64,000 bases of DNA from Parelaphostrongylus tenuis (lineage: Eukaryota > Nematoda > Chromadorea > Rhabditida > Metastrongylidae): positions 1 through 64,000 of the forward strand of contig JAHQIW010006963.1 in the NCBI GenBank assembly GCA_019055375.1, in the 5' to 3' direction. A program made the translations under genes and the position numbers. Each line of letters begins with the position of its first letter. Position 1 is the stretch's first letter. The notes beneath the pieces are model-generated. The model was not told where the DNA came from and made no database searches. It was given only the letters and a program-made list of their open reading frames with translations. This document shows positions 1 through 64,000 of the stretch, piece after piece.

Positions 1-462
1 TTGTCGGAAATGAAGATATGCGATGCATATCATTATATGAGTAAAAATTTGTGAAATCTCGAAATATTAGATTATATAGATGGTTTGACAAAAGCAAAAA
101 TTCAGAATCCCATTCATTTTTGTTTGAGAACACAGCTCTTTGAACAATTACCCACCTATGGCTACATTTTATCGAAAATGTGTATTAAAAAAAGCCCTAA
201 AACGCTGGAGATCGTGTATCAACATTTCGACAAGATTTGAACTATGTGTGATTTATGCATACAAATCACTGCAAATAATATCCAATAAAGCTGAATGATA
301 TGCAAGTTTTATTCCCAAGTGGGAGTTCAAACCGAGTTTGATCACTCAAGGGCGCGTGCTTCTACTATTCTACCTAGGCCACCAATTTTTCTTTAATACG
401 CGAATGTATCTACAGTTTTTAAAAATAAAGGGTAAGCAAAGCTTTGGAAACCGTCAGCTCAC
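1..462. other. MCTP intron, no feature seen
   Basis: AT-rich sequence downstream of the last recognised MCTP exon. No open frame, repeat or splice pair here continues the C2B domain, so it is read as intron running off the window. Confidence 0.5.
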
Positions 463-596
463 CTTACTCTTGTATTTCTCACATCCAAGCTTAAATTTGC
501 AGTAAGGATCTGGCGGGGTTATGGAGTCACAGCTCGTGTAAAGATTTCGGCCCTCAACTAGCACCACATTGACTACCGAAACCCATATTTGTACAA
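463..596 (-). CDS. mctp-1: MCTP exon 7 (first half of C2B)
   Basis: 134 nt; reads QIWVSVVNVVLVEGRNL, then an unusual first loop containing CDSITPPDPY, then CKFKLGCEKYKSK. Acceptor TTTTCAG; donor AAG then GTGAGC, phase 0. QIWxSVVxxxLVEGRNL is the typical start of MCTP C2B. The next exon lies left of the window; nothing C2-like was seen in 1-462. Confidence 0.9.
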
Positions 597-3500
597 CTGA
601 AAACTCTTGAAAAGATAAAAATCTAGCCACTCTTAGAATCATTGATTGAGTAGTACTACACTACTTGAAAATATAGATCTAAAAACAAGTGGGAAGAAAA
701 TCCAAGGTGCTAGTTAGTGCTCTTTCCAACTAGTTCCATAAGCCAATTAAAAAACCGTACATTTTTCTCGCTTTTTGACCACCTCAGAAAGAACACCGCG
801 TACTGCTCGTTGGACGAACTGAAATGTAGAGGGATGAGTACTGTGTAATATTTTCAATTGTTCTCATTGTTAATTAAACGTTAAGACCTTAACTGATGTT
901 CAGAAAGATCAAAGTGGCCACAGAAAATACATCTGAAAAGCTTGCATTATTTCAATAAATTTCCCTTTTCTCCATTATTTTCGTAAAATTTCCAATATCA
1001 GCTAAACGAGATGCCAAGGTATGAAATGTGACGGCAAGTCAATCGATTTATTGACGATACTGTGCAAAACATTGGCTAGATGTTTCTATCTTATTATATA
1101 TTTTTTGTATTTTACTTCAGAGTAAGAATTTTATAGCAATTGTCCGTCATTGGGCAGATATTTGTTAGGGAAAATTTTCGTTGGATGATTACTTTCCACT
1201 AAACTTTTGGAAAACATTCGAGGAGTTGTACCTGAAAATTCAGAAATGTTTCTTTTTTTTTAGAAGCCTTTCTACAGCGCTGTGGCATCAAATACAGAAT
1301 TTTGTTACACGCGTGTCGCTCATTATTGCGCATTTATTTCGCAAGACAGAGCTCCTTTCTTGGACTTTCGATAATCTAAATCTCGGAAATTTCCAGAACG
1401 GATTCGTCAGCCGGAAAAGGATTTGCAGCGCAATAACAGAGTTTATAGATTTGTATCTCACACACGCATCTTTCACGCAGGTCAGCACTCTTCCTTGAAA
1501 CTACTCGTAGCCATTCGATAATGTAAGTCTTGGTAACTACATCAGTGAACTTGCTCTTTAAAAATACGTTTTATTGTACTGTAGCAGGAAAAGTAGGAAA
1601 AATATTATTGAGCTTCAAACACGCCGCTCATTGCTTCGTAAGGGTGCGTGAGCGGTAGATCAGCTGCGTTGCGCGATTCACATGTGACGTGGGTTCGTGG
1701 TATTGAACTAATGATTTTTTCTCCGTTCTGGAAAAAGCGAGATAGAACATATGAAAGTGATACTACAATACTTCATTACACACTCATACGCCTTTCTTGC
1801 GTAGACTTTGGCTGCCTAAATTTAGGCTTATTGGTGGATTTTACTGACAAAAAAATCAAAATAGAAACCCGGAGCCAAAAAAAAAACGATAAAAAACTTC
1901 TTTCTACAAATAGGTCTCAAAGACCTGGAGAACTCAACGGAACGGAGGAGAAAATCCCAAATAAATAACGAACATCTGCGCGATAGCAGGTGTGAAACGC
2001 AATTTAGTTTCGCTGCTACAATGCTGTGAAAAGCTCACCTGAAAACGGAAGACTTCTACAAATTTCCCGGAGAGTACGTTTTGGAACGATTACTAATAGT
2101 TTAACAGAAGAGCTCGGTTTTGCGAAAAATACCCACGATAGCGCGCAGCGCAATTTTATTTTCCTGCTATAACGCTTCAAGAAGCCTTTTCAAAAAACCA
2201 GTGTACTTTTGAAATTTCTGAACTGTAAGTCATTTTATGGCTAATGATAATATAAACTAAGAGCTCTGTCTAGCGAAATATAAGCCGGTAATGCGCGACG
2301 TGTGTAACATAATTTTACTAGGGTTTTTTCATAAGTTCTGACATTAGAGCAGCAAACACCAAATTTATTAACCAGAAAAAATTAAACTTTCTCAACAGCA
2401 CTATGCAAAGTATGCGCCATCAACCTGAACATATTTCTGCCATCTCTCAGGTAACAAATCAATACCACGCTCATAGAAGTTGTCGTCCTTCAATTCAAAG
2501 AAAGCTGTCAATCTTCGACGCAAGTGATTGTTGTCTCAGTACTTCTTCTTGCTCAGTAAGTGTTTTAGCGGCTTTTAAGAGGTGATAGTCAGACGGCGAC
2601 AAGTCAAGACTGTACCATGGATGATTCAGCAGTCCAGTTCGGTCAACTTCCTTTTTGCCAATTCGGCAAGATGAAGCTTTGAAGCAGGATAAGATTGCGT
2701 CGACGCCGACGTGACAGAGCTCGATTGCAGCGGTCCAAGTGCTCACAGTAGCGCTTGGCGTCAACAGTCTCTTCGGCTATCAACAAGTTCCAGTGAATCG
2801 GTGCGGTCTGGCCCGAAAAACTGATGAGCATAGCTATTATCGCGAATCAATTTCGACGTGTTCTAATGCAAAAACTTACGAGAAGACCTAGAATTCACAG
2901 TGCTACAGCGCTACAAGATGGTCTTTCTGAAAAACAAGCATAGTTTAAATTCTCCAAAATTCGAGCTTCGGAATGTTTATTGATAATTTAGTGGAAAATT
3001 TATGTCCAGAAAAAGGTCTCTCTATGACTCCCTACCAGAAACAGAAATGTAGCGACCTTATTAACCTCATTTTAATATATTAATGAAATATTGCGTATTC
3101 ATTTCACCTCATTCTTCTCGCTTAATGTGATTGGTAAAAACTGTTATCGTTAGCGAAATCGCACCAAGTTCTTCCTCTGGTAACGCATCATCAGATAGTT
3201 CGACGGTTTTCTCAACCGATCTACAAAAGAATACGTGGAGTTTTGAAAATACGAGGGAATAAATAACGAAAAGAAAAGTAGGGCACTACTCACTGAAACC
3301 ATTTCACCTCACTAATATCTATTTTTGCCGATCCCATGAAGTCATCCGTAAAAAATCGGTCGTAGTCGAAAACCTCAAAGTTAAATTGTAGATGTTTTGA
3401 CTAAATTTTATAAAATAAAAGTGGATATGATGGATCTATCAAAAACCAAAGTCCTCTGGATTTGAGAGTTCGTTCAATGGAGATTGAGAAACTCTATAAT

Positions 3501-6500
3501 CACAACTTCATTGTAGCTCTCTCCACTGAAAGCAGTGGAATGGGTTTGAGAAGGCAGTATTATCTCCACAATATCTGCACAGCATATCAAGACATTTATG
3601 AGTCCTATCATGGTGCTTCTAATGTACTTAACACGTGCTTCAGCTTTTCAGCCTCATAGTAGCACGGTGCTTTTCGCTTGAGCCAACCATTTGTAAGGGG
3701 TAGTTTTCTCTTGACAAACGTAAGGTGTGAGTTGTTCGTCGTCGATTCCTTTACATGTAGGGATGTAGTTCTCTACAATCGAGTGCCTCAAACGAAAGAC
3801 ACCGTGCTATTGGTGAGGCTGGAAGGTTGAAACACGTGTTTAGAACATTGTATATGCCATAACAGACCTCCTTAAAGCTGAAAATATGCAGTTAAAGTGA
3901 ACTAATTTTAATCGAAGTCTTCAAAAGCAGTCTCGAATAAAGATATTTCCAGAATAATATAGAATAACTGTAGAGAGTTCCGTGATGAAACGAGAATGAA
4001 ATAGCATGGATTTGAAAGTAAATGATCATCATCTATTTCCAGAAGCGACTTTCTCTCAAAATGGCATCGATTGAAGAGTTCACTATTTTTTTTTTTTTTT
4101 GATGAGCAGACATGAAATCGTTATCATGTTGGGAAGTGCGCTAATATTTCGCTTCGCATGAAACGCAGTCGCCGGGTGGTGGGCGCGCTCCAATCATAGC
4201 TGCAGTTTTCTATTGAAGTTTAGATCTTTGTTGTCGATAAGAAGGTTTTAGCGTGAGTAATTGGCAAAATGTGACAGAAGAGCTTTCAGCAAGGTCGTCT
4301 GTAGTAGAAAAAAAACGCCAACGCTTCGTCTAAAGCCCATGCTTCATGCTATTCACTTGTGGTGTTAAACAATGAGATTTGGAGGCCAAACACAATGACT
4401 TGCGGTAGTCTATCGTCCACCAAGACGATACTGCTCATACTCTCAAATAAATGGCATGAAATCGCGCTAGAGATAGATAAACCCTACGACTTTATGAAGA
4501 ACAGTGTCGAAGCTTACATTGTAGACGACTGGACGCTATAATGTTGTGTGTCGTGGGTGGTGTTGGATCCTCGGAAGTCAGAGGGTTAGCCTATCAAATG
4601 AGCTCACAAAGATAAGCAAAATAGGAAAAAAACTGTACAATAACGGTTGTGACTGAGCTCGTTTACGCAACGACGTGGTTTTCTACCTAGGACATGAGGA
4701 TTTTCAAATTATATGGGCGCTCTTTCTACTAAAAATACTTTTGCAGAAGTCATTTTAGTGATATTCTATCATTTAATGATGATGATATTTCCTTGATACT
4801 AGATTTGTAGATCAAAGATGGGTCATCTCTCCGCAATGGACAGTCTTTTTTGAAGTGACTTCATTTCCACGACAAAGATCTTCACCAAACTATTAGCAGC
4901 CACTCGGAAGGTTAAAGTTTGGTAAATCAAAAACTACGATTCTTCCAGAAAGGTTTTCTTACAGCGCTTTAGCGCTAAAAATAAAACTATGCTAATTGTT
5001 TTGAGGTGGAACTCGCTTCAAGCTCCATTATTCTTATACATCGTTTCACTAGCATTTTCCCGTAAGCGCCATTCGTGCATTAGTAGGAAGCAAATTTGTT
5101 CCTACGACAGCTCCATCTTAAGGCAAGTAAAGGCAAGTTACATACCAAAATGTTAGCAAGAAAATGCATAATTGAACGTTACCAAACTTAAGCAATATCA
5201 ATCGTTTTAGCTTAAAAATGTGGAAAGTAAGATTTCTGTAAATGACCTTTATCGGATACGAAAGTCGTCACCATCTAGGTCTAATAAAAACAGCCACTTA
5301 AAATATTTTCTATATGAAAAGCATATGAATAAATAGCGTTTTCAATGCAGTTTCAAACAAGAGAGAACTGGAATATCTTTGTGTTTACTGTTATATGAGC
5401 AAAAAAAGAAACGGCAGAGTCATATTTGTACACTGATATATTGCTAACTTTGACATATTACTTCTTCTGCTCAAAATACTCAGCAATCAACAACTTACAT
5501 AATCAAAGCCAATCAACGGCAATTCGTACTTATTAGTAGGTCACCACTAATCAACAATTTAATTGGAATTTATGAAGATATGTTAACCGTGTACGGCAGA
5601 TGATCGATCCTCGTAAGTGGCGCATCATTTTCATTATTCAATAAGAGTTTTTCCTCGTTTTGAAAATGCCTCTAGATTTCCTTAATTATTGTAATACTCC
5701 ATAAGTTTTTTTATGAGCATCTACTTTTTATGCACTTATTACTCTTACGTGCAAAGAAAACTTCACCGATCAAACGTAATTATTTTCCGTTGCACAACGC
5801 ACCAAATCCGGCTGCACGAATGGCGCTTACGGGAAAATGCTAGTGAAACGATGCATAAGAATGATGGAACTTGGAGCGAGTTCCAACTCAAAACAATTAG
5901 CATAGTTTTATTTTTAGCGCTAAAGCGGTGTAAGAAAACCTTTCTGGAAAATCGTAGTTTTTGATTTACCAAACTTTAACCTTCCGAGTGGCTGCTAATA
6001 GTTTGGTGAAGACCTTTTTCGTGGAAATGAAGTCACTTCAAAAAAAGACTGTCCATTGCGGAGAGATGACCCATCTTTGATCTACAAATTCAGTGTCAAG
6101 GAAATATCATCATCATCAAATGGTAGAATATCACTAAAAAGACTTCTGCAAAAATATTTCTAGTAGAAAGAGCACGCATATAATTTAAAAATCCTCATGT
6201 CCTAGGTAGAAAACCACGTCGTTGCGTAAACGAGCTCAGTCACAACCGTTATTGTAGAAAATTGAAAGTTATATGCTGTAATATCTGGCTTCGGTAGTAT
6301 AAAATAATAATGTACTTGATTATTTGACAATTTATACATCTGCACCAATGTATAAGCACACATTGTTGTTGGGATAATAAATGAGAGATAAATATGATTG
6401 AAATACGGATATGTGAAAATTGGTAACTTGCGGGTTGTGTAAGATTTTCATTAAATGAAGGGAATCCCAAGTACTCAACAAGTCGTCAGCCCATTAATAA

Positions 6501-9500
6501 GAGACAAAATTTTGTTTTACAAGTAAAATCTCATTCCACAAGTAGGTTCCTAACAAGACAGATGTCTTTCTTATGTGCGAACAGAATCTTGAGAGCTATG
6601 TGAGCAGGAAGATGAATGTTGTCGAACGTGCTATCAAGACTGTCAGATGACACGCGACTGAGGGGTTATCACCTTTGCCGAGAAAGCTCGACAGAAGGCA
6701 ATTACATAAAGAAAAACCAATCTCTTGCTAAAATACTGTGATAAAAACGTTTTAAGTGGATGAGAGTTTATGCGTTGCATTCTTCTTCTTCAGAAATCCC
6801 TAAAAAATAGAGAAAATGAGAAAGTAGAGTGGAGATTTTTCGGTAAATCACACTACTAGGCAAGGGACTAAAAGTGGTTCAGAAAATTTCGTAGTCTACA
6901 CACATTCATTTATGCAAGCATGGTGAAGAAGCGGCAGATTACTTGGAAGATAATAATCACAATAAAACCTTTCAGGAGGCAGGTATTATGAAAAACGCAT
7001 AAACGTGTCTTTGAACATATTGTATTGACATAGGTCAGAACTTCAAAGACAAACCATATTTCCATATTTTCGACCATTAAATATAGAAGTTTTTTTTACA
7101 GGTACTATTGCCTTACTTCGACTACTATCGGTGACGTCATATCTTCGACTAACATTTGGAATTCTTCGTCCCATATTGGATTCAGATTTTTGAATATCGT
7201 ACTACTTTTGTAAACGTAACGGTCCTTGTATTTGAACTTCACATACGGATCGCTACTACCTGAAAAGCTGACGAATATCATCGACAAGAGAATCACAAAA
7301 TAATCTTCCTATAGCTCAACGTTTATGTGGAATTTTTTCTTAACACTCTCACGGATGAGTGGCCTCTATAGGCGTTATGATAAATTTGCACGAGTGGGCG
7401 GTATGACACGTATAGATGCCATGATTATGGCAGTGGCCTCTGTTTGTGCACAGAAGTTTCTTCCCAGATTTTTAGCAATCATACAATAGTTTATACAATA
7501 CAGATGTTAAACGAGGCGGGCATCGTCCAAGAGAAGATCCTTTCCCGGAAATTTTTACTAATATTCCCATCTTTGACGAGACTATTGCTATTGCGCTGCT
7601 GAGGAGGGTGCGCGGCTTGAAAGCTTGGAAATGAAAAGACGCAGTAATGTCTCCGCCTTTGTGACTTAGTATCGCATACAGTGTGCGGCATCATTTTGAC
7701 AAGAAATTCGTTGTTTCCAATTTTCACCCACTATAATACCTTCTCGAAATTACATAAGACGAGAATGCTTCAAAATGGCGAAGTAAACATTGTAATATCT
7801 CTTGCATAACTTATAAAACTTCATTAAATACTGGCACCAAATGATTGCTCAGGGACGGGTAATTTTTCTTCACACACAATAGTTCTGTGTGCATCAAGTA
7901 ATGGAAGGGTAAGAGAGCCTGGAGTACATACAGGACAACAGAAGCGCAGATTTTTCCGAATACGAAGAAAAGCTAAGTCCTAAAATGGGAAATACAATAA
8001 AAGGGCTGGTTCAAAAAGCTTACCAAGGTGGCCGGAGTGACATCTAGGTCTCACAGAGATTAGAGCGGAAAATTAAGCATCGTTCAGTCGCAACAAACTC
8101 GAAATTAGGTGGCGCCGCGAGAGTGTTAACGAATGAATCACTAATTGATTTTGCAATTTCATTCGATAAGGACCGTAACTCTGCGCTTGATTAGATTCTA
8201 CAAAGACAATAAATTGAGATTACGGCAAATCAAGAAGTTTTTTATCTCATATAATTCTTCTTGCGATTTCCAACAATTACAAAAATGATAGTTGTGTTTC
8301 TGTCAAACAATGTCTTGAAAAGCTGGATTTGCACTAAACAATCACTCGTTTAGCAAAGAGAAGTTGATGCTTTTCTAAAAATTTTCAATTGTTATTTCGA
8401 AGGACTGCCTGAAAGCTGAATAGAATAAAACGTGCCTTTCGGTATTTAGTTAGCTGTGCGATGTTTGATAAGAATTTTGGAGCTAACACATTCATATTGA
8501 TGAATAATTGTGCGAGCTAAACTGATCCATAAGGACAAATGATTAAAAGTGTAAGAGACATATTCCACATAGGTCACATTGTATCAAAGTTCGGTTCCTT
8601 TCCGTAATCGAGACCCATTTTGTTGTAGAGGTCTTTTTTCGTTAAATAGCAATTTTCCACTAAAATTCCAATGATCCTTCAAAACTCAAGCTTTCATGAA
8701 TTTAAAAATATACTTGTTTTCTGGAAACGCCTTCTTGGTGCGTCGTAGTTGTGGAAAAACTGGGTTTCACACGTGCACACGATGCGTACGACTTTCATCA
8801 CTTTTTTTTAAATATTTCCTTTGTTCAGTAGAGATCTTCAAGTTTTTGTATTTAAACTGTAGAATAAATATTGTTTTATCATATTGGGCTTAGGCTTTTC
8901 CTTTCAATTCTAGAAAAAAAAGATAGAGCGTTCGGCGTCGATCATCCCTGAGGGATGCGCCATGCATTCTCCTTCATTTTTTAACCACGCCTGAGGTGAT
9001 AGGAATGCACATTTAGTCTTTACAATACTCGCAGTGGTCTCACTGTATCGAGTCAGTGCTACTTATCCTTTCAAACAAATCTGCGACCAATCCGGTTCCA
9101 ACTAACCGACCCCGGAAACATGGATGGCTTAGTGACTCATGAGTGTTAGATTGAACCATTGACCTTGTGAGGGACGCAGAACACCTCTTACCACTGCGCC
9201 ACATGCGCTCTTTTTCATTCTATATTGCCAAGTAGACCTCCCACTAAGTCTAATTCTATGCTCTAGAAGTGAGTGATTGGGATGAAGAAACCTTTGAGTA
9301 TCACAATCATATGTTTATCTAAACTTGGACCAAGTCGTCCCGAAAAGCGTTGATTTTATGTGTTAAACGTAAACTCCTCGTTTTCAGAGAGCTCGATAAG
9401 GACCAAGCCAAAATCAAGCTTGGTCCGCAACTAGATTTGTGCTACCGAATGAGTGCTTATAGTGTGATGATAAGCCATCGACAAATCCTAGTCATAAAAT

Positions 9501-11699
9501 AAAGCATTCTGAACACTCCGTGTATGGAACTCAATTTTACTTTCGTCGCTACAGTAATTTAAGAGGGTCTTTCTTCAAAAATAACCAAAGTTTTAAAATA
9601 GCTGGAATCCAAGTTATCGAATGTATACTAAAAGTCTGAGAAAAAATCGGGAGAGGTCTTTTACTCCAACGGCAGAAAAATGGGTCCTGATAAGGGAAAG
9701 CACCTCTGCATCATATTGCAACACCAAGATAACAATGAAATGAAAGGCGTCAGGGAGTAATAGTTATTTTGCAGAGAAGGAAAAAAAGCAAAGAAGGGAA
9801 GAATCAAGATGGAATTTTTTTACGAGCAATAAAACTCACCCGAAGCGTCACGTATCGCGAGATTATGGCCCTCTTTCAAGCGTATTTTAACTAGGAGTGC
9901 CACATAATTGATTTCTATTCCAGACTGATTTGATGGCTGCAAATATGTTCAGTTGACACTTGTCACATTTAGATGATTTGACAGTCTAAGAAAAATACAT
10001 TTCTGCTAAGCAAACTGCACTAATTCATATTTCATTCCTTTCTGACATGTTGTTTTTTGTCTTCATGGGTGAATTTGTGTATAGAATTCAATAATACATG
10101 AACTGAATAAATATGATATGTATAATAGATAATTTGATATGGTACAGGGAAAAAAATCCATTTGACTACACGGGATTCATGATCATGCCGCTTATACTTT
10201 GTCACTGACCAGTCACATCTGATCGATACCTATCATTTGAACGCAGTGCTGGCACAATTCATATACGGCTCTGTGGAGAAAAATGATTCTGTCTTTCGAT
10301 TTCACACAATTTTATCTCAGTTCACCACCCTTTTCTTGCACAAACCGCCTTAAAATCCACTGTGTGGATTCCGCCACTTTTTGTATTTGATTCGTTTCCT
10401 CTTATGCATATCAACGAGGATCTTCAAGATTTTCGCGCGTGATTGAGAACGTTATCTTTTCATGTACTTCATTGAATGTTCTTGGAGTCGATTCTCCCTG
10501 GATTTCTGGTATAGGTGGAGGAAACTTAATAGCAATTTTCAATACCCAGAGGGATGAGAGGCTTGGTGAACTCGATGCGGAGTCGAACCAGCACAGTGCT
10601 AGTGTTCGACGAAATTATATTATTGCTTTTCCCGTATGGAGCACTGAAGCCAAAAGGGTTGCCAGAAGACCTAAACTTTCTTGTTTTACAGCAATAGATT
10701 TCGGAGCTTTTGAGAACAAATTTCTGAGCTTTTGAGGACCATAAGACGCACTTTTCCTTTTTGCGTTAATGAAGATTGTTAAGAAGCATTTTGCAAATGT
10801 GTCATTGATGACGTCAAGCGATAAAAAGCTTTGGAGCAATGTAGCAAAATTTGCTGTTATCATGTCAATAATTGGAATGCTTTAATCATCGTAAAACATA
10901 CGAGAGTTGACGAAAATTCAGGCGTTAACGCAGATGTGCTTAATTAAATGCTTCCAGTCTCGAAGCTTTCCGATTTCTGCACAAATAATAGGTGTTGATA
11001 GTTTACCTTTTTCCATATTTCTAATAGATTATATGATAATCCTACCAGAAAATCAAAACATGCGCAAGAAAACGGGAAATGAAAAATACAAAAAAGTGAC
11101 GCCGTAAATCGGATTTCATCAGACTATCCATACTTCTGTCACAGCTGATAATTCTAATTAAATACCGAACATATGCATTCGAAGTAAAACTTATTGGAAT
11201 GATAAAATAGGATCGGATACGCCACTTTTGGTAGGATCAGTATAGATACGCTGGAATTTTCAATCAAACAAAAAAACAAACAAACAAACAAACAAACAAA
11301 AATATCAAACAAAAATATGCCAAGATTTCTTCGATCGTTCAAGTTGGGTGCAAAACACTACTGTAAAACGGTTAGAATCATCGCGTGCCGTCGTTGTTCC
11401 GATGGTGATACTTTTTGAAAAATCGTCAACATTGCTGAACTTGTAAACCGACAATGAGACGATAATGTTCTTTTTTTGAAACATAAAATCCCACTAACTT
11501 TAATTCTTATGAAAAGTATGAATAGAATGTCAAGTGACAAATGTATGCTCTGTATAAACTAATACTCGCAGTACTACTTCTAATAGCAGACTTTTACCTA
11601 CTAAGTCTTTGATGGATCAGATGGTCTCACCTTTTCGATTTCACGAAGTGTTGTATCAGTAGACGATCTTTTTATAATCTTTTTCAATTTTGAAGACAT
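463..11699 (-). CDS. mctp-1: MCTP-type protein (multiple C2 domains, membrane-anchored), 5' part, seven exons
   Basis: MCTPs are ER-anchored proteins with two or three C2 domains and C-terminal membrane segments; in animals they act in Ca2+-dependent membrane and synaptic function. Seven minus-strand exons join in compatible phases to 648 nt (216 codons). The start is the ATG at 11699, directly after a T-rich acceptor. C2A covers about residues 30-122: LKEGHNLAIRD, then SDPYVKFKY, KNLNPIWDEEF and VFDYDRFFTDDFMGSAK. Likely Ca2+ ligands are D49, D55, D102, D104 and D110, so C2A looks Ca2+-competent. A short linker (about 123-174) leads to C2B from residue 175 (VVLVEGRNL, then PDPYCKFKLGCEKYKSK). 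The rest of C2B, any third C2 domain and the membrane segments lie left of the window. Introns are large (up to 3.7 kb) and full of transposon relics. The family is secure from the motif order; the symbol assumes one-to-one orthology with the C. elegans gene and is less certain. Confidence 0.85.
761..818 (-). CDS. mctp-1: MCTP exon 6, candidate C2A-C2B linker
   Basis: 58 nt after a perfect TTTCAG acceptor, reading FVQRAVRGVLSEVVKKREK. The one leftover base joins the two starting bases of the next exon to make Phe. A basic linker before the Q-I-W start of C2B is what other MCTPs have. The donor (T then GTACGG) is weak, so this exon rests on phase and position. Confidence 0.45.
1245..2330. repeat. 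Dispersed repeat (class R) fragments in MCTP intron
   Basis: Degenerate sequence with repeated modules such as a body near TTCGATAATGTAAGTCTTGG and CAATTTTATTTTCCTGCTA, also found near 44.2, 45.5, 48.4, 55.7-56.3 and 60.6-61.4 kb. The 60.6-kb copy shows the likely ends. No coding content was recognised. Confidence 0.4.
2480..2850 (-). pseudogene. Mariner-type transposase relic
   Basis: Two overlapping minus-strand frames give pieces of a mariner transposase. The first is APIHWNLL with ETVDAKRYCEHLDRCNRAL, the region before the second catalytic Asp. The second, after a frameshift, is HPWYSLDLSPSDYHLLKAAK, which aligns with the mariner HPPYSPDLAPSDYHLF motif around the third catalytic Asp. The second-Asp region is not intact and no terminal repeats were found. 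It lies in an MCTP intron and is inactive. Confidence 0.7.
3142..3220 (-). CDS. mctp-1: MCTP exon 5 (end of C2A)
   Basis: 79 nt after a TTTGTAG acceptor. In the frame set by exon 4 it reads SVEKTVELSDDALPEEELGA and then ISLTIT. This matches the acidic stretch and LGxIxLxLT strand that end C2A in other MCTPs. The donor is uncertain: GTTTTT is non-consensus and was chosen because it gives phase 0; the frame stays open only about 11 codons further. Confidence 0.7.
3294..3373 (-). CDS. mctp-1: MCTP exon 4 (C2A Ca2+ loop 3)
   Basis: 80 nt; reads VFDYDRFFTDDFMGSAKIDI and then SEVKWFQ. DYD followed by DDFMG is the third Ca2+-binding loop of the MCTP C2A domain, and its phase 0 start follows exon 3 exactly. 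The acceptor is an unusual TTTGAG. The donor CA then GTGAGT leaves phase 2, which is needed to keep the next exon open. A nearer GTGAAA donor was rejected because it breaks the frame. Confidence 0.88.
3540..3860. repeat. Inverted repeat with degenerate hammerhead-like units
   Basis: Two facing units share CACCGTGCTA, TGAGGCTG and CACGTGTT. One is at 3623-3670 on the minus strand and one at 3801-3850 on the plus strand. Each resembles a hammerhead core (a decayed CTGATGA, a small helix II hairpin, GAA(G/A), then CACGTGTT), but the CTGATGA box is damaged in both. The facing arrangement matches other ribozyme-bearing elements in the window. Confidence 0.45.
4105..4345. repeat. Dispersed repeat, related to 31.63-31.87 kb
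   Basis: Shares ordered patches with 31630-31870 (TTTCGCTT with ACGCAGTCG, GAAGAGCT followed by CA(G/A)TAAGG-like sequence, GTAGTA(A)AAA). Diverged and unclassified; preceded by a poly(T) run near 4086. Confidence 0.35.
4638..6254. mobile_element. Non-autonomous DNA transposon with 442-bp terminal inverted repeats
   Basis: The left arm 4638-5079 and right arm 5813-6254 are near-perfect reverse complements. Outer ends begin CAATAACGGTTGTGACTGAG and are flanked on both sides by TA, the Tc1/mariner-type target duplication. The internal 0.73 kb has no transposase-like frame; open frames at its edge are arm sequence. Related internal or arm sequence recurs at about 23.16-23.56 and 30.78-31.0 kb. 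The length and identity of the arms suggest a fairly recent insertion into the MCTP intron. Confidence 0.85.
6255..7116. other. MCTP intron, no feature seen
   Basis: AT-rich intron between the long-arm element and MCTP exon 3. Nothing recognisable on either strand. Confidence 0.4.
7117..7259 (-). CDS. mctp-1: MCTP exon 3 (C2A core)
   Basis: 143 nt encoding SDPYVKFKYKDRYVYKSS, then the diagnostic KNLNPIWDEEFQML and PIVVE. Acceptor TTTTCAG; donor GAA then GTAAGG, phase 0. The SDPYVKF and NLNPxWDE motifs are hallmarks of MCTP and synaptotagmin-type C2 domains. The aspartate of SDPY (residue 55) is a predicted Ca2+ ligand. Confidence 0.92.
7260..8930. other. MCTP intron, no feature seen
   Basis: Intron 2 sequence without recognised coding or repeat content; short open frames here look like chance. 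Confidence 0.4.
8935..9215 (-). repeat. tRNA-derived SINE
   Basis: Read on the minus strand, the first 70 bases look like a tRNA head: a near-perfect A box (TGGCGCAGTGGTAAGAGG) and a B box (GGTTCAATC), followed by a unique body of about 200 bp. A second copy with the same order is at 23637-23912. The internal Pol III promoter and the non-tRNA body define a SINE rather than a tRNA gene. Confidence 0.75.
9840..9924 (-). CDS. mctp-1: MCTP exon 2 (start of C2A)
   Basis: 85 nt; reads SGIEINYVALLVKIRL and then KEGHNLAIRDAS, the first strands and first Ca2+-binding loop of a C2 domain (aspartate at residue 49). The donor is CGG then GTGAGT. The last base completes a glycine codon with the next exon, giving the canonical G-S-S-D-P-Y junction. 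Too short for an ORF scan; found by looking for the missing C2A N-terminus. The acceptor (AAATCAG) is pyrimidine-poor, so the 5' boundary could shift slightly. Confidence 0.8.
9925..11630. other. MCTP intron 1, no gene seen
   Basis: Intron between exons 1 and 2. Contains a short CAAA-type microsatellite at about 11267-11304 and otherwise nothing recognised. Confidence 0.4.
11267..11304. repeat. (CAAA)n microsatellite
   Basis: About eight CAAA units in MCTP intron 1, slightly interrupted. Confidence 0.9.
11631..11699 (-). CDS. mctp-1: MCTP exon 1 (start codon exon)
   Basis: Exactly 23 codons, from ATG to AAG, rich in Lys, Ser and Thr (begins MSSKLKKIIKRSS). It is followed by a consensus donor, AAG then GTGAGA. 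The ATG comes straight after a TTTATCAG acceptor, as in trans-spliced nematode first exons or in an internal exon with an upstream leader. Phase 0 at its 3' end matches the phase 0 start of the next exon at 9924. Because it is short and not conserved, the call rests on splice sites, phase and position. Confidence 0.6.
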
Positions 11700-11715
11700 C
11701 TGATAAAACAAATCT
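11700..11715 (-). promoter_or_regulatory. Candidate splice-leader acceptor for MCTP
   Basis: Minus-strand TTTGTTTTATCAG immediately precedes the ATG at 11699. An acceptor abutting the start codon is typical of nematode trans-spliced mRNAs, but a cis-spliced 5' exon (for example 19275-19307) would look the same. Confidence 0.35.
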
Positions 11716-14700
11716 TAGTGATAAATATTTATAGCGAGTCTTTCACCAAATATGTATAATGATGGGCCGCTGTTCTCGAAAAACAGTTGCCGAAACGAAA
11801 ATGAGTGCACGAATGAAATCGATGTGAGACGAATGATAGATATTAAACATTAATGAATGAAGTCAAATCCGCATTAGAATTCAATATGTAAAAAAACTCT
11901 TATTAGCCCACAAGTCGCATTACTGTATCATAATCGCTCGATGCGCGTCGTGTGAATGTGCACATTATAGTCTAAAAAACATTAATTCTTTTTTCGTGAA
12001 CAAAATTATTTGATCGCGCCACATCTGCACAGAATTTTTGAACTGATAACGCCAAACGATTAAGAACACTTTTTGCAAGCAACAGTCTAAAACGCAGCTT
12101 GATTGCCATTGATATGAGCAATACGTTAGATGGAAATGGTTGGTAATCCAGTCTACTCATTTATCATCTAATTTTCGAGATGGGAAACTATTTCCTATCA
12201 TTTTCCGCATCGATAAATTGCCATCTAGAAAGTCAAACTTGAGTAGTTTGAAACTATCATATGCCGTTTGGATTTTTATTGCAGCAAAAAGGAAAATTTG
12301 ACGTGTAACTATATAATAAAAGGTTTACAGCCTGAAATGGCAGAATACTTGTTCTAGTAAAAGAGACGAATTCAATTCGTTGATAACGTCCTCGGTAAAT
12401 CAATAGCTGTATTCATGAGACCTTGTTCACTTCGGGTCTGAGCCATCCACTGTAGCGTAGATCGTTTCTTGGAAAACAACAGTAGGACAACATTGATGAC
12501 TGGGCAATGTTCATTAGTTTACGCAATTCAATGTGAGTATTCGGCCTCTAGAATGGAAAATAATTGGAAGAAACTGCGAAAATCTAGGTGAATAGGTAAA
12601 CAAATGTTATTTTCATCACTTTGAGAGAAATACGACATCTAGAGAGATAGAAGACAAGTAGAAGCCTCAATGGAAGTGAACGTAGAGGGCAATATAAACA
12701 GCTGTTTTTGCACGACTTTCTCTTAATTTAAACATCTCATAACGATATTTCTGATGACGAACAGCGGACGAAAATGTGTCCGCATTAAAGTGATGGAAAT
12801 TCTACGAACAATGCACTTAAAGATGCTATACAATTAAAATTTCTCCTAAGCTTATGTAACACTGTTAGGAAATGAACTTTGCGATGTATTCTGCGTCCAG
12901 ACACCTCGTAATTTCCTAAGAAAGGTAGGAGCACACTATTGAAGTAGAAAGTTGGGACAGTCGGAAACACTAGCAAAAAAGTTTTGATAATAAAAAGAAA
13001 ACTTGGCATATTCGTCAAAGAAAGGTTGTTGAAAGACGCACTGAGTGTGTGGTTTTTTCAAGGCCAGAAAGGAACTACACTATTTATAGGACAAAATGTA
13101 TAAAGATTAGCAACGAAAAAGGACTTTAATTCGTCGAAACACAACAACACACTATTCTTTAGTTTAGCGAATGTGTTGGTTATTCTTATCAAGCTCATAG
13201 TTCACTCACAGTAAAGACCTATATTCTGTATTCTTGAAAAATTGTGCTTTTGGTGTAACCATCGATTTCAACTAATTTCAGCGAGCTGCTATTCACATAA
13301 AATTATCTTGATTTGAATTATGATATCAATAAAAATGTGCCTTTCATGCGAAAATGAAAAAAAAAGTTGTATGATGCTCACGTCGGAAGACCTATCCTCT
13401 GCTAATCACAAAAGTTGTTTCGAGCAGAATTTGAACTTCTCTTGTAATTTTCTTCGCTCGTCGCGATGCACAGCATGAAGTTCGCTAACCACAGAATCAC
13501 TCAAGCGGAGAAGTTCGACTTTTTTAAACAGTTTAATGTCTACAAGCCCAGTTAAGATTATATGTACTTTGAGATTGATTGTCCTCATGGATTAAATATG
13601 TTCATGAGTTGATAAACCTCTCGTAACGCTAAAGTATTCGGAACCGGGCTGTGGGTAGAAGCTAGAAAAACCCTAGTGCGATTAATTTGGAACTACAATG
13701 CGAGCATATTTATTTGGCTGTCAATCTATGTATCGAATTTTCAAATTTACAAGGTCGGACTGTTCGCTAGAATTTCCATAACTCAGTCATAGTGTACATG
13801 CACCTGAATACTTCGATTTCTTTACTTTCCATCACGACAACTTCACATCACAACACAAGGAATCGTATTTCTGATTCTAAATGAAAATACAGGCTCGGAT
13901 CAGAATATGATTTGCTGTGCTCGCCCACTTCGAGACAGGACGTATGGACTTGTCTTCTCAAGTTTACCCCTACTATAGTCGGCTGATATTTTGTAAGGCC
14001 TAAGTAGTTTTTATTATGGACCATTTCAAATCGATTTCAGATGTTCCCACATAGCGTGTGTATGAACAGATTGTTGTCGACGCCGAAAAATGTGGAACAC
14101 ATGGGATGCTGCAGCCGAATAAGCTCATTTCAATCAATACAAAGCTTTCGGACAATTGATTCAAAGTGGTAATTTTTCTTCAGAAAACCTTCTCACTAAT
14201 TGATTGAGCTTTCCAAAGTGTAATAACTACAAGTACCAGTCGTCTCATCAAAAGTAATTCACGTTGTCAGCTTAACTCATCAGATTGTCATGAAAGTTTT
14301 TGGAGAAAAAATCAGTGATGCAGTGTTTATTTATTTCCGTGCAAATAAATAACTACGTGAGAAAGCACGCCATAGGAAGAAGAACACCACAAATTACAAC
14401 GTATATGAAAAAGTAATAAGTGCCTGCAAGCAAGAACCGCCAATGATGGAGAACTCTAACTCTTAAAAAAACCGATATTTGGACACATTAACAAATAAGC
14501 AGTTTTTAAGTCAATGAGATGACCGAGAAAGAGAATATTGAAAAATAAACGCCCGACCATTTCATATCTAAATAACGATGACGATGAGAAACAAGAAAGA
14601 GGACGCTTTCACATTACTAGAATGTTTGCCGTTGTTAGCTGTAATTCAAGGAGTGACCACCTGTTTTTTTTCGTTTTATGTACGCTATCATAGTTCAGAA

Positions 14701-15368
14701 AGGAGCAGGCAACGAGATAACAAGGATTGCACGGTCATTCTAGTCCTTTGATTCACTATCCAACAAAGGATGAGAATAGTACAGTATAATCATTTTTGAC
14801 TTGCTATTTTGCTTGAGAAATGACTACCGGCATCGACACGCCTTATTTAGAACTTAGAAAAATTGACCACAACAGTGAGAGCGCACGAATGTGGAAGTGG
14901 GTGGAGAGATGAACTGGAAGCACATAATGTCGTGTTCGCTAGTTGGCATTCCACTAGCAAAATACAAGCAAACTCATCCAGTTAAATATTGCTCTGTCAG
15001 ACCGAATCTTCAGAGAATTCTTGTGAAAACCGTGGTGGAAATGAACGGGATGAAAGAGTCGTCAATATCGAATGGCGTGCAAATTTTTCTACTCATTGGC
15101 TTTTATCTGTCTATACAGTTCTTGATAGTGTACTACTGCATCAAAGCCCATATTTTATACTTACAGCTTGATGAGTGAAAAACAAATTATTATGTTCTCG
15201 ATTAGCTCAGCGAATTTTGCTGCAGAATGCCCGATAAAACTGGAAAAGTTCAAGAAGAAGTGAAAAAAAAGATATAGAAGCATTCCAATGTCACTTCGTT
15301 TGTGAGATATGTGCTCAACGTTTTTTTTTATTGTATGTATAAAAAATAAAAATGAAAATGCATGTACC
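11716..15368. other. Upstream region of MCTP, nothing firmly recognised
   Basis: 3.6 kb of AT-rich sequence upstream of the MCTP start. A minus-strand frame at about 13430-13530 (VVSELHAVHRDERRKLQEKF) looks faintly protein-like, but no good splice sites bound it. No transposon core was recognised. Confidence 0.35.
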
Positions 15369-15417
<49 letters not shown>

Positions 15418-15640
15418 CTGTATCACCTGTCGTCCCGTTGATCGTCGAGTGACTCGAGCGGGCACCAGCAACTCTTCCACTTTTCCCTATCGCGTGCAAG
15501 AGTAGCCCAGTGGGTCCTCCTCGCTCTAGGGATTCGCTGAGCATCATATCTTTCTTCCATCGCTTTCGTGAAGAAATCGGACCAACGGGTCAGTGGTCTT
15601 CCTTTAGAGCGCTTGACGTCCAGAGGAATCCAGTCGAGGA

Positions 15641-15677
<37 letters not shown>

Positions 15678-15685
15678 ATATATAT
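15369..15685 (-). mobile_element. RTE 3' end inserted in a (TA)n microsatellite
   Basis: A 5'-truncated RTE non-LTR retrotransposon occupies 15413-15637 on the minus strand. It ends in the family's short tail of TGATACAGG-type units and carries the C-terminal coding region (RWSDFF, then AMEERYDAQRIPRA-like) also present in the 52.8-kb copy. Pure (TA)n flanks it: 15369-15414 and 15640-15685. Insertion into TA repeats probably produced a TA-rich target duplication that cannot be delimited. Confidence 0.85.
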
Positions 15686-15744
15686 CGTTCTGTCAATTTT
15701 TTCAAATTTTTCAGCAACAAAAAAATACTGCATAAACAAATGAA

Positions 15745-16050
15745 TTCGTTCAGTTGAAGAAATTATTACGTTTATCAGATCAATAGCTACAACACTAAAC
15801 AAAAAGGTTTATAACAGGTTATCAAAATTGCCTCCTTCTGCCTCTAAAGATTTACGAAGTCGCCTGCGAAAATTTCCATCGATGCTCGCACACTTTTCTA
15901 CCGTAATGTCGTCCCAAGCGCGTGTCAAAGCCGTTTTAACTCGTTCACGTCGACCGTTCATAGGAAGCGGTGTCATCGCTCGCGCGGCTCCTGGCGGTGT
16001 CGACCTTGCGATTGAGGCGCGTAATCTTCACAACGTTTTGGTTTCGTAAT
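15745..16050 (-). pseudogene. Tc1-like transposase C-terminal relic
   Basis: The minus strand reads VKTALTRAWDDITVEK, then NFRRRLRKSLEAEGGNF, the usual C-terminus of Tc1-type transposases. The element end at 15745-15800 (ACGTTTATCAGATCAATAGC) resembles the end at 60506-60540. Upstream catalytic domains are deleted. Related relics are at 17.5-18.3 and 61.4-62.2 kb. Confidence 0.65.
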
Positions 16051-16569
16051 AGATATTGAGATCTCTTATCAACAAAAAGAATTTTGTCATTAGTAAAGGA
16101 TGAAATTTGAAGAAGAATTGAAGAAGAAACTTCAATAAAGATTTTTTGTGTTGAAATATGCCAAAACAATCAAAAAATAGTGGCATTTTCGTCAAGGCTG
16201 ATAGTACATATTGCAAGGTGACGCCAATTAATGGATAATTAAGAGGGACTTTTTGTTCTTAGTGTATTTTGGGAGTTGAAACTTCAGTAAACTTTTAGAA
16301 CAGGCACTGTTGCACTGTTTTATGAGTATTGAATCTAAATATCCATTTATACTCAATAATGAACATCATCCATCGCTGCAATTCGAAACCGACGCTAATG
16401 CTTCCTCTAAAACCCGAGTTTTGAAGAGAAAACCATATTTCGAACTCTTATCGAACATTCCCATGCCATTATATTTGTATTTAGTCAAATCTGAATTATG
16501 ACTATCTTTTGTATTACACGAAATTTCTAACGTTTAACTGCATTTTTCACAGTATTATAATCTTTCATA

Positions 16570-16695
16570 AATACCCAAGAGAATTGAGTGGTGAGCAAAA
16601 ATACGACCCTAGACCGAAGTCGAACCCACGTTTCATCCATACCAGGGATGTTTGCTACCACTGCACAACCGAGGTACATTCGCGCCGTCACTGTT
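16570..16695 (-). repeat. tRNA-derived repeat
   Basis: On the minus strand there is an A-box-like GTGCAGTGGTAGCAAAC and, about 35 bases later, a B-box-like GGGTTCGACTT. No cloverleaf closes well, so it is a tRNA-derived SINE fragment rather than a gene. Confidence 0.5.
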
Positions 16696-16699
16696 TTTT

Positions 16700-17500
16700 G
16701 TTTTTATATGTTAGTAACAATTAGTAACAATCCGCCATTACTCGTTGCCACGAGTAATTAAGTGGTCAATTAGTGTAGTATATTATCACTCCGTAATCGA
16801 ACATTACGGCATAAATCTTGCAGTTGTGAACTCTTTCAATTCAATGCAATAGCCAAAAGTTGTCGCAATGTTTTTGAGTCAGAAAATAATGAATGGTTTA
16901 CGAACAACTTTATGTTCACGGCATGCGATGACATCTAATCGACAACTTCCAACAATTTTAATTTCAGAACAACTTAGCGCTTTATTCACTAAAAAGCCGT
17001 CTGCATAAATCCATGCAATGTGATTTACTCTTTCATAGCTACAAAGTTTGTTTAGAATCAAAATTTTGCTATACAATACCAAAAAATCCTCTGCGAAGTT
17101 ACAGCAACGCACTCGGGTTACAAAAGTAATATTCTTCTTGTTGTTATGACAAAATATGGGAGTCTCTTTACGCAGCAAGCTCAGCATTGAGATTTTCATC
17201 TTTCAAACAATCAACTGATTGCTAATAGTCTAGTGAAAAAGTTTTACTGAGTAAAAAAGAGAGAGAAACAGGAATACATTCCACACAATGCGTACGCATT
17301 TGACACAATTCATAACGAAAAGTGAAAATTTTCAAATAACTCGGCATTATTTTCACTAAGAATACATTTTTATGAGTCCATCCAGTAAGTCTTTTTTCAC
17401 AACGACAATGCCTACTTATTATCAAAATTTTGCCTTATAATAGCAAGAAAATTCGCCGTGCAGTTGAGACAACGCATTCCAGATGCAAACCTTCATCATT
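16700..17500. other. No gene seen
   Basis: AT-rich sequence with patches of low-similarity dispersed repeat (TTTCACTAAGAATAC-like segments). No coding call is supported. Confidence 0.3.
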
Positions 17501-17559
17501 TTCCATAAATAAAGCACAGTATAAAAGTTGCTTAGCAAATCAAGCTCATTGTCAAAATT

Positions 17560-18340
17560 GTCGTTTTTCAAGCTATCAAATGACGCCCATTTTTGTTGAA
17601 ACGCAAATCCGCCGGCGTCAAAGTGTTGAGTAGTCCAATGCTCCAGTTCGCCTCGTAAAACTTGCTGCTAACAGCTGGCAGCGTCGATTTTGACGTTTCC
17701 GTTGATGAAGACCTACGGTGTCTTTCCGAAGGCGCTAATGCCGCCTGGATCATCATAAAGGCCGGAAAAGACTGCGGGTCCATGGTTTTTGCTACTGCCT
17801 ACTTTTGCTACCTTTTCTTGAAAGGTTGACGTCGATTCTGGCGCTTGTGCAGTGGTTCCACTGTGAATACCTTATCATTCGTAGAAAACACCTCCGACAA
17901 ACGAGCACCAACTGTCAAACGATTCATGCGAAAAGACTTTGAAAGTCGTTTTCTTTCATCTTTTTGTCCAGAGACTGATCACAGGCGATATTGTAACTGC
18001 ACAATTTCCGCTTATTTTTGACAATGTCTCGGACGCTTCACTCTCCAATCCCGAGCTTCACGAGCCATTTGCGTATTGAACGTTCCGGATTTCATTGATC
18101 TTGGCAGCGGATCTATTCAATGTTTTCTGAGTAGATGCGGTCATTGGACGACCTTGTCGAGGACAGTTCTCAATCCCTCCATTGCCTTTGCAATGTTTCA
18201 CAGCTGTGTAGACACTTCTTCGGTTGAAACCAGTTATTTTGACAATGTCAGCCGCTCTCATTTCCATCTTGTGCTACCCAACTACTGCGATACGTTCATA
18301 TTTACGACCAATAACTTAAGCACAGTGAAGATAGACAAGT
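17560..18340 (-). pseudogene. Tc1-like transposase relic with helix-turn-helix
   Basis: Minus strand. The N-terminal part (18058-18267) reads IVKITGFNRRSVYTAVKHCK, then ENCPRQGRP, the paired-type helix-turn-helix and GRPR hook that bind the terminal repeats in Tc1 family transposases. The downstream part (17590-17700) reads VKIDAASCQQQVLRG and FAFQQKWAS, corresponding to the region around the second catalytic Asp (QQDSAP in active relatives). That Asp is replaced and frames are broken, so it is inactive. Same family as the copy at 61.4-62.1 kb. Confidence 0.7.
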
Positions 18341-18724
18341 AATGAAGACAGATCCCAGACCAATATTGAACAAGGAATCAAACAGAGTCATCAGAATTGT
18401 AAAAAAAACATTACATTTATGCTAAAATCAGCAAAATGCAGAATTGACTTAACTTTTCCCGCACCCTATATGTATACATGTATATAATGCACTGCACAGA
18501 TTGGGAAAAGCCATTGGAAGCTTCAGTAGTCAGAAGATTGTTTATGCAATGATGGGAAAAGCTTGAATTTAAGAAATAATTTACTGGACAATTTGTGACG
18601 TTATAGTGTTATCTCTTTTATTCAGAATAAACAGCAAATTATTACATAATGGAACGTTTTGTTAATCTTTTCTATAGCAATCATTTTTTTAACGCCTATT
18701 GAGGATGATATTTCAGTAAACCCA

Positions 18725-19200
18725 GTGATGTAGAGTGGTGTGCAAAAGTGTTTGCGTCAGCTGAGACTTCAACGCAGATTTCACTCTTTCCGGGAGCGCG
18801 TGCTGAACCGTTGCACTACCGGCGCTTGTTTTGCACACCACTCCTTCTATGCTACAGCGCGTTATCTGTCAACTGGTGTGGGCAGTCACTTATCGACATT
18901 GAACCCACTTATGCTGACAGATATTGGGTTTCAATAATCAATCAGAAAACATTTTATTTGACCGCCTATTGCGGTTTTATGATGTTTCAATAAACTAAAT
19001 AATGTAGAGTGGTGTGCAAAAACGTTTGCGTTAATTGGGACTTGAACCCAGATTTCACTCCTTCCGCGAGAGCGTGCTGAACCGTTCACTACACGCACTA
19101 CCGGCAACGGTTCAGCACGCGATCTCGGAAAAAGTGAAATCTAGGTTCAAGTCCCAGCTGACGCAAACGTTTTCGCACGCCACTCTACATCATTGGGTTT
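18725..19200. repeat. tRNA-like repeats with GTAGAGTGGTGTGC ends
   Basis: Three tRNA-like heads (about 18735-18850 minus, 19005-19085 minus, 19105-19190 plus) are bounded by GTAGAGTGGTGTGCAAAA-type ends and end in TTTGCGTCAGC-like sequence. They match copies at 20440-20580, 36325-36400, 44395-44525 and 52120-52550. The last two units face each other as an inverted repeat. Confidence 0.6.
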
Positions 19201-19274
19201 TCTATAGCTCACAAGGACACCATTGAATCTGATATGATAGAAAAACGGGAAAACGAAAAAGAAAAATGATTCAC

Positions 19275-19307
19275 CTTGATCATATCAGGTGGGACGATCA
19301 CGGTCTC
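19275..19307 (-). CDS. Candidate micro-exon, possible upstream MCTP exon
   Basis: 33 nt between a strong acceptor (TTTTTCTTCAG) and a consensus donor (AAG then GTGAAT), reading ETVIVPPDMIK with phase 0 on both sides. It lies on the same strand as MCTP, 7.6 kb upstream of the start-codon exon, and could be an alternative 5' exon. The splice sites are the only evidence; chance matches occur in AT-rich DNA. Confidence 0.3.
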
Positions 19308-20439
19308 CTGAAGAAAAATAGATGACTTTTTTTCATTTCCATGTGAAAAAGTGCCAATTAAAACCGAAAATTGTGGACGAATAGGTGTTTTTTGAAAAAT
19401 GGGCGAGCCAGTGAAAATTAAGAGTTTTTGAATAACATTCATGAAATCGAGTGCCATGTTAAGGTTACAACATCCTAGTTGCTAGTAATAGGAAAAAAAT
19501 CGGTAATGTGCAAAACTGCAGTAACTAGTGAAGAGAGTGAGGCAGCCACAACGTATATGCTCTAAGGGACTTTGAATGGTTACCCCACTTTTTTAGAGTA
19601 GGATGGGTACCCTCTAAAACACTCATGAGGCAAAACGTTTTTGTTAAGTTTGAAAGACTGGGTTGAAAAGAACGAGGTGGTGGTACAGAGTTCTAACAGC
19701 GATCAGAATATCATGAAGTGCAGCCACTAGACAAAGCTTAGGGATATCGCACGCTTTGTTAGATGGCTCTTCAGTTCTACTTCTTCTATCAAGGTGACCA
19801 GTCTTTTCCATGACCCCTCATAACAAATACAGCTTGGAATCTAAAGCTTTCTGCATTCGATTCCTTGCTTTGAATCCATCCTTCACAAAGTTATCCAAAC
19901 ATTTTGCATGTGTTTTCGGCTGCTGCCTGTAGATTACGCCCTCTCTACAAATGTCATAGAACGCTGAACGAGACGATTCTTCAAACGATCTTGATGATAG
20001 CCGCACAAGGAATACACGTGTGAATTTGCGAGAGCGCGTTTGGGTAAAGGATTGAATTTTGCTTTACGATAACGTGCATCGCTATCTCCATCCTCTAGGT
20101 GATCAGTGGCGTATGATAAGACAAATATTGTACATTTTTTGTAGCTTCATGTTCAATTATATATTCTGGTTCATCGACGCATTGATCCAGATCGAAAGCA
20201 CTGAGGGTTTTGTGTTTCCTGAAAAAGAAATTGTTTTAGTATCCACTAACATAGTGCCCACAGTAACAGATTTTCTGAATTTCTGACGCACTGAGTTTCT
20301 AAAATAGTAATTTTGTAATGGGCTAAGAAAATGGAAGCGACATAAACAAGAATTGCTTCACAAAAAAAGCTTTTGCTTTCAGGTAGGCAAATAGTGGGAA
20401 AAAGGGAAAGAATTAGTCGGAACTGATGATTCAGAAACA

Positions 20440-20580
20440 ATATTGTGAAGTCGTGTGCAAAGACATTTGCGTCAGGCCGGAATTTGAACCCAGATCTTAC
20501 CCTTACCGGGAGCGTTTGCTGAACCGTTGCACCACTGACGCTGACGCAGCGCTCTACATTATTGGGTTTATTGAAAGATC
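20440..20580 (-). repeat. tRNA-like repeat copy
   Basis: Same family as 18.7-19.2 kb: a GTGTGCAAAGACATTTGCGT-like end, a minus-strand tRNA-like head, then a CTCTACATTATTGGGTTTAT end. Diverged. Confidence 0.55.
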
Positions 20581-20719
20581 ATACTACCGCAATACGCGGT
20601 GAAATAAAATATATTCTGATTAATTCAGAAACACTATATAAAGAAGGCTTTCCAAGATAGAAGTGTGGTAAGTACAGCGATTATCTATTGAAAGTCACCA
20701 TTGAACATTTAGAAGCATT

Positions 20720-22400
20720 TTCAGTTGATAAAAGAAGATGTTTCCAAAACCGTAAGTTAGTCAGAAATAGAGGGTGCTTTCAGTATCGTAAACTGAAGAA
20801 TGAATTAAATAAAAAGTGAACTAAAGAAGGAGGAGTAAGGAAATGCGCGCCAAAAATTCAGAATTACAAAAATCAAAGCAATCATGGATTTTTAACTCTA
20901 TGAAAAACCTGAGCGAATATTTCAGTATTGAAAAATAGAGGTAAGAAAGAGGTGAAAATTGAATGAAGCTTTCCATCAAAGCCACTAAGGGTAAACCATC
21001 AAGTTTCGTTAATTTCGATGAGAAGAACGAATTGTAAGAACCAAAGATTTGTCAGCTTTCGCTCTAGCACTGAAGCTTGCTAGGCTTACTGAACTATTTC
21101 CAGTTCCCTGTAGATATTAAGTCACCTACGGCTCTAAAACTGGTGAATTGGGCAAGGTTTTGAATAAAATCAACAGACATGTGGAAGGTGCTCTACGGCA
21201 ACTGAATACAACTACCATTGTGGAATTTGTGAGAGTTTTGTTGTTATCGTAATAATGGGTTCATAACTGGTAAGCTGAATAAACAAAACAGGGAAATCGG
21301 CGAAACTGATGAATAGGCAGCTGATCAATATTTTTGAATTGGACGCTGTTACCGTTATTTCCATTCGAACGCATAGAAAAAATTGTCAGCCCCCCGAAGC
21401 AGGGTGCCACGTGAAAATAAGAGGACAAACGCTTTAGATGGTCTGAGACTCTGAAATAAGTTATCTCTGCTACAGGTCAAAATGCCTTATAAGTTCTTGG
21501 ATATTTGGCGTGGCTGTTTTCCAAAACCTAATCACTCTGATCAGATTCGGTGTTGATAATCAATCAGCAGTTATAGTGAGTCTTCCATATCTGATTTTGA
21601 TAATGCAAGTGTTGCGTGTAACTTAGAGGTGCCCTTTTATGCACACGAATTCGTTGGTTTGATGAGGTGCCGTTGTAAACCAAGCCGTTCGTGATCTGCG
21701 GGTTTATTAATCGATATTACACTCATCTGGCAGGATAAAAATAGTAATTTTAAATATTGCTAAATCAATTTAGGTTTCCCTTCATGCGGGCCGTCTTCAC
21801 AGCGATTGTATTAAACCTTTTATCATATACGATTTGTTTCTTCGATTCGAACTTTTGTACGCGAATGTGGCTTTTACTCAAGTACTGTCGATTTCTTCAC
21901 GAATGTTTTATGTGATAATCGAGGCGAATGTTCCTAGAGTGCTTTGATAGACGGGCTAGAGCACTCCCATTAAAACTGCACGGAGTGGATTATTCTCACA
22001 CAAGTCTGGTACAGTTTTGAAGGATGAGAAGCACGGTGAACCACAAAAATAATATCGCACTCAAATTAGTCCTGGTTCACACTCAAGAAAAAAAATCTCA
22101 CGTTGGTGTGACATCTGCGGCCCTTCTCTTATAGTTTGACAAGCGGAAAAAAGGGAAAATAAAGATGGTGTTGTAGGATATATTAGTCGTTATGTTCTTC
22201 GATTTTCGTCCTGAGCAGATGATGATTTAGAAAGGTGGCAGAGTCAAGTCACACAGTTGCGTTTTATGAACCATTTCATTTTTGTACGACGTTGGAATCG
22301 AATGGTAGAAATTGATTTCGAAGAAAAGCCCGCATTTTTCTGGAAAGGCAACAAGCTTGATTATGTTGATATCAGAGTTCTCTGAGGATTACTGTCACGG
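20720..22400 (+). pseudogene. Unrecognised, possibly decayed intron-bearing locus
   Basis: Several plus-strand segments look protein-like and lie beside plausible splice sites. 20727-20753 reads LIKEDVSKT between TTTTCAG and GTAAGTTAG. About 21124-21250 reads GSKTGELGKVLNKINRHVEG. About 21571-21700 reads SISDFDNASVACNLEVPFYA. About 22205-22380 reads ERWQSQVTQLRFMNHFIF, then FEEKPAFFWKGNKLDYVDI. In-frame stops separate some of them, so this may be a pseudogene, an old transposon or a gene with missed exons. I do not recognise the family and assign no function. Confidence 0.25.
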
Positions 22401-23130
22401 CACAAAAATACTGTTTGAAAATAGATTGATATTACAGCATGCTGAGATGTGAGCAAAACTCGCAACTTCGGTTAGGTTTTGAAACCTCTAATGTTTTGTC
22501 TAAAGGTTCACGTGATATTTGCCATTCTATACAAATTAGAGTATTTGTTGACAGTATTGATGGAGTCACAACGTGACTGAGGGAAAGGCAAAGTAAGGGG
22601 GCCTCGATTCTGTGTTGAATAGCACGTAAGCAGCTGAAAACTAATTGCAGACTTGAGATTAACGGAGATCCCAAATTTTGCTCATATCTCAGCATCGCCG
22701 CGACTGTATTTCATATCGCCCTCTGTCATAAAAAATGGTCTAATATAAAGTTGGAACATCATAATCACATCGCAAAAACAATGAGATGGTTTCAGTCATA
22801 AACTAGATTGTTATGCTATAATATTCATCTAATTCATTGTGATTTCAAAAAAGGAAAATTCCTTACTTGGAAGATGTCAAAGACGAGAATATCTTGCGTA
22901 AGCGACTTCGACGAGCACACGGTGACATTTCTGAATGCAGCAAACATTGGAAAACGAATCATAAACTAATGGATATTGAAATTTATTCAAACTTCCATAT
23001 GTCAACTTTCATTCACGCTCATTTAGTATTAAGTCACTCCATGAGATTTGGCACCAGAGCAGTAAACATCAACTTTACTAACCAGAAGTAATTGAAATTG
23101 CCTAATATTGGTCTCCTTCAATGACGCATT
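22401..23130. other. No gene seen
   Basis: Short open frames on both strands without recognised domains; repeat-like patches at 22860-23090. Confidence 0.3.
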
Positions 23131-23162
23131 TTCTTGCGAACATTTTGATATACAGTCTCCTA

Positions 23163-23560
23163 TACTTGCTTTGGGATGGAACTGTGGTGGGAACAAGTTC
23201 GCTTGCTACTCATGCACGAACAGAGCTTAGGGGAAAATGCTATAACACGCTTTGCAAGATTAATAGAGCGTTCTGTGGACGATGCCAGCTTGTTTGATTC
23301 TTCAGACTGCTCTCTCCAACACTTTCTGCAACCGTATCATCGCCCCAAGCTGCGTTAATTTTGCGCGCTGCTTTGCTATCATTTTTCCCTGCGCCATTGC
23401 TGCATGAGTAGTAAATGAATTTGCAGCCAGGACAGCTCCATCTTAAACAAATATAGACAAGTTGTATAACAAAATGTTTGCAAGTAAATGCACTTTTGTA
23501 AAACACCAAAATCGTATAATTGTATATATTTGTGGTTAATGAATTTGGTGTTTATTTCTA
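23163..23560. repeat. Diverged relative of the long-arm transposon
   Basis: Contains both orientations of the inner-arm sequence of the 4638-6254 element (GGGAAAATGCT on one side, CAGCTCCATCTTAA and AATGCAC on the other), so it looks like a collapsed inner part of a related element. Confidence 0.5.
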
Positions 23561-23636
23561 TATTGTCAAAACTATGGAACGACCTAATATTTATTTATGA
23601 AGGATAAAAGATAAACTATAAAGATAAAGCTCTCGG

Positions 23637-23912
23637 CGCTGATCACTTTCTGAGGGATGAGCCATGCACTCGTCTTCAATTTCTAACTTCGTTCCGAGGT
23701 GAGTGAATGCATATCTGTTCTTTAGAATGACTCGCGGTTGCACACCGCTGTATCAAATCAGTGTCAAGTATCCCCTCGCACACTGAGTCTGGTACCAATT
23801 AAATGACCCCTGGATATGGATGGCTTGGTGAGTCATGAGCGTGATATTGAACCATCGAGCTTGTGAGCAACGCAGAGTACCTTTAACCTCTGCGCTTTAT
23901 GCGCTTCTAATA
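23637..23912 (-). repeat. tRNA-derived SINE, second copy
   Basis: Colinear with the 8935-9215 copy (TGAGGGATGAGCCATGCACT, TGGATATGGATGGCTTGGTG, then the tRNA-like head). The A and B boxes are more decayed here. Confidence 0.65.
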
Positions 23913-23960
23913 TTTATTTATACTGTATTGAAATTTCATTTCAATTATTTCTTTAAGGAC

Positions 23961-24050
23961 GAGTAACTGACGAGTCTGTAAGGACGGAACACGTGTATCG
24001 GGCTGTACAAGAGCCCTTACCAGACCATATGACAAGTTGGCTCAAATAAT
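23961..24050 (+). ncRNA. Decayed hammerhead (class A) fragment
   Basis: Has CTGACGA at 23967, the GTC/GAC helix II with TGTAAG loop, and CACGTGTATCG, followed by GGCTCAAATAATAATGAAAG as in the 53.9-kb copies. The GAAA box is GGAA and the 5' strand of helix I is missing, so it should not cleave. Confidence 0.6.
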
Positions 24051-24198
24051 AATGAAAGGATCAATTATTTCTTTTATCTCACCTTACCTCCGATTCAAAT
24101 CATACTTTTCTGCATCTCTAATTCTACACAAATTGAATTCTATTTTACATTGCCTATTCTAGTGAGTTTGTAGCACGAAGCTATTGAAAGTTTTACTC

Positions 24199-24234
24199 GG
24201 TCGACGTTTTGACACATTTCGTCTCTTCAGAGCC
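24199..24234 (-). ncRNA. Decayed hammerhead (class B-like)
   Basis: Minus strand: GGCT, CTGAAGA, a GAC/GTC helix II, AAAACGTC (one change from GAAACGTC), GACC. Helix II pairs directly to the core, but the conserved G12 is A and helix I has mismatches. Confidence 0.55.
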
Positions 24235-24544
24235 GATAGTTCGATTCAATCGCCCACTGTCGTTCGTTCCCGTTTTATTTCCTCAAATCTATTTTGCATT
24301 TATGTCTACATTAGATTTTTTTGCCTAGAATTTCAAAACTACTTTTCCCTGCTGCAGTTGCACTTCATAATTTCGTGTCTTCGAGACAAGATTCTATTCC
24401 ACACTACTCTTTAGAATTTCTAAATCGATCTGTGCACTTCTTCTAAACTGGTTGTTTTCTCGCATGCATTATCCGCGGAGATCTCATCAATTCATGCATA
24501 AGTTTGCCTTCTGTGTGAAGGCCTTCGTTTTTATGAATGTTATT

Positions 24545-24755
24545 GACTGGTGGTCGAGCCCATTTCCCCTCAGGTCACGAGACACTAGAGCTAGAGCATT
24601 CCCACTTGAAGGGCGAGATCCTGTCCTAGACAAGTCCCGTAAGAATTTTCCGACCCCGGACGGCTAAGAGGTTTGGTATAGCGTATCAAAGTCACCCGAA
24701 CCACAGTGTGGCCGTGGTGGACATTACTATCACTTCGCCACTCGCTCTAAAACGA
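24545..24755 (-). repeat. tRNA-derived SINE relative
   Basis: The minus strand starts AGAGCGAGTGGCGAAGTGAT (A-box-like), then GGTTCGGGTGA (B-box-like), with a body containing CCGACCCCGGA on the plus strand, similar to the other SINEs. Confidence 0.5.
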
Positions 24756-24768
24756 TGTACCGTTGCCT

Positions 24769-25213
24769 CCTGTTACCTGTCACCTATGGTCCCGCTGATC
24801 GTCGAGTGAATGAAGGGGACACCAGTGAAGCTTCCGCTTATCGCGTCGCGTGCAAAAGTAGCGCAGTGAGTCACTTTTGATATGAAGATTTACATCATAT
24901 CCTTATTCCAGGTTTTTTGTGAAGAAGTTGCACTATCGAGTAGAGTTTTTCATCTGATGCGTTTGACATCTCAAGCAATCCAGTTGAAAAGTGTTCTCGT
25001 TCATCTGCTGTCGTCGCTAAAACGCATCACGTGCTTGGCTCATTTCATCTTCAATAGCCTGCCGTGTAAAACACCGTTCCTGCTTTTTGGTTGGTGTGAG
25101 TTGGAACTTCGGAATCTTTTTCTGATTTACAAGATAGGGGACTTTCCTTACACACTCCCAAATTGTTTAATTGCGCGTTCAAGAACGCGAAATAATCCCC
25201 ATCTTGCTCACGT
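24769..25213 (-). mobile_element. Diverged RTE 3' fragment
   Basis: Colinear with 52811-53220 at nucleotide level: tail (CACCTATGGTCCCGCTGATC), C-terminal region, and the stretch encoding HVMRFN-like sequence, all on the minus strand with many stops. An old, 5'-truncated RTE copy. Confidence 0.7.
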
Positions 25214-25566
25214 CTAATACACATCTTTCCGATTTACATTTTGAACGAAGTTAATCGCTGAATGTAAAAGATGAGTACAAATTTGCATGTTTTCTATGCA
25301 TTTAATTACATCCTGGCTGTTCCTAACCCTTTGGATACAGCGAGGACATGGCGCTAGCCCTCTCGTCGCATGCATCCAGCAGCCTGTAAGGTCAAGTGTT
25401 AATGACTGCGGCCGTTGTGACGAATGTTGTTGGTTCGATACGCGACCATGCCGCTTCGCAGCAGATGTTTTGTGCCATTTCTTGACGTCGATTGATATTG
25501 AAAGTCTAACAATGTGGCTGCTATAGCAAAAAAAAAAGCAGTAGTTAGCAATTCACTTCATAACTA

Positions 25567-25646
25567 TTTTTCGAGGGCGTTTCACGCTCATGGTCTCGAC
25601 GACGCCCCACGCTCATGATCTTTAAGACGCTCCAGCGCTCATGACA
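25567..25646. repeat. Short tandem repeat, three units of about 26 bp
   Basis: Three units share GACG(C/T) and CGCTCATG: near 25570, 25597 and 25624. Diverged between units. Confidence 0.6.
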
Positions 25647-25649
25647 GTC

Positions 25650-26590
25650 CCCTTATACATTCCTCGTTCCCATATCTAATAAGCTGCTCATCACTATACC
25701 TATCATTGAAATCTTTTTGCACATTCATCATTCGCGCGTCTCGTACTTACTTACTGCAGAAGCCTTAGATCGCCCATCACAGTATTTATACTTGCTGCTT
25801 ATCCATTGAACCACGATATCAAATTTATTGTAGTTTTCTTACCATTATCGCCCATGACATTGTGAATGACCATTTTTATCGTTATCGTTGTTATTCTTCG
25901 CCTTTCCCGATGCTGTTATGTATAAGCTCAATTACCCAAGTCTGAGGCCTGATGGGGAAGGTACTTGAAGCCTCGTAAGATTGTTACCTCAAACCTATTG
26001 TAATGAAGGCATGACATTCTAGAGGATTGCGGTACACAAAATTGACAAAATGGCATCCCCATGTCAAGCCTCTCTTTTATGTCGCTAGTAATAACATCAT
26101 AAAAAGGTGGTACTCTGATTATTAGATCTCTAACAGGTTACGAAGAATCCTTATGTACTGAATAGGGGTTCCGTGGATGTCTGAGGCTAGAGCGGTCACA
26201 TGTAACCTTGCGAAACTTTGCTGAGTCTTGTTATGATGTGAATTTGGTTCTTGGTCTTTCTGGACTATGCTTTACCGCATAGAGGCTCTTCGCTCAAAGT
26301 TATCTTAATCCAGATCAGGATGATTTAGATGAAGAGTTTTTAAACTATAGACAGCAAGCAGATCAAGTAGTGGCTGCCGATGTCGTGAAGATAATATGTC
26401 GGATTTCGAGAGGCAGAACTAGCAAAACAATAATTTCACTCTCTTTCATCCCAACAACTGATTAGAGATATAAGTAAATTCCACTGCAAGATAGCTTTCG
26501 GATTTCGTTGTCTAAACTTCACAACTTTCGCTCCTTTTTGCAAGAAATAGAATGTTGCGCGAAAAAGGCAATGACCTGATGTCGTGTAAA
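25650..26590. other. No gene seen
   Basis: No conserved coding frame or repeat was identified with confidence. Confidence 0.3.
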
Positions 26591-26599
26591 ATATTAAAA

Positions 26600-27180
26600 C
26601 ACCAGCGATTGGCTGGACAGAACTCTGGATTTACTAGCATGTAAACCGAATGGAATTTTGACTACCGTGGATGGTTTTGGAAGCCATGACAAACACGGAC
26701 GGACTCTCATCCTGCTCGTTCCATTCTAATCCGTGGCTTCCAATGTAACGCTCATGTGAGATCCAACTTTTGTCTTGAAATCTCCAATGCCTTTGAGAAT
26801 GTGTAGTCTTCACTGAAGATCTTTTCAAGCGCATGCAGAACGCTTTGCTTTTGTGTACGTTATATCTTGATATTGATGCATGAACGACGAAGATGGTCAA
26901 AGCTGGTACTGAACTACATTGTTTCAACCGTAAAGGTTTAGTTCGGGCTGTTAGATATTCGATCAATCTATGTTCATGATCAAACTCGATTTGATGAGAA
27001 TGCCAACGCCGCCAATCTCTCTACCTTCGCTTATTTCGAAAACCAAATCTTCTCCTGTGCCGTAGACAGCGCGAGACAGGTTGTGCCTTCTGCTCTCAGC
27101 CAGGTCGATAACATTATAGCTCGTTCTTCGTGCCAGCCTTATCTAGTCCTCTATGAACGATTCGTAAGCAAGTGTACATA
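26600..27180 (-). mobile_element. RTE 5' fragment: apurinic endonuclease domain
   Basis: The minus strand encodes, with stops and small frameshifts, the N-terminal endonuclease of an RTE element: YNVIDLAESRRHNLSRAVYG, then GGVGILIKSSLIMNID, SVPALTIFVVHAS, SERYIGSHGLEWNEQDE-like sequence and ASKTIHG. These follow the order of the hookworm RTE endonuclease (nicks target DNA for reverse transcription). No reverse transcriptase follows on its 3' side, so it is an internal fragment. Confidence 0.7.
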
Positions 27181-27199
27181 CATTATAGGTATATGTCAT

Positions 27200-28690
27200 C
27201 CTTGATCTGCTCTAAATTTTCTGGCCTAATTTGGCTCTGAGATTTTACTAGCCTCTCCGTATTCGTCCTTCTCAACGTTGTCGTATCGGTGGCTTAGTTT
27301 AGGAAGATGAGGCCTGTTTTCTTGAGTGCTTCGTTTTTCATACATAACGCGTAGGTTTCTGAGCTCTGAACTTGTGTATTACTAGTAGCTTCTGTCTTTC
27401 CGAAAAGGCAAGGAAAAGCTTATTTTTTAAAGGCGATTTTCTGCCGTTTTGGATGCACTTTCCAGCTGCTTCATTACAAGCTTATGGCCAATTTGACTTT
27501 TAGAACAGTGTGTCAAATAAGCGCAGTGGAAACATGGAATCCATTCTCTATATTCACCTGCGTCTCAGGGATGCACATGTTTACTTTTGCTCCGCTTCTG
27601 AATTCACTATCCACCAACCACGTGGGGTTGCGCCACATGCACCCGCGCTTAGTCGAGCTGAGATCTTATGAGAGACATCCTGGACAAAGTACTACAGAAG
27701 CAAATTTTACATACTTTTGGAATGATACATTTCCTGTATAATACTGCCATAGTTTAATTATTTACTTCTTATTCAATATAAGTGCCACAAAGTCTATGAT
27801 CAATATAGCAAGTGATATGGAAAAAACACTGCAAACAAATCTTGATGAGCACCAACAAGAACTAACCATTAGCCGATTCACGAACGGCGACAGCTTCACT
27901 GAGATTATATGAAGAGTCTAATGAGGAATTGACACATCCTAGCGACTCTGAAAATTAAAAAACGAAGTGAGGATTGAGGAACGTCATTGTTAGAGGCTTC
28001 AAATGTAGATTATATTCAATAATACAATACACTAGAGCAAAGATAAAAATTGTTTGCATATGGCTTCTCACCCACATTGTCAGTTAGTCCCCATTACAGC
28101 AGAAACTCAGGCGATTTGCCATTAACTTTGAGAACTATTTCCAAGTTGTGTGGCAGTGTTGAAACAAGTTAAAATCCTTCATACTGATTTTTTGCTTCAA
28201 AACGAAAGCCTTCTTCAGTGTCTTCAAATGTTTCAAATCACAAAAGATAGTGTAGAGATTCTGAAGCGGATAAATTGTTATCTAGAAAAGGTATAAGAGA
28301 CAGTCGAAGTGTTTATTGCTCACACAGAAAACTATTGGGAATCTCAACTGAATAATAATAAACCACCAAGAACTCCATGGAAATGAAAATAAACAAACAA
28401 ATTTTAATGAGAATAGGAACAAGAAAATCATGTATAGATTCATATGCATGGCACATTTGTTAGGAGTTGACAAATGTCGAAAACCTTACCTTTATATCTT
28501 TTCTATACATTGAACGAAATATCGTAAAAACATTTTCAGTTTCAAAATTTTTGGTCAACACGTTTCTCAAAAATAAGGTGAGCGAAACGTTGAAAATGAC
28601 TTGCATGATTCAAGAAATAAACGAAAGAAGTCTTGAAGAAAATCAGAAAGCCCAATAGCACTGCTAGAAACCGACTTATTTTCGATATTA
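27200..28690. other. No gene firmly recognised
   Basis: A plus-strand frame at 27484-27741 and a possible exon at about 28539-28576 (TTTTCAG to GTGAGC) were seen but have no recognisable homology. Confidence 0.3.
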
Positions 28691-28692
28691 GC

Positions 28693-29005
28693 ATGATAAA
28701 CAGTATTTCATATGAAGTACGCTACAATGCCTTGTGGTGGTTGCTGAAGTTTTGACATTATCGCCCCTTCCATATTCGCAATAATTTCAAACGAGTTTTC
28801 AAATTCTGTTACATTTTTTACGATTCCGTTGTCTTCATAATCACACAGAGATAAGGCAATTGGACAGAACAATTCCTCCCAACGGTTCGGAGTCACCGTC
28901 TCTTCCAGAGCCTTTCCTATGATGAGTGTAGTTTTGTAATTTTCCTATTTGCGGATAGAGGTTGTCAACAGACGATTATTCAGTACAAAATATACAGTTG
29001 CAATA
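28693..29005 (-). pseudogene. Unrecognised coding remnant
   Basis: One minus-strand frame is open for roughly 100 codons except a single TAG near its middle. It reads LKAQAIATVYFVLNNRLLTT, (stop), GKALEETVTPNRWEELFCPI, then a region ending PPQGIVAYFI before a TGA at about 28708. Composition is protein-like (acidic and hydrophobic alternation, conserved-looking W). No family was recognised. It could be a last exon or a transposon remnant. Confidence 0.3.
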
Positions 29006-29504
29006 GCTTGCGCCTTTAGGCGGTCTCACCTAATTTAGAGCCTGAAAGAGTTAAATTGAGGTGCAATCTAATCACTTGAAGACTATCATAACCAAGCAGG
29101 TGAAACTTCATACGTGAGTGCGAGATCGCATGGTAATCAGTTTCAATCATTAGGTACATAAATATAACTCCGCCGTTTTTGCTGTAATTAGTTAAATATA
29201 TGCAAAATCCTTTTCTTGTTTGAAAGTGCGTTAAAGACGATATTTATTTATGTTTCTCATATACAAAATGCTTTATATGATGGTTTCATCGGACTTTGAA
29301 GATATCAACTTTTTTACCCAAAAGGGCCACTTTTTAAATTTGATAATTTGTAATTTGAATTTGGTAATTATAAGTGGCACCCCAATCAATTGGCATGACC
29401 TCGGTATCGTCCATTTGCGTATTTTTGAACATTTAAGTGTACAACTTGCCGTTTATTCCGAGTGTTTTATCTAGACCACGTTCAAGTTCAAACGGATCTC
29501 ATAA

Positions 29505-29690
29505 TAATTATTTGAGCCAACATGTCATGTGGTCTGTTATGGCCCTTGTACAGGCCGATGGACGTGTTTCGGCCCGGCAGCATCGTCAGTCATGCAGGTC
29601 CTTCGTCTTTAGCCAATCCTCCCGCGGCCTCTACATCTTTCCATAAAGAGATCATGACATGTTGGCTCAAATAATGATTAGAGATAAATA
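29505..29690 (-). repeat. Class A ribozyme-type repeat with GAGCCAACATGTCATG ends
   Basis: Bounded by ATTATTTGAGCCAACATG and its reverse complement at 29660-29682. Inside, on the minus strand, are CTGACGA (29583-29589 complement), GGGCC, GAAACACGT and CATCGGCC. This is a decayed class A hammerhead, with helix II and the GTGTA cleavage site altered. Confidence 0.55.
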
Positions 29691-29749
29691 TCGTAACAAT
29701 TCAAAAGCTCGACTTTATATAAACCTCGGCATAATTAGTTGTCAAATGA

Positions 29750-30215
29750 AAATCAAGAAACTTTTCTTGATTAGCTGGCGCGAGGTTGGTAAATTAGTCG
29801 TAGAAATTCGGCTGACGTTTCGGCGACCCGCCTTCTTCAGAGCTTGGGTGTATGTAGTATTAGTCTATTTGAATGATTCAGATGGTCTTATTTATACGCT
29901 GCCTAGATCAGGTTAAAAGATTAAACGCAGAAAGGGCGCGAGATCTCGCGTGATCTTTCGGGTTCATTTCGGGGTTTTAAGCGTTTTTTAAAATGCCTCA
30001 AAAGTTTTGCGCGTGGACGTTTTTGATTCCTGCGCTAGGATTGTGACACTCACATCAAAATCCTTGTTGTTGTGTTTTTGTGCCCTATGTAGACCTAAAA
30101 ATTTGGTTTTATCTAATTTAGAGTTACTATCTAGATGTTCTTTTGTGCGGATGAAAAGTGGTCTACCCGTTTCGCCTATATATTCCTTCCCGCATGTTTT
30201 ACATTTGCATTGGAT
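29750..30215 (-). mobile_element. Penelope-like element, 5'-truncated: GIY-YIG endonuclease and ribozyme tail
   Basis: The minus strand reads CKCKTCGKEYIGETGRPLFI and RTKEHLDSNSKLDKTKF, then LGLHRAQKHNNKDFDVSVTI and ESKTSTRKTFEAF. This is the C-terminal GIY-YIG nuclease (YIG motif and catalytic Arg in GRPL) of Penelope-like retroelements. After the coding end, 29755-29915 carries the repeat with a class B hammerhead motif at 29810-29844. The 5' truncation point is near 30215, where it meets an opposite copy. GIY-YIG nuclease cuts the target during insertion; this fragment lacks the reverse transcriptase. Confidence 0.85.
29810..29844 (-). ncRNA. Hammerhead-like ribozyme (class B), minus copy
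   Basis: Same layout as 30372-30406, with helix II GGCG / CGCC around GGT. Helix I has one outer mismatch (AGCT against AGCC). It is the sense-strand copy in the 3' tail of the truncated Penelope-like element. Confidence 0.6.
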
Positions 30216-30480
30216 AAACGCCCAAAATCCCGAAATGAACCGGAAGGACGAGTGTGTCACCATCACAAGAGATCTCGCGCCTTTTCTTCGTTTGATGTTC
30301 TAACCTGACCTAGGCAGCATATGAATAAGACCATCCGAATCATTCAAATAGACTAATACTACATACGCCCAGGCTCTGAAGAAGGCGGGTCGCCGAAACG
30401 TCAGCCAAATTTCTACGACTAATTTACCAATCGCGCGTCAGCTAATCAAGATAAGTTTTCTCGATTCTCATATAACAACT
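30215..30480 (+). mobile_element. Penelope-like element end, opposite orientation
   Basis: The plus strand reads NPEMNRKDECVTITRDLAPF and then a stop, the conserved C-terminus of nematode Penelope-like proteins. The same repeat as 29755-29915 follows in inverted orientation (30300-30465), with a class B hammerhead at 30372-30406. It is therefore a second 5'-truncated copy fused head to head with the first. Confidence 0.8.
30372..30406 (+). ncRNA. Hammerhead-like ribozyme (class B)
   Basis: GGCT (helix I), CTGAAGA core, A, helix II GGCG with loop GGT and CGCC, GAAA, minimal helix III AC/GU, cleavage-site C at 30402, AGCC closing helix I. Core bases are intact. One extra A precedes helix II, and helix III has no loop, so activity would need a dimer or helper contacts. 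Confidence 0.65.
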
Positions 30481-30539
30481 AATAGAGATATATATCTGAG
30501 TGTGGTATTAATAAAACACTCGAAATCAGCGGCATATTA

Positions 30540-30775
30540 TTTCAAAAATGCCAGCCAAGAGCAATTGAGTGTTGAAAACTGTCGATCTTGCGATTTTTCA
30601 CTTGACGGCTATTGTGTAAATCGTTCGTCGTCATTTACCACTTCATAGGAGACTGTAGGGGCCCCTGAGAGGATTGGCTAAAGGCGAAGAGCCTGACCGA
30701 CTGATGATACTGCAAGGCCGAAACACGTGTATCAGGCTGTATAAGAGCCCATAACAGGCCACATGACTGCTTATT
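30540..30775 (+). repeat. Class A repeat with decayed hammerhead
   Basis: Contains CCAGCCAAGAGCAATTGAGT, GGATTGGCTAAAGGCGAAGA, CTGATGA at 30701-30707, GCCGAAACACGTGTATCAGG and TAAGAGCCC. This order is shared with 53.9-54.4 kb. Helix II is mispaired here, so the ribozyme is probably dead. Confidence 0.6.
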
Positions 30776-30777
30776 CT

Positions 30778-31010
30778 TGTTTCAAGATGGAGCTTGCTTC
30801 AAACTCTATTTTTCCTGTGCGCCGCTTCACTAACATTTTCATCTACTCGCCATTCCCGCATGAGAAGCAAGTGAATTTGTTCCTAAGAGCTTCATCTTCG
30901 AGCAAATATAGACAAGTTGTACACCAAAATGTTCGTAAGGAAATGCACTTTTGGAATGATACCAAAATCAAGCATTTTCACTCTTTTTAGGTTAATAAAT
31001 CTGCAAAGTA
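30778..31010. repeat. Diverged relative of the long-arm transposon
   Basis: AAGATGGAGCTTGCTTCAAA and then CAAATATAGACAAGTTGTAC match the inner region of the 4638-6254 element and the 23.4-kb copy. Confidence 0.55.
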
Positions 31011-31624
31011 AAGTTCTCGTAAGTAACATTGTTTGGGCACAAAAATCGTTATCTTCGAAGTCCTATGAAAGCATCGTACAAAATATTTTGTATACAGAAA
31101 ACACATAAATCAATAGCTTCAAATGCACTTCCAAGCAGAAAGGAACTTGCATATCCTTGCTTTCAATATTATATCACCGAAAAAGAGAAACGATGGAGTC
31201 ATAATTGTACGCCTAATAAATACCCACTGTCTGCTGTCTTGCGCTCCGCTACTCAATATGTAGACCAGACGCTCTGAGTCTTGCATGGTCAAGACATGTG
31301 TCAGTTTCTGATACACAACAATCGATTTAAAATGATGCGAAATCACGCGTGGTGACTATCTGCGATTCATGTTTGAATTTCCGGTAGGTACAAATTGTTT
31401 TAAAAATTTCGCGCACTGTTTTACGCTTCTGTGCGGAAATGGTTATTTCTATTGCAACCTCTTCCCGTTAACTGTCTGTGACTATGGGTCTAGATGGATA
31501 TTTTGATTAGCTTTGGTGACTTGGGTAAAGAAAGGTATTTTGATCAGTTTTGGTTTTGCCGAGTGCATAACATGTCCTAATGTAAACCGGTGAATTCATT
31601 TGTATGGGTGTACCTTATCACGCT

Positions 31625-31900
31625 GAATACGACATTGACATTTCGCTTGGCACGTGACGCAGTCGTCAGTTGGGATGAAGGGCGTATTTTGATGGCAATG
31701 TGGTTGTTTTTTTACTATAATTTAGCTTTTTTTATCGCCACTAAGAGAAAACTTATGGTCAGTAAATGATGACATATGATAGAAGAGCTCTCAATAAAGG
31801 CTTGGTAGTAAAAACAACGTGAATACTTCCTTGAAAACTTTGCTTTTTTTGAGAGGTAAGCATTAGAAGCGAGGCGACTACAAAAAATGATTATATCTCT
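31625..31900. repeat. Dispersed repeat, related to 4.1-4.35 kb
   Basis: Ordered but diverged similarity to 4105-4345; unclassified. Confidence 0.3.
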
Positions 31901-31979
31901 TGAAAACCTTAATTTACTAATCAGATCTCTTATTTTCATTGTAGTGCAGCGAACGATGCGTGAAGTTCATGTGTGTGGT

Positions 31980-32160
31980 CCGCAACGAGTCAATTAATAT
32001 TTCGCAAAGCGTGTGGCAGCGAATACATCGGCGAAACGAATAGGCCACTCTATGTCTGTGAAGAAGAACACGTAGTCAGCAAAGCTGAAGCTAGTACAAA
32101 GACTTCACTAGGCGCGCATAGGACACAGACACATGACGGGGCGACTTTGAAGTAGCAATA
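31980..32160 (+). pseudogene. Penelope-like GIY-YIG endonuclease fragment
   Basis: The plus strand reads ACGSEYIGETNRPLYVCEEE and then a SLGAHRTQTHDG region, aligning with the GIY-YIG core of the 30-kb copy but clearly a different family. The frame breaks after 32155 and no ribozyme follows. Inactive. Confidence 0.7.
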
Positions 32161-32394
32161 ATCTACCTCGTAGAGAAACGTAAGGCCTCTTACTTACTTG
32201 AATACTTGAACGATCCGTCTTCACAAATTGTGTGGGCTCCTGCATATTTTCCATTCTCTTCTTCTCTTCGCCATTGCCGTCCATGGTGGGTGGTTTGATT
32301 CGAGCTTGGCATTTCATACCATGATGTATAAAACATCGGCAGCTACGAGTACAGTAGATTAAATCTTCTTACGAACACGCCCACCCAACGTGTG

Positions 32395-34310
32395 AGTGCT
32401 GAGTAAATTTCAGAAGATATCGGTTATCCCTGGACACGGGTGTATTCTCGTGGAGCTCCTTCTGTAGCTCGTTTCGTCCATCTGTCCGCTGATCTTCTTA
32501 CTATGATATCGGTCTATTGTAGTTCGTTATCGATGTGTATTCTTCTGGATCGCGAAGGTGAGATAGGCCTAGGAAATCTAAGCTGTGCAGGCCGGTTAGA
32601 TGTTGTGAGTGCTGAGTAAATCTTAGAAGATATCGTTAGGGGCTCTGTGAGTTGTTCACAACAGTCTTAACCTAGTAGATCTATCAGCTAACGTCCTTGC
32701 TGCACAGCAGAGTGCTGAGAGGACTGTTGAGTCGACAAGGTTAATGCGTAGTTTTGTGTCCGTTATTTGATCAAGCTTCTTTGAAAGGCTCACTTGCAAC
32801 CTATGTTGCTTTCTTCCTTCAGTTAAGTTCCTTTTTCAAGTTGTTCTCCACATTTTATCAACTCCTAAGATACATGTAGGAGGCGGTCTCCGTAAGCGGG
32901 AAAATCATTCAATTCGATTTGCTCACCGTTGCACCATTCATTGGTTTTTCATGAACTGGGTTTTCACTCAATTTATGCGTAGTTCGATCTTATTTTTTCC
33001 TTCGTTAAGCTCCTTGAAAACGTCCCTGCTTTACTAGAGCTTTTTGAGAGTATGACGATGTCATCCGCCAAGCGAAGGTGTTGGGAATTTCCAATCAAAG
33101 TGTGTGCCCTTCTCGTCCCAATTGAGTGACTTCATTATCCACCAGTGCGGTGGTGAATAGCTTTGGCGATATTTTATTGCTTTGTCAAGCTCCATTTCTA
33201 ATTGGTATGCTGAGAAGTCGATGAAAAATTGTATTTTGGTGGTAAAGTTCCAAGAGAAGTCTGATGGAGTTCCCAGCGCTGACGGAAGTTCGTTCATTTC
33301 GACGCTATCAAATGTTTCTGCACAGTTGTTATAAGTTAGAATCAAGGATATGTTGTATTTCCGGCAGATTTCAATGACACGATCTTGATGTAGTCCATCC
33401 AGCAAAACCCCTGTCGAAATCCTGCTTGCTCAAATGGCCGCACCCCTTCTAGAGTTCTTGATGTGCGTCAAAGAATAATAGCAAATCGGGCGGTAGTACG
33501 AATATGCATCAAGTCACCTTTTTTGTGTAGGATGACAATGCTCGAAATCTCCCAGTGGTCTGGGATTCCTTTTGAAGGTTATATGTCATATGTGCAGCTA
33601 ATATATGCAGATCATAGCTTCTAGCTCTCAGGAAGTCAGCAATGATGTTAGTTTATTCCGGAAGGCTACGTCTTTTTCATGTTCTCTATCGCAACGCAAG
33701 CGTCAGACGGTAGAATTTTGCGCGGTTTTCCCCTAGTGGGGATTCGGGATCCGAGATGGAGATGGAAGAGCGGAGAAGGTTAGCGCAGAATTCTTCCGTT
33801 ATCAGTTGCACATTATGATGAAAAAATTCACTGATCCCATCTCCGCCTATCTACGCCGATGGTGGAACACTATAATCACTCGGGTTCCAGTGGGACTTCT
33901 TTAGACTAGATCTCTTTGTGCTGTTTCCAACAATATACCCTGTCTATACGAATGTGATCCTCTTACAAAGCGCTTCTACAGTTGACATTTACTAGTGTCT
34001 CATCAGGATCAAGCCTCAACTTTCTTCTTTTTCGAGCAACTCCTTCGTGGTTGTGGTGATGCGGTATAATTTTCTTGATTGGGTGACTGAAGACAACTCG
34101 ACACAACTCTCAAATCCTTCGACAAGTAGCTCGTAGTCTTTGGTCGAATCATCTCTGATCTGACAGTCATGGTTTAATAGGTTTTCGTTTACCGTAGAAA
34201 GTAAAACCTCAGCGCTTCGAATTCTCGAAGCTCCTTGAGTCCATACCGAAACTGTGTCATATCTTAGAACGATTTTGTGAATCTGAGACAGGCACATAAC
34301 TCGCATTTCA
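32395..34310 (-). mobile_element. Long decayed RTE retrotransposon
   Basis: Read 3' to 5' along the plus strand, the minus strand gives consecutive RTE landmarks. At 34016-34130: YELLVEGFESC and TTTKELLEKEES (between endonuclease and RT). At about 33480-33720: IADFLRARSYDLH, LAAHMTYNLQKE, SSYTKK (RT N-terminus). At 33061-33405: RVIEICRKYNISLILTYNNC, FDSVEMNE, FTTKIQFF, WWIMKSLNWDEKG (RT palm). At 32640-32780: LVDSTVLSALCCAARTLAD (after RT). At about 32400-32560: KKISGQMDET with TRIHP (C-terminus). Stops and frameshifts throughout. The catalytic FADD block is not intact. The same family contributes the 3' piece at 34320-34690. Confidence 0.8.
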
Positions 34311-34319
34311 TATTCGTTA

Positions 34320-34700
34320 CAGGTAGTCTACATGTACGTATTGCTGGATGCGCAGATCGAAACACAGATGGGCCGATCATATAGTAAGATGATTAGACGG
34401 CAGATGGACGAAACGAATTGCAGAGTGGACACCACGAGAATACACCCGTTCGCGAGAACGACCACCTACACGTTGGGCGGATGGGTTCGTTAGAAGAATT
34501 AATCAGCTGTAATCATATCTGTATTCGCATCAGCTGTATCCGTACCTGCCGATATTCTACAGATCACGGTATGAAACTCGTACCAGTGGCCATGCACGAA
34601 TGAAACCACGGCCATGGACGATAATCGCGAGAAGACGAGACGAATGGGCGATGTACTGGAGTCCGCACAATTCATTAAGACGGACTGTCCAAGTATCCAA
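34320..34700 (+). mobile_element. RTE C-terminal fragment, opposite strand
   Basis: The plus strand encodes, in shifting frames, RRQMDET, RIHPFARTTTYTLGGW and RPWTIIARRRDEWAMYWSPH, the C-terminal region of the same RTE family as 32395-34310. It abuts that element's 5' side in the opposite orientation. Confidence 0.7.
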
Positions 34701-34860
34701 GTTAGTAAGTCTTATATTGATAAATGGACCGCAGAACAACGAAGCAGTGAGTATTGAAGAGCTGATTACTATGCGATATAACATCTACGTACTAAATTTC
34801 ATATGTTTGGTTATGAAAAGGGTTGAACTGAGCAGACAGCACGTCAATTTGACTCTTCCA

Positions 34861-34896
34861 GGCTCTGATGTAAGCGAAACCGCCGAAACGTAAGTC
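34861..34896 (+). ncRNA. Degenerate hammerhead-like motif
   Basis: GGCTCTGATGT, a GCG/CGC hairpin, GCCGAAACGTAAGTC. Resembles class B with a damaged core (TGT in place of TGA). Similar degenerate motifs lie at 39568 and 43984. Confidence 0.3.
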
Positions 34897-34999
34897 TTTG
34901 CACCAATCTACATTTATACTATACCACATAAGTCGTCTGTTGAGAACCTTGTGTCTGGTGGATAAAAAAGTACGGAATTATTCGCAATGGCGAGGCGGA

Positions 35000-35640
35000 T
35001 TGATAGTCAATGCCAGGATGTGTGAAGTTTTGATAATCGCATCAAGTATAATATTAGCATCGTTTTTACGAGGATCAATTGACTAGCTCTGCAAGTTGTC
35101 ATCTCCATATACAGGAGATTTCTTCAGCGGTTACTTTACATGTAAAATTTTCTGTTTTCACTTATGAATCCAATCCATCCTTCCGTAGTGTTTATCATAT
35201 TACTTTACATATAGAGAATAAACCCTAGTTTAGATAAGCTTAACATGGACGATTAATATGCAGACCTACTGCTAATACACGATATTGATTGATGCTAATG
35301 TTTGAGCCTATGACGAAGGTGAAACAGTGGAAGTGAAGTCGTTGAGTACCCACAAGCTCTTGATTAGATTCGCACAAAACCACAGAGTTCCCGTTTCTCA
35401 GGTATTGCAAAATTAGTGCTATACTTGTCTAAGATGAGCTCGTTCCCTCAAATTTACAGGAAGTGTCGATCTACGATGATGATATGGGTATGACATAGTG
35501 TCTGAGTCTTTTACAGCCGATGGCACACGATTGTCATCATTTTTATAGATATTGCTCTTCATTCGATTGTTATTTTGAAATCTCGTTTTGAAACTTCGAT
35601 ATATCCTCAAGGCTGATCAACAATTTGCGTTTTTTGACCT
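35000..35640. other. No gene seen
   Basis: AT-rich; short open frames without recognisable domains. Confidence 0.3.
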
Positions 35641-35683
35641 TATTATTCTGGGCCTCTCTTCATACTACGTAGGGTTGCCTGGT

Positions 35684-35737
35684 GGGGCGTGTGGCTCTGA
35701 TGAGCCGGACGAGTCCGCGGAAACGTACATAAGCCCC
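35684..35737 (+). ncRNA. Hammerhead-like motif (class E), partly degenerate
   Basis: GGGGC ... GCCCC closes an outer helix I (35684-35688 with 35733-35737). The core CTGATGA is at 35697-35703 and GAAA at 35720-35723, with a CGGA/TCCG helix II hairpin (loop CGAG) between them. The two base pairs next to the core in helix II are mismatched and helix III is only AC/GT, so it may be a decayed copy. Confidence 0.45.
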
Positions 35738-36324
35738 TGATATGCCAAAACCTTGAAAAGGCTAATATCAGCCTTTGAGAATGAATCGAAGTTTCAAAAT
35801 GAGGTTCTAAAAATAGCAGCAATCTTTTCATCAGGATATTTCTCAAATTTTTGGCCAGAGTAATTCTTCAAACATCACACGAAAATTTTTTTGTTTATCT
35901 GATCCCAAAAGTCTGATTGTTTATTATTGTTGTTACACATAAACGACAGCGCTTAATCTAATTGCTGGCCGCTAATGACAGCAGTGAGCTTGTTCATGAG
36001 CCTCTCCAACAAAATTTTGCAAATTTCCAAGTGTAAAGTGGATTAGAGTGGTTTTTTTTATGAATCACATCTATCACAAGGTTTGCATTGGATATGCTAT
36101 TAACTGAGCGCAATGTTTCGAGAAATGATCTTTTTCGGCAAAACAAGTTGTGAATACTATGCGTTGGAATCATTATATAGGTGGCTTATAAATTACATAT
36201 TAGATATAGCCCCTGAACTTCCCAATAATGTTCATATCTTAATATCCTTGTGATTGAACATTACATCAAAACCCGTCATAAAGATGCATAGACAGTGAAT
36301 GAAAAAAAAAATGCAAAACGAGCG

Positions 36325-36410
36325 TCGGTGGTGCAACGGTTCAGCATGCGCTCAATCAATTGTTTATGCACAGCACTCTACATTATTGGGTTTATTATAA
36401 GATCATACCA
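36325..36410 (+). repeat. tRNA-like repeat fragment
   Basis: GCGTCGGTGGTGCAACGGTT is followed by the GCACTCTACATTATTGGGTT end, as in the other tRNA-like repeats. The B-box half is deleted. Confidence 0.55.
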
Positions 36411-36577
36411 CAGCAAGATGAGGGCCAAGTAAATGATTTCCGAGTGAATGAAAACGTTAATACTTTTAGGTTAGATTGTAATTTCAGCTCAGTGGCTTCA
36501 GCAGTGATGTCCCACTGGCAATCCATGTAAGTAATTGACATCAAACCTCAAGCTCTAGCAACTGAAAAGCAATTTTT

Positions 36578-37300
36578 CAAAGAAATCAGCAGAGCAATAT
36601 AAAAGTAGTAGACAGGGCAACGTTTCCACATGAAACTATAGTAATGATGCTAAAGCGGCAATCCAGGAAGAAGTTCCATGTGAAACCTTTATCTCTGGTA
36701 GTTTGAATGGCGATTTTCAAGTGAAATCTGCAGGGCAATAGAGCTGCAAAACAGGGCAACGTTGCTGCGTGAAACCTCAACAGAAGGGTTGCAGTAGCAA
36801 TTCAATTACGATCTCGACGTGAAACCTTTATCTGTGGTACTTTGAATGGCGACGTCCAAGTGAAATGCAGGGCGATATAGCAATGGTAAACAGGGTGACG
36901 TTTCCATGTCAAACCTCGGTAGTGATGTTACAGCGGCAGTGCAGTGGCGACTTCGATGTGAAATCCTTACGCCGGTGTTGCTTTTGTAATTTGTATAGCA
37001 AATTCTAGGTGAAATCGACAAAGCAATGTACCAGTGATAAGGCTACACTTTCGACAACAACGCGCGACAATGAGCAACAACCTCGGTTCGGAAGCCGTTT
37101 CGTCGTGAAACTTTCAACTCTGGTAGTTTGAATAGCGATTTCCAAGTAAAATCTGCTGGGCAATGTAGAAGTGGTAGACAGGGCAACGTTTTCTACATGA
37201 AAACGTAGAAGTGATGTTGCGGCTGTAGTCCAGAGGCGACTTCGACGTAAAACCTTTTACTCTGGCGCTTTGAATGGAGATTTCAAGTGAAATCTACAAT
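36578..37300. repeat. Satellite-like tandem array, period about 139 bp, five units
   Basis: Unit starts, judged by the CAAGTGAAATCTGCAGGGCA-like motif, fall at 36578, 36718, 36857, about 37006, 37143 and 37283, giving periods of 137-149. Each unit also has GTAGACAGGGCAACGTTT and AACCTTTAACTCTGGTAGTTT-like blocks. Units are diverged, so the array is old. Confidence 0.8.
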
Positions 37301-37404
37301 GCATTACAGCAGTTCATTGCTTTCCACAGTTTGTACTTTCCACATCAATATCGTAGGCGAGTGACTGCGGATAGCACCGATGGAGTTGGAATAAGGCTGA
37401 GAGA

Positions 37405-37505
37405 ATGGCAAAGCAATGGACTCGGTCGGTGTAGTTGATAACGCACTAGCTCCTGATGAGTGTAATCGTGGGTTCAAAACCCATCTGAGGTTGCAAGTTT
37501 TCGTC
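37405..37505 (+). repeat. tRNA-derived repeat
   Basis: A-box-like GTGTAGTTGATAACGC and B-box-like GGGTTCAAAACCC spaced as in a tRNA, followed by GAGGTTGC. No good acceptor stem, so SINE-like rather than a gene. Confidence 0.5.
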
Positions 37506-37509
37506 ACAT

Positions 37510-38560
37510 ATCAGTATCCTTGCGAATGTATTTAACACTAAGGAGTTTCGGTATATTCAGTCATAAAATCGATAGAATAACATCCGAGAAGTCACAGTTT
37601 TGACAACTCTTCCTCTCTTTTGATACTAGTTCTAGAGCAAACGGTTGAAAATGGTGTTTTCGGCCCTTATCAGCGCTTATCACTGGTCTCCGTGTTGGCT
37701 ACCAGGCGAGCCATGTGGGGCAGCCATGTGGTAGCATTATCTTTAGAGCGCTTACTCCAGTCAACATATCCGCGAAAAAAGCTAATAGTGCTTAATGATT
37801 GGGATAGAATTTATGAGAAATTAGAAGTTCATCACATGTGGTCTTAGATCGATTTTTCCAATGAATAAGGCATAAAGCCGTATTTCACGGGTTACATTGC
37901 AGTGATTTTGACCTTTTGATACTGTGAGCAGAGCGAAACCGCTCAAATGACCCATTTCCTAAATGATCAAAAAATATGATGACAACCTCACCCTTGATCA
38001 TCAAGAAAACGGTAAATTATCTAACAGCCATTAGAATCTGTTAAGTGTCTAATACTTAGTAACTTGCAGAAGTAAGTTAAAGTCCATAAATTCTCACCAA
38101 AACCCTGTTTCTTAGACATTAGCACATTGACATAAATTTCTTTTTCTACTTTTCATAGGCTTCACCGTTGCTGAGGGAATGTAACTGAATACCAGACTGA
38201 ATCTACAGCTCGATTGGTCTTCCTCGACAGAATTATCCGAGTTTGAAAGAAATTTAATTATATCTAGGACTTTTTTAAGAATCAGATTAATGCCACAGGA
38301 GAGCATGAAGGGGCACCCGAGGATTATTGTCGAGATTATAACAAGGTAATGAAAGGTAAAGCAACATAGTGCCACTTGTCTTTATCCATACGTTCGAATG
38401 GAAGCTCATAGAGCAAGTCTACAGCCTGACAGGAATGCGCGAATGATGTCTGACTAATCCCCGTCGTTTGATGCTGGACTTGCACGTGATATGGATTATA
38501 AAAGTTGAAATTTCTAGACTTCAGTGATCTCAGTCATTGTGGGGTTCCTATACAAAATAT
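37510..38560. other. No gene seen
   Basis: Nothing recognised on either strand. Confidence 0.3.
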
Positions 38561-38565
38561 CCACA

Positions 38566-39156
38566 TCGCTTAGGGCGTCTTGAGTTGTCCAGAGTTGAGC
38601 AAGAGGAAAAGAGCGGCTTGGAAATGTTTAAGAGCTTGAAGATGTAGTGAAGAGGACAAAAAGCATCTAACTCCGTGCTCACCATACCGACTCAACTGTC
38701 TCTGCCCTAACGTATGCATCAGAAACCTGGTCGCTACGTTAGCAGGATGAAAGATCACTTGGCGCTATGTAGAAAGGTCGATGCTAAGAGCATCTTGTAT
38801 CTCGCAAATGAGAGAAAGGATCCGAAGTTCCATCCCACGTCAACGATGAAGACCAGAGACGCCGTTTCTACACGCCAGGATATCGCAAATAAGGTAGGCC
38901 GGACACGTGATACGCTTCAACGAAAAGCGATGGACGAGATACCGACTAAATTCCTCAGGATATAAAGCGTTTTACAGGAAGACCACCGACCCGATGGATC
39001 GATTACTTCACGAAAGACATAGAAGAAAGATACGATGCTCAATGAATCCCCAGGGTGAGGTGGATCCACTGGTCTACTCTTGCACGCGATAGGAAAAATG
39101 GAACCCGCTTGAGTCACTCGACAATCAACGGGACTACTGGTGATACAGGTGAAAGG
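38566..39156 (+). mobile_element. RTE 3' fragment
   Basis: Plus-strand copy colinear with 52811-53400: RAAWKCLRA, VVKRTK, NVCIRNLVA region, HARISQIR, AGHVIRFNEKRWTRYRL, DPMDRLL region, then the TGATACAGG-type tail at 39138-39152. Multiple frameshifts; 5'-truncated after the reverse transcriptase. Confidence 0.8.
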
Positions 39157-39159
39157 TGG

Positions 39160-39600
39160 TGGATAGAATGATAGAACAATGAGCGCAAACATCTAAAAAT
39201 ATCAGTAAGGGAGAACAACCGAGAAAATATTGACCGCCGCATCCACTTTTGAAAGCTATCTGGCAGGAATTCACAATTTCACGTGTCGAGAACAAATGTG
39301 ATTTACAAGCATTCTATACTGTTTTCAAACCTTCGATTTCCTCAATTTCAGAATAACCTTCAATTTCAACTTTCAATAAAACTCAGTGATGTTGATCAAT
39401 ATTTCACCTGTATCGATGGGCTAACAGTGGTTTTTAGGAATCGTTACTATGTCAGCAAATCTCACAGTGCGGTGATTCACTCTACTCAATTCGTTTTGAT
39501 GCGACGGCTGCAAAGGTCAACATCAGAGGAAGAAATCTGTGGATATTTGATTAGAATAATCGTGGGTCTAATGAAGACGAAACCGCTGAAACGTTAGGCA
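39160..39600 (+). other. Open frame ending in a hammerhead-like motif
   Basis: A 104-codon plus-strand frame (39283-39597) has no recognised domain. Its end overlaps a degenerate hammerhead-like string (TCTAATGAAGACG, CCGCTGAAACGTTAGGC), as at 34861 and 43984, so it is probably repeat sequence and not a gene. Confidence 0.3.
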
Positions 39601-39859
39601 TCATATAGATCATGAAAACCGTGTCAGCTTATCATCAAAAATGGAATTTAGAATGGAACTACTCTTAATCTATGTTCCAATGGAGAGTGTCTCTCATTTT
39701 TCAAACAGCGTAAGCAGGAGTACTTATATCAAATGCCGTTTTCGCCAAAAGTCGAGGTGGGCTTATCAGACAAAGGATTCTTGAGCTTTGATGGTAATAT
39801 TAGGTTAAGAAAAAAGTTCTCTAACACCTGCTGAAAATTCAAAGTTCATACATAGATTC

Positions 39860-40220
39860 AATCAAAAACAACAGTAAGTACTTTTCAAAATAGAGTGACC
39901 ATTATCCACGACTTTCTGTCGACGATCTGCAGGCTTCTGGATCATCTTGTGATACAATTCTTTAAGCTTTGGATAAAAAAAAAACTCCTGGTATGCCTCT
40001 TCAAGTTGGTCAAATGTCTCAAATCGACGCACACAGAGTAAATGTTCCACTGAGCGGAAAAGACCATGAACGGAGGACACAGTATGGTATTGCATGCAGC
40101 CTGGGTGCATCAAGACCTCGACTTTCTTCGATTCATTGAACTTTTCCTTACTCTTCTTTGCGCTGTGAGGTTTCGCATTGTCTTACCGAATCAGCGCGCG
40201 CTTTCAACGACTTCCTTCAA
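39860..40220 (-). pseudogene. Mariner transposase C-terminal relic
   Basis: The minus strand reads CETSQRKEE in a broken frame (the DNARPH region), then VLMHPGCMQYHTVSSVHGLF and RSVEHLL, then RFETFDQLEEAYQEFFFYPK and RQKVVDNGHSIL. This follows the mariner order through HPPYSPDLxPSDYHLFRSL to WQKVVxxNG. The SPDL catalytic segment is scrambled. No intact terminal repeats were seen. Confidence 0.75.
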
Positions 40221-40329
40221 ATTTGATGCACTTTAACTGCGATGTCATGGGAATTTCTTATGGAAATATTTCTGAGATATCATAAAAACATTAACCGATA
40301 CTGTGTAAAACAAACGTAAAATGTGAATT

Positions 40330-41330
40330 TTCGATTGCGCTAGGAAACTATACCCTCAACCTTATCTTTGAGATATCCTTTTATTACAATAAGTTGATCC
40401 ATAGGAGCAGTTTTTTGCTTTTGCAAATTTTTGAATCCTATGGTTGAAGGCTAGACGCAATCATGGTATTCGGTAAGTATTTCATGTTTCGAAGCCTAAG
40501 TGAGGTTGTTATGAGGCTGTAAGACTGAATAAGGAAATTTTGAAAGCTCTTACGCTCACCGTGTAAAAAATCTCTTTATGAACCCTGTATTAACTCAAGA
40601 ATGCAGAAAATTATTGCTTATTTATAATTGATAAGAACTGCTTTTGGAGTAGTGCCACACTGTATGCCAGCTACGAAATGGTACAGAATGCACTGCAGAA
40701 TGCATTATCCTTCAAAAGGTAGATCACAGTGGATGACAGGTGATTAACGTTCAGTTTTTGAAAAAAGACAACGTCGAGTAGAGGAATTCATGCGAGTAGT
40801 TCTTCAGTCCAAAAGATTTGATTTGACGTGACTACGACGATTCACATCGTTAGAATGAATGGCTATGGACAATCGACATCACTATGGCTCTAAAGAAGGC
40901 AAGGGCGCACAAATTTTAATCTAATGAAATCTCTACAACAACCTCGTGATAGTTAGTAAACGTTTAAAACTAACCGACAAAGCACTCTGTGTTGAGCCAT
41001 TTTTTCGCCATGCATTCGACTTTTTAAGAGCCGTAAAAGATGGACTGTAACACTTTCCCACACAATGAGTTGCGATAATATGGCAATGCATTGTGCTTGT
41101 GCATATTTAGAAAAGAAAACATTGATCATTACCTCAATGTTATACATCTCCGTAGGAGAGTGGCAGTCAGTTTTCCGATTTCGGAATGATGGGATGGAGG
41201 AGGATGGTTTGGATGGTGCATGGATCGTAACAGCGACTGATTTTGTTTAAAGCCGGGCACCTGTAGGCAATATAGTACGAAATTTCTTCTACGTAATCTC
41301 TTGCCTGGATAATATTTTTGGCCATAATAG
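40330..41330. other. No gene seen
   Basis: No recognised coding or repeat content. Confidence 0.3.
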
Positions 41331-41334
41331 AGTT

Positions 41335-41412
41335 GTGGGGGCTCCGTAGCCGAGTGTGTGTAACGCTCGTCGCGCCGTGCATGGATGCGAGCTCCACACC
41401 CAAGCCTTTTCG
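41335..41412 (+). repeat. tRNA-like sequence (SINE head or tRNA pseudogene)
   Basis: GCTCCGTAGCCGAGTG is a good A box and GGATGCGAGCTCC sits where a B box should be. The T arm forms four pairs and the acceptor stem does not close, so a functional tRNA is unlikely. Confidence 0.4.
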
Positions 41413-41419
41413 GCAATCA

Positions 41420-43970
41420 ACTACAACGTCTTGTGGAACGCCACAGCCAGGCTATCCTTAAAATTGCAAGGAAACTCGCAACCAGCATTTTACAGCGTTG
41501 AAGAAGAAGAGCAAAAACAAATTGAATGCTAGAAACTGCTGGGAAGCGCACAGGTAGAAAAAAAAACAATAAACGGCTGTGAAGATGGATCAATAAATTG
41601 TCTGAAAATGAAGTTGTTTCCGGGGCCATTTCTATAATTTGAGGTTTTCATTAAATATCGGTGATGAGAAAGTACTGGATAATTATCAAGAAAAGGGCCT
41701 TTATTAATATGATAAGTGAAAAATGGCGTAAGTAAAAGTTCTTTCCCGATAATCACTTTGCTAAAAAAAAAAAAACGCGAAAAACTTAATGAGACAGCGA
41801 GGTTCGAGGCGATTCCACATCCCATGTTCTGCTCATGCTCAGCACCCCTGTCGCTGCTCTTATTATTGTCATATATTGCTGTAAAACTGGGCGGAGACCA
41901 GGTGTTGTGCACTTAGAAGACAGTGGGCCAGTCAAAAGATGTTATCATATACATGCTTTCAATCTATAACCGGCTTCTTTTATCGGTGTTTCTCCACGTA
42001 AGAGTTAAAGACTAAAAACACCAAGAACCTAATAAGTAATGTGCTGCTAAAATTCCAGGTTTTCAAATTTTTCAGTGAAAATTTGCCAAATACTTTTACA
42101 GTGCCAGAAACACCGACGAGAATCGAGCAATCTTATAAGAGTTCATATTTTCGCAACTACACTCTTGCGAATACTCTTACGACGAAAATCATAATAATAG
42201 GAGAGTCCAAAAATTTGTATACTGTCAAATTAGAACGAAATTTGAACTGCAGATGCAATTCATAGGAACGAAAGTAGATCGTTGATGATTAATATTCGAT
42301 ATCAGTAACTGATAACTTCATAAAGTGACACCACCTACTGAGTTTTTTTTCTGAGCATTGGACTACATCCGGCCGATTGTGTACCGAACACTCCGGAAAT
42401 GTTGCCGCTTCGGCTGGGCGAAACTTCAGCGTCAGCCGCCAATGACGCTGTCCTCTCCAGTGAGGGCATGCGACGTCGAAATCGTGACATCTGAACACAA
42501 CACATAACTCATTATGATATGACATGAACAAAAGTGTGAATGTGAGCAATTACGCACAAGCAAAGGTTTTTTTTAGAAGGGGTAGGAATGCAGAAGTAAA
42601 GTACATTCGATGCGTTGATGAGCAGACATGCCTCTGAGACTCTGATGTGCGTCTTCTCCTCAGATATTAGGAAATGTAAAGTAAGTGTTAAAGTGACAAT
42701 AATTGTGGGTCATAAAGCGGAGAGGGATTCGGAATATGGACTTCTGGTTTCTGCGATGTTCAATCAAATTATCCATTCCGAATAAATACAATTACCATAC
42801 TGACGAAAAGCAAATGGGTGGGTTTACGAGTAGTAGTCAAGTGGTTAAGAAGTAAACAGGAAATTTTCCTCGCTAAAGAAGCAAGATAGTACTGAAAAGA
42901 CAGTGGAATTCGTTCTGTGCTGAAAGAAGTCACACTAAAAAGGCACCAAGTGGGGAGCCACAATTGAGTAGACCACGAGTACTCTGTGATAGAGATGCGA
43001 AAAAAAAATTGCAGCAAAATTTTCGTTATCATTTTTAAAAAGGTTAAAATACTGGACACTGGTCAATTCATTAGTGATTTCACTGGAGCACGGCTCTATG
43101 GTATAAACGTAGAGGTGATTCTCTGGACATTCGACTCATTCAGACACTTGCAAAAGACAGCCGAGGTATCGTGTCTGCTTTTTTATCTAAATAAGTTTTA
43201 CACAATCATAGAACCAACTTATCGACTCGAGGCATATTATGCTCAGGAATGGACGACCATGCTTTAGTGTTTCTTGCACTACACCTATAATCATTGCAAT
43301 GCGTGCGCTCAGTCATTCCCATATCATGAATGAAGGTTTCTACCATTACGGGTCTACATATAAACCTCATTTCAATTATGAATAAACCCGCAAGTACACA
43401 CAATTTCCGCCTCCTCCTTCCCACCACTGTCTTGACCGACTTGCTTGTTCTCACTAAAAAACCGTCTAAGCAGTGAAAATCAAAGATTCAAGGAGAGATC
43501 GTATTTTTTTGAGCTTTCTATGGAAAGCATAACATACTGGATTGGCAGTGTACAATACATAGGAACGAATTATAATATTAGAAACGTCGACTCGAATTAC
43601 ATGTAATTAACAGATTAACAATGATAAAGAGATAGCATTAATTATTTTGTTTGAGGAAACACATCTACATATTAGAAAATTGAATGCGTTATGTCAAGAG
43701 AACACCGTAAAATGTTGGTTAGAATACTCAAGGAAGAAAGTGGATTTTAATGCGATATTGAAATGTCTATGGGAGTTGAATGGTCGCAAATGCAAAATCA
43801 ATAAATTATTTACACGACTAATCTCATATCCGCTTTATTGAACTGGGGAAAATAATTCCCAGGACTGAAAATCCATCAACCCTGGCATTTATTGAATAAT
43901 TCGGTATTTTAGAACAGTCCTCACCCATGCAAAACTCTGTGCAGCCGGCCTACACAATACTAATGGACCA
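41420..43970. other. No gene seen
   Basis: 2.5 kb with only chance-like open frames. A TTTTCAG acceptor near 42070 is not backed by coding content. Confidence 0.3.
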
Positions 43971-43983
43971 TAGAACAATAAAA

Positions 43984-44018
43984 CCGCTCTGAAAAAGACG
44001 TAACAGACGAAACGTCGG
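43984..44018 (+). ncRNA. Degenerate hammerhead-like motif (class B)
   Basis: CGCT, CTGAAAA (conserved G8 lost), a GAC-type hairpin, ACGAAACGTC, GGC. Layout matches class B but the core is mutated. Confidence 0.4.
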
Positions 44019-44129
44019 CTATAGTATTGCTATTGTGCTGTAGTACTATTGTAATGAATAAATGCTAGTGTTATCAACCCCGGGTTTGTTTATCAAAGGA
44101 AATCACTGGATCAATATAAAAGTACTTTT

Positions 44130-44370
44130 CTGTTATCAGACGAGAGCTTTTGAAGCAGAATTTTCGCTGCAGAAAGAACTGCACCTAGACGTTTAGTGAT
44201 TTTAAGCGCTCAAATCATGTAGGAAAATCAAAAAATGTATTTGTTTTTTGAAAGGGCTTTTTTTATTGCACTGTAGCGAGATAATATGGTGCTTCACTCT
44301 CGTCGTACAGACCGCGCTTGCATTTCGCAGAAGTGTACTCTTTCCTCAGACTAATAGTAATCATTCGATG
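44130..44370. repeat. Dispersed repeat (class R) fragment
   Basis: Shares GAAAGGGCTTTTTTTATTGC and CGCGCTTGCATTTCGCA-type blocks with other class R copies. Confidence 0.4.
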
Positions 44371-44394
44371 GTTCAAACATGTTTTAAATATACC

Positions 44395-44525
44395 CAGTGA
44401 TGTAGAGCGATGTCAAAGCCTTTGCGTCAGCCTGGACTCGAGCCCACATTTCATTCTGTTCAGGAGCGCGTGCTCTAACCCGTTGCACTGCTGACGCCCA
44501 TTCTGCACACCACTCTTTCTAAGTT
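44395..44525 (-). repeat. tRNA-like repeat copy
   Basis: GTGATGTAGAGCGATG end, TTTGCGTCAGCCTGGACTCG, then a minus-strand A-box-like region and GCACACCACTC. Same family as 18.7 and 52.1 kb. Confidence 0.6.
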
Positions 44526-44539
44526 ACAGCGCATCTATT

Positions 44540-45450
44540 TATCAGCCGCCAACCGTCAACGGCCTAGCCCGGGAAGTCGGTGTCAACGCTAAAAAGCGGT
44601 CAAACAAAAAGAAATTGGTATTTAATTTTGTAGACAATATTCTCCATAATATAACGAATGATGTCTACCTATTCTCAAGTGCAAATCACTGATTTATATT
44701 ATTACACTCAACCCGTACACCCTGATTTCGTATGTCTATGTTAAGAATAATTGTCCGAACACTCTCGTGACTACCGTAACTTAGATGACCTGTCTTTGTG
44801 TAAGTCGCTTGATCTAGCTTGTTTTGGTGCTTTGACCTTTTGACGTGAAGTTGTTGTCAAGTGTGCTCTGCAATCTTATTGTGGAATCTCCAACCTAGCT
44901 CTATTTTTGTTTCCCTAAGCTTGAACCCGCCCTTTGGTGAAATGTATGTAAATGGCCGCAGGTTAATTCTAGGCTACTCTTCGATTGTTCTTCGGTTCGA
45001 CTTCGATTTGCCTTCTTCCGCTTATTCTGTCGTCTATGTAATATCCTATATAGCCCATTGATATTGTTGTAGCGTTTTAATAAAGATAAATTGATAATCC
45101 AAGACAAAGAGTTTGGTAAAGAGGTATCTAACAAAAGTCCCGCGTGGCCTAAACAACTCAATATAACCACTGAACAGCCTTTGCTACAATTTCCGTTTTG
45201 CAGAAGCTTTAGATAAAACATATAACTCATATACTCTGTGATTTCCTCTGCACGTTCACAAGCTATCCGTGCATAGACTTGAGCCGCTTAGGCTTAAGCT
45301 TAGGCTTAGTAATGGGTTTATCTGTTAATCCCTACAGGACGACGTGTACCAGCTAAGGCACTCGATTGTTTGAAGCATTTTCTCGCTGGACATAACTTTT
45401 CTCTTAGACATTTGGTAACCATTCGAAAGCCTATATTTTTGCAATTTCAA
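44540..45450. other. No gene seen
   Basis: Includes a very short run of TTAGGC-like units at 45287-45310, noted but not called telomeric. Confidence 0.3.
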
Positions 45451-45459
45451 AAATTCATC

Positions 45460-48290
45460 TGATTTTTGAAAAAACTTTTCTATGACGTTGTAGCAGCGAA
45501 AAGAAATTATTTTTCACCTCAATTTGCTTCATTTACTCTGCTGGAGCTTCGATATGGCTCCTCACCAAAATCTTATCAGTCATTTATTAGCCCAAATTTC
45601 GAACATTTGATGCTGTAATCAATTTTTAATGATTATCAAAGAACGCTGTAAGAGCGAAAAGAAGATTGCTTTTTACACTTGGAATGTTTACTCCGCCGCT
45701 TGGACGTCATGGCTGGTTTATAGATATTTATAAGCACAGTTTTTTACGCTAAAGTGTTTTATCGCCACGAAAAGGATGGAATGTTACGGGCGAAAGTTTC
45801 ATAAAGGTAATTTTTGTAGAACGAACAGCCACATGTTGAAAACTCCTTTTGTTCTCGTGAGGAAAGCACGTAGATGCATATTATTTTCAACTGTTGTGGC
45901 GCAAATTTTTCCTCATTTTATTTGTATTTTGATGTCATTCGACAGCCTGAGAAAAACTGATGTTGAAACTAAGCTTATTTCGTAAAAAAGATGTCCTTTA
46001 CAGTATGTTGTACTGTAAAAAAAAAGGATAACGTCTTGCTTAGGTGTGATTGGCTCGATGTTTGAACTTTACAGTAGGTTTAGTTGGAAATGATGTAGTG
46101 ATATTTTGGTTTCAAGGGATCATTATTACAATGGAAAGATAGATCGTTATTGAAGGAGTTTCTACAAGTGTATTTTTTAGTAAAAAGAATGTACAATGTC
46201 CTGAAGCCCCAACTTTTCAATACAAAAGCTACCCTTTTGGGATAACAGCGCACTTTCAGCACATTTTTCCAATTAGTTTCGAAAAATCGTAAGGATTCAG
46301 TTCAAAGACACATCTTGACGATGCACAAATCTCAGAAAATACTTATATAGAGATTTTTTTCTTCATATTTAGTAGAAGCAAATCTTGAGAAATTTTTTAT
46401 TCGTAGGTTATGGGCTACTTCTGTGGGAAAAGTGCAATTTCTTCACTTCCAAATTTGGAACTTTCCACTGATGTTGTAGATTTTATACTCAGAATATCCA
46501 ATAATCACCATCCAGCACAATTTATATCAGTCTATAACAAATTACCTCTATCATGAATCACCACCAATCAACAGTTCAAATTCGTTGTGTTGAATTCATT
46601 GCAATCAAATATTGTACATCCTTCCCTTTCACTGAATGTCAGTAGTCACTTTGTAGCTTGAGAAATGTGGAATTTAGCGCTGAGCTTGATTTTCCGAAAG
46701 ACCTTCTTACTGCAATTACCAATTAATAGAAATATACACCTCACCTTGAGATAGGCAAACCCGTTAGATGGACGGGTTTTGCTAATAGTTATATAGCGAA
46801 ATTGTATGTTCAAGGCACTATGACGTCATAAAATATGGAATGTCACTAAAGCGACTTTCTTATAGTTGTTATTAGCAAGGAACTCTCATGCATTCACAGA
46901 ATCCGTATTTAACAGTATAGGAAAAACATTTTTGGGGAATGAACATATTTCCTAGTCTTGTTGCGTTCTCGCCTATCGTGTGAGAACGAGAGCGTCTTTA
47001 CCAGACACCATTCTTCTGATCGACATGATATGCTGTGCTACAATCAGCTGTCAAAAATCGCGCATGTAGATTACGTAGAAGTCGATTAAAATCTTGTACA
47101 CGACCTTTACTTTCTCTTGAACACCTATCATCAAGAAAGAGTAGGGTAAGATTTTTGTGCATTTACCAATTATCCTTTTATCATTGTCTCTCGATCTAAT
47201 TGGCGACAATTTTATGCAGTACTGGCTGGAAGTTCAAAGGTCTCCCTTCCATGATTACCTCAGGAAGGTCAAATTGACTCGCATTTCCCCAGTCGATCCA
47301 AAGGTACACTTCCGAAAAAGTCAATGTGGAGTGACAATGAACAAACAAGAAATTTGCAGGACTGACTAGATTTTTTCTGAACACGTCTGTAGCTCATCGC
47401 ACAGAGTTTTTTCCGAATGCGAATTAATTTGACCCCTTTTCGTATATACGATCCATAAATGATTCCTAAAAGTCAGCATAGTATATGCACGCAAGCCATG
47501 AAAGAGGAGGGAGACACCCATGGGAATCAGAAAACGGCCAGGCCTGTGATATGCTAATGGACAGAAACACCTGCACGCGATCATAGTGGGGTAATATTGA
47601 GTTCTTGGAGCTTGAGGGAGATAAATGGAATCGCCTTGAGGGCAACCAACTAAAAAAATACAGAGAACAGGCAAAATAAATTGAATGTACAATGGCAAAG
47701 GCAAACGGATAATGCTCATAGCAAAGATAAATGGATATGTAACAACCAAAAGCTCACAGAAATATATGCTCTTCTATAGTTTCAGCTAACAGATTCCTAC
47801 TCTCGAAGTACACTATTGATTCAAATATATTGGTGCTATCTATAAACCACTATCGCATTCAGTATGCACAATCCTTATTAAATAACTATTTTTTATTCAT
47901 AATAGTGGTGATAACTCTGAGTGCTGTACATTATGAAAATTATTCAAGACTTGAAGATTTATACCGTATTGTCTTTGTAGAACTTATTACATTTGGTTGA
48001 ATGTCAAAAACACTACGATTGCGTAGTAAACCAGGGCTTTGCATCATACATAAGAGCTACACATGCTCCAATAGCATATGAGAGGGTACAGAAAATTGTA
48101 TAGTATCCAAACAATACAAGAATCCAATATGTTCAACAAAATAGAGAAGAAAAACTTAATCAAGCAATGGAAATCGCGCATCGCTGCTCAATTCGCACTA
48201 CGTGCACTGATTTCTAGAGTCGTCCCTTAGGGGTTAGAGTGAAACTAAAATGGTGAGTCGATATTTGTAACAATAGGACATAGTTTATTT
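45460..48290. other. Mostly unrecognised, class R patches near its start
   Basis: 45460-45740 shares TTCTATGACGTTGTAGCAGCG and TCATTTGATGCTGTAATCAA-like blocks with class R. The rest has no supported feature; a 127-codon hydrophobic minus frame at 47366-47749 is judged chance. Confidence 0.3.
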
Positions 48291-48510
48291 ACAGTTTCAA
48301 CACAAAAATTGCAGGAGTCTCGACGGAACGGGTAAAATTCCTCAAGGAAAACGTAAATCCGCGCGATAGCGCGCGGCGCGTGCGAAAACACATTTTTATT
48401 TCCCATCTTAGATTGCTGTAAGACAGGCCTTCTTAAACCTTTCGGGACCACCAGCTGTAATAGCCACGCGCAGTGCAAACCGCAACCCTGATGCACAATT
48501 TTTGGTATCT
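48290..48510. repeat. Dispersed repeat (class R) fragment
   Basis: GCGCGATAGCGCGCGGCGCG, then ACACATTTTTATTTCCCATC and TTGCTGTAAGACAGGCCTTC, matching the 2.1- and 55.7-kb copies. Confidence 0.45.
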
Positions 48511-48519
48511 GATTAGGCT

Positions 48520-49320
48520 TTTTTCATCGTTTTGATTATTTTAAGATTTTCTGTACATGTTCGCATGCTTTTAGCGCAAATATAACGTTTATGTTTGGAA
48601 GGAAAAGCTCTCTCGTCGTGCGAAATCACAGTGATGTTGGCATTCTGTCAATCGTATTAAATTGTACAAGAATATAATGATATAAATCGATCAATTTTGA
48701 TGTATTTCATTATGAACACACTTAAAAGTTATAATAGTGACTCGAAATTGGAAAACAATGAACAGTATGTCAAAAGAAGCTGTTGCACAATGCATGCAAA
48801 GTCAGGTCATCGATAATTCATACCATAATCGAGTTTTTGTAGCAGGGCTTCATCCATTTTTAATAATTCATATAATGATGCACACGAGGAAGATGGAAAC
48901 TTATGGATTACAAAAGATTTCTGTGCAAAAAGGGCAATCATATTCAGGAAATTTTTAAGTATAGCAGGCCACCCATTTTACCATTGTTTCAGTGATTCCA
49001 AGTTTTATTTATAGTCTGGGTTTAGAGATCTAATCTTTTCTGACAATCGAAACCTGATACTTCGACAATGAGTTGAATTGGCTGCTGTAACAGATTCACA
49101 ACAACATCTAATGATTTTACATCAGCTACGAGCTAAACTAGCCATTGCGTATTCTAGGTAATGTAATTGTACCGCGTATAATTATGTCTATTTCCTAGTT
49201 ACTGTGAGAGATTGGATCCGTATGTAAGAAGATTTCTGTAAAGCTTTTAGTTGTTGATGTTGTCCTTTATGGAGGTTATTGTAAAGCGGCTAGTTGTCGT
49301 ACTGTGAGAGAAGTTCTGCC
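48520..49320. other. No gene seen
   Basis: AT-rich, no supported feature. Confidence 0.3.
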
Positions 49321-49329
49321 GGCAACCAG

Positions 49330-50630
49330 CTGAATTCTACGAACTGCTCATGACCGATCGTTGGGGTTGAATGTAGAGCAGACAAATATCGATGGCATCA
49401 GAAGCACGCTGATTAGGAGAATACCACTGTGGAAGAAATGAAGGCATTCATGGCTATGTGTATGCAATTATGCGTTGTGAAGCTACCACACCTGAAAAAT
49501 TTTCGAGCAGTTATCCGCCTTTTGGAAACCCCGTCTTAGAAGTAGATTTCATGCTAGACGTAGATTTCTGAAGATTCTGAGGAATTTGCATTTTCGGGCA
49601 GCTCCAAGTGGGATGGAAAGGACAAACTACACAAAATCACGAAGCTTTAGCTTGTCCATAGGAATTGTCAAGTTGCATATAGACCTGAGAAGAATGTATG
49701 CATCGATGGATCAATGGTACCCTTCAAAGGAAAAATCGTTTTATTGACAATACCTTCCCAGCAAGAGACACAGATACAGGGTGAAACTATTCAAACAGTG
49801 CAGTGTAGGAGGATACATGTACAACACGATCCCATACGCAGGTGCAAGCAAACTCTTAAGCGTGCCGGACGAAATGCAGACAGTATTGTGATGGACCTAA
49901 TGGACGGCTTTTCAGATGAGGGCCGACAGCTCTATACTGAAAATTGCTACATCAGTGTTGAATTTGCCGAGGCTCTTTTATGCACTACCCACTGGAGAAA
50001 GTGCAGGCATTGGCCATATAGAATAAGAGGAGTAATGCTGCTCAGGCGTAATGACTACAGAGATGTAGTGATGACTTCTACCGCACACAGTCCCATAATC
50101 AATCCAACGACGAGAAAATATGAGGTCGTGGAGAGTTACAAGAAGAACAAATTGCTCGTCTATTTCACTGACCAAATGGCTGCTTATTGCTTATGACCAA
50201 GAAGACATAGCAATGGTGAGTGAATTTTGCTGCGATATTGCTTTGCAATATCTAATTTACAGTTCAGGTATACCCGCCTGTTCTTCCACCTGATCACGCA
50301 TACGAGCCTTATGAACGCGTGGAAAATCTACAAAGATTGCGTAGAGAACATTTCATTCACCGATTTCTGTATATTTATGTCAGGTACTCACAAGATTATG
50401 TCGCTCCACAGCCGACACCCAGGCGTACTCTCGAAGTCACTTTGCCACGTCATGGACGGTGTTAGAAAATTGTTAATAAGTGTAAATACTGCTTATGCTC
50501 GAAACAAAGCTCATAGTGTAAGCACGAGGTGCAGTCGATGTAAGCAGTATATTCGTTTACCTTGTTCTAATACTGCTTATTGGAGATGTGTTGTTAGGCG
50601 CTTTCATGTTCGACAAAATGTATAATTTCA
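49330..50630 (+). pseudogene. piggyBac-family transposase relic
   Basis: The plus strand shows piggyBac transposase landmarks in order across frameshifts. TVEEMKAFMAMCMQ and VVKLPHLKNF come first, then RRFLKILRNLHF. MVPFKGKIVL follows (normally preceded by the CIDE motif with the first catalytic Asp; here VCIDGS). IVMDLMDGFSDEGRQLYTEN comes next (second Asp region), then DYRDVVMTSTAHSP and KNKLLVYFTDQMAAYC (third Asp, D of FTDQ). Last is a C-terminal cysteine-rich stretch: CKYCLCSKQ, then RCSRCKQYIRLPCSN. Frameshifts near 49780 and after 50196 and stops in the Cys-rich domain make it inactive. No TTAA-flanked inverted repeats were identified. Confidence 0.8.
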
Positions 50631-50639
50631 GTCGAAAAA

Positions 50640-51320
50640 TCATGTCGCATAATAGTGAAGACATTTGTGAACCGAGAACTTATTAGTTCAGGATTCAATG
50701 TTTATTGTTATAAAACGCATAATTTTTTTTTGAATGCAACAAGCAACATTATATGCCAAGCGAGTGAATGTTGATTGGTACTGATATTTAGCCTGAACCA
50801 CTAATGATTGATGATTGTTGTATAATTTATTGCTTGCTGAATGAATATTTCAAACAAAAGATCAACGCATTAGTGAAAGGCTTGAAAAATTTGGGTGAGG
50901 AATATGCAATTTCTCCAGAGAAGTACTCTACAAATTCATGAAAGTGGGCTTCATGAAAGCTTATTCCACTGCGTGCTAAAAGTCACATCACGTGAGCTTC
51001 TTGAAAAAAAAACATAAATCGAAAAAAATCCCTTTCAGTTTTACACTGTTGCATATCGTCAATAAATAATAAGTAAGAAATGGAGATGCGGTATTTTCCC
51101 CTTGATGTTATCTTGATATTGAGAAGTGCGAATTTTTAGAACGAGTGGACTTTCTTTTCACTAAAAAGACTTTTATAGAAAGCCTCTGGTAACATATCAT
51201 TCTTTCTAATTTTAAATTGTCTCTAGGGTGCGAATTTCACTATACAATCAACAAAAACACCCAGTCCCACATTCACTCCGAGATAAGTTTACAATTCTCA
51301 TGTATATGAAAATCGAGTAA
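50640..51320. other. No gene seen
   Basis: Contains patches of the GTGGACTTTCTTTTCACTAA dispersed repeat near 51145; otherwise nothing. Confidence 0.3.
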
Positions 51321-51324
51321 ACTT

Positions 51325-51700
51325 ATCTTGATTAGCTGACGCGAGGTTGGTAAATTAATCGTAGAAGTTGGGCTGACGTTTCGGCGATCCGCCTTCTTCA
51401 GAGCCTGGGCATATGTGGTGTTAGTCTACTTGAATGAATCGGATGGTCTTATTTATGTGCTGCCTAGGTCAGGTTAAAACATCAAACGAAGAAAGGGCGC
51501 GAGCTATCGTGTGATGGTGACGCATTCGTCCTTCCGGTTCATTTAGGGGTTTTTGGAATCTATCCAAAATGCCTCAAAAGTTTTGCGCATGGATGTTTTT
51601 GATTCCTGCGCTAGGATTGTGACAGTCACATCAAAATCCTTATTGTTGTGTTTTTGTGCCTATGTAAACCTAAAGGTTTGGTTTTGTCTGTCTCGAGCAT
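51325..51700 (-). mobile_element. Penelope-like element 3' end with ribozyme
   Basis: The minus strand at 51480-51690 encodes, with stops, the same endonuclease tail as the 30-kb copy (LGLHRHKNTT-like, then the MNRKDECVTIT equivalent). It continues into the shared 3' repeat, with the intact class B hammerhead at 51371-51405. 5'-truncated near 51700. Confidence 0.75.
51371..51405 (-). ncRNA. Hammerhead-like ribozyme (class B), best copy
   Basis: Minus strand: GGCT pairs with AGCC (helix I), core CTGAAGA, then A, helix II GGCG / CGCC with loop GAT, GAAA, minimal helix III AC/GT, cleavage-site C. All listed pairs are Watson-Crick. Compared with 30372-30406 only the helix II loop differs, so the structure is conserved between copies. 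Confidence 0.7.
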
Positions 51701-52119
51701 GCGTCTTTCACACGACCCCATTTGTCCCTCGTAATATTATGGAGAGACCGAGGATAAATTTAACTCAAAAAGAGTAGAGGGGCTTCATGTAGAAAATCGT
51801 TCCTTTTCTCCATATAGAGCAGGCGTTACATGAATTATACTAATGTTTGCCTGGGTGGCGGCGCTGAACCTTTGGCCACATGAATATCGTATGAAATCCC
51901 TAACCGGTGCGCTATACGCTTTACGCGCTCGTTAGTAGGGTCGTTATCATATGAATGCTATGTTTTGCCTAAAGATAGATGCCCCTTTGAATTTGAGGGT
52001 AAAATCTACCTTTGTTTCGAGTGTTTCATTGAGACCCCCTTCAAATTTCAATATATCTCACAAATAGTCTAAATTCTTTCTATTTTGACTGCCACTTGCA
52101 GTGGTATGATGTTATAGTA

Positions 52120-52550
52120 TACCCAATATGTGGAGTACTGTGCAAAAACGTTTGCGTCAGCGGGATTCGAACCCAAATCTCACTGTTCCCGGGAGCGTAT
52201 GCTAACCATTGCACTACCGACGCTCGTTTTTGCAAAGCACTCTTGCAGTCAGAATAGAAATTATACCACTGCAAATGGCAGTCAAAATAAAAAGAATTTG
52301 GACTGATTATCGATATCCAATGTCTGTCAACACAAGTGGGTTCAATGCCGATAGCGGCTGCGCCGTCAGACCGTCGACGGTTGGCTGTTGGCAGACAACG
52401 CGTTATAGCGTAAATAAGAGTGCTGTGCAAAACAAGCGTCGGTAGTGCAACGGTTAGCATACGCTTCCAGAAAGAGTGAGATCTGGGTTTGAATCCCGGC
52501 TGACGTAAACCTTTTTGCACAGCACTCCACATATTGGGTATACTATCTCA
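52120..52550. repeat. Inverted pair of tRNA-like repeats
   Basis: Two tRNA-like heads face each other, at about 52150-52225 (minus) and 52437-52505 (plus). The plus head has AGTGCAACGGTTAGCATACG (A box) and GGGTTTGAATCCC (B box). Outer ends share CCAATATGTGGAGTACTGTG and its reverse complement, so the whole may move as one inverted-repeat element. Confidence 0.65.
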
Positions 52551-52554
52551 TGAT

Positions 52555-52810
52555 TATTATTTGTGCCAACATGTCATGATCTGGTAATGGGTTCTTGTAC
52601 GGCCCGATGTACAAGCCCTTTGTCTTTTGGTCTTTTGGCCAATATTCTCGCGAGCTTCTACTTTCCCTATAAGGAGCTAGCGACGACGAACGATTTACAC
52701 TGTGACACGAGTGAGGTCACCATCGAATTTACAGTGTTGTACACTCGATTGCTCTTTGGCTGGCTGTACAATAGCCCATCAACAGACCACATGACATGTT
52801 GGCTCAAATA
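52555..52810. repeat. Composite class A repeat with GCCAACATGTCATG inverted ends
   Basis: Begins TTGTGCCAACATGTCATGAT and ends in CACATGACATGTTGGCTC. The left half is minus-oriented class A sequence, the right end plus-oriented. The hammerhead core is lost. Sits directly against the RTE tail at 52811. Confidence 0.5.
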
Positions 52811-53835
52811 ATCACCTGTATCACCTGTCGTCCCGTTGATCGTCGAGTGACTCGAGCGGGTACCAGCAACTCTTCCATTTTTCCCTATCGCGTGCAAGAG
52901 TAGCCAGTGGGACCTCCTTGCTCTAGGAATTCGCTGAGCATCATATCTTTCTTCCATCGCTTTCGTGAAGAAATCGGACCAACGGGTCAGTGGTCTTCCT
53001 TTAGAGCGCTTGACGTCCCGAGGAATCCAGTCGGTAACGGCTCTCGTCCATCGGTTGTCGTTGAAGCGCATCACGTGTCCGGCCCACCTTATTTTCGATA
53101 TCCTGGCGTGTAGAACGGCGTCTCTGATTTTTGATCGTTGACGTAGGTCGGAAGTTCGGATCCTTTGTCTCATTTGCGAAATACGAGATACTCCTAGCAT
53201 CGACCTTTCGACTGCGCGTTCGATAACGGCAAGTGATCTTTCATCCTGCTTACGTAGCGACCAGGTTTCTGCTGCATACGTTAGGGCAGGGATAATTGTC
53301 GAGTCGAAAAGGTGGGCACGGAGTCGGATGTTCTTTGTCCTCTTCACTACATCTTCGATGCTCTTAAACGTTCCCAAGCCGCTCGTTTCCTTCTGCTCAA
53401 CTCTGGGGCTAGGTCGTTCATCATGTTGATTTCACGACCTAGATAGATGTAACTGGAGCACTCGGAAATTGTCGTTCCGTTGAGCGTGAATGGGGCATTA
53501 GAAACCCATCCGTTCCTCATGAACATTGTTTTCGTTAGATTCAGTTGAAGACCGATCTTTCCACAGGCGATGTCGAAATCAGTCAACATTCGTTCCGCTT
53601 GGCTGATGTTTGGTGTTGTGAGAGACGATATCGTCAGCAAAGCGAAGATGGTTTAATTGTCGACCGTCAATTTTCACTCCCATTTCGTCCCATTCTAATG
53701 TTCGCATGACGTTTTGTAGGGTGGCAGTGAATAGTTTTGGCCATATTGTATCGCCTTGTCGAACCCCTCTTCTTACGTCAATGGTGATGTGTTGTAGAAT
53801 GGAGATATTCTGGTCGTGAAATCTTTATAAAACTC
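52811..53835 (-). mobile_element. RTE non-LTR retrotransposon, 3' half, best-preserved copy
   Basis: Minus strand, in three frames. 53640-53830 encodes GVRQGDTI, LFTATLQ-like sequence, MRTLEWDEMGVKIDGRQLNH and LRFADDIV (reverse transcriptase palm with the FADD catalytic pair). 53347-53640 encodes ERMLTDFDIACGKIGLQLNL, TKTMFMRNGW and YLGREINMMNDLAPELSRRK. 52811-53377 encodes VVKRTKNIRLRAHLFDSTII, TYAAETWSLRKQDERSL, IRWAGHVMRFNDNRWTRAV and PLTRWSDFFTKAMEERYDAQ. The 3' tail is the TGATACAGG-type repeat at 52811-52828. Two frameshifts and 5' truncation inside the RT make it non-autonomous. The family is very abundant in hookworm genomes. Confidence 0.9.
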
Positions 53836-53942
53836 AATGCCAAAAACAGTAACAGCTCAAATAATAGGTATGAGATATATTAAAATTTGAGTGTGGTCTT
53901 GGTAAGACACTCCAAATGACTATAAAAATATCGCAAGACGAT

Positions 53943-54003
53943 GGGCTCTGCCCGACTGACGAGTCTGTAAGGACGAAACACGTGTATCGAGCTGTAAGAG
54001 CCC
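53943..54003 (+). ncRNA. Hammerhead ribozyme (class A), copy 1
   Basis: Helix I: GGGCTC (53943-53948) pairs with GAGCCC (53998-54003), plus CGA (53953-53955) with TCG (53987-53989), leaving an internal loop that could make tertiary contacts. Core CTGACGA 53956-53962. Helix II: GTC/GAC with loop TGTAAG. GAAA 53975-53978. Helix III: ACAC/GTGT. The cleavage-site A is 53986. All conserved core bases are present; type I topology. Confidence 0.82.
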
Positions 54004-54268
54004 TTACCAGGCCACATGACAAGTCGGCTCAAATAATAATGAAAGGATCTAAAGGATCTATTGAAATTTGAGCGTGGTCTTCAAAAATCACTCAAAATAA
54101 AGGCATAATATGACAAAAATACCAGCCAAAGAGCAATCGAGTGCGCAAACGCTCTGTGTTAGGTGAAAATTTTGCTTGACATAGAGTGTAAAACGTTCGT
54201 CTTCGATAACTCTCTGTAAGGGAGCAGAGCTCCCAAAAGAACTGACTATAAAAATATCGAAAGACGAT

Positions 54269-54329
54269 GGGTTCTACCCGACTGACGAGTCTGTAAGGAC
54301 GAAACACGTGTATCGAGCTGTAAGAGCCC
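54269..54329 (+). ncRNA. Hammerhead ribozyme (class A), copy 2
   Basis: Same structure as copy 1: core CTGACGA 54282-54288, GAAA 54301-54304, cleavage-site A 54312. The outer helix I is GGGTTC / GAGCCC, so the one difference from copy 1 replaces a C-G pair with a U-G wobble and keeps the helix. A second change lies in the internal loop. Confidence 0.82.
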
Positions 54330-54689
54330 TTACCAGGCCACATGACAAGTCGGCTCAAATAATAATGAAAGGATCTAAAGGATCTATTGAAATTTGAGCG
54401 TGGTCTTAAAAAAGCACTCGAAATAAAGGTACAAATGGCAGTCTGAAGGGAATTCTATTCAGGTCTGGGATATTGTTCTCTTGCGACCTGATTCCACTTT
54501 TGGAATATTTCCGAGTGGCAAATGTTTTGTTGCCGTTGAAATGGCAACTTTTCGTGACAAGTTTAACGATTCGTTCCTTTCCTCTTCTCCTGTGCACACG
54601 TTTTTAGCCATTCAAAACATGTTTTTAATTGGAGATTTTTTTCATGTGTGAAGGATGAGATGAAAGATGATTAACCAAAATGTTTTTGT

Positions 54690-55290
54690 TAATTGGTTTT
54701 CAAAACCATTTTGTACTATAGCCACTATCCAACAGTTTCACTTGGATGTTTAAGAATCGAAGTCTGCTCCCGTCTGGACTCTCTCGCGTAAATTTGATAT
54801 GATCTGACTGTCCGTTCAAAACTTCAAAACATATGTCAATTTCTTGTGTGGAAGGGGCAATGAAACAATCGTCTATATTACGGCAATAGAGCGATGGGCG
54901 GTGAGCGAAAACTGGAGCCTCCACTTTATACATGAAAGCGATAGCAAGACTAGGTGCCAAACGTTTGTCCCATGGCTAACCCCCTGAGTTGTGTGAAATA
55001 TCCACCCGACCTCCGAAAATTGAACAACCAAGACATTGTTTTAGAGGGGATTAGTTGTGAATTAAGAAGCCATACATATTTACTTTTTGCTCATTTTCTG
55101 TTAGAAGTTTAAAAATGGCTTGCATTTCAGAGTCATTTGATACGTTTGTATAGAGTGAGGTAACATCAAATGACTCCATTACGTGCGAGTTGCTTGGTTG
55201 CGCGCAAAGAAGGTGATCTAGGAACATTTGAGTATTGGGTAGATGGGTTGGTATGAATTTAAGCACCTGAGTAAAATTTCAACCGCCATT
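54690..55290 (-). pseudogene. Penelope-like reverse transcriptase fragment
   Basis: Minus strand. 55051-55266 reads VMESFDVTSLYTNVSNDSEM, the Penelope RT motif with the first catalytic Asp (DVTSLYTNV). 54700-54960 reads RPSLYCRNIDDCFIAPSTQE (the YxDD-type box), then GQSDHIKFTRE and LRFLNIQVKLLDSGYSTKWF. The spacing between the two fits a Penelope-like RT palm. A stop and frameshift near 54960-55050 separate them. No endonuclease follows to the left, where the tandem class A repeats begin. Confidence 0.82.
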
Positions 55291-55299
55291 GTGCATTTG

Positions 55300-56330
55300 T
55301 ATCACCTGTCTTGCAAAACCTAGCTTGAAAGCACATCTTTTACAACTAAACATTTCTAATCGAGGTCTATGTGGAGGTATTTCTAATATGGAGCTCGAGT
55401 AAGAGTAGGAAGAGCGCGCGCTCATCATTGCTTATGATACGGTACTTTCCCTATCAGCACCTATATTCAAAAAAAAAATTTCTCTGCTCTTTCTAGGCAT
55501 TTTAATATTTATTTGTAGCTTGAATTTCGAAAAATTGAAAAGTTGTACTTCATCTTTTGAAAGGTCTCTGTATTACACTGTGGCAGTAAAATGAATATGT
55601 TATTTAACACTTGAGCATCTTTTGATGAGTAACGCTTTTCCTAAAAAAAAACTCAGCAGTCTTCGACAAGTCAAATCTCTGCAAATTTGACAGTGTTCTT
55701 GGTTTTTCCAGAAACCTCTTTATTGCGCTGCAGCACTGAAATTGAGATTGCATTTCAGATGCGGCGCGAATGCCTTCCATGGGTATGTGCGTGTATGTTG
55801 CAACTTTGGCATCAAGCCGTCGCCGTTCAATAACAAGTCGGTTGCTCAAATATCGAGAATTTCAATGGTGTGCTTGCTTTTGGAAAAATTCTCTTTGCAA
55901 GCTGTAGCAACAAGAATGAAACTGTGCTACACATTTGAGTATTTTTTGCTAGACGCGGTTTTTTCTCTCAGGCTTTCACATTCATTCGATAGCGCAAGTC
56001 TTGGAAATTTCAAGGATATGCTTAGTTTTTGAGGCAGACTTCTAAGTTCGCCGTTACGGCCAAAAGAATATTGAGTTTTACACTCGGCGCACACCGGACG
56101 TCTCATGTGAATTACGCTGCGCACGGCGCCGAGTGCGAAACTCAACAATCTTTTAGCTGTAATAACACATTGAAACCACCTTCTCAAAACCAAGCTTATC
56201 ATTGAGACCGCTGAGATTTGTGCTATCGAATGGTTATGAAGGTCCAAATGAAAACCTCTGTTCGGCGGAAGATGTTTGAGCGTGAAAGAAAATTTGCCGC
56301 CGTCTGCCATATAAGTACCAAAGATTTCTC
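55300..56330. repeat. Dispersed repeat (class R), long copy with internal inversion
   Basis: 55560-56030 has the class R modules in one orientation (CTTTATTGCGCTGCAGCACT, then TTTGCAAGCTGTAGCAACAA) and 56035-56300 has them in the other (GTGCGAAACTCAACAATC and CTATCGAATGGTTATGAAGG). No coding region is supported; open frames across it are repeat sequence. Confidence 0.45.
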
Positions 56331-56339
56331 TCCACCTTT

Positions 56340-57330
56340 ACGATATAATATAAAAAAACCATATGAATAATAGAACATTTCTTTCAGATTCTCAATATTC
56401 AAGCTGCCGAATAAATACTAAAACCTTGGAAGGAATTAAAAAAATTTTTTTTCTTGGATATGAATGCGGATAGGGGAGAAGCACCGAGAATACTTCTCTG
56501 GAGACACATATTTCTGACTGATAGTTTGCATAATGCCGATGTTCTAAGCCTTTTATTCAAACATGGTTGCCGTTTTGCACCCAAAATTCCTCCACTATCC
56601 ATCAATGCTCAACCTCTTCGCACGTACGTCAGCTCTGAATAAATGGAAATAAACAGTTGATTGATATAAACTTAGTGCATAGTGAGGGTTTCCAGTGAAA
56701 ACTTATCAATTACATCCTGATTTTTCTTAGTAGAGTGAAAAGTCTTAGTAAGGCTACTTTTATTAGAAACGTCAGTGCTTTCTTCGTAACCCGCATAGTT
56801 GGAGGAAAAATCAAACACTTTCAGAAAGGCCATTCTCAAAACTTTCATTGATTTTGTGTTATTTTATTTATATTTATCTGTAATTCGATCATATTTATCT
56901 TTTATCTCTTATGTCAATGACTAATCGTCTTTGTTAAAGTCGCGAATGAATGATTAGTCGAATAATCAATCACATTACCATTTTCAGCGACTAGTACTAC
57001 AACATAAATCTTTGAGTTTTCATAAATTTTTGATGGAAATGGCACACAAAATTTATCACGACAATTAATTATTAGAAACAATGATCATTTGTCAAAAATG
57101 GTTCATTGCATGCTATCCCATTTCATCGACGACTCTCAATAACTATTCACCTATTAGTATGTATTAAAAGTCAGGGCCTCTATTGAATTATAGAATAAGC
57201 CTTGTTCTATCGTTCTATGAGTACTGTAAATAAAATAGATACGGAATAAAGCGGTTCAAAGTCCATGGTGAACGTGGGTACGTACACGATACAATGATTT
57301 ATGCAGGCGCGGGCACGAATCCTAGATCAG
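56340..57330. other. No gene firmly seen
   Basis: A TTTCTTTCAG acceptor at 56388 precedes two overlapping open frames (about 60-68 codons) without known domains. Confidence 0.3.
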
Positions 57331-57359
57331 TCAGGCGTGACATGACAGTGTTGTGACGA

Positions 57360-57640
57360 GATAATGGACGACCTGCTAGATAAAGGGAGACATCGCGTCG
57401 CACTCAACTGGTGTACTAGAGCTTCCCTAGCCGAGACTCTATTACAAAGAGACACATACTTGAGCGATACCTGCAAGAAGGAGACAAAGGTTTGCAAAAA
57501 GAACTCATGCAAGAGAATCCTTGCAGGCATAGACGAGAAGTGATGCAGAACTCAGAAATGCAATGGTGCTTAGATGAATGGATAAAGTCGAAGTCACAAT
57601 GGTTTCGATAGCGCACGGCCTCCATTAATCCACAGACGAT
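57360..57640 (+). pseudogene. Unrecognised coding-like remnant
   Basis: Two overlapping plus frames look protein-like. One runs 57364-57543 (MDDLLDKGRHRVALNWCTRA, then SLAETLLQRDTYL). The other continues in a shifted frame (LERYLQEGDKGLQKELMQEN, then EMQWCLDEWIKSKSQWF) to a stop near 57610. The charged, helix-prone composition suggests one ancestral frame broken by a frameshift near 57450. No family was recognised. Confidence 0.28.
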
Positions 57641-57679
57641 ATTTCCAGAAATCGCAAACATATGTAGTGTGGTCAGTCT

Positions 57680-58270
57680 TGGCCTACTAGACTACGCCCG
57701 CTAGGTCAAGATCATTCAGTTTAAAGTGAACATGTATGGCAGCTGAGTAGAAATCGATGCTCCCTAGTTGGCTCAAGGCCATCAAACTGACCATGACGAC
57801 ATAGGCGCTGCACTGAATGCTACCGAGGTTCGCTAAGGCTGGACAACGTGTTTGTGCTCAAAAAAGCTAGAAAAGTTCTTACGAGGTGTAGCCAATGTTA
57901 GAATCCAAAATCTACTTCTCAAAGGGTCAGATAATTCACATAGGGATTGCATAGTCTGAGTACGAGAGTTTCATATTAAAAATTGTCGATTGTAGTGGCT
58001 CACAAATAGGTTGCCTTCAGATATGAGGACTGTTGAATGATTTAGGATGTGCAAAATGGCTAGTGCATGTACAATTTGCAATTGTACAGATTGTATTATG
58101 ATATCAAACTGATAAATGTTCTCCAATGCTTGTTTTCTAGGATTAATTGTTTATGTTCGATGTTTTCAATACCAGTAGTTGATTATTGAATAAATAAATT
58201 GAGTACAACGTTTATAGTAACAGAACTATGTGAATTACTTCTCAGAAACATGCATTTTTTAGAACAGTTG
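57680..58270. other. No gene seen
   Basis: No supported feature. Confidence 0.3.
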
Positions 58271-58373
58271 GAAGGGTTCAAAAGATCGACTGTTTTTTCA
58301 ACCCCCAAAAAAACATTCAATATAATTCCAAAAAAAAAGAATGATTCAAGCTCAAAAAGGGGTTGGTACGCCA

Positions 58374-58421
58374 GGGTCATACACCGGTGTTTCGGAGGTT
58401 CGTCCTCCTCATCAGTGACCC
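58374..58421 (-). ncRNA. Hammerhead ribozyme (class C), intact
   Basis: Minus strand, 48 nt. Helix I is GGGTCA / TGACCC, six pairs. Core CTGATGA. Helix II is GGAGG / CCTCC with loop ACGAA. GAAA. Helix III is ACACC / GGTGT (fully self-complementary, or three pairs with a CCGG loop). Cleavage-site A precedes TGACCC. Every conserved core position is present. Confidence 0.88.
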
Positions 58422-58552
58422 CCGCCCCACATTCAGCCCTGCATTGAAGCAAGGAGGGAGGCGTATGTGGTGATGGCACAGTGTACTATGACACTGTACC
58501 ATCACCACCTCTCAGTCGATAGATTTTTGCCCTGCAGGGCAATGTGGGGCGG

Positions 58553-58599
58553 GGGTCACTGATGAGGAGGACGAACCTCCGAAACACAGTGTATGACCC
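58553..58599 (+). ncRNA. Hammerhead ribozyme (class C), intact
   Basis: GGGTCA 58553-58558 pairs with TGACCC 58594-58599. Core CTGATGA 58559-58565. Helix II is GGAGG/CCTCC. GAAA 58581-58584. Helix III is ACAC A GTGT. Cleavage-site A is 58593. Helix III differs from the inverted copy but still pairs. Confidence 0.88.
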
Positions 58600-58822
58600 T
58601 GGCTACCAACCACTTTTTGAGCTTGAATCATTCTTTTTTTTTGGAATTATATTGAATGTTTTTTTGGGGGTTTCAAAAACAGTCGATCTTTTGAATATAG
58701 TTTTGATCTAACAGCAAAAATCTATCGACTGAGAGGTGGTGATGGTACAGTGTCATAGTACACTGTGCCATCACCACATACGCCTCCCTCCTTGCTTCAA
58801 TGCAGGGCTGAATGTGGGGCGG

Positions 58823-58868
58823 GGGTCACTGATAGGAGGACGAACCTCCGAAACACCGGTGTATGACC
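58823..58868 (+). ncRNA. Hammerhead ribozyme (class C), broken by one-base deletion
   Basis: Same as the other two copies, except that the core reads CTGATAGGAGG: one G is lost from CTGATGAGGAGG. Loss of a core base should abolish cleavage although all three helices remain. Confidence 0.8.
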
Positions 58869-58919
58869 CTGGGCGTACCAACCCCTTTTGAGCTTGAATC
58901 ATTCTTTTTTTTTAGTTGG

Positions 58920-60300
58920 AAGGGTGTTTGTTTCGTTTTAAAAGGTGTGAAATTGTGAGACAAGTGGAGCGTTGTTTTCACTAAAACTAAGGTTGTAGAA
59001 GTCCTTCCAATAATAATCTGCCTACCTGTTCGTAGTGATGAGCTACCCTCAAAATCTAAATTCCACTAGATAAGACCATTGAACTCACTGTAAAATTGGA
59101 GGTCGACTGCTCCGAAAGCAAAATTTTTTTTGTTAGAAGCGCAAGCGTGAGATGTCCTCTATAGAAGCCAAGTTCAGTAATAAAATTCCATTTTTCAAGC
59201 TATCGAATAACTGCTAATAGAAAATAGCCCGAAGAAAAGGCTCTTTTCTAGAATGAACCAAGAAATTACGAGACATTCCACAAACTGCGACTGCATTGTA
59301 CAAGAGTTTGTATTCACAAGCTAGGATTTCTAAGACAATTGGGAATTCTTCTTGCTCGAAATTCGTTCATAAAGCCCTTTCAATGATAGTCTACTTTTTA
59401 GCGATAAAGTTTTTCAAAGGTTAGAATCTCTCTATGTATACCAAAAAATCCGACCCAAAGTTGAAGAAATAATCTCCGGTTGCAAAACCTAATTTTCTTC
59501 CACCAGAAAATGTACTAAGAAAATTTTCTCATAAAAAAAGATTGATCTTTAGATCAAAACTTTATAATCTATTGATTGCAACATCATGAATAAATTACTA
59601 AAAAATCTTCATCAATAGCTGAAATTATGTTTTTTTTCGCAAGGACGTGGTTTACCCCTTGAAACATGCAGTGTTTTGGGAAACAATGGTGTACATTCCA
59701 CTAAAATTAACCATACAAAAGTCTTTTCAGAGATATTTCATCACTTATTGGAAAAAATGTTTTCATAACACTCCAATTAACCCAGATTTGTATGGAAGCG
59801 CGCACCAATTTTCGGCCGTTCGAACGGGGAGACCAAATGAGGGTAAAATGACCCCTACTGTCGGCAAAAGGCTGAAACAATTTTGTCGAACTAAAGCATA
59901 AGCATAAAAAAGTATTATCGATGGTAGAAAATGAGAGATTCTTGAAACAGACTAAATGCAACAAAAATTTCTATTTGCTGATGACCTGCAAAAAGAGAAG
60001 CGAAAAAGCAAATTTGAGGAGAATCGAGGGAGTCACCAAAAAATAATTTCGATTTCTGGAAAAACGTAACTCATTAGAATCTTTATGAATAAAATCTCTG
60101 AAGAGCTTAAATGCTGAAGAAATACTATTCCTTTCAAAATTCGCCCAACTGCAAAGAGACATTTTTATAGACAAGTTTGTTATTTTGTCACTTTTATAGC
60201 AGTGCTTTGATGTTATAACTATAGGTCCCAAGAATACTGAGTGACATGCGAAAATCTACACCTCAGACGAAAGTTGAATACGTGTCTCACCTATATCGCA
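58920..60300. other. No gene seen; repeat patches
   Basis: 58945-59250 shares GTTTTCACTAAAACTAAGG and TCAAGCTATCGAATAACTGC-like blocks with dispersed repeats. The 84-codon plus frame at 59647-59901 has no recognised domain. Confidence 0.3.
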
Positions 60301-60346
60301 GGTGTGCGCCAACACTACACCTTTGGCGCGATATGATCTTTTGAGC

Positions 60347-60397
60347 TATATAAGGTACCGAAGGTGTTAGCAGCCAACAGTCAACTGAGTTAACCTA
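60347..60397 (+). promoter_or_regulatory. Possible TATA promoter with short first exon
   Basis: TATATAAG at 60347-60354 is followed 25-30 bp later by an initiator-like AACAGTCAACTG and then a good donor (CCTA then GTAAGTAC) at 60398. An acceptor TTTCTTCAG follows near 60460, with an ATG after it, but that frame stops after four codons. A Tc1-like element end begins about 100 bp beyond. It could be the orphaned 5' end of a disrupted gene. Confidence 0.3.
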
Positions 60398-60499
60398 GTA
60401 AGTACATCAACATTATATGTTCATTTAGGATGAGAAAAATGTTTGGGTAATTTCTTCAGATTTCTCAACAGTGAAAAATGTTGCTTGAATAAACAGAAA

Positions 60500-62185
60500 A
60501 TTTCAATTGAAGGAATAAACACGTTTATTAGATCAACAATCATAATAGCAAACGAAAAGAGGGTATTCTTCTCTTAAACGGCGAAAAAGAATATCAACCT
60601 CCATTCGCTGGACAAAGAATTTTCATAGCAGTGTTTGTAACCATTCAAAACCTCAAATCTCTGAATAGATTCGCACGTGGCCGGTTCTTCAAAAGATCTT
60701 TAATGGCGCTATAAAATCCAAAGGAAAGCGATGTTTCACAAGACCACGAGTTTTTTTCTTATCTCGCCTATATTTTGCCAAACAAAACTCCTTCCTTAGA
60801 CTGCTAGTACTCTTTCGATAGCCCAAGTCTAGCGGAATCCAAGAATGTTCGCTTTTCAGAAAGGTTGTTTTAGTCGCGCTGTAGGAGAGAGAAAAAATTC
60901 GTGATTCTGACGTTGCTGGACAAAGGTCTTTTTTTAGACTAGTAGCAGCAATTCGATAGTGTATGTTTCAATGATTCCAACGCTGTGCTTACTTTTAGGG
61001 AAAGACCGTTCCACTGCAGTATAGCCGGGAGAATATAACCGAGTTCCACATATTTGGCAAATTTGTTCACGGGCTAATCGACGCGTAGGGGGTGGGCGAT
61101 CGACCGATGGTCTAAAGTGTAAAACATGTGAGATGCAACTTGTTAATTCCAACTTCTCAGATACTACGAAAACTTCTTCTACACGTTCATATGCTTGTCG
61201 TGCTTCCAGCGATTTACATGCTAATAAAAATAAAGGCGCACGGCTGGGGTTAAAGATAATCTTGTTTTGGATGTGACAGCGTTACAGAAGGGTCAGAAAA
61301 CCGGCCATGTACAACTGTAGCCAGAGATTTGAGCTTTCGAATGAATACTAACACTCCTATCAAGAAATCTTGTCCAGCAAATGGGATCAAGTATTCATTT
61401 GTAGCCGTCTAAAAGAAAAGAACCCAAGAAAGTTTATAGCAATTCTTTAGAATAGCCTCCTTTGGCCCCTATATATTTGCGAAGTCGCTTGCGAAAATTT
61501 TACGTACTCGTTCACGTTTGCAACGTAATCTCGTAATAAGCTTGCCTATGCTAGTGTAGTGAATTCGTGACTTTTTCCCGCAGTATGGACTACACGAAAT
61601 AATCCCATTGGGTTGGGATACGGCGAATCTGATGGTCAAATGTTTCTGCGCCAAAAGCCTGAAAACACCTTTTGAGCTCGATTTTGCTGAAGCTTAAATC
61701 AAACGACGCCAAAGTGAGTATTTTCGAGGCTCCAGTATGTCCCGTGAAACCTGCTGCTGATAGCTTGCAGCGTTGATTTTGACGTTCTTGTTTTTAAAGA
61801 CACGTAAACAATCTCCTAAGTGCACAGATGCAGCTTATTTTAGACAATATTTCGAACATATACACGCTGATCTGAGCTTCCTGAGCCATTTCGCGCATTG
61901 AACGCTCCGGATTTCGCTGAACTTGACCACTGGACCTTCTGAATGTTTTCCGGAGTGGACGAAGAGGTAGGACGACCTTTTAAAAAACGATCCTCAATTT
62001 CTCCACTCTCTCTGAAACGTTTCACGGCTCTGTATACACTTGCTGGTTTGAAACCAGTTATTTTCACTATGCCGGCTGCTTTTCGTTTCCCGTTTTAAGC
62101 AAACTACTACGAGACGCTGATTTCTACGATTCATGCTTTGAGAACACTTGAAAATTGACATGTAAATAAGACAGATTATAGACAA
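60500..62185 (-). mobile_element. Tc1-like element relic, interrupted by another transposon
   Basis: Minus strand. The helix-turn-helix part at 61840-62067 reads KITGFKPASVYRAVKRFRES and then EDRFLKGRP. 61600-61800 gives VKINAASYQQQV, FQQNRAQKVFSGFW and PSDSPYPNPMG (the QQDxAP and NSPDLNPMD catalytic blocks of Tc1 transposases, partly decayed). 61440-61500 gives the C-terminal FRKRLRKYIGAKGG-like sequence. The element's end (ACGTTTATTAGATCAACAAT, 60515-60540) is separated from the coding part by the insert at 60566-61422. Several stops; inactive. Confidence 0.7.
60566..61422. mobile_element. Class R transposon nested in the Tc1-like relic
   Basis: The two ends are imperfect inverted repeats: TTCTTCTCTTAAACGGCGAA on the left, TTCTTTTCTTTTAGACGGCT on the right (reverse complement). 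Removing it rejoins the Tc1-like 3' region, colinear with the copy at 15.75-15.85 kb. Internally it has repeated modules (TCTTTCGATAGCCCAAGTCT, GCAATTCGATAGTGTATGTT). No transposase frame. This copy defines the ends of the class R repeat seen elsewhere in the window. Confidence 0.55.
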
Positions 62186-62189
62186 AGAT

Positions 62190-64000
62190 TGATCAGAGTA
62201 TTCATTAAGATTGTCAGCATCAACAGGAATATTATGTCAATGCTAAAATTATTAAATGTAAAGTCATCACAATTCCCTTTGCACTCTGTATTGAGTGAGT
62301 TTATGTCCAATACAGTGTGAAAATGTGGAAAATCTTGAGCACCTTCGGTTTTCAGGTGGTCGCATTTTATGTAGATTTTTAATGAGACAATAATCACAGT
62401 TGGAAAAACAAGGAAGCTTCTGCATCTTTCCCTGCATTATTTGTCTTAATATGGAAGAATTCTTCATGAAAAGCGCACTCACGTAGAATCAAACATTCTA
62501 CTTTTCCATATATCATTTTGAAAGACGGCAGTTTACTCAAAAAAGGTAAAAACTACAATTTCAGTCGTCGTGGAACAATCCTTGATCAAAGGGCAGTGTT
62601 TTTTTCTATAGTGATGATCTGAGGGCACCTGAACTAACTAACTGAGGCTTTACAAATATTTACGCTCTATGAGCTTCTAACTGTCAATGCGAAGGAAAGC
62701 TGTGGATGTTGAAACAATTGTAAAGCAATAAATTTAAGAAGTTATGATCAGAAAAGCAAACCACAATTGTAATGAAATGAAAGGAAACCACCTTTATGCA
62801 TGGCATTAAAAGAAACACACTCTAAGTTTTCTGTGCACATATGAGTTATATAGATACTAAATGTTTCAGGTTGATAAAAAGTAACGCAGTCTATGCATTG
62901 TCAATGTGCCTCTTGATAATGGAATATATTATGTTTATCTTGAATACATTTTGGACTATAGCAGGGATGTTGGTCGGTACAAAGGTAAACACGGTTTTTA
63001 GATCGTGAGTAAAAATAAATTGTTAAGTAGTGGAGAACTCACTATATTAACAACGAATTTGGCCCAAAAACTGCTGATGAAGTACACTGCAGGGTGGTCT
63101 GAGAAGGTTTCGTGAAGGAGACGCATTTCAACAATGTATAAACGCTATTACTTTTATACCATTCTACAAAAAGTCATGGAAAAGGCAATCATCAAGATTA
63201 TCCCTCTTAAGAAAACACGGGATATTGCAAAGAACTCAACGTCGAACATTCTTACATTCTCGCTATTTGAAGTTAGCTACAAAAGTTTTGTTATGGAGTA
63301 TTATAGCAATGCAGAAAACCTATTATTCTCGAAATAAGGAGAAAAAACCTTGATAAATACGAAATTGCACGGCGCCTGCAAAAATCGATCAACTGCTGTC
63401 CGCAAAGTTAAGGGATTCAATGAGTCTTGATTAAAACTGTGTGATGGCAGTCCACAAGTAAATATTGCGAGCAAAAAACCACAGATCTTCTAAAAAACAC
63501 CTCATGAAAGAATGGCAGCTCAGTACCTAAAGTCTAAAAGAGGACTTCTACCAGAAATTCAAACTATCTTCATGTGTTCGGTACCTCATCTTAGCCTAGG
63601 TGATCGTCGTATGTGTCGAGGTGGAATGCGTCGATCTCCCTTTAGCTGTTAAAAAGGATCCAAAGACGAAAAGGAGGCCGACGTCATCATCATCAAGCCC
63701 ATTTAGGGGTAACTTCTCTCTGGATGCGCAATAATTTTCGACTTTCCTCAGTAGAGTTCCAAGTTAATGTTGTAGAGGTGAAGTCTGATCTCAGTTAGTG
63801 AAACAGTAAATGCATCATCTAAATCGTTTATGGGTAGTAGTACACCTGAAGTCATAATAAATACTCCCTCTCGCTATGAGTTTAGGAGCCACATGGACAT
63901 AAGTTTAGCTTTAATGCTCACAAAATATCAAATGTTGCCAGAACCGCAGTAAACATTTATTCAAGCTGTTTAGTGGATTTTGAAGAAAAAGAAAGAAATG
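62190..64000. other. No gene seen
   Basis: No supported coding region; the plus frame at 63134-63337 has no recognised domain and no convincing splice sites. Confidence 0.3.

Follow-up and report, generated by a model that had tools for sequence, protein, structure and literature searches.

What is the short insertion near the right-hand end of this 64,000-nt stretch of DNA (the window), which carries hammerhead ribozymes on both strands, and which enzyme put it there? Metazoan non-LTR retrozymes were defined in coral, mussel and axolotl (Cervera and de la Pena 2020, PMC7229834; this and the other papers cited below are quoted from excerpts of their text). Penelope-like elements (PLEs) were named there as a strong candidate mobiliser of retrozymes, on the grounds that the two share genomes, are found in tandem and possess type I hammerheads. 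The insertions described here bear a PLE-type signature. We propose, with a probability of roughly three in four, that the window insertion is a non-autonomous, non-LTR nematode retrozyme mobilised in trans by the PLEs of the same genome.

The DNA between positions 58266 and 58925 is one insertion, consisting of an element at 58278-58913 flanked by target-site duplications (TSDs). The original prediction had placed a compact element at 58277-58916; the compact element stands, while its ends had to be shifted and the bordering 12-bp duplication had been missed. The three unit copies that it described, one of them inverted, correspond to an inverted arm on the minus strand and a direct arm of 1.4 units on the plus strand. 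Within the insertion, a 120-nt pair of repeats is perfectly complementary, a second pair of 92 nt is complementary at 97%, and direct copies lie ~270 nt apart. Each full unit contains the long hairpin that had been described as perfect, with arms that are 94% complementary and an odd pair that is G-U in RNA. No stop-to-stop frame of at least 120 aa overlaps the 636-bp element, which is therefore without the reverse transcriptase (RT)/GIY-YIG open reading frame (ORF) of an autonomous PLE. The coordinates of all parts are listed in Table 1.

Table 1 Features of the window insertion (locus L048 of the family set); unit phase 1 is the first base after the predicted cut.
Feature	Position	Strand	Remarks
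Left target-site duplication AGTTGGAAGGGT, 12 bp	58266..58277		Direct repeat abutting element end
Inverted arm, 0.94 unit	58278..58530	-	RNA-sense 3' end 58278, unit phase 102, start site 2
Hammerhead ribozyme A, intact core	58374..58421	-	Predicted cut between 58380 and 58379
Long hairpin, inverted unit, 18-nt arms	58467..58508	-	
Arm junction	58531..58532		Within 12-bp palindrome GCCCTGCAGGGC (58529-58540)
Direct arm, 1.4 units	58533..58913	+	RNA-sense 3' end 58913, unit phase 52, start site 1
Hammerhead ribozyme B, intact core, private helix III ACACAGTGT	58553..58599	+	Predicted cut after 58593
Complete cut-to-cut unit, 270 nt (family mode 271)	58594..58863	+	RNA fold -94.7 kcal/mol, z -5.4
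Start-site-1 motif AATTATATTGAA	58645..58656	+	Identical to motif at 3' start site of PLE copy L060
Stem-loop CAGTCGAT...ATCGACTG, contains start site 2	58680..58731	+	Resembles segment at PLE ORF start
Long hairpin, direct unit, 18 pairs including one G-U	58736..58777	+	
Hammerhead ribozyme C, core broken, G8 missing, reads CTGATAGG	58823..58869	+	
Right target-site duplication AGTTGGAAGGGT, 12 bp	58914..58925		Direct repeat abutting element end

When both strands of the 64-kb window were scanned for the hammerhead core plus helices, 58415(-) and 58559(+) were the two positions recovered, whereas 20 shuffled versions of the window (single-base shuffles) yielded no hammerhead. Three hammerheads, two of them with complete cores, had been predicted by eye; the scan recovered both complete ones at exactly the coordinates given for them, and the third lacks G8. 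The proposed helix I (GGGTCA/TGACCC), helix II (GGAGG/CCTCC) and self-complementary helix III are all present. The Rfam hammerhead models, proposed as a check whose failure would count against the prediction, did not recognise them: no hammerhead model reached its gathering score in the region, and relaxing the limit to an E value of 10 gave 15 matches, again without a hammerhead. A match to MIR7723 across the inverted arms (37.3 bits against a gathering score of 200) was set aside as an artefact of the long inverted repeat. Viral and prokaryotic contig collections contained no match to the hammerhead, whether as an exact or as a gapped pattern, a result of little weight. Helix III had been said to differ between copies while still pairing. 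The variant exists, and it does not reflect recurrent covariation, as 149 of 179 hammerhead copies (40 loci, at most eight edits from the intact sequence) are identical in carrying ACACCGGTGT, while ACACAGTGT occurs once, in the window; helix III covariation was accordingly rejected.

Across the units examined, variation in the hammerhead is 0.0055 per site (0.0075 at core positions) compared to 0.029 elsewhere in the unit. Of the 271 circular windows along the unit, one varies less than the hammerhead. The unit strands at about phases 81-100 and 131-140 are also quiet (0.007-0.011), the bases between them less so (0.019-0.037).

The element is multicopy, as the original prediction required of a repeat family. 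At least 321 matches, including arrays with a period of ~271, were found in the 481.5-Mb assembly (5105 contigs), a lower bound obtained with 40 of 1603 candidates scored. From these, 40 loci (L009-L048) were sampled as the best matches to a two-armed query rather than at random; two of them, L028 and L029, resemble copies of one locus. The sampled loci contain 104 complete cut-to-cut units with a modal length of 271 nt (48/104), and the longest tandem arms reach 10.3 units.

We defined the TSD as the longest exact string common to both flanks at the array ends. Exact flank repeats of at least 12 bp were found at 27 of the 40 loci and in 6 of 400 mismatched-flank controls. Six further loci with flank repeats of 8-9 bp were also kept (repeats of at least 8 bp occur in 58/400 controls), giving 33 kept loci; L028, L029, L031, L033, L041, L043 and L045, with repeats of 6-7 bp, were left out. 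Among the 33, the TSD has a median length of 12 bp and an AT content of 0.77 compared to 0.60 in the flanks. The insertion ends vary in unit phase, and there is no LTR structure. The retrozyme family is real and mobile, and probably that of a nematode.

The arms follow a common geometry. Path-based decomposition of the 33 kept loci against one natural unit gave a minus-then-plus order in 27, a single arm in six (L019, L024, L026, L032, L038 and L040) and a plus-then-minus order in none. Whenever two arms are present (27/33) they stand head-to-head with the RNA 3' ends outward, and none of the 33 loci is tail-to-tail. Restricting the set to TSDs of at least 12 bp (n = 27) leaves 21 two-armed and six single-arm loci. 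The two-armed fraction may be inflated because the query itself is two-armed. Of the 23 kept loci within L018-L047, which were first listed through approximately query 191-637 (the direct arm plus a near-palindromic hairpin), two arms are present in 17, and the reversed order in none. The left-out loci are mixed: a minus-plus order is seen in L045 and in L043, where the plus part measures 16 nt, whereas L041 consists essentially of a minus arm, and L028, L029 and L033 contain plus arms alone. In L031, ~200 bp separate a plus array from a downstream inverted piece that is 78.6% identical; we read this piece as a separate older copy, and it makes L031 the one locus that could count against the head-to-head rule. 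At L018, ~350 bp without a clear unit match lie between the arms (about 346-699 of the element).

The outer ends suggest where synthesis began. At 51 of the 66 outer ends of the kept loci the arm touches the duplication, and the phases of these ends fall into two main clusters, with 29 at 99-107, 15 at 51-65 and the other 7 at 11-49. Both start-site clusters, ~45 nt apart, occur alike on left and right ends. At least three bases of homology to the target were present at 24 of the 51 ends; with the targets of other ends as control and both directions counted, the mean was 6.5 and the maximum in 5000 shuffles was 14. Judging by the two clusters and the target homology, the target DNA appears to prime inside the unit, mainly at two places and from both sides.

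These features also bear on the view that we are dealing with an ordinary satellite or foldback repeat, spread by recombination, in which the hammerhead-like motifs are incidental. Tandem arrays of up to ~10 units and the silence of Rfam would suit such a repeat. Retrotransposition is indicated, however, by the TSDs, by the clustering of start sites, by the homology to the target and by the dispersal of the copies, and the constancy of the hammerhead within the unit speaks against an incidental motif, so that we regard the satellite explanation as extremely improbable.

The original prediction had seen no retroelement protein nearby; this was mistaken, as a Penelope RT match (E 2e-68) lies at 54433-55272(-), together with further Penelope pieces. 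The fragment is 48.8% identical to the ORF of the PLE copy L061 over 287 aligned residues, and the window pieces at 29916-30300, 31967-32152 and 51477-51692 match the GIY-YIG part of that ORF. In L061 itself, RVT_1 and GIY-YIG domains lie in an open frame of 893 aa, and an inverted partial copy of 99.3% identity is found upstream; its closest named relatives are found in Necator, Ancylostoma and Haemonchus, which makes a strongylid nematode the probable host. In the assembly, at least 150 matches to the GIY-YIG domain exceed the cut-off (150 of 1723 candidates scored), a count of domain matches rather than of verified PLEs. A PLE pLTR motif is present in all 12 loci around the best GIY-YIG matches (L049-L060).

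The PLEs share the geometry of the retrozyme. Among the matches listed, 22 pairs of neighbouring GIY-YIG domains lie less than 6 kb apart; 20 of these are minus-plus, none is plus-minus, and one pair falls on each strand in the same orientation. In the minus-plus order the pairs stand head-to-head, and the 3' domain faces outward. Three PLE copies were checked for duplications: L061 has a TSD of 12 bp and L052 one of 14 bp, while L060 is without a clear TSD.

Similar behaviour has been described for PLEs of other animals. The purified lizard PLE Poseidon PAc cleaves and extends both target strands (PMC11167929). According to the excerpted text, PLE cDNA starts at internal sites whose spacing corresponds to the 30-40-bp 'tail', with no strand difference; an AC-rich stem-loop is the commonest start, and targets are AT-rich. 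In bdelloids, Penelope inserts mostly head-to-head, with junction palindromes and 8-10-bp TSDs, and self-priming was proposed (PMC3846280). The insertions described here resemble the PLEs of both reports in their head-to-head arms, junction palindromes, short TSDs and hammerhead motif, as well as in two start sites 30-45 nt apart, extension of both target strands and AT-rich targets. Unlike PLEs, the retrozyme is without a PLE ORF and measures 271 nt rather than ~3 kb, and on visual comparison helices II and III are fuller in its hammerhead than in that of the PLE. Two further differences concern the start sites: the main PAc start lies 111-118 bp into the ORF, whereas the PLE sites found here lie around the start codon, and the PAc start site is described as not homologous to the cut DNA, whereas a short target homology is clear in the retrozyme (PMC11167929).

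We compared the sequences at the start sites of retrozyme and PLE. In the copies sampled, the 3' ends of PLEs either lie close to a GAATTATAT/AATTATATTGAA motif, in several cases a few bases short of it, or follow ACAGTCGGTCTTGGG ~40 nt farther along. In the retrozyme, AATTATATTGAA is found at the first start site, and ACAGTCGATCTT directly precedes the second. For windows of 40 bases at the PLE sites, the best match in the unit fell on or next to the corresponding phase; shuffles were as good in 34 of 2000 cases for site 1 and, in two PLE copies, in 7 or 81 of 2000 for site 2, in windows picked after the similarity had been noticed. A 240-nt PLE region at the ORF start matches the unit better than 1000 of 1000 shuffles, and that of a second copy better than 999 of 1000. 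For the whole 3.06-kb PLE against the unit, the similarity was not significant (264/1000 shuffles as good), and twelve 401-nt pieces aimed at PLE ORF starts gave only one short match, of 30 nt, in L071. When folded in isolation, the 52-53-nt segments of both unit and PLE form two stems, of 7-8 bp and 5 bp, with an asymmetric bulge between them, and by our own count two pairs are changed on both sides from one segment to the other; in longer PLE context, stem 1 of the PLE stem-loop has a pairing probability of only 0.06-0.16. These data are suggestive of common ancestry, or mimicry, of the start stem-loop between retrozyme and PLE.

Could a LINE, for example of the RTE type, have moved the retrozyme instead, by target-primed reverse transcription with frequent twin priming? 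Twin priming by L1 yields the same head-to-head topology, and an ORF ~5 kb from the element in the window, without a Pfam match, is one that we take to be RTE-like. Published work leaves LINEs and PLEs both open as mobilisers, as far as the excerpts go (PMC7229834). However, the use of two internal start sites alike on both sides, the head-to-head order of 20 of the 22 neighbouring GIY-YIG pairs among the matches listed, the TSDs at two of the three PLE copies checked and the PLE motif matches at both retrozyme start sites all argue for a PLE, and we consider a LINE unlikely. Mobilisation by PLEs, on which the retrozyme would depend, is the best-supported candidate mechanism. The original suggestion of a non-autonomous ribozyme repeat, possibly moved by a PLE, gains from this combination of many copies, TSDs, head-to-head arms, two start sites and PLEs with the same geometry.

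The arms also bear on the template. Divergence amounts to 0.30% between units in one arm, 0.48% between the arms of one insertion and 1.28% between loci. Random pairing of arms was as close in 0 of 5000 permutations for 21 loci, and in 2 of 5000 for the 19 loci remaining without L013 and L017; in two of the 21, L010 and L020, the two arms are not closer than average arms of other loci. The arms thus look as if one RNA template were primed from both cut strands. Of 19 fixed private variants, 18 are found in both arms and 16 belong to L013 and L017, while 82 private variants are present in only some units. Private variants are too few to serve as proof of a single template, and the single-template claim therefore rests on mean similarity.

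Out of 60 arms, 45 are longer than one unit, and of the 60 inner ends one lies within 3 nt of the cut site. The usual template is therefore not the cut linear monomer, which we rejected as the main template. A circular template fits the arm data, with which an uncut multimer is equally compatible.

A different origin of the inverted arms would be fold-back self-priming of one cDNA or RNA in place of two independent primings. Palindromes of short length do form some of the junctions, and others coincide with the long hairpin or adjoin it (examples of such junctions are L010, L011 and the window insertion), and self-priming on an antisense template is argued for bdelloid PLEs in the excerpted text of PMC3846280. 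At ~5 of the 27 junctions, by our reading, however, the inner phases lie within 10 nt of each other, while the rest join unrelated phases, which favours two priming events; in addition, both outer ends show their own start-site clustering and target homology. Fold-back self-priming was rejected as a general mechanism on the junction phases, and we hold it to be improbable as the source of the arms.

Taken with PLE mobilisation, the following course of events may be envisaged. Head-to-tail retrozyme units would be transcribed, and cleavage by the hammerheads would release monomers of 271 nt; by analogy with published retrozymes, these would be circularised by a ligase of the host. The PLE protein would bind the retrozyme RNA and cut both strands of an AT-rich target ~12-14 bp apart. 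Each cut 3' end would then prime reverse transcription at one of the two internal sites ~45 nt apart, and each cDNA may circle the template several times. Joining of the two same-sense cDNAs at variable points would leave two head-to-head arms between target duplications.

A more specific version, to which we give slightly less than even odds, holds that the 271-nt ribozyme circle carries a copy of the PLE cDNA-start stem-loop, and that a PLE dimer grips the circle, primes from both cut strands and copies round it in two directions, yielding head-to-head rolling-circle arrays. If true, the partner that mobilises an animal retrozyme would be known, and a single mechanism would account for the inverted architecture of retrozyme and PLE. 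With two start sites, priming of both strands and head-to-head arms, the question of the mobiliser becomes testable with the existing purified PLE assay.

Like the metazoan non-LTR retrozymes of PMC7229834, the family combines a type I hammerhead, tandem units in the range of 170-400 nt, highly self-paired RNA, TSDs of more than 4 bp and PLEs in the same genome. Canonical type I hammerheads have tertiary contacts between helix I and helix II, and the mussel retrozyme families are reported there to be without most of the nucleotides involved. In contrast to the retrozymes described in those excerpts, the insertions found here are head-to-head and two-armed with two start sites, and the likeness is one of description. 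Hammerhead-bearing, putatively mobile repeats of a parasitic worm are known from Schistosoma (W elements, PMC8490949; Sm-alpha, PMC6155905). They belong to another phylum and are, as described in these sources, satellite-like rather than two-armed insertions. The original prediction of an undescribed family thus holds for the family, while the kind is already known (PMC7229834); what is new within this kind are two-armed, two-site retrozyme insertions. In the titles and abstract beginnings of the papers listed from the literature searched, to which most subscription papers and all bioRxiv preprints did not belong, we found neither nematode retrozymes nor two-armed retrozyme insertions.

Several further observations were made on the PLEs. 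Their pLTRs contain a conserved minimal hammerhead-like motif with an extra A before helix II (L061 5491-5522 and 14 further places in L049-L061). A 37-nt hammerhead-like motif is 86-92% identical to that of L061 at three places in the window, where the coding DNA is ~67-69% identical. The window contains a head-to-head Penelope remnant at 29734-30483, with a 197-nt inverted repeat at 91%; the remnant includes fragments of the GIY-YIG part as well as two hammerhead-like pLTR motifs in inverted arrangement. At 51372-51692(-), a fragment of the Penelope GIY-YIG part is followed by the hammerhead-like motif CTGAAGAAGGCGGATCGCCGAAACGTC, and a diverged Penelope-type hammerhead-like motif, CTGATGTAAGCGAAACCGCCGAAACG, lies at 34845-34894(+). 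Penelope copies also occur in head-to-tail arrays with a period of ~2985 bp (contigs C2880, C1932 and C2909).

Apart from retroelements, the window holds a transposase fragment at 49651-50196(+) that matches DDE_Tnp_1_7, presumably of the piggyBac type. Two tRNA-like genes, at 52153-52223(-) and 52436-52507(+), stand in inverted order ~200 bp apart and are possibly tRNA-derived repeats.
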